DNA of 38,650 bases from Patescibacteria group bacterium (GTDB lineage Bacteria; Patescibacteriota; Minisyncoccia; UBA6257; 02-FULL-45-10c). How positions within the stretch are numbered: position 1 is the first letter of the stretch; each line of letters begins with the position of its first letter. This document shows positions 1 through 38,650 of this stretch, one piece after another. The DNA lies in assembly GCA_018969615.1 (NCBI GenBank), contig JAGWYA010000002.1, positions 67,070 to 105,719 of the forward strand, written 5' to 3'. Below the pieces are notes generated by a model that did not search any database, had not been told where the DNA came from, and saw only the letters and a list, made by a program, of their open reading frames with translations. A program made the translations under genes and the position numbers.

Positions 1-27
1 GATCAAATTATCAATAAAAAGGGTTAG

Positions 28-68
28 TTGACAAATACTTGACAATTGAATTTAGATTAGTTTACAAT
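28..68 (+). promoter_or_regulatory. Promoter: TTGACA(39-44)-N18-TACAAT(63-68); a second TTGACA at 28-33
   Basis: Near-consensus hexamers with 18-nt spacing. The track start codon at 67 lies inside the -10 box, so the next in-frame ATG (79) is the likelier start. Confidence 0.7.
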
Positions 69-78
69 GAGGTTGATT

Positions 79-1134
79 ATGAAAAATAAAGAAAGGATAG
101 TGGAGATGATCAACAAAAAAGGCAGGATAACTTCCGGCGAAATTACGGCTGAAATCGGCGTATCCCGTCAGTATGTGAATATGGTTATGTCGGATCTTAT
201 TGCGGAAAAGCGGGTAATTAAGATCGGCGGAACCCGCAACGCTTTTTATGTTTCTCAGGACTACAGCCTTCGACATCCGGAAGTGATTCCGACCGTGCTT
301 AAAAAAGCGTATAAGAATCGATCGCTTGAAGAACATAAAATTCTTCTTGAGATAGAGGAAAAATTCCCTCGCATCGCTCAGCTCCCTGAAAATATCCGCA
401 GTATTTTTATTTTCGCCTTTTCCGAAATGTTCAACAACGCCATCGAGCATTCGCAGTCAAAGATAATTTCAATTGAAGTGGCGATCCGCGATAAGGACCT
501 TTCTTTTATCGTCAATGATTCCGGCGTCGGCGTGTTCCGCAATATCATGAAAAAGAAAGATCTGAAATCGGAGATCGAGGCGATTCAGGACCTTCTGAAG
601 GGAAAAACGACGACCATGCCGAAGTCGCATTCCGGCGAAGGGATCTTCTTCACCTCAAAAGCAAGCGATGTCTTTATCCTTGATAGCTTCGGGTATCGAC
701 TGGCCATCAATACCCTCAAATCGGACGTCGCGATCCATCGAATGGCCGTCAAAAAAAGAGGCACGCGGGTCATTTTCAGGATCAGCGCCGATTCAAGCCG
801 TCATCTCAGCGACATATTTAAAAAATATACGAGCCTTGCGAAAGAAGGGGAATACGGTTTCGATAAAACGGAAATACGCGTCAAACTGTTCACGACCGGC
901 GGAATTCATATTTCCCGCTCGCAGGCGCGCCGCGTGCTGGCAGGATTGGAGAAATTCAAGATCGTACTCTTCGATTACGAAAAAGTGCCGATGGTCGGAC
1001 AAGCCTTTGCCGACGAGATCTACCGCGTGTTTCAGGAACTTCACCCCGATATCCGTCTCGAGAACGAAAATATGAGCGAAGGAGTACGCTTCATGGTTGA
1101 GCGCGCAATATATGAGGCAAAGAGATCAAAATAG
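79..1134 (+). CDS. HTH + HATPase_c (histidine-kinase-like ATPase) + C-terminal STAS-like (DUF4325-type) regulatory protein
   Basis: N-terminal winged-HTH-like segment (ITSGEITAEIGVSRQYVNMVMSDL), ATPase N-box (EMFNNAIEHS) and G-box (VNDSGVGVF, SGEGIFFTSKASD), C-terminal STAS-like alpha/beta region (VLFDYEKVPMVGQAFADEIYRVF). Confidence 0.75.
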   Translation: MKNKERIVEMINKKGRITSGEITAEIGVSRQYVNMVMSDLIAEKRVIKIGGTRNAFYVSQDYSLRHPEVIPTVLKKAYKNRSLEEHKILLEIEEKFPRIAQLPENIRSIFIFAFSEMFNNAIEHSQSKIISIEVAIRDKDLSFIVNDSGVGVFRNIMKKKDLKSEIEAIQDLLKGKTTTMPKSHSGEGIFFTSKASDVFILDSFGYRLAINTLKSDVAIHRMAVKKRGTRVIFRISADSSRHLSDIFKKYTSLAKEGEYGFDKTEIRVKLFTTGGIHISRSQARRVLAGLEKFKIVLFDYEKVPMVGQAFADEIYRVFQELHPDIRLENENMSEGVRFMVERAIYEAKRSK

Positions 1135-1215
1135 GGCTCGCCGCCGGGAAGTGCGTCAATAATCCGCAAAATCCACATAAAAGAATCCCTTTAAGGAAAG
1201 GGGGTTGTTTGCGGA

Positions 1216-1251
1216 TTGACGGAAGGGGAACATGTACGCTATGATGTACAT
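1216..1251 (+). promoter_or_regulatory. Promoter/operator of the TA pair: TTGACG(1216-1221)-N18-TATGAT(1240-1245), with palindrome ATGTAC-N8-GTACAT (1232-1251) over the -10
   Basis: Hexamers and 6-bp inverted arms read directly; ATG at 1252 immediately follows. Confidence 0.65.
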
Positions 1252-1614
1252 ATGGATATCAAAACGACACTGCCTATTTCAGAGGCGAGAAAAAAGATAT
1301 TTAAGATCAGCGACGACGTGCAGCGGCCGGGGCGTCATTATACGCTCACGGAGAAAGGACGGCCCAAGGTAGTCATGATGTCGGCGGAGGAATACGAATC
1401 GATGATCGAAACAATGGAAGTCGAACGCATATTCCCGAATCTTGATAAGGATATCGCCGAAGTAAAAAAAGCGATAAAAACGGGGGCATATAAGAAATGG
1501 GCGACACTTGATGAGCTCAAAAGGGATTGGGGATTTTCCGTTGCGGATAAACCGATAAGAAAATATGGCGTTCGCACTTCAAATAACAAAAAAGGCAAGA
1601 GAAAAGCTCGATAA
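1252..1614 (+). CDS. Phd/YefM-family antitoxin
   Basis: ISEARKKIFKISDDVQRPGRHYTLTEKGRPKVVMMSAEEYESMIETMEV is a typical Phd/YefM N-terminus; overlaps a RelE/ParE-like ORF. Confidence 0.8.
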   Translation: MDIKTTLPISEARKKIFKISDDVQRPGRHYTLTEKGRPKVVMMSAEEYESMIETMEVERIFPNLDKDIAEVKKAIKTGAYKKWATLDELKRDWGFSVADKPIRKYGVRTSNNKKGKRKAR

Positions 1615-1819
1615 CCTTCCCACGTTATATCGAAGCAGAATCATCGCAATATTGGATGATATTGTTTTAGATCCTTTCTCCGGCAAAAAACTTACGGGCA
1701 AGAAGGCGGGTCAATATTCTGTTCGTGTGTGGCCGTATCGCATTATCTATCGCATCTATAAGAAGGAGCTGATCGTTTTCATTATCGACGTTGGTCATCG
1801 GCAGGGGGTATACAAATAA
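1565..1819 (+). CDS. RelE/ParE-family toxin
   Basis: 84 aa; KLTGKKAGQYSVRVWPYRIIYRIYKKELIVFIIDVGHRQGVYK is the characteristic RelE/ParE C-terminal half; 50-nt overlap with the antitoxin. Confidence 0.85.
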   Translation: MAFALQITKKAREKLDNLPTLYRSRIIAILDDIVLDPFSGKKLTGKKAGQYSVRVWPYRIIYRIYKKELIVFIIDVGHRQGVYK

Positions 1820-1835
1820 ATGAGCCATTGTCACA

Positions 1836-1919
1836 ATGGAGGATATGCTTGCCTACTGCAAAATGGACACCTGGGCGATGGTCCGGATCTTACAGGAATT
1901 GGAGAAAGTCATTAAGTGA
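1836..1919 (+). pseudogene. C-terminal remnant resembling the end of a DUF2779-type protein
   Basis: Short frame MEDMLAYCKMDTWAMVRILQELEKVIK*; the YCKxDTxAMVRI motif is typical of the DUF2779 C-terminus. No N-terminal part present. Confidence 0.45.
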
Positions 1920-2073
1920 TCTTATTTATCCTGAGCAAGTCGAAGGGTAGGGGCTGGAGAATTTGTAATTCTAAAGTAAAAAATTTAAAAATAGGCCACT
2001 TTACATTTTCTTTGAGTGGATGTATATTATAAGGCAATTTTGCTATACTAAGAACAAATAGGCTTAATATTTT

Positions 2074-2556
2074 ATGTCTGACATAAAAGAGTTCACGAAG
2101 CCGCAGGACGCTGTTTTTTTAGCATACAATGTCCTTAAAAGATTGGGTTGGGGCGATATTGATACCCTTGAACAGAGAATAAGATCTCAAAAAATCCAAT
2201 ACTTCGCTCAGTTTTTCGGCGTTGCCCCTGAGTATAATTTTAATCTCTATTTACATGGTCCTTATTCTCCGGGTCTAGCTAAAGATTTATATATACTGAG
2301 AGATATGGATATAAAAATTGAAAATGAAAATTTTGTGCCGGAAGAGTTAGAGGAAAGGTTTGCGAAGCTCCACACTCTCATCACTGGAAGAAGTACTAAA
2401 AATTTAGAGTTACTAGCCACTTTTCATTGGCTAGTTAATATTGCAAAGTTGAATCCAGCGGATGCCAAAAAAAATTTAGTGCAGCTTAAGAGTATCTCGC
2501 TTCGAGAGGCTGAAGGCATTGTTCAGGAATTTAATAAAATTTTTGCAAAAGCATAA
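2074..2556 (+). CDS. YwgA/Panacea(DUF4065)-like protein
   Basis: QKIQYFAQFFGVAPEYNFNLYLHGPYSPGLAKDLYIL resembles the KxxYFxQ...GPYSxxLxxDL core of YwgA/SocA-Panacea-like proteins. Confidence 0.5.
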   Translation: MSDIKEFTKPQDAVFLAYNVLKRLGWGDIDTLEQRIRSQKIQYFAQFFGVAPEYNFNLYLHGPYSPGLAKDLYILRDMDIKIENENFVPEELEERFAKLHTLITGRSTKNLELLATFHWLVNIAKLNPADAKKNLVQLKSISLREAEGIVQEFNKIFAKA

Positions 2557-2563
2557 TAATAAA

Positions 2564-2761
2564 ATGAGCGGGAAAATAATAAAAATTTCTCTGGATGAAG
2601 CGAAAGAATATATGGATAATGATTTATTGTTGTCTCTAAAAAGGGGACAGCAGGGTTTTAAGGTTAAGCAATTTATTCAAGAAAATAAAAATGATGAATT
2701 AGTAGATTTAGAAATTGCCTTGAGGCAGTGTGAAAGAGTCGGTTTTTTTAGAAACGAATAA
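2564..2761 (+). CDS. Small hypothetical protein (65 aa) between the YwgA/Panacea-like and PIN genes
   Basis: Starts 8 nt after the upstream stop and ends 5 nt before the PIN start; operonic spacing. Confidence 0.55.
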   Translation: MSGKIIKISLDEAKEYMDNDLLLSLKRGQQGFKVKQFIQENKNDELVDLEIALRQCERVGFFRNE

Positions 2762-2765
2762 GTTT

Positions 2766-3236
2766 ATGCCAGGAAATCAAGCCGGGGAAAAATGGTATTA
2801 CGATGCCTGTGCGCTGGATAATGATAAACGGACTTACGGAGAAATATTTAATGGCGGTAAGCGATATAAGAGAGTTGCCCTTGCGGGCAATCTTTCTATA
2901 GGAGAGGCCTACGGAAGTAGTTATCGCAAAAAGGGTAGGGAGGCAGCAGATGCTTTTTTGGGATTGCTCCACCAATTAAATAATATTACTACTAAGGATT
3001 TTGAGGTGTTTAAGGTTATAGATCATAAGGGAATTGACGCCCTATATCTCGATATTAAGGTTGAGTTTCCCGCTTTGGGCATGACTGACTCTATACATTT
3101 AGCTACTGCTATTATAAATAAGTGCAGCATTCTAAGAACTGCTGACGCCGGTCTTTATAACTTACCTAAAGATAAAATAAAAAAAATAGCAGATAAATAT
3201 AGCATTCCTAGTTTTGCAATTACAAAAATGGACTAG
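2766..3236 (+). CDS. PIN-domain ribonuclease-like protein
   Basis: Acidic PIN motifs: YYDACALD, LSIGEAYGSS, MTDSIHLATAIINKCSILRTADAGLYNL. Confidence 0.7.
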   Translation: MPGNQAGEKWYYDACALDNDKRTYGEIFNGGKRYKRVALAGNLSIGEAYGSSYRKKGREAADAFLGLLHQLNNITTKDFEVFKVIDHKGIDALYLDIKVEFPALGMTDSIHLATAIINKCSILRTADAGLYNLPKDKIKKIADKYSIPSFAITKMD

Positions 3237-3409
3237 AGAGCCACGGCTTTTTCTTTTAGTAAGTTGATTGGCGCTTTTTTATAAATCCTATCACTGAGAA
3301 GCTGTTGCACCTCTAGCGTAGTAGCCCCCAAGAGCATTTTTTGATAGTTCCTTTCCACTAAAGACAGCTGTATACTAGGAGTGTTATGGCAGGATGCATG
3401 AATAAACTC
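3233..3409 (-). pseudogene. Open-frame remnant on the minus strand, no start codon at its N-terminal end
   Basis: Frame reads EFIHASCHNTPSIQLSLVERNYQKMLLGATTLEVQQLLSDRIYKKAPINLLKEKAVAL*; protein-like composition, in-frame TAG upstream; stop overlaps the PIN gene stop in a shared ctag. Confidence 0.35.
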
Positions 3410-3422
3410 CTAGCAAAAAGGT

Positions 3423-3452
3423 TTGAAGGTTAATTTTATTTTTTGGTATACT
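3423..3452 (+). promoter_or_regulatory. Promoter TTGAAG(3423-3428)-N18-TATACT(3447-3452)
   Basis: Hexamers 12 nt upstream of ATG 3465; implies the true REase start is 3465, not 3423. Confidence 0.55.
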
Positions 3453-3464
3453 GTTAACAGAAAA

Positions 3465-4181
3465 ATGGAGGCAAATATTCTAAAAGCATTCGTTAATATA
3501 GCAGCGCTTAAAAGTTTTGAAATAGGCGAGCTTTATTCTGGGAAGAATAGGATGAATAACCTTGGTGTTGCTTTGGAATATTTTGTTAAAGACATGCTGT
3601 GTTCTACTATTGATATTTCTGATCTTGACGAAAAAGACCGCGCTCACGCAAAACTCTTATCATACTTAGGAAATCAAAATAATCCTCCGGATTTTATCGT
3701 AAAAAATGGAGATGCTTTTGAGGTCAAGAAAATTATGAATCAAGCTAGCGCTATTGCTTTAAATAGCTCATACCCTAAATCAAAGTTGCATAGCGACGAT
3801 AGCAGGATTTTAGAATCATGCAGAGGCTGCGATGGCGGAAATTGGGCGACGAAAGACATAGTTTATGCAGTAGGATCGGTTAGCAAGTCGAAAATAAAAA
3901 CGCTTTGGTTCGTATATGGCGACTGCTATGCGGCTAGCCGCGAGGTTTATGAGAGGACGTTTAAAGCTATCTCAAAGAAGGTGCGCGAGATTGATCATCT
4001 AGAATTTGCCACTGAGACTAATGAAATTGCAGGGGTAAGGAAGGTTGACCCCCTCGGAATTACTTATTTAAGGATTCGCGGCATGTGGGGGATTGATGCC
4101 CCGCAAAAAGTTTTTGGCTCGCTTACTGAGCCGCAGAAGGGAAAGGATTTTTCCGCATCTCTCCTCATGTTAGAAAAGTGA
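3465..4181 (+). CDS. Type II restriction endonuclease, NgoPII-like (GGCC); reading frame continues beyond an in-frame TGA to 4316
   Basis: ALEYFVKDMLC, NPPDFIVKNGDAFEVKK, RGCDGGNWATKDIVYAVGSV, LWFVYGDCYAA, VDPLGITYLRIRGMW motifs; directly upstream of an M.HaeIII-like methyltransferase. Confidence 0.7.
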   Translation: MEANILKAFVNIAALKSFEIGELYSGKNRMNNLGVALEYFVKDMLCSTIDISDLDEKDRAHAKLLSYLGNQNNPPDFIVKNGDAFEVKKIMNQASAIALNSSYPKSKLHSDDSRILESCRGCDGGNWATKDIVYAVGSVSKSKIKTLWFVYGDCYAASREVYERTFKAISKKVREIDHLEFATETNEIAGVRKVDPLGITYLRIRGMWGIDAPQKVFGSLTEPQKGKDFSASLLMLEK

Positions 4182-4315
4182 TACGAGGCATTCCCCAAAA
4201 AGGATCGTGAAGCGCTCGAATCAAATTCAAAGATAAAAATAAAATTAGTCGAAATAAAATCGCCTGATAATCCGGCAAATTACCTTAGGGCGAAATTAAT
4301 TTATTTTACAAAATA

Positions 4316-5383
4316 ATGGAATTAGCTTCTCTTTTTACAGGCGCTGGCGGTCTTGATCTTGGTTTTAAAAAAGCTGGCTTTGATGTTATTTGGGCGAATG
4401 AATATGACGCTACTATTTGGGAGACGTTTGAGCATAATTTCCCCGAAACAATTTTAGATAAAAGGAGCATAACTGACGTCCCTTCAAAAAATGTTCCTGA
4501 TGTTCTTGGCATAATTGGCGGTCCGCCTTGCCAGAGCTGGAGCGAGGCTGGCGCGGGGCGGGGAATTAAAGATAAGCGTGGTCAGTTATTCTTTGAATAT
4601 ATTCGGATTTTAAAAGATAAAAAACCGATGTTCTTTTTAGCTGAAAATGTTTCCGGCATTCTCCATCCAAAGCATAGAGAGGCTTTTAGCGAAATCCTGA
4701 AGCAGTTTGAAGATGCCGGCTATTATGTAAGCTATAAACTGCTTAACGCTAATGATTATGGGGTCCCGCAGGATAGGCTTCGAGTTATTATTATCGGCTA
4801 TCACAAAAAGAAAGTCGGATTTAAATTCGATTTCCCAGATGCATTGCCGCATAAGCCTACGCTGAAAGAGGCTATCTTTGATTTGCGTTTAGCAAAACCG
4901 GCGAAGCAATTTAATAAAACAAATGGCGCAGAGCTTTCTGTCCCTAACCATGAATACATGACTGGCGGTTTTTCAACGATCTACATGTCAAGAAACAGGG
5001 TCAGATCTTGGGATGAGCCTTCATTTACGATACAAGCTGGCGGCCGGCATGCCCCGATCCATCCCCAGGCGCCTAAGATGAAATTTATTTCCCAAAATAA
5101 AAGAGTTTTTATTCCAGGCAAAGAGCATTTGTATCGGCGCCTTTCGGTTCGCGAATGCGCTCGAATCCAGGCTTTTCCGGACAATTTTGTTTTTAAGTAT
5201 AAAGATGTAGCAGATGGCTATAAGATGATAGGCAATGCGGTGCCTGTTAATTTCGCGTATAATTTGGCCAAAAAAATTCATGCTGATTTGTCAAAAGTTG
5301 TAACACCTGAAATTAATCATGGACATCTTCAGCAAAAGAAAAAGAAGCGAAATAATGTCAAAAATCCGGTCGCGAAACACTAG
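4316..5383 (+). CDS. DNA (cytosine-5-)-methyltransferase, M.HaeIII-like, probable target GGCC
   Basis: ASLFTGAGGLDLGFKKAGF, GGPPCQSWSEAG, ENVSG, QDRLRVIIIGY, TIYMSRNRVRSWDEPSFTIQAGGR, RRLSVRECARIQAFPDNF, GYKMIGNAVPVN; target-recognition region closely resembles recalled M.HaeIII sequence. Confidence 0.92.
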   Translation: MELASLFTGAGGLDLGFKKAGFDVIWANEYDATIWETFEHNFPETILDKRSITDVPSKNVPDVLGIIGGPPCQSWSEAGAGRGIKDKRGQLFFEYIRILKDKKPMFFLAENVSGILHPKHREAFSEILKQFEDAGYYVSYKLLNANDYGVPQDRLRVIIIGYHKKKVGFKFDFPDALPHKPTLKEAIFDLRLAKPAKQFNKTNGAELSVPNHEYMTGGFSTIYMSRNRVRSWDEPSFTIQAGGRHAPIHPQAPKMKFISQNKRVFIPGKEHLYRRLSVRECARIQAFPDNFVFKYKDVADGYKMIGNAVPVNFAYNLAKKIHADLSKVVTPEINHGHLQQKKKKRNNVKNPVAKH

Positions 5384-5720
5384 AATTGAAGAGGTAATGT
5401 TCCGCGAGTTGCGAAAAAGAGGCACTTATTTCCAAAAGCATTATAAGAGAGTTCCGGGCTCGCCCGACATTGCAGTTCCAAGAAAAAGAAAAGCAATTTT
5501 CATAGATGGCGATTTTTGGCACGGGTATCAATTTTCTAAACTAAAAAGCCGCCTCCCTAAAAAATATTGGTTAAAGAAAATTGAAAACAATATTAAACGA
5601 GATAGGCGTAATAGATTTAAGCTAAGAAGGAATGACTGGAAGGTTTTAAGAGTTTGGGAGCATGAGATAGAAAAGAATCCAGAAAAAGCAATTGGCAAGG
5701 TTGTCGCTTTTCTGGAGTAG
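5319..5720 (+). CDS. vsr: Very short patch repair (Vsr) endonuclease
   Basis: MDIFSKRKRSEIMSKIRSRNTRIEEVMFRELRKRG, PDIAVPRKRKAIFIDGDFWHG, W-KIENNIKRDRRN, WKVLRVWEHEI; overlaps MTase 3' end by 65 nt. Confidence 0.92.
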   Translation: MDIFSKRKRSEIMSKIRSRNTRIEEVMFRELRKRGTYFQKHYKRVPGSPDIAVPRKRKAIFIDGDFWHGYQFSKLKSRLPKKYWLKKIENNIKRDRRNRFKLRRNDWKVLRVWEHEIEKNPEKAIGKVVAFLE

Positions 5721-5763
5721 TTCCTTCTGGCAAAATAAAAAACGGCTTTTCGCCGTTGCCTAT

Positions 5764-5807
5764 TGCATCAAGGTTACGCTGTCCAAGGACAGCGTAACCT
5801 TGATGCA
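5764..5807. repeat. Perfect palindromic hairpin, 21-bp arms with 2-nt spacer
   Basis: TGCATCAAGGTTACGCTGTCC-AA-GGACAGCGTAACCTTGATGCA; arms 5764-5784 and 5787-5807 are exact reverse complements. Confidence 0.95.
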
Positions 5808-6009
5808 TCCTATTGTCAAGATTGATACCTCCAAAACTGAGACCACGAGCATCAATTTCGAGAGGTTGGATATGAATGATTTGCTTGAGAGCATAAGAGT
5901 GCTATCTGGGTATATTTTATCAAAAAATAAGGAGAAAAGGAAGGTGTTTTTCTGTCCGTACCAAGCTTATTATGACAGCCACTATGAACAAGTCCTTGCC
6001 GGAGCATTT

Positions 6010-6669
6010 TTATTTTCCAAACCGCGGTTTTTTGATCACCTGAACCACTTTGCCGCTTACCATGAAGTCATCGGACGCATGGATATAGATCGGCGGGAAG
6101 TCCTTGGTTGATACCGAAAGAAGGGTGACCTGCTGATTTGCTCTGTCGATATGGAATTTCTTGATATTCGCCATGCCGTCGATGATCGAAAGCACGATAT
6201 CGTTATTTTTCACATCCCGGTCGTCGGCATCGACGATGACGTAATCTCCGTCCTCGATGTATTTATCTTTGATCTTCGCCCGGTTCATACTGTGTCCGAC
6301 CACTTTCAAGGCGAATAACCGGCGCACTTCTTTTCTCGGGGCCGCAAGAAGGGAGCTCGATATCTTCAAGAAGCCTTCGATATTCGTCTCGGCGAAGATC
6401 GTTGCGGGCCCTGCATTGCCGGCGCCCACGATCGGGATCGAAAGAAGTTTCGCGTTCCCGGACATCGTTTCCCATTCCTGTTTTGTTTTCCGGATCAGGC
6501 CTTTTACCTTATCGATCTTAATCAGACCCTTCGCCTGGAGCTGGAGGAGGTGATGCTTGATCTTCTGAGGGGATGATTCCCCGATGAACGATCCTATTTC
6601 CCGGAGCGTGTACTGGCCGAGATTTTTCTCCTGCGCTACTTGTAATAGTTGTTGTTGGATCTTATGCAT
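6010..6669 (-). CDS. LexA-like repressor (HTH + S24 autopeptidase)
   Basis: N-terminal HTH-like region, Ala-Gly cleavage-site candidate (VGAGNAGPA), Ser motif GHSMNRAKIKDKYIEDGDYVIV, Lys motif GMANIKKFH. Confidence 0.8.
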   Translation of the reverse strand: MHKIQQQLLQVAQEKNLGQYTLREIGSFIGESSPQKIKHHLLQLQAKGLIKIDKVKGLIRKTKQEWETMSGNAKLLSIPIVGAGNAGPATIFAETNIEGFLKISSSLLAAPRKEVRRLFALKVVGHSMNRAKIKDKYIEDGDYVIVDADDRDVKNNDIVLSIIDGMANIKKFHIDRANQQVTLLSVSTKDFPPIYIHASDDFMVSGKVVQVIKKPRFGK

Positions 6670-6688
6670 ACCCTTACTCTAGCATATT

Positions 6689-6706
6689 CTTTACGGAACT
6701 GTAAAG
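6689..6706. promoter_or_regulatory. Putative repressor operator CTTTAC-N6-GTAAAG in the lexA-rarA divergent region
   Basis: Exact 6-bp inverted arms; related half-site CCGTAAAAG at 6711-6719. Confidence 0.4.
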
Positions 6707-6781
6707 CCGACCGTAAAAGTTGACAAGATTTGGGGGAGTGCTAGCCTAAAAATGAGATAAGAGCGGTATACTGGAACTATT

Positions 6782-7981
6782 ATGGCATCCAATATGAACA
6801 AACCTTTGCCGGAGCGGGTGCGGCCGGAGCGGCTGTCCGAGGTGATCGGGCAGGAGCACGTGACGGGGCCGGGGAAGCTCCTCGCGGAGATGGTGCGCAC
6901 GAACTCACCGGTAAGTTTGATCCTCTGGGGCCCGCCGGGAAGCGGAAAGACCACGCTGGCGCGGGTGTTTGCGCATGAATTGAAAGCCGAGTTCACGGAA
7001 ATGTCCGCGGTCATGTCCGGCGTCGCCGATGTGCGCCGCGTGATCGAGCTCGCGCAGATGAACAAGCGGTTCGGGAAGCCGACGATCGTGTTCATCGATG
7101 AGATCCACCGGTTCAACAAGGCGCAGCAGGATTCGCTCCTGCCGCACGTGGAGAACGGGACGATCACGCTGGTCGGCGCAACGACTGAGAACCCGAGCTT
7201 TTCCGTCATCGGCCCGCTCTTGAGCCGGAGCCGCGTCGTGGTGCTCAATCCGCTGTCCGAAGAGGCGCTGCAGAAGATCGTCCTCCGGGCGGTTGAAAAG
7301 ATCGGCGCAAAAGAAGATCTGCTGGCGCCGAGCGCGCTGGAATTTTTGATCCATGCGGCGAGCGGCGATGCCCGCGTGGCGCTGGGGGCGCTGGATGTGG
7401 CGATGCTCTTCTCCGACGGCGGCGCGATCACGCAAAAGCAGCTGGAAACGGCGCTGGGCAAGAAGATCGGCCGGCACGACCGGAAAGGCGAGAGCCACTA
7501 CAACCTCGCGAGCGCGTTCATTAAATCGCTCCGCGGGAGCGACGAGAGCGCGGCGCTTTATTATCTCGCCCGGTTCCTGCAGATGGGCGAGGATCCGCTC
7601 TTTATCGCGCGCCGGATGGTGATCTTCGCGTCAGAGGATATCGGTTTGGCCGATAAATACGCAACCCTGCTTGCCGAGAGCGTGCTTGAGGAAACCAAGA
7701 ACGTCGGGATGCCGGAGTGCCAGTATGCGCTGTTCCATGCGGCGCTGTATCTCGTGCGCGCGAAAAAAGACCGCACGGTCGCGGATGCGATGTCGTCGGC
7801 GCTCAAGAAAGCCGAAGAAACGCCGGACCTCCAGGTCCCGCTCCATATCCGGAACGCGGTGACGGATCTTATGAAAGATCTCGACTACGGCAAAGGATAC
7901 AAATGGAAAGCCGGCTTCAAACACGAGAAAGGATTTCTGCCAGAAGAATTGAAGGATTGGCGAGTTTTAGATAGTGAGTAG
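6782..7981 (+). CDS. rarA: Replication-associated recombination protein A (RarA/MgsA AAA+ ATPase)
   Basis: PERVRPERLSEVIGQEHVTGPG, Walker A LWGPPGSGKTTLARV, Walker B IVFIDEIHRFNKAQQDSLLPHVENG, LVGATTENPSF. Confidence 0.95.
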   Translation: MASNMNKPLPERVRPERLSEVIGQEHVTGPGKLLAEMVRTNSPVSLILWGPPGSGKTTLARVFAHELKAEFTEMSAVMSGVADVRRVIELAQMNKRFGKPTIVFIDEIHRFNKAQQDSLLPHVENGTITLVGATTENPSFSVIGPLLSRSRVVVLNPLSEEALQKIVLRAVEKIGAKEDLLAPSALEFLIHAASGDARVALGALDVAMLFSDGGAITQKQLETALGKKIGRHDRKGESHYNLASAFIKSLRGSDESAALYYLARFLQMGEDPLFIARRMVIFASEDIGLADKYATLLAESVLEETKNVGMPECQYALFHAALYLVRAKKDRTVADAMSSALKKAEETPDLQVPLHIRNAVTDLMKDLDYGKGYKWKAGFKHEKGFLPEELKDWRVLDSE

Positions 7982-8052
7982 GCAGTGGTCCGTGGGCAGT
8001 GGGCAGTGGGCAGTGGAGAGAGGCTCGTAGCGTGTAGTGCGTAGGCAGTAGG
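7978..8052. repeat. Degenerate GTAGGCAGTGG-type repeat block, left flank of the HNH cassette
   Basis: Tandem gggcagt units, then gtagcgtgtagtgcgtaggcagt (8027-8049). Confidence 0.8.
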
Positions 8053-8086
8053 AATAGTGATAAAATACTCAAATTAGATTTTATAT

Positions 8087-8575
8087 ATGAAAAAGGAAGC
8101 TTTATTAGCTAATGAGGAGGCTGTATCAGAAAAAATTTTCAATCTAATATTTGATATCTGGTTTGTGCGGAAAAATAGATTAAAAAAAGTGAAAAATGGA
8201 CAGTACAAAAGAGGGGTTATATATGGGATGAGATTAATGCTTCTTTATGTTTTAAAGGAGTTGGATAATGAAAAACTTAAAATGTTTTTCAGAAGTCTAA
8301 TGAAGCGATCTTTAAAATTTAAAAGCGGAAAAGAATGGCATCAAGAAAGACGTAAGCTTCGAGAACTTCTAGTGAAAGGCACTCATTCTAAAAAAGAATG
8401 GGAAGAGTTAAAGGCAAAACATAACTATATGTGCCTGAATTGCAAAAGGAAGGAGCCGGACATTAAATTAAGTAAGGATCATATTACTCCTTTGGCTAAA
8501 GGAGGCACAGACTTCATCGATAATATTCAGCCTCTTTGTAGAAACTGTAATTCAAAGAAATGGGCAAATTGGTAA
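8087..8575 (+). CDS. HNH endonuclease
   Basis: CLNCKRKEPDIKLSKDHITPLAKGGTDFIDNIQPLCRNCNSKKW: complete HNH with CxxC pairs. Confidence 0.85.
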   Translation: MKKEALLANEEAVSEKIFNLIFDIWFVRKNRLKKVKNGQYKRGVIYGMRLMLLYVLKELDNEKLKMFFRSLMKRSLKFKSGKEWHQERRKLRELLVKGTHSKKEWEELKAKHNYMCLNCKRKEPDIKLSKDHITPLAKGGTDFIDNIQPLCRNCNSKKWANW

Positions 8576-8590
8576 TTAAATTGTGTGAAT

Positions 8591-8620
8591 AAAAAATTCC
8601 GGCTCTGCGCCGGAATTTTT
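8591..8620 (+). terminator. Intrinsic terminator of the HNH gene
   Basis: AAAAAATTCCGGC-TCTGC-GCCGGAATTTTT. Confidence 0.85.
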
Positions 8621-8623
8621 ACT

Positions 8624-8653
8624 ACTGCCCACTGCCTACGTACTACGTGCTAC
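8624..8653. repeat. Right flank of the HNH cassette, inverted relative to the left flank
   Basis: actgcctacgtactacgtgctac (8631-8653) is the reverse complement of 8027-8049 at 20/23 positions. Confidence 0.8.
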
Positions 8654-9108
8654 GGAAGGATAACGATCTGCGTGATCCTGACGCCGAACCGGACGGCTTG
8701 CGTGCGGGTCGGCATCCAGACGTCGACGCGGGAATTGAACTTCTGGTTCATGCGGTCGCCGACGGTGAACACTTTGTCGCCGAAGAGCGCCGGGATCTTG
8801 ATCTTCGTCCCGAACGGGAGGAAGTTCGCGGCGACCATGCCGTCATAGACGTGCTGGCCGTTTGCGGCGATGAACGGGGTCGAGTCGGTCTGGTCCGGGG
8901 TCGAGGAGTAGGCGGTCATCACGACATCGAGGACTTTCGGCTCGGGAGCCGGCGGAACCAGGGCTGCCGGGGTCGAGGTTGATACTAGGATCGGCAGATT
9001 GGTCGGGGCGGATGCCAACGCGAAGGCATAACCCGGAGTAAGCGTCATAACCAGGGCCATAGCCGCCGAAAAGAGCGATTGTGCGCTGTCTTTGAGGATT
9101 GTTTTCAT
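8650..9108 (-). CDS. Secreted 3D-domain (double-psi beta-barrel) protein
   Basis: Signal peptide followed by VMTAYSSTPDQTD...FGTKIKIPALFGDKVFTVGDRMNQKFNSRVDVWMPTRTQAVRFG. Confidence 0.8.
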   Translation of the reverse strand: MKTILKDSAQSLFSAAMALVMTLTPGYAFALASAPTNLPILVSTSTPAALVPPAPEPKVLDVVMTAYSSTPDQTDSTPFIAANGQHVYDGMVAANFLPFGTKIKIPALFGDKVFTVGDRMNQKFNSRVDVWMPTRTQAVRFGVRITQIVILP

Positions 9109-9278
9109 AGTTTGGGAATAAAAACGCCCCCTGTAGGGGACATTACTTTATGGATAGTATCATAGCAGGCTTTTGCCAAAAAGTCAATCCCCGGGGTCCG
9201 GGAGGTCCCATGCCGGGAAAAGGTGCTCCGAGGGCTGAAATGGGCCTATTTTGCCTGTTTTTATGCTATTATATGCCT

Positions 9279-10004
9279 ATGGAACAGCTTATCTTTCTCG
9301 ATACGGAGACCACCGGGAATGACGTCAATAAGGACCGTTTGTCCCAGGTGAGCTACAAGACCGCCGACGGGTTCTATACCGGCTATTTCAAGCCGCCGGT
9401 GCCGATGTCTGTGAAAGCCATGAGCATCACCAATATCACGAATAAGATGCTGGCGGACAAGGAATCGTTCAAAGGAAGCACGATGATGGACGACCTGGCG
9501 GCTCGGCTCGCCAAGGGGATCATGGTGGCGCACAATGCGAAGTTCGATGCCGCGATGCTGGAGGCTGAGGGGATGTCGGTCCCGCGGCGGATCTGCACCT
9601 TCCGGGTTGCCCGGGAGCTCGATCCGGAGAACCAGATCCCGGAATACAGTCTGCAGTATCTCCGCTATTTCCTCGAGCTTGAGGTTGAGAACGCGACCGC
9701 GCATGACGCCGAAGGCGATGTGAAGGTTTTGTATGCGCTCTTCCTCCGCCTGTTCGAAAAGATGAAAAAGGAGGTCGGGGATTCCGAGGAGAAGGCGCTG
9801 GAGCGGATGATGGAGATCTCCGCGCGGCCGTCGCTGTTCCGGTTGTTCAATTTCGGAAAATACAAAGACAAAAAGATCGCCGAGGTGGCAAAGACCGACC
9901 GCGGATACCTGCAATGGATGCTGGATCGGAAGTATGAGGACGGCGGACAGGACGAGGACTGGATCCACACGCTGGAGTACTATCTCAAAGGCGGGGAAGC
10001 TTAA
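9279..10004 (+). CDS. DnaQ-like 3'-5' exonuclease with C-terminal DUF3820-like (GKYKDK) domain
   Basis: IFLDTETTGND, VAHNAKFDAAML, TAHDAEGDVKVL exonuclease motifs; C-terminal FGKYKDKKIAEVAKTDRGYLQWML. Start moved to 9279 to fit the exonuclease N-terminus. Confidence 0.85.
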   Translation: MEQLIFLDTETTGNDVNKDRLSQVSYKTADGFYTGYFKPPVPMSVKAMSITNITNKMLADKESFKGSTMMDDLAARLAKGIMVAHNAKFDAAMLEAEGMSVPRRICTFRVARELDPENQIPEYSLQYLRYFLELEVENATAHDAEGDVKVLYALFLRLFEKMKKEVGDSEEKALERMMEISARPSLFRLFNFGKYKDKKIAEVAKTDRGYLQWMLDRKYEDGGQDEDWIHTLEYYLKGGEA

Positions 10005-10074
10005 GTTTTGATTGAAAAAAAGCGCGGAGTGCGTTACAGTAAAAGAGCACAAGGCATTTCGCCTTATTACTTCT

Positions 10075-10563
10075 ATGGCAGAGCGTGAAATATCCGCGGG
10101 GATCATTATTTATAAGCGGGAAAAGGACCGCGACGGAAAGATCGAAACGAAATATCTCCTCCTGTATCACGGGCGGGGGTATTGGAATTTCGCGAAAGGA
10201 AAGCTGGAGCAGGGCGAGCAGAGCTACCAGGCCGCGTTCCGGGAGGTTCAGGAAGAGACGGGGATCCCGCCGCGTTCGCTGCACCTGGAGCGGAACTTCA
10301 AGATGACCGACCAGTACGTCTATCAGCGCCAGGGGACGAAATACTTCAAGATCGTGATCTTTTTCCTCGCCCAGGCCGAGAAGCCGGAGGTGAAGCTCTC
10401 GCCGGAGCATGAGGGATATGCCTGGCTCCTCCATAAGGATGCGCAGAAATTATTGAAACATCACAATAGTCGATCAATCCTTCGCAAAGCACATGAGTAT
10501 CTTCGCCGAAAGAGTTTACCGAATCGTCCGCCAAATCCCCCGCGGCCGCCGGCTCACGTATAA
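10075..10563 (+). CDS. NUDIX hydrolase
   Basis: Nudix box: GKLEQGEQSYQAAFREVQEETGI. Confidence 0.9.
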   Translation: MAEREISAGIIIYKREKDRDGKIETKYLLLYHGRGYWNFAKGKLEQGEQSYQAAFREVQEETGIPPRSLHLERNFKMTDQYVYQRQGTKYFKIVIFFLAQAEKPEVKLSPEHEGYAWLLHKDAQKLLKHHNSRSILRKAHEYLRRKSLPNRPPNPPRPPAHV

Positions 10564-10768
10564 ACAGGTTGCAGCCCGCGCCGGTTCGCCGAATGCGTAT
10601 CAGGCCGTTGGCAACATCCTCAACAAGAACAGGGATTTTAAGAATATCCCGTGCCACCGCGTGGTGCGGTCCGACGGCACGCCGGGAGGCTATGTCCGAG
10701 GGGGAAAAATGAAGATTGCGCTTTTAAAAAAAGAGGGATATAGTGGGGGCAGTTATTCCAAAGCCTAA
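10493..10768 (+). CDS. MGMT/Ogt C-terminal-domain-like DNA alkyltransferase with PCHR motif
   Basis: IPRGRRLTYKQVAARAGSPNAYQAVGNILNKN, IPCHRVVRSDGTPGGYVRGGKMK; overlaps the NUDIX ORF by 71 nt. Confidence 0.85.
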   Translation: MSIFAERVYRIVRQIPRGRRLTYKQVAARAGSPNAYQAVGNILNKNRDFKNIPCHRVVRSDGTPGGYVRGGKMKIALLKKEGYSGGSYSKA

Positions 10769-10779
10769 AGGGGGTTCGG

Positions 10780-11160
10780 ATGATACTCAAGGAGAAAACC
10801 GATCTGTTCGTAGGAGCGGTCGTGCTTAAATTTCTCGACCGATTCAAGCACGAGGAACTGCAGGGCGTGCTGGCAAAGAGACCTCTGCCTGACGATCCGG
10901 AATTGAACGCACTCACAAGGTTTGCCTACAGGGTCGTGTCAGCGCCGGAGAATCGGCCGGTGCTTAATATGATCCTTCTCAGGAATTGCTGGCTAACTTA
11001 TCTTTTTTCTTCATCGAGGCGGTGGGAGAGGATCACGAGCGGGACCCTTCCGGTTATGTTCATTGATGCAAAGGGCGGAGAAGAGTACTGGGCAAAGATC
11101 TCCGATCTTCGGCCCTCGCACCTTTTTGTGAAGTCCATAAAAGAAAAAATGAAACTATAA
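10780..11160 (+). CDS. Hypothetical ORFan protein (126 aa)
   Basis: Open frame with AAGGGGG SD-like sequence 5 nt upstream and terminator directly downstream. Confidence 0.6.
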   Translation: MILKEKTDLFVGAVVLKFLDRFKHEELQGVLAKRPLPDDPELNALTRFAYRVVSAPENRPVLNMILLRNCWLTYLFSSSRRWERITSGTLPVMFIDAKGGEEYWAKISDLRPSHLFVKSIKEKMKL

Positions 11161-11169
11161 AATAGCTTC

Positions 11170-11193
11170 ACCCCGCCGCTGGCGGGGTTTTTC
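11170..11193 (+). terminator. Intrinsic terminator
   Basis: ACCCCGCCGCTGGCGGGGTTTTTC. Confidence 0.8.
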
Positions 11194-11220
11194 TTTAAGT
11201 AAGTAATAAAAAAGCAGCCG

Positions 11221-11760
11221 TTAGGCTGCTTTGTTTTTGGAAGGGATCCTGAGGAGCTCGTTAAGCTCCGTCAACGACAGGATCTTTTGATCGAGCTTGT
11301 CCCAGTAGGAGAGAAGCGTTTTCCGAACCGATCCCAGGGGGCCTCGGTAGCATTCCGGGACCGGATGAAGCGAAAGCCAGGGCTTGCGGACGAGCCGAGG
11401 CTCAGACCACCAGTGCGCCTTTTCGTAGACGTCCGTGAACTCGGCGCGGAATGACCGGACGGTGCATTCGCAGAATTCATGGAGCTCGCGCACATCGAGC
11501 GAACAGAGATACGCGGGGACGAGGATTGCCGGCGGAACCGGCTTCTCATTCTTCCGCGCCTGCGCATGGAGATACCGGTGTTTCTCGATCGTGTTGAGGC
11601 TCTCGATGATGAGCGGACCAGCTTGTGCTTTCGTCAGCCCCTCGTAATCGATGCCGTCGTTGAATGGGGTCACCCATTGATAGCCGAGCAGGATCTCGCC
11701 TTTGTTCGGCACCGGATTGAGACGTTCCTGCTTGGTGAGGATCCGTTGGTCGCCGTTCAT
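11221..11760 (-). CDS. Hypothetical protein (179 aa)
   Basis: Open frame with AGGAGGgcgcATG; promoter TTGACT-N17-TACTCT at 11827-11799 (minus). Confidence 0.65.
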   Translation of the reverse strand: MNGDQRILTKQERLNPVPNKGEILLGYQWVTPFNDGIDYEGLTKAQAGPLIIESLNTIEKHRYLHAQARKNEKPVPPAILVPAYLCSLDVRELHEFCECTVRSFRAEFTDVYEKAHWWSEPRLVRKPWLSLHPVPECYRGPLGSVRKTLLSYWDKLDQKILSLTELNELLRIPSKNKAA

Positions 11761-11824
11761 GCGCCCTCCTGTGTTTCTTTGAAGTAAGAGCTAGGACAAG
11801 AGTACCAGGGCTCTCCGGAGAAGT

Positions 11825-11861
11825 CAAAAAACCGCCGCGACATGAGTCGGGGCGGTTTTTC
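11825..11861 (-). terminator. Intrinsic terminator of rplT; T-tract overlaps the -35 of the next gene
   Basis: Minus strand GAAAAACCGCCCCGACTCATGTCGCGGCGGTTTTTTGAC. Confidence 0.8.
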
Positions 11862-11866
11862 TTATC

Positions 11867-12211
11867 TTACTTTGCGTGGGCGACCACTTTTGCGAACACT
11901 GCCGGTTCCAGACGGGCGAGATCGGCGAGGACCTTGCGGTCGAGCTTCACGTTCGCTTTCTTCAGCTTGTTGATCAGCTGGCTGTAGGTCATGCCGTTGG
12001 CACGGGCTGCAGCATTGATGCGGACGTTCCACAGCGTGCGGTAGTCGCGCTTCTTCTGCTTGCGGCCTGCGAAGGCGTGGGTCCAGGCGTGGAGCAAAGC
12101 TTCCTTTGCTGCGCGCTCTTTTGACTTGCGGCCCCAGCGGAATCCTTTCGTATACTTCAGGACGTTCTTGCGGCGCTTATTGGCGATGACGCCTCGTTTT
12201 ACTCGGGACAT
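11867..12211 (-). CDS. rplT: 50S ribosomal protein L20
   Basis: MSRVKRGVIANKRRKNVLKYTKGFRWGRKSKERAAKEALLHAWTHAFAGRKQKKRDYRTLWNVRINAAARANGMTYS. Confidence 0.97.
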   Translation of the reverse strand: MSRVKRGVIANKRRKNVLKYTKGFRWGRKSKERAAKEALLHAWTHAFAGRKQKKRDYRTLWNVRINAAARANGMTYSQLINKLKKANVKLDRKVLADLARLEPAVFAKVVAHAK

Positions 12212-12214
12212 AGG

Positions 12215-12388
12215 TTAGATATATTTCTTGAATACGTTTACATCGGCCGACACCAATGACGCTCCTTTGCGCTTATTGCGGGTCTGTTTTCCGGTGCGCT
12301 TTGCGCGGAAGTGGTCCTGCGCCATCTTGCGGCGGATCATTTTGCCGTTCCGGGTGACGCGAATTCGTTTTGTGAAGCTTTTTTGCAT
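12215..12388 (-). CDS. rpmI: 50S ribosomal protein L35
   Basis: MQKSFTKRIRVTRNGKMIRRKMAQDHFRAKRTGKQTRNKRKG; position between infC and rplT. Confidence 0.92.
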   Translation of the reverse strand: MQKSFTKRIRVTRNGKMIRRKMAQDHFRAKRTGKQTRNKRKGASLVSADVNVFKKYI

Positions 12389-12440
12389 ACCAGTAATGTA
12401 TTGGAGTATGGTACACCATTCCTCCTGATTTTGCAATGCC

Positions 12441-12941
12441 TTATTTCTTTACGATCTTCATATTGAATCCGCGCCCGCCGAACGACGGCTGAGCGATGAC
12501 CTTATGCTCCGGATCCACCATGGTGCGGACGAACTCGAGCAGCTTCTGCCGGGCGAACTCTTTATTGGCTTTTTCGCGTCCGCGCATCGCAAGCTGGATC
12601 TCCACCATATGGCCTTCGGCGAGGAATTCGTTCGCTTTCTTCGCTTTGATCTGCAGATCGTGTTCCGCCGCGCGGCCGCTGATGCGCACCTGTTTGAGGT
12701 CCTGGACCTTCTCGTTGGCGCGGGCCTTTTTCAGTTTCTTTTCCTCCTGATAGCGGTATTTGTCGAAGCTGATGATCTTTGCGACCGGCGGTTTGGCGGT
12801 CGGAGCGATCTCGATGAGGTCGAGCCCTTTTTCCTGCGCAAGTGCGAGCGCTGCGGAAAGCTTCAAGACGCCGACGTTCTCGCCGTTCTCGTCGATGACG
12901 CGCAATTCCTGGGCGCTTATTTGATGATTGAGTTTGACCAA
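12441..12941 (-). CDS. infC: Translation initiation factor IF-3, TTG start
   Basis: LNHQISAQELRVIDENGENVGVL...RGREKANKEFARQKLLEFV; canonical infC-rpmI-rplT order. Codon at 12941-12939 is TTG. Confidence 0.96.
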   Translation of the reverse strand: MVKLNHQISAQELRVIDENGENVGVLKLSAALALAQEKGLDLIEIAPTAKPPVAKIISFDKYRYQEEKKLKKARANEKVQDLKQVRISGRAAEHDLQIKAKKANEFLAEGHMVEIQLAMRGREKANKEFARQKLLEFVRTMVDPEHKVIAQPSFGGRGFNMKIVKK

Positions 12942-13048
12942 GATGCTCCTATAATAGCAGATGGCGTTTTTATTGTATAGAGAGCGGATATTGCATTAAC
13001 AGCGGTCTTTCCGCTAAAGTGGGAACAGATCAATGACAGGAGAATGCC

Positions 13049-13627
13049 ATGAAAAAGGAAGAGCTGTTGCAGCTCATCGACGCGACGTCCGATACGGACG
13101 ATGCGGGTTTTCAAAAGATCATCCGCGAGGCGATGGATGACGGGATCGTTTCGTTGCGGGGGCTTGCGAATTATTTTCAAGTGTCCCTTCCTACGGTCCG
13201 GCGCTGGCGCGGGGATATGACCGAAGGCAGCAATGTGCCGCATCCTGCGATGCGTAAGCACGTGTTCGCCCATCTGAAAGAGGTTATCCTTTCGGTTCCT
13301 CAGGAGCGGCAACCGCTGCGCGAGTTGCTGGCCAAGCCGGCGCCCGATCCCGGATCGTCTCCGGCGTATCCGCATACCGGTCCCGTGAAAGAAGAGCTTT
13401 CCTTTTCGGTGACCGATCTGGAGCTGAAAAGGATCAGGGCCTTCCGGAAAAAGCATCGCTGCGATCTTCCGAACGACCGCCGCATGAAGCGCCGCAAGGT
13501 GAAGAAGACCGGACCGATCGGCAGACGGTTCACGTATTCGTTCACACCGACTACGATCGGTACTGCGGTCAAGATCGGCTGCGCCTGCGGAAAGGAAGAG
13601 GACGTCACCGATTACGATTCATGGTAA
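13049..13627 (+). CDS. Hypothetical HTH-containing protein
   Basis: DGIVSLRGLANYFQVSLPTVRRWRGD HTH-like; AGGAGaatgccATG; promoter TTGCAT-N18-TAAAGT. Confidence 0.6.
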   Translation: MKKEELLQLIDATSDTDDAGFQKIIREAMDDGIVSLRGLANYFQVSLPTVRRWRGDMTEGSNVPHPAMRKHVFAHLKEVILSVPQERQPLRELLAKPAPDPGSSPAYPHTGPVKEELSFSVTDLELKRIRAFRKKHRCDLPNDRRMKRRKVKKTGPIGRRFTYSFTPTTIGTAVKIGCACGKEEDVTDYDSW

Positions 13628-13632
13628 AAGCC

Positions 13633-13660
13633 AAAGCGGCCCCTTACGGGCCGCTTTTTT
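13633..13660 (+). terminator. Intrinsic terminator
   Basis: AAAGCGGCCCCTTACGGGCCGCTTTTTT. Confidence 0.85.
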
Positions 13661-13796
13661 ATTGTGGAATGGATCGGGAGAGGTGGAAAACTTTTGTGAG
13701 GGAGATTTATGAGTTTCTTGTCTTGGGATATACAGGGTCGGATTTAGTTTAAACTTTGGCGGCATTTTCTTCAAATTGAAAGGTTGAAAATAGGAA

Positions 13797-14798
13797 TTAC
13801 CCTTTCTTTGTTCTTTTTATTGAAGATTTTTTGACTGATTCTTCAGAAAAAGGAACCCATTGATGACCCCACTCAAAAACAGTTTTACCAGTACGACTTG
13901 TTTCAAGGGGGAAATATCGTACTTGATATTTCTTGCCTTGGTATTCAACGACAGTTTTTGACTTGGCATTTGGATATACCTGGTCAAGCTCTTCTGTTAA
14001 TCTTTCTTCGGGAGTTTTTTCAATTTTGCCAGATTGTTTTAGCGCCTGTTCAACTGTTCGCAATCTTCGATCTGCCGCTTGTTGTCTGGCTCTACCAGCA
14101 TTCGGATTATTTGATCTACCACCATAATCTTTATTCGCTTCTTCTAGTGCTTCTTTATAATCTTCCTTGGTATATTCTTGTCTTTCATCTTTTAATTCTT
14201 CAAGGGCGTTTTCAAGAAGATTTAAACCATTTTTTTCTTCAATGTCACTTATATTTTCTTCAATTGCATCCCATACAGCACTACCGACAAAATCTTCACC
14301 AAGTTTCTTTTCGAGGTCTTTTCCCAGTTTTTCCCACGACACAACTTCTTTTTTAGCTTTTTCTATCATGGCACGAATTTCTGAAATTGGTGGTTTACGT
14401 TTTATAAAATCTTGGATTGGCTTAATATCTTGTCGATGTCTTTTTTCTCTTTGGTCATTTCGATACCAAACTAAGTCGGTAGTCCAATCCATTTCAAATT
14501 CTAGAAAACCATATTGCTTAAATTTTTTATTAAAAACCTTTCCTACATCCTCAACTTTATCAAAAAATTGCCCGGATAACTTATTGCCCTCCTTATTGAA
14601 ACGCTTTAATTCTTCGGTATTACCAGATCCGTGTTCCGATAAATGCATAATAATCCGGTCATATAAATCGGTTAGTTTAGGATCAAATTCCCGAATAATC
14701 TCTTGTTTATTTTTTTCTTCTGTTTCTCTGTACTCTCTATGGACTTTTTCATTTTCTGATTCGGAAACAGAATGTTCTGGGCTAAATTTTTCTTTCAT
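13797..14798 (-). CDS. Hypothetical charged, coiled-coil-rich protein (AT-rich accessory gene)
   Basis: 333-aa frame, highly charged Glu/Lys-rich; GC content clearly below neighbours. Confidence 0.6.
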   Translation of the reverse strand: MKEKFSPEHSVSESENEKVHREYRETEEKNKQEIIREFDPKLTDLYDRIIMHLSEHGSGNTEELKRFNKEGNKLSGQFFDKVEDVGKVFNKKFKQYGFLEFEMDWTTDLVWYRNDQREKRHRQDIKPIQDFIKRKPPISEIRAMIEKAKKEVVSWEKLGKDLEKKLGEDFVGSAVWDAIEENISDIEEKNGLNLLENALEELKDERQEYTKEDYKEALEEANKDYGGRSNNPNAGRARQQAADRRLRTVEQALKQSGKIEKTPEERLTEELDQVYPNAKSKTVVEYQGKKYQVRYFPLETSRTGKTVFEWGHQWVPFSEESVKKSSIKRTKKG

Positions 14799-14943
14799 GT
14801 TTATAAAGTTATTTTAACATAATAGTTCAACTCCCGTAATCTGCCCCCCCTTATTTTTCGCAACCTTTTATAATTTTGGAAAACTCAAAAATAAGCGATA
14901 AATAAAGCGAAATTCACCCTTTTTGAGAGTTCAACTCTCATGA

Positions 14944-14960
14944 TGTGGAGACGACGGGAA
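14944..14960. repeat. 17-bp direct repeat of the tmRNA 3' end (candidate attachment-site scar)
   Basis: tgtggagacgacgggaa is identical at 14944-14960 and 15132-15148. Confidence 0.8.
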
Positions 14961-15090
14961 CAAGGCGTCGCTCGCGGCTGGATAGCCCGCTCGCTTGCTT
15001 AAACCCTCCGCCGCACCCCGACCCCCGTCTGGGACACCTTCGGTTTCCCATTCCTTCCTGATACGGGGTGCGGCTGGTTCAATTCCCGCA

Positions 15091-15124
15091 TAAAATAAAA
15101 TACCACCCATTAAAACGGGTGGTA
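15091..15124 (-). terminator. Intrinsic terminator of ssrA
   Basis: Minus strand TACCACCC-GTTTTAAT-GGGTGGTA followed by TTTTATTTTA. Confidence 0.85.
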
Positions 15125-15133
15125 CTTTATGTG

Positions 15134-15776
15134 TGGAGACGACGGGAATTGAACCCGTGTCCGAATCATGTCCAAATAAGGATTGCTACGGATGTAGCCG
15201 GATTTGAAAGCGCTGAAAGAGGCAGAACCCGGCAAAACACTTTCAGCTTTTCCGGAATTGTTCGTTATCGTTGCCGGAAGTGGCGATAATATAACCTGCT
15301 GAGTGTGACACCGGAATTTCCTTAGCAGATATCAGGAGTTCCGATGCTTCGGCGCAAGGCCGGAGAATGGACTAAGCGACAGCTAATGCTGGCATTCTCA
15401 GTCTGCTTGATAAGTTTGCACTTATTAGGCTTGCGATTTTTTAACGAAGTTGCGACTTCTGCGCAAATGTTTCCACTACATTGAAATCATTGATTTTGTA
15501 TTAATTTCCAGGAGCGAGGAGAAAATCGTATCTGTAGATACCTTTTCGACAAGCAACGCAGAAATTGATCAAAATCAAGATTCCCAAAGGGTAAGGAAAT
15601 TTTTATTACCTTCTGCGTCGTTCCTCCTCGATGTGGTCTAGACCACGATCTCGTCGTCACTCCTTGAATCTAATTCAAAATTTCTCTTATCAATGAGTGA
15701 AAATATTTGCGCAGAAGTCGCTTCGCACTTCGATCCGATCCTTATTTTTCAATGACCGTCGATGCCTAACGTCCCC
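15134..15776 (-). ncRNA. ssrA: tmRNA (SsrA), unusually long (643 nt), predicted tag ANLSSRLRMPALAVA
   Basis: Acceptor GGGGACG (5' end at 15776) pairs CGTCTCC (3' end, one G-U); T-arm ACGGGTTCAATTCCCGT; P2 AAATAAGGAT/ATCCTTATTT (10 bp); resume codon GCA and tag ORF at 15419-15372 (GCA AAC TTA TCA AGC AGA CTG AGA ATG CCA GCA TTA GCT GTC GCT TAG); adjacent to smpB. CCA not encoded. Confidence 0.9.
15452..15721 (-). other. 270-nt self-complementary insertion within tmRNA pseudoknot PK1
   Basis: Bounded by exact 17-bp inverted repeats (15452-15468 and 15705-15721); lies between P4 5' strand and P3 3' strand; removal gives a 373-nt tmRNA. Confidence 0.8.
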
Positions 15777-16209
15777 ATTCGCGGCGCAGTTCGCGCTCGG
15801 TCTCACGGCGTTTGATCGTTTCACGTTTGTCGTGAGCTTTCTTATGCCGTGCGAGGCCTACCGCTACTTTTATTCTGCGGCCTTTATCATAGATAGACAA
15901 GGGCACCATCGTCAAGCCGCCTTCCTTCGCTTTGCCGAGCAAATAACGCAGTTCTTTCTTGGTTAGGAGGAGTCGGCGGGTCCGTCCGGGATCGTAGCCG
16001 GCGGGGGCGTTCTTGATCTGGAACGCGGGGATCTGCGCGTTGATCAGCTCCGCGCCGTCCGGCCGGATGAGGACATAGGAGCCGGTCAGGTTCGCGTGCC
16101 CGGCCTTGATCGATTTCACTTCCTGTCCGATCAGCGCAACGCCGGCCTCGTAGGTCTCGAGGATCTCGTAGTCGAACCGGGCTTTTCTGTTTTCCGCGAG
16201 CGTTTTCAT
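15766..16209 (-). CDS. smpB: SsrA-binding protein SmpB
   Basis: ENRKARFDYEILETYEAGVALIGQEVKSIKAGHANLTGSYVLI...HKKAHDKRETIKRRETERELRR; stop codon lies inside the tmRNA 5' end. Confidence 0.96.
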   Translation of the reverse strand: MKTLAENRKARFDYEILETYEAGVALIGQEVKSIKAGHANLTGSYVLIRPDGAELINAQIPAFQIKNAPAGYDPGRTRRLLLTKKELRYLLGKAKEGGLTMVPLSIYDKGRRIKVAVGLARHKKAHDKRETIKRRETERELRREWGR

Positions 16210-16298
16210 CACTTTTTATTATAGAGAGAATACATTGACTTTACGAATGGCGTTCCGTACGCTGGGGGTAGTAGATCGACAAAGAAGGGAGGGTAACG

Positions 16299-16856
16299 AT
16301 GAGGACGATAGAGCCGGTGTGCTGGAGCCGTTTCCGGTCCGAGGGCGATGCCTGGATCCAGCTTGAGCGTATTGTGTTATATGAGCTTGCGGAGATCTGT
16401 TTTCTGGGATCCGCACGGGCTGATACCACTGCATGCAGGGAGCACTGGTCTTTGGACGATCCTGCGCACGGGCATTGCGCTGCAGCGGCTCTGGTGGTGC
16501 AGGATATCTTCGGGGGAACGATCCTCCGAGCTTCCCTTGAAACGATGCCGGAGCGGTATCGGCATATGCGGAGTCACTACTGGAACCTCTTACCGCGAAA
16601 GGCCGGGCTGAAGGCGAAGCCGGAGGAGCCTGCCCAGAAGAATTGCGTGGATATCGAGATCGATATCACTGCCGCTCAGTTTTATGGAAAGGACCGCGAC
16701 TTGGTCCCTGCCGGAGAGCTCCGCACGCGGGATTATCTCCTCGGGAATACGGATACCGCCCGCCGGTACCTTCTTCTTCGGAAACGAATGGAGAAGGTGG
16801 AGTATTGGGGCGAGCTCTTTTTGGGAAATCACCATAAAGATGATGAGATGATCTAG
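16299..16856 (+). CDS. YunG-like hypothetical protein
   Basis: GHCAAAALVVQDIFGGTILRA ... SHYWNLL ... VDIEIDITAAQFYG resembles YunG-family pattern; GGAGGGtaacgATG. Confidence 0.55.
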   Translation: MRTIEPVCWSRFRSEGDAWIQLERIVLYELAEICFLGSARADTTACREHWSLDDPAHGHCAAAALVVQDIFGGTILRASLETMPERYRHMRSHYWNLLPRKAGLKAKPEEPAQKNCVDIEIDITAAQFYGKDRDLVPAGELRTRDYLLGNTDTARRYLLLRKRMEKVEYWGELFLGNHHKDDEMI

Positions 16857-16862
16857 GGACAC

Positions 16863-16888
16863 AACCCCGACTTCGGTCGGGGTTTTTT
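16863..16888 (+). terminator. Intrinsic terminator
   Basis: AACCCCGACTTCGGTCGGGGTTTTTT. Confidence 0.85.
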
Positions 16889-16910
16889 ATTGATAAAAAA
16901 TCGCTCCCGG

Positions 16911-17210
16911 TTAGGGAGCGATGCGGATGATGCGGACATTGTACATGCCGTCGATCTCGAGGAAGACGTGGGCGCCGATGTGACCGGCGCGGCACAGGTC
17001 GTAATCGAGCGGCCCGGCGTAGACGATACCGTAGTGGTCGGTCACGATCTCCAGAGAGCAGTTGCTCCCTCCGGTGTTGTTGACCACGCTGCCGCTGTCA
17101 TAGTAGCTTTTGTTCGGATCGAGGTTGGGACCGATCAGTTGCCACTTCCCGCATCCCGTCGTGCACAAAGCGAGACAAAGCGCCGCCGCAGCGAGTAGCT
17201 TTCTCGTCAT
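16911..17210 (-). CDS. Small predicted exported/lipoprotein-like protein
   Basis: MTRKLLAAAALCLALCTTGCGKW signal peptide with lipobox-like Cys; GGAGGcattATG; promoter TTGACT-N17-CATCAT. Confidence 0.6.
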   Translation of the reverse strand: MTRKLLAAAALCLALCTTGCGKWQLIGPNLDPNKSYYDSGSVVNNTGGSNCSLEIVTDHYGIVYAGPLDYDLCRAGHIGAHVFLEIDGMYNVRIIRIAP

Positions 17211-17319
17211 AATGCCTCCGTTGTTCAGTGCTACCTTTATGATGCTGAATTTTGAGGTTCGAGTCAATGCATTTTTCGGTTAGATTTTTTGCCGAGGGAA
17301 ATGATATGCTTAAGGAACC

Positions 17320-19044
17320 ATGATCGAAGTCATTACGAAAGCGATCGAACAAGCCGCCGGGACCGGCGTTTCCGTTGAGGTGACGGCATCTGATAAGCCC
17401 GAGTTCGGCCATTATGCGACCAATGTCGCGTTCAAACTCGTGCCTTCATTGAAAAAGGCGCCGTTTGTGATCGCGCAGGAACTTGCGGAGAAACTTCGTG
17501 CCAACTCTGAGCTTTTTGCACAAGTGGAAGCGGTCGCGCCGGGATTCGTGAATATGTGGATCACGCCGGAGGTCTTTCAAAAAGAGATCGCGCTGATCCT
17601 GAAGGAGAAGGACGCATACGGAAAGAATAAGGCGCTGCGCGGACAGAAGACGATCGTCGAATATACGGACCCGAATCCGTTCAAGCAGTTCCATATCGGC
17701 CATTTGATGAGCAATGCGATCGGGGAGTCATTATCGCGCCTGATCGAATGGAGCGGCGCCGAAGTAAAGCGCGCCTGCTATCAGGGCGACGTGGGTATGC
17801 ATGTGGCAAAGGCTGTCGGGATTTTAGAAGAAATGATCAAGGAACACGCGAAGAAGCCCGGTGATCTTAAAAAATACATTGAAAGTCTTTCTGAAAAAGA
17901 ACAACACGAATTAGTTTTTACCGCTTACGCCAAGGGAGTTAAGAAGTTCGAGGAAAATAAATCTTTCCAAGAAAAGGTTTTGCAGATCAATAAAGAGCTC
18001 TACTCGGAAAACCCCAGCCCTGCCGTGAAGGCGGCGTACGATCTCGGGAAAGAGTTAAGCCTCGCGGTTTTTGAGGAGATCTATAAAAAACTGGGCACGC
18101 AGTTCGACTTTTATTTTTTTGAGAGCGAGACCGGCAAGCGGGGCAAGGAGGTGGTTGAGGACGGCCTGAAAAAGGGGGTCTTTGAAGAAAGCCAAGGCGC
18201 TGTTGTTTTTAACGGAGAAAAGCACGGCCTGCATACGCGTGTGTTCATCAATTCGGAAGGGCTTCCGACCTATGAAGCGAAAGAGCTCGGCTTGGCGGAG
18301 ATCAAGTACAAGAAATATGCTTATGACCGGTCCATTGTGATCACCGGCAATGAAGTGAACGATTATTTCAGAGTGCTTTTAAAGGCGATGAGCCTTGCAT
18401 TCCCCGAGCTCGCGAAAAAGACGGAACATCTTTCGCACGGCATGCTGCGGCTCCCGACCGGGAAGATGTCCTCGCGCACCGGCGATGTGATCACGGCGGA
18501 ATCGCTTATTGCGGAAGTGGAGAAGATGGTCGCGGCGAAGATCGCGGACCGGAACTTATCGGATGCGGAGAAATCCGACATCGAACAGACGGTTGCGGTC
18601 GGTGCGTTGAAATATTCTATTTTGAAACAGGCGGTCGGCGGCGATATTATTTTCGATTTTGAGAAGTCGGTCTCATTCGAAGGCGATTCGGGGCCGTATC
18701 TTCAGTACGCCCGCGTCCGCGCCGGTTCGATCCTGGAAAAAGCGAAAGAAGAAAAAGTGAAAGGGTCCTTAAAGACCGCGCCGGAAGAGGTGTCGGAGGT
18801 TGAATCGATGCTGTGCCGGTTTCCCGAGGTTGTGCGCCGCGCCGGACAGGCGTATGCGCCGAACTATGTCGTGACTTATCTTACGGAACTTGCGCGCGTG
18901 TTCAACGCTTATTACGCGAAAGTGAAGATCGTTGATCCGGCTGACCAATATTCGCCGTATAAAGTTGCTCTGACGGAGGCGTTCGGCCAAGTTATGCAGA
19001 ACGGTCTTGAGGTTCTTGGCATCACCGCACCGAAGAAGATGTAA
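17320..19044 (+). CDS. argS: Arginine--tRNA ligase
   Basis: EYTDPNPFKQFHIGHLMSNAIGESLSRL; INSEGLPTYEAKELGLAEIKY; MSSRTGDVITAESLI; C-terminal anticodon-binding domain. Confidence 0.96.
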   Translation: MIEVITKAIEQAAGTGVSVEVTASDKPEFGHYATNVAFKLVPSLKKAPFVIAQELAEKLRANSELFAQVEAVAPGFVNMWITPEVFQKEIALILKEKDAYGKNKALRGQKTIVEYTDPNPFKQFHIGHLMSNAIGESLSRLIEWSGAEVKRACYQGDVGMHVAKAVGILEEMIKEHAKKPGDLKKYIESLSEKEQHELVFTAYAKGVKKFEENKSFQEKVLQINKELYSENPSPAVKAAYDLGKELSLAVFEEIYKKLGTQFDFYFFESETGKRGKEVVEDGLKKGVFEESQGAVVFNGEKHGLHTRVFINSEGLPTYEAKELGLAEIKYKKYAYDRSIVITGNEVNDYFRVLLKAMSLAFPELAKKTEHLSHGMLRLPTGKMSSRTGDVITAESLIAEVEKMVAAKIADRNLSDAEKSDIEQTVAVGALKYSILKQAVGGDIIFDFEKSVSFEGDSGPYLQYARVRAGSILEKAKEEKVKGSLKTAPEEVSEVESMLCRFPEVVRRAGQAYAPNYVVTYLTELARVFNAYYAKVKIVDPADQYSPYKVALTEAFGQVMQNGLEVLGITAPKKM

Positions 19045-19129
19045 AAAGTCATTATCCTTGCATATTGACCGAGTTACCGCCCTTCCTTTATTCTTGAGGA
19101 AGCTACTTTCAGAACGCGGAGGATAATAA

Positions 19130-19549
19130 ATGAACGAGAGAGAGACCGGAACCATTGATTCGGTTTTACTGCAAAAGAAGCTCATCGGCACGATCAAGCT
19201 GGACAAGGATGGAGAGAAGATCCCTTTCCTCCAGGACGACGTTGCGGGATACGCCGGTCAGAATATCTACCAATTCGGTTTGGTTGAGGGGAGTAAGGTC
19301 AGCTTTTACCGCGGCCCGATGAGCGGCATGCCGGTGAACATCATGATCGAAGAGCGGCCGTCATTACGGAAGCTTGCGTGGCGAACCTCAGGAACAAATC
19401 TTCTTATTTCCGCGGTGTGTTTGTCTATATTTGTTTGCGGGCTTATTCAGAGGGATCCCGATGCCGCGTTCGCTATGGTTTGTTACGGTGCTATTGGAGT
19501 ATTCGCCCTTCTTTACGCAATTAAAGAGGCGAGAGAGGTTTATAAGTGA
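19130..19549 (+). CDS. Hypothetical protein with two predicted C-terminal TM segments
   Basis: Hydrophobic LLISAVCLSIFVCGLI and FAMVCYGAIGVFALLYAI; GGAGGataataaATG; promoter TTGACC-N17-TTATTC. Confidence 0.6.
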   Translation: MNERETGTIDSVLLQKKLIGTIKLDKDGEKIPFLQDDVAGYAGQNIYQFGLVEGSKVSFYRGPMSGMPVNIMIEERPSLRKLAWRTSGTNLLISAVCLSIFVCGLIQRDPDAAFAMVCYGAIGVFALLYAIKEAREVYK

Positions 19550-19573
19550 TCCGCCTTCGGGCGGATTTTTTAT
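19549..19573 (+). terminator. Intrinsic terminator; T-tract runs into the next gene's -35
   Basis: ATCCGCCTTCGGGCGGATTTTTTATT then TTGACT (19573-19578). Confidence 0.8.
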
Positions 19574-19642
19574 TGACTTAAGCGCTCTTTTTTGGTTTAC
19601 TATTGAACAGTTCGTTCACCAGCTAACGACAAAGGAGCGTGC

Positions 19643-19978
19643 ATGACGAAAGAAGAGCGCACGAAGAAGACGGAGGCGGCGAACCAGAGGTTGGCGAACG
19701 GCCTTTTGCATCGCTATAAGGACCTCATGGTCGGCGAAAGGAAGGCTGCCCATGAGCTTCGCTCCGATGAGCGTTTCTTGATCGCGGTGAAGAAGCTTCT
19801 GGAGCTCGGGATGCCGGAAGGCAAGGTCATCACCTGGCTTTTGGAGCCGTGTGGATGCCTCGACTGCACGGACTGCAGCCGGCGCCCGCCTCGACTCGAG
19901 ATGGTCAACTCGGAGGTGAGCCTTAGGCATCTCATGCAAGAGATCAAGCGGGATCCTCAGGTGATCCTCAATTCGTAA
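19643..19978 (+). CDS. Hypothetical protein (111 aa)
   Basis: AAGGAGcgtgcATG; terminator downstream; Cys-containing PCGCLDCTDCSRRPP. Confidence 0.6.
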   Translation: MTKEERTKKTEAANQRLANGLLHRYKDLMVGERKAAHELRSDERFLIAVKKLLELGMPEGKVITWLLEPCGCLDCTDCSRRPPRLEMVNSEVSLRHLMQEIKRDPQVILNS

Positions 19979-19986
19979 GCACGTCA

Positions 19987-20018
19987 AAGCCGCCCCCCAA
20001 AGGGCGGCTTTTTTATTT
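19987..20018 (+). terminator. Intrinsic terminator
   Basis: AAGCCGCCCCCCAAAGGGCGGCTTTTTTATTT. Confidence 0.85.
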
Positions 20019-20029
20019 GAAAAAAAGAA

Positions 20030-20060
20030 AAGGCCCGGTGGATGTAATCCACCGGGCCTT
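20030..20060 (-). terminator. Intrinsic terminator, perfect 13-bp stem
   Basis: AAGGCCCGGTGGA-TGTAA-TCCACCGGGCCTT; minus-strand T-rich tract follows. Confidence 0.85.
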
Positions 20061-20063
20061 GGT

Positions 20064-20591
20064 TCACGACCTCCCTTCTCTGCGTTCTCTCGCGAGCTTT
20101 TCGCGGAGCCTGCGTTTTTCCGCGGGCGGGAGGCTGTCGTAGTTCGGAGGAAGCCCGTAGGCGGCATGCGCCTGGCTCGCTCCTGCGACGGCTGGGTTGA
20201 TCCGCCGGTCCTCGGAGACCAGTTTTCCTCCGATGACCCGCAGTTTCCGTTCGGTCTGACCGGACATCTCGCTGCGGAGAACGCGGCCTCCGAGTCTGTC
20301 GTTGAGGCGCTTGATGCCCTTTATCTTGTTCCCGGAGCGGTTCTCCTGCAGCGCCACGTTCGCTTCGTTCGTCAGCGCCATGCGGAGCAGCTGCGGGAGA
20401 GAGTCCCACTCCTGCACGACGAGGTCGACGACCTCGTCGTTTGCGCAGCCGTTGATGATGATCCGTGCGGTCGTGCCGAGCTTCTTGGTGTTCCATCCCG
20501 AGTAGCGCAGGTCCGGACCTTTGTCCTCGAGGACGCTGCGCCAGGTATGGAGCGGTATGTTTGACTCCACCATCCAGCTGAGAAGGCTCAT
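20064..20591 (-). CDS. Hypothetical protein
   Basis: AGGAGGTgcacATG; promoter TTGACA-N16-TATACT (20652-20625, minus). Confidence 0.6.
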   Translation of the reverse strand: MSLLSWMVESNIPLHTWRSVLEDKGPDLRYSGWNTKKLGTTARIIINGCANDEVVDLVVQEWDSLPQLLRMALTNEANVALQENRSGNKIKGIKRLNDRLGGRVLRSEMSGQTERKLRVIGGKLVSEDRRINPAVAGASQAHAAYGLPPNYDSLPPAEKRRLREKLARERREGRS

Positions 20592-20734
20592 GTGCACCTC
20601 CTGAGTGCAAAAGTAACTTCATATAGTATATACTATTTATCCGATTTGTCAATCTTATAGATCAAAGGACATACACCGTGGAAAGCTTATTTTTATTTGA
20701 AACTGCTCCTCTTTTACCCTAAAATAGGAGAGAC

Positions 20735-23700
20735 ATGCTACGGAACCGAAAAGAGTTCAAATTGCCGGAGATCGAAGAGGAGGTCCTTGCGTTCTGGAAA
20801 ACGAACGCTATTTTTGAGAAGTCGCTGAAGCAGCGCGAAGGCGCAAAGCGGTTCAAGTTCTTCGAAGGTCCGCCGACCGCGAACGGCCGTCCGGGCATCC
20901 ATCATGTGCTTGGCCGCGCGTTCAAAGACGTGATCCCGCGCTATAAAACGATGCGGGGATTTTTCGTACGCCGGCAGGCCGGCTGGGACACCCACGGATT
21001 GCCGGTGGAGATCGAAGTGGAAAAATCGCTCGGCCTGAAGAACAAGCAGGAGATCGAGAAATTCGGTATCGCCGAGTTCAATGAAAAAGCGAAGGCATCG
21101 GTGTGGAAGTACCAGGACGAATGGGAGAAGCTGACCGACCGTGTCGGGTACTGGCTGTCGATGAAGGATGCGTACATTACGTATAAGCCTGCATATGTGG
21201 AAACGCTGTGGTGGGTGTTCCGTCAGATCGCGGATAAGGGTTTGCTGACGCAGTCGTTCAAGATCACGCCGTATTGCCCGCGCTGCCAGACACCGCTGTC
21301 GAGCCATGAAATGGGACAGCCGGGCGTGTATAAGAAAGTGAAGGACCCGTCGGTGTTCGTAAAGTTCAAGATCAAAGGCGCGAAAGGAAAGAAGAAGGCG
21401 ACGGAATATCTCTTGGTCTGGACGACGACGCCGTGGACATTGCCGTCGAACGTTGCGATCGCGGTGAATCCGGAATTGAGCTATACGAAGTACAAGATCG
21501 GCAAGGATTTCATCTGGTCCTATAATCCGCCTCCAATGCCGGATACGCCGGCCGGAACGCCGCCGGTGGATATTGAAGTGATCGAGAAGATCTCGGGGCA
21601 AAAGATGATCGGCTGGGAATATGAGCCGCTGTTCAAAGTCGCCGGCCCGTGGCTGAAGAACAAAAAATTCTTCCGTGTCTATGGAGCCGAGTTTGTATCT
21701 ACTGAGGACGGTACCGGACTGGTGCACATCGCGCCGGCGTTCGGCGAGGATGATATGCAGCTGATCAAAAAACACCAGAAGGACCTGGTGGGGCAGATCC
21801 CGATCACGATCGACGGCCGCGGTATCGTCCAGAAGGGATTGCCGGGCGCGGGACGGTTCGCAAAACAAGCCGACAAAGACATCATTGCCGAGCTGACCAA
21901 GCGCGGCGTCATGCTGAAGAGCGGCGAGATCGAACACGACTATCCGTTCTGCTGGAGATGCGGCACGCCGATCCTGTATTTCTCCCGGTTCTCCTGGTTC
22001 ATCGAAATGAGTGCGCTCCGTGATGAACTGCTGCGCAATAACGAGAGGATCAATTGGGTGCCGGAACACATCAAAGAGGGCCGGTTCGGCGAGTGGCTGC
22101 GCGAGATCAAGGACTGGGCGGTTTCCCGCGACCGGTATTGGGGCACGCCGCTGCCGATCTGGAAGTGCGAAGAGTGCGAAGCGACCCGCGTGGTCGGAAG
22201 TCTTGAGGACCTTGATGCGCACGCGTTCGCCACGAACAATTTCTATCTGCTGCGCCACGGTGAGGCGGAACATAACGTTAAAGATATCGTTGCATCGGGG
22301 CCGGAGAAGGGTGCTCATATTTCAAAACTGACAAAAAAGGGAATTGAAGAGGCGACTCATGCCGGCGAGAATATGCGAAAGATCTTGAAAGGGAAGAAGC
22401 TCGATCTGATCGTGACGTCACCGTATCACCGGACGAAACAGACTGCGCGCATCGTTGCGAAAGCGACAAAAGCAAAAGTAATTGTTGATAAGCGCTTACG
22501 CGAGTTGGACACGGGGATCTTCAATTGGCGGCCGGTGCAGGACCATAAGGATTTCTTCGCATCGCCGCTCGAAGAGTTCACGAAAACCCCTCCGGGCGGG
22601 GAGAATTTGAATGACGTGAAGCGCCGCATGTTCGAGGTCGTCCGCGATCTCAATGCGAAGTATGCGAACAAGAACATCCTCATCGTCAGCCACGGTGACC
22701 CGCTGTGGGTGCTGGAAGGCATGATGCGCGGCTTGAGCAATGAAGAGATGCTGAAGATGGACTATATCAATACCGACGGATCGGTCCGTACCGCGCCGCT
22801 GCATAACTGGCCGTACAATCTCGATGGCGAACTGGATATCCATCGCCCGTACGTGGATGAGCTCGCGCTCGCGTGTTCGAAATGCAAAAGCCTGCCTGCC
22901 AGTAGGCAGGGAAAGATGCTTCGCGTGAAAGAAGTTGCTGACGTATGGTTCGACTCCGGTGCGATGCCGTTCGCGCAGGTGCATTACCCGTTCGCTTTTC
23001 CGGAGGCGGAGACCGGGACTTTGAGCGAGAAGAGCCTTGAGAAGGTCATTGATTTCCCGGCTGACTATATCAGCGAGGGGATCGACCAGACACGCGGGTG
23101 GTTCTACACGCTTCTCGCGGTCTCGACCGCGTTGGGTCTTGAAAGTCCGTATAAGAACGTCATTACGCTCGGGTTGGTGCTCGATAAGAACGGACAGAAG
23201 ATGTCCAAATCGAAAGGCAATACGGTAAGCCCGTGGGACATGATGCAAAAGTACGGCGCCGATATCGTCCGCTGGTATTTCTATACCGTGAACCCGCCGA
23301 GCGAACCGAAGCGCTTCGATGAGCTGGATCTGGGGAAGATGCTGCGGAAATATATCATGATCCTTTATAATTCGTTCGTCTTCCTCGATACGTACGGCGA
23401 GAAGATGACTGCGGCAAAACCGGCGACGGCAAGCAAAAATATCTTGGACCAGTGGATCATGGCCCGTTTGAACCAGACGATGCAGGCGGTTACCGAGGGG
23501 CTTGAAACCTATGATGTCGGCGGCGCCGGAAAGGCCTTGGAATCATTCACGGACGATCTGTCACGATGGTACATCCGCCGTTCCCGCGCGCGTTTGCAGC
23601 GTCCCGCTGACGGAGCCGATTATGCGCATGCATCGGCGACGCTGTGGCATGCATTGCATACCGTGAGCCTGCTGACCGCGCCGTTCACGCCGTTCTTTGC

Positions 23701-24295
23701 GGATGCGCTTTATCTTTCACTGACCGGAAAGGCACAAAAAGAATCGGTGCATTTGGAGGACTGGCCGGAAGCCGACAAGAAAGCGATCGATTATGCATTG
23801 CTTGAAAAAATGGAAGAGGTTCGCCGGATCTCGAGCGCGGCGCTTGCGGTCCGCGCGGAGAAGGGCGTGAAAGTGCGCCAGCCGCTCCAGACGCTTGAGA
23901 TCAAGTCAAATAAGCTTGATGTCCGCGACACGGCGCTGCTTGATATCTTAAAGGATGAGGTTAATGTGAAAGAGGTCCGCTGGAATTTTGATATGGCGGA
24001 TGAACTTCTGTTCGATCTGACGATCACGCCTGAGCTGAAAGCGGAAGGAACACTGCGCGAAGTTGCCCGCATGGTCCAGGGGCTGCGCCATGATGCGAAC
24101 TATATCCCGACCGATGCGATCACGTTAATGATCGAGGGGCCGGCAGAGGTCGTTCATGCGCTGACCGATCATCTTGAGCGTTTGAAAAAAGACGTTGGCG
24201 CCAAAGAAGTGCAATTCCAGCGCGGAACGTTCGATGCGGAACTGAGCTCAAAGATCGATGGACAACCGGTCTGGGTTGGTGTAAAAAAAGTATAA
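20735..24295 (+). CDS. ileS: Isoleucine--tRNA ligase with an inserted histidine phosphatase domain (about 22235-22820)
   Basis: GPPTANGRPGIHHVLGRAFKD (HIGH-like), WDTHGLPVEIEVEKSLG, LDKNGQKMSKSKGNTV (KMSKS), WFDSGAMPFAQ; insertion FYLLRHGEAEHN...TSPYHRTKQTA...LRELDTG...PGGENL...IVSHGDPL in one continuous frame. Confidence 0.96.
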   Translation: MLRNRKEFKLPEIEEEVLAFWKTNAIFEKSLKQREGAKRFKFFEGPPTANGRPGIHHVLGRAFKDVIPRYKTMRGFFVRRQAGWDTHGLPVEIEVEKSLGLKNKQEIEKFGIAEFNEKAKASVWKYQDEWEKLTDRVGYWLSMKDAYITYKPAYVETLWWVFRQIADKGLLTQSFKITPYCPRCQTPLSSHEMGQPGVYKKVKDPSVFVKFKIKGAKGKKKATEYLLVWTTTPWTLPSNVAIAVNPELSYTKYKIGKDFIWSYNPPPMPDTPAGTPPVDIEVIEKISGQKMIGWEYEPLFKVAGPWLKNKKFFRVYGAEFVSTEDGTGLVHIAPAFGEDDMQLIKKHQKDLVGQIPITIDGRGIVQKGLPGAGRFAKQADKDIIAELTKRGVMLKSGEIEHDYPFCWRCGTPILYFSRFSWFIEMSALRDELLRNNERINWVPEHIKEGRFGEWLREIKDWAVSRDRYWGTPLPIWKCEECEATRVVGSLEDLDAHAFATNNFYLLRHGEAEHNVKDIVASGPEKGAHISKLTKKGIEEATHAGENMRKILKGKKLDLIVTSPYHRTKQTARIVAKATKAKVIVDKRLRELDTGIFNWRPVQDHKDFFASPLEEFTKTPPGGENLNDVKRRMFEVVRDLNAKYANKNILIVSHGDPLWVLEGMMRGLSNEEMLKMDYINTDGSVRTAPLHNWPYNLDGELDIHRPYVDELALACSKCKSLPASRQGKMLRVKEVADVWFDSGAMPFAQVHYPFAFPEAETGTLSEKSLEKVIDFPADYISEGIDQTRGWFYTLLAVSTALGLESPYKNVITLGLVLDKNGQKMSKSKGNTVSPWDMMQKYGADIVRWYFYTVNPPSEPKRFDELDLGKMLRKYIMILYNSFVFLDTYGEKMTAAKPATASKNILDQWIMARLNQTMQAVTEGLETYDVGGAGKALESFTDDLSRWYIRRSRARLQRPADGADYAHASATLWHALHTVSLLTAPFTPFFADALYLSLTGKAQKESVHLEDWPEADKKAIDYALLEKMEEVRRISSAALAVRAEKGVKVRQPLQTLEIKSNKLDVRDTALLDILKDEVNVKEVRWNFDMADELLFDLTITPELKAEGTLREVARMVQGLRHDANYIPTDAITLMIEGPAEVVHALTDHLERLKKDVGAKEVQFQRGTFDAELSSKIDGQPVWVGVKKV
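22891..22910. repeat. Small palindromic element translated in frame within ileS
   Basis: CCTGCCTGCCAGTAGGCAGG with 7-bp arms (cctgcct/aggcagg); encodes the extra SLPASRQ between CSKCK and GKMLRVKEVADVWFDSG. Confidence 0.7.
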
Positions 24296-24303
24296 CAACA
24301 TCT

Positions 24304-24615
24304 ATGAATGATTTTGAAAAACTCATGAAGCGCGAGGGGATGGAGAAGGTCATGAAGCCAACCGCAGAGGCGTTTGAACAGCTGATGCGAAAAAGCGGAT
24401 TAGAGGGTATCGCCGGGAAGGAGGGCGAGAAGTTCATCGTTCGGGGTAAGGATGAAGGAGATTCCGATTTCAAAGTTCTTGCCGAATTTGATACGGCTAA
24501 GGAAGCCGAAGAATGGTATGGTACCGTCGGACAGCTGGTGATCGAAGGGGGCGGAGCGTTATTGCTCGAATACGGGCCGTCTGAGCTGCACGAGAATAAA
24601 GAAGAAGAGGAATAA
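24304..24615 (+). CDS. Hypothetical protein (103 aa)
   Basis: Starts 8 nt after ileS stop; terminator follows. Confidence 0.6.
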   Translation: MNDFEKLMKREGMEKVMKPTAEAFEQLMRKSGLEGIAGKEGEKFIVRGKDEGDSDFKVLAEFDTAKEAEEWYGTVGQLVIEGGGALLLEYGPSELHENKEEEE

Positions 24616-24640
24616 AAAAACCGCCCGGAAGGGCGGCTTA
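24614..24640. terminator. Bidirectional terminator between convergent genes
   Basis: AAAAAAACCGCCCGGAAGGGCGGCTT. Confidence 0.75.
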
Positions 24641-24646
24641 ATATTA

Positions 24647-24913
24647 TCACATCGGATGGATCTTTTTACGCCTGAGCTGATTACAGAGCACGCGCTTAAC
24701 TTCGAACGATGGTTCGCGGACGAGATAGAGGGTCATCCCTTTGCCTAAGTTCGGCTCTTTGATCTTTTGTTCGATCACGCGGATCGATGAGCGGCGAACG
24801 AATTCCCAGCTCATGGCCTTCATGAGCTTTTTGTTGACGAACATGTCGCCGGTATGCCCAAATCCTCTTCGTTTCAGAAGAAGAAGCTTCTTTTTGAGAG
24901 CGCAACAGACCAT
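24647..24913 (-). CDS. Small basic hypothetical protein
   Basis: AAGGAGGtttgcctATG; promoter TTGACA-N18-TAAGCT (24978-24949, minus). Confidence 0.55.
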   Translation of the reverse strand: MVCCALKKKLLLLKRRGFGHTGDMFVNKKLMKAMSWEFVRRSSIRVIEQKIKEPNLGKGMTLYLVREPSFEVKRVLCNQLRRKKIHPM

Positions 24914-24976
24914 AGGCAAACCTCCTTTTTCGAAATGATGCTACTCCCAGCTTACACAAAGACGGTCTCTGGTGTC

Positions 24977-25013
24977 AAAAAAATCGCCTCGACGTGAGTC
25001 GGGGCGATCTTTT
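24977..25013 (-). terminator. Intrinsic terminator of trpS; T-tract overlaps the next -35
   Basis: Minus AAAAGATCGCCCCGACTCACGTCGAGGCGATTTTTTTGACA. Confidence 0.8.
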
Positions 25014-26037
25014 AGAGAAGGCCGAGCTTTGTTTTGACCACTTTCATTTTTGCATCGGCAAGCTTTTTTGCTTTTGCATCGCCGGTCTTTAGTGCCGACT
25101 TAATTTTTGCATCCGCTATCTTGGTGTCGCGGAACGGAGCAAGCGCATCCACGGCAAGATCGGCGAGATCAGCTTTGAACTGGCCGTAGCCCTTGCCGGC
25201 GTATTTCTTTTCCAGTTCGGGAATGGGCGTTCCGGAGAGCGCTTCGTAGATGCTGAGCAGATTGGCGACGCCAGCCTTGCTTTCGGGATCGAATTTCACT
25301 TCGGACCCGGAATCGGTGACCGCGCGCATGATCTTTTTCTTTATATCGGCCGGAGAGTCATCGAGGAAGAGGCATCCTTCCGGCTGGGACTTGGACATTT
25401 TCTTTTCCGGATCGGTCAGGCTCATCACGCGCGAGGTCTTCGTCAAAAGCTCTTTCGGCTCGGCGAATGTCGCGCCGAATCGGGTATTGAATTTTCTGGC
25501 AAGCATGCGGGCGAATTCAAGGTGCTGGAGCTGATCTTTGCCTACCGGAACGAATTCTCCGTTGAAAATAAGAATATCAGCCGCCATCAGGACGGGGTAC
25601 TCGACCAATCCATAGTTGGTGTTCTCTATGATCTGATCGTATCCTTCCTTCGTCAGTTTTTCTCTCTCTTCGGGTTTGAGCGCCTGCAGGACCTTTTCTT
25701 TGAACGCGGTCATCCGCAGTAATTCACCCGGAGGGACCAATGTGCTTAAGATCCACTTCAATTCTTGGAGCGGCTGGATCTTTGATTGCTGGAAAATGAT
25801 CGATCTCTTCGGATCGAGGCCGGCGATCAGAAAACTTTTCGCAAGACCGATGATATTTTCATGGAGGTCCTTCGGATCGGGATTTTCAGTCAGCGCATGC
25901 AGGTCCGCAATAAAGAACAGGCAGCGGTAGTCGCCCGCATTTTGCAGTTCGACGAAATTCTTCAGGGCGCCCAAATAATTGCCGAGATGGAGCCGACCGG
26001 TCGGTTGGATGCCGCTGATGAGAAGGGGTTTTGCCAT
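25012..26037 (-). CDS. trpS: Tryptophan--tRNA ligase
   Basis: ISGIQPTGRLHLGNYLGALKNFV; KMSKSQPEGCLFLDDSPADIKKKIMRAVTDS. Confidence 0.97.
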   Translation of the reverse strand: MAKPLLISGIQPTGRLHLGNYLGALKNFVELQNAGDYRCLFFIADLHALTENPDPKDLHENIIGLAKSFLIAGLDPKRSIIFQQSKIQPLQELKWILSTLVPPGELLRMTAFKEKVLQALKPEEREKLTKEGYDQIIENTNYGLVEYPVLMAADILIFNGEFVPVGKDQLQHLEFARMLARKFNTRFGATFAEPKELLTKTSRVMSLTDPEKKMSKSQPEGCLFLDDSPADIKKKIMRAVTDSGSEVKFDPESKAGVANLLSIYEALSGTPIPELEKKYAGKGYGQFKADLADLAVDALAPFRDTKIADAKIKSALKTGDAKAKKLADAKMKVVKTKLGLL

Positions 26038-26061
26038 ACGAGTGATATGGCGCCGGGTGCG

Positions 26062-27903
26062 TTAGAGCTCGATAAGGACCGGAAGCACCATCGGACGCCT
26101 CTTAGTCTTAGTATACAGGAATTGTCCGATCTGGTCGCGGATCAGTCCTTTGACGTAGTCGGGTTCAGGCTCCGTAGACTTCGGAATGCGCTCAAGGAGC
26201 GATTTCAATTTTGTCCTCATGCCATGGAGCAGTTCCTGATTATCTTTAAGATAGATGAATCCGCGGGAGATGATATCCGGCGTTTTGAGGAGCCGGCCGT
26301 TGCGGCGGTCGATCGTCACGATGACGACCACCATGCCTTCATCGGCAAGGAGAAGCCGGTCGCGGAGCACGACCTCCTGGACATCGCCGACGCCGAGACC
26401 GTCGACGAGCACGTAGTTCGTCGGAACGCGCTGGCTGGTGACCGTCACTTTATCTTCATCAATGCGGGCGACTTGGCCGTTGTCCATCAGGACGGCGCGG
26501 TCCTTGGTGAGCCCCATTTCCTGGGCGACCGAAGCCGCCGCTTTCCGCTTGAAGAAATAGCCGTGGATCGGAATAACGTTCCTTGGCTTGACCAGCTTCA
26601 AAACGATGCGAAGATCCTCTTTGAGGCAGTGTCCGCTCGAGTGAATGTCGAGGAGGCGGTAATTGTACACGTTGTCCACCTGGCGCGCGATGTTATCTTG
26701 GAGCGCCTGGACGCTGCGTTCATTTCCCGGAACGACGGAGGAGGAGAACACGACGGTGTCCGACGGTTTCAGGCGGACGACCTTGTGTTCGCCGTTCGCA
26801 ATACGTGTCAGGCCGGCGTTCGGTTCGCCCTGGCCGCCGGTCGAAAGGATAAGGACTTTGTCGTCTTTCTGCTTGTTCACTTCTTCTACCGGGATCACAT
26901 GGTCCTTTTTGAATTTCATGTAGCCGAGGCTTTTGGCGATCTCGACGTTGTTCTTCATAGAGCGTCCGTTGATCGCAACGCGACGGCCGAGCTTCTCCGC
27001 GGTCATGATGATCTCGGCAAGGCGAACGAGCAGGGAAGCGAAGGTCGCTACGATCACGCGTCCTTGCGCGTTCTCGAAGATCATTTCGAGGTTCTTGATG
27101 ACGACCGGTTCCGGAACGGACGTGCCTTCCATGTCAGCGTTCGTGCTGTCCATGAGAAGCGTATGAATGTTCCTTTTGCCGAGCTTCTCGAAGATCTCAA
27201 GATGGACCGGGTTCCCGTCGAGGTCGCGTTCAACGCGGAAGTCGCCGAAGCTTGCCATATTGCCCATCGGGGTCTCTAAAATGAAGCCGATAGCGTCGGG
27301 GATCGTATGATCGATATAGAAGAACTCCGCCGTGAAGTGCGATGAAATGCGCACGCGGTCGCCGTCGCCGACGATCTGGATCTTCGGGCGCGGCAGGTTT
27401 GGAAATTCTTCGAACCGTTTTTCCACCAGTGCCTTGGTCAGCGCGGCGGTATAGATGATCGGATTGCCGATCTTCTGGATGATGTACGGCAGCGCATGAA
27501 TGTGGTCATAGTGGCCGTGGGTCAGGATGATGCCGCGGATATTCTGCCGTTTCGGCTCGAGCGAGCTGACGTTCGGAATGATGTAGTCCACGCCCGGAGT
27601 TTCTTCTTCCGGGAATTGAATACCGGCGTCGATCATGACGATCTCGTCCTTGTATTCGAAGTAGGCGCAGTTCTGTCCGATCTGCTCCATGCCGCCGAGC
27701 GGTACGTAGCGAAGCATCGGTTCGCCTTTTTCTTCATGCGTCACGATTTGCGCCGGCTGCACATGATGCTGCGGCGGACGCTGCGCGTGAGGCTGCGAGC
27801 GGTGCTGCGGCGGACGGTTTCCGTGCCGCTGAGCTTCTCTCGGTTGGTTATGTTCTCTTTTATGGGGATGAAAGTCCCGTTTTGGTGCTTGAATTCTTGT
27901 CAT
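26062..27903 (-). CDS. rnj: Ribonuclease J
   Basis: LGGMEQIGQNCAYFEY, ILTHGHYDHIHALPYI, STGGQGEPNAGLTRI, HSSGHCLKEDLR, PIHGYFFKRKAA; about 60-aa His/Gln/Pro/Arg-rich N-terminal extension. Confidence 0.93.
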   Translation of the reverse strand: MTRIQAPKRDFHPHKREHNQPREAQRHGNRPPQHRSQPHAQRPPQHHVQPAQIVTHEEKGEPMLRYVPLGGMEQIGQNCAYFEYKDEIVMIDAGIQFPEEETPGVDYIIPNVSSLEPKRQNIRGIILTHGHYDHIHALPYIIQKIGNPIIYTAALTKALVEKRFEEFPNLPRPKIQIVGDGDRVRISSHFTAEFFYIDHTIPDAIGFILETPMGNMASFGDFRVERDLDGNPVHLEIFEKLGKRNIHTLLMDSTNADMEGTSVPEPVVIKNLEMIFENAQGRVIVATFASLLVRLAEIIMTAEKLGRRVAINGRSMKNNVEIAKSLGYMKFKKDHVIPVEEVNKQKDDKVLILSTGGQGEPNAGLTRIANGEHKVVRLKPSDTVVFSSSVVPGNERSVQALQDNIARQVDNVYNYRLLDIHSSGHCLKEDLRIVLKLVKPRNVIPIHGYFFKRKAAASVAQEMGLTKDRAVLMDNGQVARIDEDKVTVTSQRVPTNYVLVDGLGVGDVQEVVLRDRLLLADEGMVVVIVTIDRRNGRLLKTPDIISRGFIYLKDNQELLHGMRTKLKSLLERIPKSTEPEPDYVKGLIRDQIGQFLYTKTKRRPMVLPVLIEL

Positions 27904-28036
27904 TACGTTTATTATTTTTTTGATTAATTAATTTTTTATTACTTACTTACTTTTTATTATTTATCGCAAGAGACGAGAGGGCGGCCTACGACCTTTCTAA
28001 TGGATTGCCGTTCCTATCGGTAATGGATAATTTTAG

Positions 28037-28120
28037 TGCCCTCAAGAGGATTTGAACCTCTATGGGATTGCTCCCGTACGCACCTGAAGCGTATGCGTCT
28101 GCCAGTTCCGCCATGAGGGC
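28037..28120 (-). tRNA. tRNA-Leu (anticodon CAG)
   Basis: Acceptor GCCCTCA/TGAGGGC, anticodon stem-loop TACGC-TTCAGGT-GCGTA, long variable arm, T-arm GAGGTTCAAATCCTC; CCA not encoded. Confidence 0.93.
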
Positions 28121-28153
28121 AACGATATCGAATGTATGTTACTACAGTATAGC

Positions 28154-29800
28154 TTATTTCGTAAATACCCGGGTTGTTTTCAGGTACCAGGAGCTTACGC
28201 TCGAGAACCGGTCCGCCGGATAGGCGATGCTTGAGGTATCGAACCCGCCGAAGTGCATCGGCGCGACATAGAGATATTTCGGCGAGTACAGGAAGATCGC
28301 CGGCTCGTCATCGGTGATCAGCTGCTGGACCTTTGAGAGGTCCTGATCGCGCTTGGTTTGATCGGGGTTCTGCCGGATGTCTTCGAGCAATGAGTCGACC
28401 TGTTTGTTCCCGTAGAGCGCCAGGTTCAGCCCCGGATAGAACTTCTCCGATGAGTGCCAGAAGGCGAACAGGTCAGGCGATTGCTTCAGGACGTTCCCGT
28501 AGAGGATCATCTGATAGTTCCGGGTCTTGATGATGTCGTTCGCAAGGTCGTTCGGCTGGACGATATTGATATCCAACTTGATGCCGATCGCTTTCATCTC
28601 TTCCTGCAGGATGTTGGCGGTATCAACCAGAGAGGGGACCTGCGGGACCGTGAGCGAGAACTCAAGCGTGGTGGTTTTGTCGGCGCGAACGCCGGAATCG
28701 TTCGGAGCCCAGCCGGCTTTATCAAGGAGGGCATTCGCTTTGTCGGGCGCGAAAATATCGGCCGGGGTCGAGGAGGCGTCAAACCCTTCCATGGACGGCA
28801 GGACCGGTCCGTTGACGATCGATGCCTTTCCTGAAAAGACGCTGTCGATGATCTGCTGTTTATTGACCGCAAGAAGCATTGCCTGGATAACGTTCTGATC
28901 ATCGAGGCCCGGCGTATTCTTATTGAAAAAGACCGCATAATACACCGGCATATCCTTTTCGAGGAGGGCGTTGCTCAGCGTGATCGCGCCGCTGTTCTTC
29001 GGATCAAGTCCGCCGAATCCGTCGATCTCATGCGCATTGAACGCATCGATGAGGTCTGCCTGGCTCTGATAGAATCGCATTGTAAAGTCATTGATCAGCG
29101 GCTTCGATCCGGAGTAAGACGGATCCGTCGTCAGATGATAGGCCGTAATGAACCCGTTCTCTTTTTTCTCATAGGACAGATAGGCATACGGACCATCGCC
29201 CACCGGCGCGAGATTGAAATTAGAAAGACCGAAGTTGGCGACCGGTACGGATCCCCAGATGTGTTCCGGGATCGGATACAGTTCTTTGAGGTTGTCCGCG
29301 AAGAACACATACGGCGTGCGGAGCGTGAACTCAACTTCGCGTTCGCTGATGCGGTTTGCGATAACGCCTTGCCAGTTCACGGCGAGCGGCGAGTGGCTAT
29401 CCGGGTCCTGGAGGGAATTGATCGTGAAAATAATATCGTCGCTGGTAAGCGGCTTTCCGTCGCTCCAGGTAAGGTTCGGTTTCAGGATGATGTCCCAGGT
29501 CTTATCGTCCGGACTCGGCTTCACGCTTTCCGAAAGATCGGAGACGCTCGCGAAGGTAAGGCGGACAAGCGCCCGGTCCACGTCGTTGGTGTCCGCAAGG
29601 ATCGGATTGACCGCGATCGGCTGGCCGACCATGCCTTCGGTATAGAGCGGGGACGGCGCAGGGACCTCAACGGTGATCGCGTGAAACAGAAGGATGCCAA
29701 GGATGCTCAAGGAAAGGACGAGCACTACGGTAGCCCCCGCAATAATGAGTCGCTCGGTGCGGGTCAGCGCACGGAAGAGAGCAGTAAAAAAAGTGAACAT
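28154..29800 (-). CDS. ABC transporter peptide substrate-binding protein (SBP_bac_5 family)
   Basis: N-terminal TM; SESVKPSPDDKTWDIILKPNLTWSDGKPLTSDDIIFTINSLQDP; VKPRN-less extracytoplasmic SBP fold; LAVNKQQIIDSVFSGKASIVNGPVLP. Confidence 0.85.
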   Translation of the reverse strand: MFTFFTALFRALTRTERLIIAGATVVLVLSLSILGILLFHAITVEVPAPSPLYTEGMVGQPIAVNPILADTNDVDRALVRLTFASVSDLSESVKPSPDDKTWDIILKPNLTWSDGKPLTSDDIIFTINSLQDPDSHSPLAVNWQGVIANRISEREVEFTLRTPYVFFADNLKELYPIPEHIWGSVPVANFGLSNFNLAPVGDGPYAYLSYEKKENGFITAYHLTTDPSYSGSKPLINDFTMRFYQSQADLIDAFNAHEIDGFGGLDPKNSGAITLSNALLEKDMPVYYAVFFNKNTPGLDDQNVIQAMLLAVNKQQIIDSVFSGKASIVNGPVLPSMEGFDASSTPADIFAPDKANALLDKAGWAPNDSGVRADKTTTLEFSLTVPQVPSLVDTANILQEEMKAIGIKLDINIVQPNDLANDIIKTRNYQMILYGNVLKQSPDLFAFWHSSEKFYPGLNLALYGNKQVDSLLEDIRQNPDQTKRDQDLSKVQQLITDDEPAIFLYSPKYLYVAPMHFGGFDTSSIAYPADRFSSVSSWYLKTTRVFTK

Positions 29801-29854
29801 TCGTTGCGTATCGCCGCGGGATGCGCGGCATTCAATTAGCGTTATCGAACAGAA

Positions 29855-30073
29855 TTAGAGGACCAACCCCAGTAATGCGAGAGTCGTGAACAGCACTGCG
29901 AGTACGATAGTCGCCCAAAAGAGCCCCTTTTCAAGACCGCGCCGGGTCTGATAGAAGCCGCCTTTTGATTCTTCACCCATAATACCTCCGAGACCGGAGG
30001 TGCGTTCTTGCAACAGGACCGCGCCGATCAGGAGGATCGAAACGGTAATTTGAGCGACAGGGAGCCAATTCAT
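29855..30073 (-). CDS. secG: Preprotein translocase subunit SecG
   Basis: QITVSILLIGAVLLQERTSGLGGIMGEESKGGFYQTRRGLEKGLFWATIVLAVLFTTLALL. Confidence 0.88.
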   Translation of the reverse strand: MNWLPVAQITVSILLIGAVLLQERTSGLGGIMGEESKGGFYQTRRGLEKGLFWATIVLAVLFTTLALLGLVL

Positions 30074-30082
30074 AAGAGTTCG

Positions 30083-30445
30083 TTATTTGAACAAGGTCTT
30101 TGCCGAAAAATGAAGCAGGATATTCACTGCTGTGATCAGCAGAGTCCCGTAGATAAGCGGCTCAGTTCCACTTATGGTAACATTGACGCTCAAAATGTCA
30201 AGCAAATAAAGCATTCCGGCGTTTATGACCAAGGTAAAAAGTCCGAGGGTAAGCCAGATGACCGGCGAGAGAAGCGTCTTCACGATCGGGCGGATGAACC
30301 AGTTGATCAGCGTAAAGGTTGCCGCGGCGATGAGGAGGTCGTTGAAGTTCGAGGTAATGACGAAGCCGGCGATAAAATTACCCGCCAGCACCAGCGCGAG
30401 GAGGTTCGAGAAATAAGAGAAGACCAAATGTCCGAGCCATTTCAT
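30083..30445 (-). CDS. Phage-holin-family-4-like (YvlD-type) membrane protein
   Basis: Multiple TM segments; ATFTLINWFIRPIVKTLLSPVIWLTLGLFTLVINAGMLYLLD. Confidence 0.7.
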   Translation of the reverse strand: MKWLGHLVFSYFSNLLALVLAGNFIAGFVITSNFNDLLIAAATFTLINWFIRPIVKTLLSPVIWLTLGLFTLVINAGMLYLLDILSVNVTISGTEPLIYGTLLITAVNILLHFSAKTLFK

Positions 30446-30553
30446 GTCTTTAGTATATCATTTTGAGATATTTCTGCTCGGGCAGTATAACTGAATACCG
30501 CCGTACGGCTCGTCAACGCGAATATGCCGCAGTTTCCTCGCCGCACGGCAGTA

Positions 30554-31753
30554 TCAGCCCTCGTTTTTTCCCGGCGGCAGGAAAGCGCGGCGGCGGACGG
30601 ACCGGTGATAGCGGATGACGAAGTTGTGCGTGTTCTGGTCCGCAAGCAGGATCAGCCGCTGCATCGGTTCGGGAAGGCTCGCCATCGGCACCGGCGTTTT
30701 TTTAATGCCGTAGACCTGCTCTTCCGGTTTTGCGAACGAGATGATCTGGATCGACTTTATCTGGGGATGAAGCTTTTGGACCCTTTGCTGCGCACGGAGC
30801 GCGGCGCGGTATTGCGTGATACCGCCATCAATAATGATCATATCGGGATAGGTCCATTCCGCGTGCCTGAGGCGCCGGGAGACGACCTCTTCCATCATAC
30901 GCGGGTCATCCTCGGTGTAGCCGCCGAGGATCTTGAACTTGCGCCAGAGCCCTTTGTCCGCGGTCCAGACGCCGCCGTCCTTTTTCCATGCGGTCATCGC
31001 GCCGACCGCTTCTTTTCCGGAAAGATGCGAGTTGTCATAGCACTCGACGCGCTTGAGATAGGAAAACTCATGTTCGGTCTCAAGGTAGGGCTGGTGCTGC
31101 CAGATCTTTTCCAGGACCAGGAGACTGTACGGGTCCTGCAGGGTGCGGATATATTTCTTATCCTTGCCGGTCAGAACGTTCCTGATCTTGGCGATGTTCC
31201 GTTTGTACGCGCGAACTTCTTTCGCGGTCGGCGTCGCGGTCTTGTTGCAGCAGTAGCCGGGGCAGTTCCCGATCTGCGCGTTCAGGCAGACGCGGAGATG
31301 CGGTTTGCAGGTGCAGTAGGGGAAAGAGCGGCGGAGGATGCGCAGTACGACTTTGATCGCGTTGCCGTCGGTGAACGGACCGATGTACTCGGCGCCCGGT
31401 TCGGTGAACTGATGGACGATCCGGATGCGCGGGAAGCGCTCTTTCGTGATCGCGACGTAGAAATAGTTCTTGTCATCGCGGAAGAGGACGTTATATTTCG
31501 GTTTGAGCGTTTTGATCAGATGGGATTCGACGATCAGGGCTTCGATGTTCGAACGGAGCGTGATCGTTTCCAGCCGGTCCGCTTCCGTATGGAGCGACTT
31601 CGTTTTAATATCGGTGATCGTCAGATAGTTCTTCAGGCGGTTCCGGAGATTGGACGCTTTGCCGACGTACAAAACATCCTCTCCTTTCGAGAAGATATAG
31701 ACGCCGGGTTCTTTCGGTGCATGCTTTATTTTTGAAACGAGGTCGGGCTGCAT
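30554..31753 (-). CDS. uvrC: Short UvrC-like excinuclease subunit (GIY-YIG + RNase-H-like nuclease, no evident UVR or HhH)
   Basis: PGVYIFSKGEDVLYVGKASNLRNRLKNYL; ECYDNSHLSGKEAVGAMTAWKKDG; MIIIDGGITQYRAALR; ends at 399 aa. Confidence 0.88.
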   Translation of the reverse strand: MQPDLVSKIKHAPKEPGVYIFSKGEDVLYVGKASNLRNRLKNYLTITDIKTKSLHTEADRLETITLRSNIEALIVESHLIKTLKPKYNVLFRDDKNYFYVAITKERFPRIRIVHQFTEPGAEYIGPFTDGNAIKVVLRILRRSFPYCTCKPHLRVCLNAQIGNCPGYCCNKTATPTAKEVRAYKRNIAKIRNVLTGKDKKYIRTLQDPYSLLVLEKIWQHQPYLETEHEFSYLKRVECYDNSHLSGKEAVGAMTAWKKDGGVWTADKGLWRKFKILGGYTEDDPRMMEEVVSRRLRHAEWTYPDMIIIDGGITQYRAALRAQQRVQKLHPQIKSIQIISFAKPEEQVYGIKKTPVPMASLPEPMQRLILLADQNTHNFVIRYHRSVRRRAFLPPGKNEG

Positions 31754-31826
31754 ACGGTTTAGTTATCTGATATGAGAGAGATGCTGTCAATAACAAAAAC
31801 AGCCCCGACAGCGTCGGAGCGGTTCG

Positions 31827-33374
31827 TTACTGCAGCATGCCGAGCACGCTTTGCCCGGTCATTTCTTTCGGCTGGGGGATCTGCATGATCTCGAGGATCG
31901 TCGGCGCGACGTCTGCGAGGATCCCGACGGTCTCTTTGACGACCTCATCAGCTTCTTCTTTGCTCTTCTGGCGGACAAAGGCGTTCCCGACCAGATAGAA
32001 AGGGACCGGAGAAGGGTCGTGGGTCGTGGTCGGTTCGCCGGTCTGGGAGTTTACCATAACCTCGACGTTCCCGTGATCGGACGTGATCACCAGGATCGCA
32101 TCGTTCTGCAGCGTCGCGCGGACCAGCTCGCCGATAGACTGATCGACGGTCTGCACGGCGGCCTTTGCCGCTTCGTAGTTGCCGGTGTGGGCGACCATGT
32201 CGCCGTTCGCGTAATTGATCAGGATGAAATCGAACGATTTTTCTTCGATCGCCTGAACGGCGCGCGCCGTGATCTCCGCCGCCTGCATTTTGGGCCGCTG
32301 ATCGTAGCTGATCACTTTTTCGGACGGCACCAGGACCCGGAACTCGTTCGGGAACGGCTGCTCGCGGTAGCCGTTGAAGAAATAGGTGACGTGCGCGTAT
32401 TTTTCCGTTTCCGCGATGCGAAGCTGCGTTTTGCCGTTGTCGGAAAGGACTTTTCCAAGCGGCATGGTGATGTTCTCTTCAGGGAAGGCGATCGGCGCCG
32501 TGAAGCTGTCGTGATAGCGGGTCATCGTCGTCACCGACAGGTTCGGGAACTGCTCGGTCGGGAATTCCGTGAACGGCTGGGCGATGAACGACTCCGCGAT
32601 CTGCCGGATCCCGTCCTCGCGGAAATCAAAGAAGATGACCGCATCGCCGTCTTTGATGCACGCATCCGGATCGATCGTGTGCGGTTCGACGTGCTGGTCG
32701 GTCAGCGAGCGGCCATAGGCTTCGTCGAGGACCTGCTGTGCGGTCTTGCCGGACGGCCCCTTGCCGGTAATCGCGGCGTAGGTAAGCTGCGTGCGGTCCC
32801 AGTGATGATCGCGGTCGAGGCCGTAGAACCGCCCCGAAACGCTTCCAAGGGTCCAGCCGCCGTTCGTGCGCGAGGTGAGCTTTTCCAAGAGCGGCATGAA
32901 CGCTTTCGGGCCGCTGTCCTTGCCGTCGCTGAAGAGCTGGAGATTGATCCGGGGAACCTGATTCTCTTTTGCGAGCATGATCAGAGCCACCAGATGCTCA
33001 AAAGAAGCGTGGATGTTCCCTTCGGTCAGAAGCCCGACGAGGTTCAAGGCGCTGGTATGCTGCTTCGTGTGCGCAAAGGCGTCCAAAAATGCCTTGTTCT
33101 TCGCAAAGCTGCCGTCGCGGATCGCGAGCGTGATGCGCGGATAGTGCTGATAGAGGACTTTCCCGGCGCCGATCGTTAAGTGGCCGACCTCGCTGTTGCC
33201 CTCTTCGTTCCATGGCAGGCCTATGGAGATCCCGGATGCCTGAAGCGCTCCGGAGAGAAAGTTCTCGCGTACGTAATCAAGGTTCGGCGTGCCCTGGGTA
33301 TAGACCGGGTTCGTTTCGTTCTTTGCACCGATGCCCCAGCCGTCCAAGATCGTGAGAATAATGCGTTGTGCCAT
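31827..33374 (-). CDS. gpmI: 2,3-bisphosphoglycerate-independent phosphoglycerate mutase
   Basis: ILTILDGWGIG, NSEVGHLTIGAGKVLYQ, ISDHGNVEVM-like VITSDHGNVE, NYANGDMVAHTGNYEAAKAAVQTVD. Confidence 0.96.
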   Translation of the reverse strand: MAQRIILTILDGWGIGAKNETNPVYTQGTPNLDYVRENFLSGALQASGISIGLPWNEEGNSEVGHLTIGAGKVLYQHYPRITLAIRDGSFAKNKAFLDAFAHTKQHTSALNLVGLLTEGNIHASFEHLVALIMLAKENQVPRINLQLFSDGKDSGPKAFMPLLEKLTSRTNGGWTLGSVSGRFYGLDRDHHWDRTQLTYAAITGKGPSGKTAQQVLDEAYGRSLTDQHVEPHTIDPDACIKDGDAVIFFDFREDGIRQIAESFIAQPFTEFPTEQFPNLSVTTMTRYHDSFTAPIAFPEENITMPLGKVLSDNGKTQLRIAETEKYAHVTYFFNGYREQPFPNEFRVLVPSEKVISYDQRPKMQAAEITARAVQAIEEKSFDFILINYANGDMVAHTGNYEAAKAAVQTVDQSIGELVRATLQNDAILVITSDHGNVEVMVNSQTGEPTTTHDPSPVPFYLVGNAFVRQKSKEEADEVVKETVGILADVAPTILEIMQIPQPKEMTGQSVLGMLQ

Positions 33375-33551
33375 AGCGTTTCGCGGTTTGACCGACCGCT
33401 TTTTTTAAAGTATAATACAAAACATCATTCAGTAATAATTATTAAGCTAACGTAATGTTTTCTACCCTTCTCTCAATGCGTATTTCTTCGGTCTCCGCGA
33501 TAAGCGGCGATTCGTGGCGCTCTGAAAGTGCAGGAAGCATGAATATCTCTT

Positions 33552-35072
33552 ATGTTCACCAATCCAGTGGTTTGGGTCGCATTACTTGCGGGAATTGCAG
33601 CGGGGTATGTCGTTCGTCAGGTCGTAGCCGCTAAACAGGCAGACTCGGTCGAGCAGAAGATAAAAAATTGGACGGAAGACGCCGAATCCAAATCGAAGGA
33701 GATCATTTTGGACGCCAAAGAGCGCGCCGCAAAGCTTTTGGAAGAGGTTAAGGGCGAGGAAAAGACGCGGAAGGCGCAGATCGATAAGCTTGAGGACCGC
33801 GTTTTAAAGCGGGAGGAGATGCTTGAGAAACAGTCGGCTGATGTTGCCGCGCGAAGCGCGTCGCTCGAAGAAGAGGGGAAGCGGGTGAACGCGATGCGTG
33901 CGGAATCCGATGCTTTGAAGGCGAAAGTACTGACCGAGCTTGAGCGGGTGGCGAGCCTTTCGATCGAGGATGCGAAGAAACAGATCCTCCAGAAAGTATC
34001 CGAAGAGCACCGCGGCAGCTTGGCGTCCGCGATGGGGAAACTGGAGAATGAACGCCGTGAAGAGATCGAAAAGCGTTCCATGGACATCATTACGACCGCG
34101 ATCCAGCGCTATGCGCGCTCACAGGTTTCGGACGTAACGACCAGCGTGTTCCCGCTTCCGAGCGAGGACCTGAAGGGAAAGATCATCGGCCGCGAGGGGC
34201 GCAACATCAAAGCGCTTGAGCGCGCGACCGGCGTTGAGATCATCATGGACGAATCGCCGGAAGCGGTGATCCTGTCATCGTATGACCCGCTCCGCCGCGA
34301 GGTGGCGCGCATGACCCTGGAGAAGCTTATCAAGGACGGGCGCATCCAGCCGGCGAAGATCGAAGAGCGGGTGACCGAATCGCAGAACGAGCTGAACCGC
34401 CGTATGACGGAGATCGGCGAGAACGCCGCGCTTGAAGTGGGCGTGGTCGGATTGCCGAAAGAGATCATCCAGTTGGTCGGCCGCCTGCATTTCCGGACCA
34501 GCTTCGGACAGAACGTGCTGACGCACTCGATCGAGATGGCGCATATCTCCGGCATGATCGCCGCCGAGCTTGGCGCGAACGTGGATATCGCGAAGAAAGG
34601 AGCGCTGCTTCATGACATCGGCAAAGCGATCGACCATGAGGTGCAGGGAACCCATGTGGAGCTTGGCCGTAAGATCCTGCAGAAATACGGTGTCGATGAG
34701 CTGGTGATCCGTGCGATGGAATCACATCATGACGATTATCCGTATTCGACCCCGGAGTCCTATATCGTAACCGCAGCGGATATTCTGTCGGCAGCCCGCC
34801 CGGGTGCGCGCCGCGGAACCGTTGAGAACTATATCAAGCGTTTACAGGACCTTGAGAAGATCGCAACGAGCTTTGACGGCGTGAAGAACGCATATGCGCT
34901 GTCCGCCGGCCGTGAGATCCGCGTCTTCGTGGTTCCGGAAAAGATCGACGACTTCGGCGCACTGGCAATGGCCCGCAATATCGCGAACAAGATCCAGACG
35001 GATATGCAGTATCCGGGCGAGATCAAAGTGAACGTGATCCGCGAGATGCGCGCCGTGGAAGTGGCTCGCTAA
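33552..35072 (+). CDS. rny: Ribonuclease Y
   Basis: N-terminal TM, coiled coil, KH domain (GKIIGREGRNIKALERATGVEIIMDESPEAVILSSYDPLRREVARMTLEKLIKDGRIQPAKIEE), HD domain (GALLHDIGKAIDHE). Confidence 0.97.
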   Translation: MFTNPVVWVALLAGIAAGYVVRQVVAAKQADSVEQKIKNWTEDAESKSKEIILDAKERAAKLLEEVKGEEKTRKAQIDKLEDRVLKREEMLEKQSADVAARSASLEEEGKRVNAMRAESDALKAKVLTELERVASLSIEDAKKQILQKVSEEHRGSLASAMGKLENERREEIEKRSMDIITTAIQRYARSQVSDVTTSVFPLPSEDLKGKIIGREGRNIKALERATGVEIIMDESPEAVILSSYDPLRREVARMTLEKLIKDGRIQPAKIEERVTESQNELNRRMTEIGENAALEVGVVGLPKEIIQLVGRLHFRTSFGQNVLTHSIEMAHISGMIAAELGANVDIAKKGALLHDIGKAIDHEVQGTHVELGRKILQKYGVDELVIRAMESHHDDYPYSTPESYIVTAADILSAARPGARRGTVENYIKRLQDLEKIATSFDGVKNAYALSAGREIRVFVVPEKIDDFGALAMARNIANKIQTDMQYPGEIKVNVIREMRAVEVAR

Positions 35073-35076
35073 CGCG

Positions 35077-35113
35077 AAAACGCACCCGCCATCCGGGTGC
35101 GTTTTGTTTTTTC
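35077..35113 (+). terminator. Intrinsic terminator of rny
   Basis: AAAACGCACCC-GCCATCC-GGGTGCGTTTTGTTTTTT. Confidence 0.85.
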
Positions 35114-35188
35114 CGGCGATCTTTTGTATACTAAGAAGTATCTTTTATAGAGAGGTCGAAGCAACAATTAACTTTTCTTCATTTCAAT

Positions 35189-35464
35189 ATGACAAAAGAA
35201 GGACTCGTTGAGGCGGTCATGAAAGCCGCAGAAATGGACACCAAGAAGCAGGCACAGCTTGCGACGGAGGCCGTTTTTGAAGCGATCACGAAGACCCTGG
35301 CCCGCGGTGAAGAAGTGACGGTTACCGGATTCGGTACGTTCCGTGCGGTGAAAGTCGCTGCACGCGACGGTATCAACCCGAAGACCGGAGAGAAGATCCG
35401 TATTGCAGCTGCGGTCAGACCGAAGTTCAAGGCCGGCAAAGGCTTGAAGGACGCAGTGAAATAA
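35189..35464 (+). CDS. HU-family DNA-binding protein
   Basis: MTKEGLVEAVMKAAEMDTKKQAQLATEAVFEAITKTLARGEEVTVTGFGTFRAVKVAARDGINPKTGEKI. Confidence 0.95.
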   Translation: MTKEGLVEAVMKAAEMDTKKQAQLATEAVFEAITKTLARGEEVTVTGFGTFRAVKVAARDGINPKTGEKIRIAAAVRPKFKAGKGLKDAVK

Positions 35465-35500
35465 CTATGGTGAGCGGTTGTGAGGACCGCTGCTCATATG

Positions 35501-35526
35501 AAAAAGACCCCGTTCGGGGTCTTTTT
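35501..35526 (+). terminator. Intrinsic terminator of HU gene
   Basis: AAAAAGACCCCGTTCGGGGTCTTTTT. Confidence 0.85.
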
Positions 35527-35536
35527 CGTTGGGATA

Positions 35537-36370
35537 TTATTGCACGCTCGATCCGAGCTTCAGGAAAAGGGTATAGGCGTCCTGGATATCTTGAAGCGAC
35601 TGCGTGGTGTAGGTCTTTGCGTCGGCTGTATTGCGGGCGCTGAGCGCCAATGCCGGTGAATCAGCGGTCAGGACGGCATGCGGATCGTTCACCGTCGACA
35701 AGGCGACCATCATCAGCGTTGTCGCCTGGTCATGCAGGTCTTTTGCCTGCGAGATCTTTCCCGCCGCTTGCGCAAGAAGGGTTAAAGATGCCTGGTCAGC
35801 CGCACGGGCCTTCAAGTCGCTGGTGACGTTCGCCAGCCGCTGTTCCGCGGTCATGAGGATCGGTCCTTCGTCAAAGACGAACGTGAACGCAACAATGCGC
35901 GCCGCTTTCGGATCATAGACGACCGTCCGCCAGTTCTTGAAGTCGGTCGCGAGCTGCTGCACCGCCGCGATATCCGTTGCCGCTGCAAGCCGGTCATTGA
36001 TCTGCCGGAGCGCCGCGGCGTTCTCGTTGAGATCTGAAAGAAGCGTATCGCGCATGGCGGTTTGCGCCGCAGAGAGGCCGCTGAGGTTGGTCAGGCGAGT
36101 TTGCAGATCATTTTGCTCCATCGTGGTCAGGGCGTAGATCTGGCTTACGGTGTTCTTGCGGGCAGTGAGTTCCTGCTGCTTGATCGCCTCCGCGGAAAGC
36201 GCCGTATTTTGTCCCAGATGCAAAAAGTTGCTTACGCTGCCGACGATCGCCTGCAGGATGGATTGCATGGGGAACGATTGCGCGTGCGCGGGAACGGCTG
36301 GTGCGAGCATGCCGAGTACGAGGAGCGCTGCAAGAGCTCCGGATACAAAGGTATTAGAGGGACGGATCAT
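35537..36370 (-). CDS. Exported alpha-helical hypothetical protein, third gene of the sigma operon
   Basis: Signal peptide MIRPSNTFVSGALAALLVLGMLAPAVPAHAQS; helical Ala/Leu-rich body. Confidence 0.65.
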   Translation of the reverse strand: MIRPSNTFVSGALAALLVLGMLAPAVPAHAQSFPMQSILQAIVGSVSNFLHLGQNTALSAEAIKQQELTARKNTVSQIYALTTMEQNDLQTRLTNLSGLSAAQTAMRDTLLSDLNENAAALRQINDRLAAATDIAAVQQLATDFKNWRTVVYDPKAARIVAFTFVFDEGPILMTAEQRLANVTSDLKARAADQASLTLLAQAAGKISQAKDLHDQATTLMMVALSTVNDPHAVLTADSPALALSARNTADAKTYTTQSLQDIQDAYTLFLKLGSSVQ

Positions 36371-36782
36371 AAGAAGAGGTGTGTAATTGTGTTTCGTCCA
36401 GCGCATTCGTATGGATCGTTTGCGAGGTTTCTCCCAGTGCGACCTGAAGCTGCTGAGCGGAGGCATCATAGTATTTCACTTTGGCGATCTGGATCTGGAT
36501 ATTGAACGAGCTCATTTCGCGGGTCAGGCTCTGGGCATCAAGTGCTGAGGCGACCGCCGGGGAGATCACTTGTTTATTAAGCAGTGAGAGGCCGCTGACC
36601 AGGAGGAAAAGCATGGCCGCGGACAAAGCGAAAGTAACGCTTGACCGAAGCATGCTGCTGAAGAATTGCGGCACCGCAAAGCGGCGCGGCTGCTGTGCCT
36701 CGCTGAGAATGAGCATTTTCGACCGTGCCTGGAATTCCCGGGCCGGTTCGATCGTTTTAAGCTTCGTGAAAAGGTGGTCCAT
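36354..36782 (-). CDS. Single-pass membrane protein, candidate anti-sigma factor
   Basis: One central TM (FALSAAMLFLLVSGLSLL), overlaps sigma gene by 26 nt. Confidence 0.5.
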   Translation of the reverse strand: MDHLFTKLKTIEPAREFQARSKMLILSEAQQPRRFAVPQFFSSMLRSSVTFALSAAMLFLLVSGLSLLNKQVISPAVASALDAQSLTREMSSFNIQIQIAKVKYYDASAQQLQVALGETSQTIHTNALDETQLHTSSYDPSL

Positions 36783-37323
36783 AGGTTTGGGTATGATATG
36801 CGGCCTTGAGATCATTGAGCGCCCGATGCTGCATGAGCCGCACGGCGCCTTCGCTTTTGCCGAGTACCGTCGCGATCTCCGCGGTCGGCAGTTCTTCAAT
36901 GAATCGCATAATGATCAGGTCCTGATAATCGGGCCGCAGCTGGGCGATGCATTTTTTGACCTGTTCCATTTCCAGCGACCGATCGAGCGAATCTTGGCCG
37001 GATGCGACCGGCTGCAGAGAATCTTCGCTGACCATTTCGATCTGTATGTGATGCTTCGCGGTTCGATAGAAATCGATCACGGCGTTCCGTGCGATCTGGT
37101 AGAGCCAGCTTGAAAGGGGATGCCCCTGCATGCGGTAGTTCGGCATGGTCCGCCAGGCGCTGAGGAAGACCTCATGGGTCAGGTCCTCGGCCTCGGCCTT
37201 GCTGCCGACCTTGAACAGGATGAAGCGGTAGATCTGCGGAAGATAATGGTCATAGAGGACCCCGAATGCTTCGTGATCACCGCGCTGCGCTTTTTCGATA
37301 TAGTATTTTTCGCCTTCTATCAT
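36757..37323 (-). CDS. ECF-type RNA polymerase sigma factor
   Basis: Region 2 DHEAFGVLYDHYLPQIYRFILFKVGSKAEAEDLTHEVFLSAWRTMPNYR...SWLYQIARNAVIDFYR; region 4 CIAQLRPDYQDLIIMRFIEELPTAEIATVLGKSEGAVRLMQHRAL. Confidence 0.93.
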   Translation of the reverse strand: MIEGEKYYIEKAQRGDHEAFGVLYDHYLPQIYRFILFKVGSKAEAEDLTHEVFLSAWRTMPNYRMQGHPLSSWLYQIARNAVIDFYRTAKHHIQIEMVSEDSLQPVASGQDSLDRSLEMEQVKKCIAQLRPDYQDLIIMRFIEELPTAEIATVLGKSEGAVRLMQHRALNDLKAAYHTQTYGPPFHEA

Positions 37324-37731
37324 AGAGAACGAATGAGTGTGGATTTGGTTACCGGGCCGGAGCCCGTTTCCTCGAAGATATAAAGAAGAAGATGGGGTGC
37401 ACAAGACCGATGCGTAGATCGAAATCAGGAGGGGATTCTTGCCGAGCTGATCAACTTTTTCCGTCATCACGACTTTGTTTGGCCATTAAGAGGCACGGAT
37501 GAACAACTGAACATCATGTCGTGATCGGTCTCCTGTACCGTATCATGGCCACCTAAGCCCTTCAAGGGCGGGTTTTGTGCGCGCCGAAGGCCATTCCTGT
37601 TTCAAAGTCTCCATGTCTACCCTTGAAGCCGAATTCGGGTGGACATTGGGGAATTCAGCGGGCGAAGTCTACCGCGAAGTCCTGGGGGCATCTGCAAGCC
37701 CATTAGAGGCGGTTCGGCTGTGACGCGGCGG

Positions 37732-38472
37732 CTACTTCTTCACTAATGGGTGATCTCCGTGTGAGATGACGTCCCATTTCTTGGTCGTTGGATCAAGCTG
37801 CGCGACGAGATTGACGAAGCGTTCGCAGCAGTGGTTGACGGACTTATGTTTAAGCGATTTTGGCTTCCGACAGATGCCCGAGATCATCATGCGACCGCTT
37901 TCTGGGGAAAACATGATGAAGAAGTCGACGTTACAGCCGCATTCTTCGGCGTTGGCATCCAAATCCATGGACGACAGCATGTCACCAGACATGCCATCAA
38001 TTTCCAGATCACCGTTGTCTATAAGATCACCGATCTTATCCTTCAGCTTGTCGATGATCTTCCCGGCTGCTTTCTTGGCGAGTTTCTCCTTTGCCTTGTC
38101 TCCGAGATCGCTTTCGGGTTGTAGCTTCTCTGGGATTGCTTTCTCCCCGAGAAACTTCCCTAGTCCCTCCGCGAGAATGTCACACCCCTGATCGCCGAGC
38201 GCATCCATCCAGCTGTTGAGCTGCACGGATTTTAGAAACCATTCAACAATTTGCTTTATCGCCCACTCTGTCCAGCTCTCTTCCGGAAGCAATGCATGCA
38301 CTCCGCCTACAACGGGGGCCATCGCGACCCAGTGAATGGCCTTGTTGGCCAGATCGCCTTTGAGTGCGGCTAGAATATTCGCGTAGCAATTCCAGGGGCA
38401 GTCCGTGATATCTTCCCCGCCAACATAGTCCTTCAGTATCTCGATAGCGACTTGCTCCATCTCGGTGTCCAT
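37732..38472 (-). CDS. Hypothetical protein (246 aa)
   Basis: Long open frame with AGGAGaccttaATG. Confidence 0.6.
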   Translation of the reverse strand: MDTEMEQVAIEILKDYVGGEDITDCPWNCYANILAALKGDLANKAIHWVAMAPVVGGVHALLPEESWTEWAIKQIVEWFLKSVQLNSWMDALGDQGCDILAEGLGKFLGEKAIPEKLQPESDLGDKAKEKLAKKAAGKIIDKLKDKIGDLIDNGDLEIDGMSGDMLSSMDLDANAEECGCNVDFFIMFSPESGRMMISGICRKPKSLKHKSVNHCCERFVNLVAQLDPTTKKWDVISHGDHPLVKK

Positions 38473-38650
38473 TAAGGTCTCCTGTGGGCCGACGCGTTGA
38501 GTCGGGCTATTTGCGAGGAAACTTCTTTAGCTGCCGGGCAAGCTGCCGGAAGATGCGGATGAGCGAGTCCTGCTGGCTGTGGGAGTAGCCATGGAGGAGA
38601 TCAGTAAGCCGGCGCTCTCCTGAGCGCGGCTTTTTTGACGGCGAGGCTTC

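Follow-up and report, generated by a model that had tools for sequence, protein, structure and literature searches.

The tmRNA gene (ssrA) analysed here is very probably interrupted by a mobile insert, a 270-bp block within pseudoknot PK1 that is one copy of a dispersed double-hairpin palindromic DNA element of about 270 bp. This confidence covers the mobile-insert claim only, not the fate of the RNA. The unusual form of the gene is real, and is caused by a widespread palindromic mobile element. tmRNA is the rescuer of stalled ribosomes. The window is the whole stretch of DNA analysed (38,650 nucleotides, from a Patescibacteria group bacterium with a tiny genome); its features are listed below by window position, with the basis of each assignment.

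15135..15776, minus strand: tmRNA gene (ssrA), interrupted; tRNA-like ends, tag ORF, and ARAGORN call once the block is removed.
15770..15776, minus strand: acceptor stem, 5' strand GGGGACG; sequence.
15135..15141, minus strand: acceptor stem, 3' strand CGTCTCC; sequence.
15738..15747, minus strand: P2, 5' strand AAATAAGGAT; sequence and block-free ARAGORN fold.
15174..15183, minus strand: P2, 3' strand ATCCTTATTT; sequence and block-free ARAGORN fold.
15723..15732, minus strand: PK1, 5' strands, P3 CGAAGT (15732-15727) and P4 GCGA (15726-15723); covariation in relatives.
15433..15450, minus strand: PK1, 3' strands, P3 ACTTCG (15450-15445) and P4 TCGC (15436-15433); covariation in relatives.
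15372..15419, minus strand: tag reading frame ANLSSRLRMPALAVA*; ARAGORN, block removed.
15766..16212, minus strand: smpB-like ORF; its last 11 nt overlap the tmRNA 5' end.
15452..15721, minus strand: inserted palindromic element, 270 bp; belongs to a dispersed family with about 120 copies found.
15705..15721, minus strand: terminal inverted repeat, left (GCGACTTCTGCGCAAAT); inverted-repeat analysis.
15452..15468, minus strand: terminal inverted repeat, right; inverted-repeat analysis.
15596..15684, plus strand: arm 1, in inverted orientation to arm 2; match to arm model R1 at 48.6 bits.
15583..15591, minus strand: mini-hairpin CCCTTTGGG between the arms; found in most copies.
15490..15578, minus strand: arm 2; match to arm model R1 at 90.5 bits.
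15515..15550, minus strand: conserved core of arm 2, GTCGAAAAGG-hairpin-CGATTTTCTCCTCG; core pattern shared among copies.

The tRNA-like ends, P2, PK1, and the tag ORF identify the gene as a tmRNA, located on the minus strand directly downstream of the smpB-like ORF (named from sequence and synteny rather than from a profile). Acceptor stem, P2, P3, P4, tag ORF, and T-arm were found on the sequence where the initial annotation had placed them; the span measured 642 nt, one less than the 643 nt given there. No call was made by ARAGORN on the window or on the isolated full-length gene with the block; on the block-deleted sequence, a 372-nt tmRNA with tag ANLSSRLRMPALAVA* was called. The expectation that removal of the block leaves a tmRNA of normal size therefore held, with 372 nt in place of the predicted 373. 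With the block present, the gene scored 40.2 bits against the Rfam tmRNA model (RF00023; cut-off 47), in an alignment that misses the actual 5' end and covers little of the block. It is because the element interrupts the gene that ssrA is missed here by annotation tools; no second tmRNA was found in the window's genome (96.6% complete). The canonical PK1 proposed earlier is supported by strand pairs that co-vary among relatives, for P4 (GCGA/UCGC, GCGG/CCGC, GUGG/CCAC, GUAGA/UCUAC) as well as for P3 (CGAAG/CUUCG, CAAGG/CCUUG); judged from compensatory differences across seven family sequences, PK1 is real. The stop of the smpB-like ORF lies 11 nt inside the tmRNA 5' end (15766-15776, GGGGACGTTAG), and 5'-end processing of a joint transcript would therefore strip the smpB stop codon.

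Within PK1, the block separates the 5' strand of P4 from the 3' strand of P3; as described before, it is exactly 270 nt long (15721-15452) with exact 17-bp inverted ends. Its order is terminal stem, arm 1, CCCTTYGGG-like mini-hairpin, arm 2, terminal stem; the nested complementary pairs reported inside it proved to be part of the element's own arm structure. Both halves match the arm covariance model (E 1.8e-24 and 2.9e-11), the training set of which includes arm 2 of this copy and excludes its arm 1; by these matches, the palindromic structure of the block is not due to chance. Because one arm repeats the other in inverted orientation, the whole element can also fold as one long hairpin, with an outer stem in the tmRNA copy of 17 bp, one mismatch, 8 bp, and further pairs. 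Stop codons are present in every frame of the element copies examined.

Empty sites in relatives show the block to be an insertion, as proposed earlier, and no ancestral structure. In G001, the only same-genus genome compared, the tmRNA is of the usual kind and 372 nt long, and at the window's PK1 site the block is likewise missing from the other family tmRNAs recovered; tmRNA matches above the cut-off were obtained in 14/17 family genomes. In G009, the tmRNA (above the cut-off) spans 649 nt, with an insert of 269 nt after GGTGTTAT in the PK2/PK3 region; in G011, a partial match below the cut-off was obtained, as for the window, with a 275-nt insert near PK4. According to the alignment, the length of the former and the partial match of the latter are due to insertion of the element in both tmRNAs. 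A core, GTCGRAAAGG-hairpin-CGATTTYCTYCTCG, is common to the window, G009, and G011, on the opposite strand in G011; shared at three sites and in both orientations, it indicates three entries of the same element into tmRNA genes. Further interrupted tmRNAs were sought in genomes rich in the element, among low-scoring tmRNA matches; the element copies retrieved from G241 and G234 lay outside tmRNA.

The joined flanks at the window's site are equal in length to the empty sites of G007 and G016, the length of the G011 site agrees with the empty site of G008 (alignment judged by eye), and a 16S insertion site is at most 1 nt longer than its empty counterpart; target duplication at insertion amounts to 0-1 nt. 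As far as flank lengths indicate, the insertion is clean and lacks the usual target duplication. An assembly artefact might be suspected from the repetitive nature of the element and from the multi-contig draft status of nearly all genomes compared, but is highly improbable given the exact junctions, the distinct tmRNA sites in three independent genomes, and empty-site lengths that match to 0-1 nt.

The mobile element named earlier as one option is supported by a dispersed family with differing sites and both orientations; the other two options, excision by RNase III and a retained arm, concern the fate of the transcript. The core pattern gave 24 exact matches in 11/17 family genomes (reversed control pattern, 0) and 25 stretches in 85,488 species genomes, with named hosts mostly Candidatus Harrisonbacteria and other Parcubacteria MAGs; the single Rhizobium match is probably due to chance. 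Copies were searched for with a covariance model of one arm (R1), which matched in 16/17 family genomes and 63/246 order genomes; among 389 genomes sampled across the phylum, four positive genomes lay outside the order. Both arms were above threshold, inverted (-+) and about 18-20 nt apart, in 88/127 merged units. After removal of duplicates, 122 units remained, 104 of these with a clear terminal inverted repeat and a median element length of 271 bp (IQR 269-274). The element is short, non-coding, bounded by terminal inverted repeats, and dispersed, as MITEs are; no autonomous partner transposon sharing its ends was found in a limited search, and a phage or plasmid source was considered and gave no match. 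No earlier description was found in the literature searched, which lay mostly outside subscription papers, and the palindromic family is apparently undescribed so far.

Given these data, the arm is most unlikely to be, in place of a mobile insert, an ancestral or adaptive RNA domain with a selected function in tmRNA. In favour of such a domain, the terminal stem is perfectly paired in the window's copy; against this, the arm is missing in G001 and at the window's site in other family members, and the element family also occurs at unrelated loci. The reading is largely refuted by the empty sites and dispersed copies.

For the preferred reading, a mobile insert, we infer transposition from dispersal and empty sites. 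As the sequence shows, the element of about 270 bp inserted cleanly into PK1, with P4-5' on one side and P3-3' on the other; it would be non-autonomous, mobilised in trans by some enzyme, and perhaps moved via folded single-stranded DNA. HUH-type transposition would fit the mode of insertion. No transposase linked to the element was found. Y1_Tnp (PF01797) is present in 4/17 family genomes and was not found in the window's genome (G000) or in 12 others of the 17, and therefore no mobilising enzyme can be named. As a sub-case, a REPIN-type element could be mobilised by a RAYT (Y1/HUH), acting in trans or since lost: paired inverted hairpins form a unit, target duplication is absent, and non-coding copies are dispersed. 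This sub-case is unlikely, since Y1_Tnp was found neither in G000 nor in the 99%-complete G005 with at least 6 copies, and since the size and long terminal repeats of the element are unlike those of REPINs. RAYT mobilisation within the window's genome itself was discarded, the Y1 transposase not being found there.

Covariation is strong: in the 20 arms compared, standard pairs fill 94.7% of pair cells, versus 78.0% in shuffled and 41-50% in slid controls, and double compensatory changes occur in 18/27 pairs. Mismatches in the terminal stem are G.T/T.G in 42 cases versus A.C/C.A in 36, neither element strand folds better overall, and the sense strand of copies in RNA genes has 10 G.U versus 12 A.C, which also speaks against a functional tmRNA domain. 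Given similar numbers of G.T and A.C and no strand preference, whatever maintains the pairing seems to act on the DNA rather than through RNA folding; selection on pairing at the RNA level was rejected on the same grounds, G.U being no commoner than A.C and the strands equivalent.

Within a copy, agreement between the two ends is 95.1% over the outer 17 bp, against 59.3% deeper inside; because the best inverted repeat defined the element ends, a choice that raises complementarity at the edges, this contrast is somewhat inflated. Left ends agree between copies at 52.8%, versus 42.5% for shuffled letters, and 89/92 outer-15 sequences are distinct. The outer 17 bp are thus variable yet self-complementary across 103 copies (e.g., 15705-15721 / 15452-15468), a clue to an unusual mobility mechanism; that the terminus is re-templated at each insertion is one possibility. 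A wider proposal is doubtful: a new class of mobile DNA in Patescibacteria, its terminal stem as if re-templated per insertion, tolerated in rRNA, tmRNA, and tRNA loci because it is removed from the RNA, with the flanks perhaps ligated in certain genes.

Among copies with enough flank, 9/99 span an ORF (joined flanks give a spanning frame of at least 150 aa), versus 65% of nearby control points; in-frame insertion was rejected as an account of the ORF-spanning copies, stops being present in all frames of the copies examined. Going by these predicted frames, ORFs are avoided by the element and stable-RNA genes are not, and RNA genes therefore seem to tolerate it, unlike protein genes. This raises the question of whether the RNAs concerned are fragmented, spliced, or enlarged.

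Most copies are located outside stable-RNA genes. Those inside comprise a 16S copy in G005 (E. coli position ~645); 23S copies in G016 (~229), L122 (~230), G002 (~290), and L126 (~350-400; all E. coli positions); two clear internal 23S sites in G013, with a third copy at the 23S 5' end; one further 23S copy in G007; and one more copy in G223. The window's own genome also has a 23S copy (L154, G000:C11, 570-836; E. coli position ~1585). By a rough estimate, the number of in-gene RNA copies is about what their share of non-coding DNA would give, and tolerance, not targeting, is therefore the safe statement. The 5' end of a tRNA is the RNase P cut site. Six copies (L160, L168, L127, L195, L152, L184) lie 0-4 nt from a tRNA 5' end, versus fewer than one expected (rough; ~45 tRNAs, ~75 kb non-coding DNA), and none was found within 30 nt of a tRNA 3' end. 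In G030, a tRNA-Val(UAC)-like gene is interrupted in the anticodon stem (L125, arm at 1501-1589); two other tRNA-Val(UAC)-type genes are present, and the stem of the interrupted gene is irregular. This copy was set aside as evidence of splicing: the gene is redundant and irregular, and proves nothing.

As to the RNA, the terminal stem in the transcript might be cut by RNase III to give a gapped, two-piece tmRNA, the pieces of which would stay associated through P2, PK1, and the tRNA-like domain, akin to rRNA intervening sequences. The element's terminal stem is a plausible RNase III substrate. Here, a structured RNA gene harbours an insert with inverted-repeat ends, relatives have the site empty, and RNase III is encoded by the window's genome (15/17 family genomes in all), as for known RNase III-processed intervening sequences. 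By this analogy, we regard cutting of the tmRNA transcript at the terminal stem as evenly balanced between true and false. Retention of the element as an arm pointing outward from the pseudoknot is possible, with our judgement inclined slightly against it.

Excision with ligation of the tmRNA, 16S, and 23S flanks, that is, a new kind of intron, is improbable. Clean insertion without duplication, tolerance in 16S, 23S, and tmRNA genes, and a structured and conserved core would all suit an intron. Against it stand the strong depletion in ORFs, although a spliced intron would be harmless there; the like pairing of both strands, with G.U no commoner than A.C; the location of the majority of copies outside stable-RNA genes; and the nature of the sole copy found in a tRNA-like gene, the redundant and irregular tRNA-Val of a relative. 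The block has no group I or II match at E up to 10; a known intron of either group was thereby rejected, the Rfam intron models giving no match at that level in 14900-16000.

Intervening sequences (IVS) of 23S rRNA are removed by RNase III without ligation. The element resembles them in that it has hairpin ends, occupies a clean site within the gene of a structured RNA, and is tolerated there, and some of its copies lie in 23S variable regions; it differs in being genome-wide, in occurring in tmRNA, 16S, and 23S, and in its conserved two-arm core, and cleavage is here a prediction. A 2024 survey of CPR rRNA insertions lists group I-like introns, homing endonucleases, and short uncharacterised insertions, for which an IVS type is proposed (PMC11270868); a term search of its main text gave no mention of palindromes or tmRNA. 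Some unexplained CPR rRNA insertions are now identified as copies of one dispersed palindromic family.

The nearest structural analogues are REPINs and CGTC-tagged REPs. REPINs, or REP doublets (PMC3116915), likewise consist of two inverted hairpins as a dispersed non-coding unit, and head-to-head dimers of CGTC-tagged REPs (PMC3733652) recall the CGTC that adjoins the element's core stem; CGTC REPs are also without a known transposase (PMC3733652). Unlike both, the element measures 270 bp, with a variable terminal stem of 17-19 bp and arms of about 90 nt, no RAYT was found for it, and copies lie inside rRNA and tmRNA genes. CGTC-tagged REPs are defined by a CGTC tag and an 8-9 bp stem starting with AT (PMC3733652); the stem of the element starts with GGAAA. 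Rickettsia palindromic elements, 100-150 bp palindromic repeats within genes of a reduced-genome lineage (PMC3767692), are similar in these respects; however, they insert in frame into ORFs (PMC3767692), which the element avoids.

In a 2025 survey, only standard, group I intron (T-loop), and permuted forms of tmRNA were distinguished, with the remark that introns at other tmRNA sites may have been missed (PMC11915505). As in the intron form (PMC11915505), the tmRNA gene is interrupted here, but in pseudoknot regions rather than the T-loop and without group I features. The cut product would, like permuted tmRNA, be two-piece; unlike it, gene order is standard and the break would fall in PK1. 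The element is a further way of breaking up a tmRNA gene.

Two minor observations were made. The tmRNA 3' end TTCCCGTCGTCTCCACA (15132-15148, minus strand) is directly repeated about 190 bp downstream, at 14944-14960, and this direct repeat resembles the attachment-site duplication of an integrated element. At L050, L051, and L190, the element termini resemble Rho-independent terminators (GC stem and T run) on both sides.
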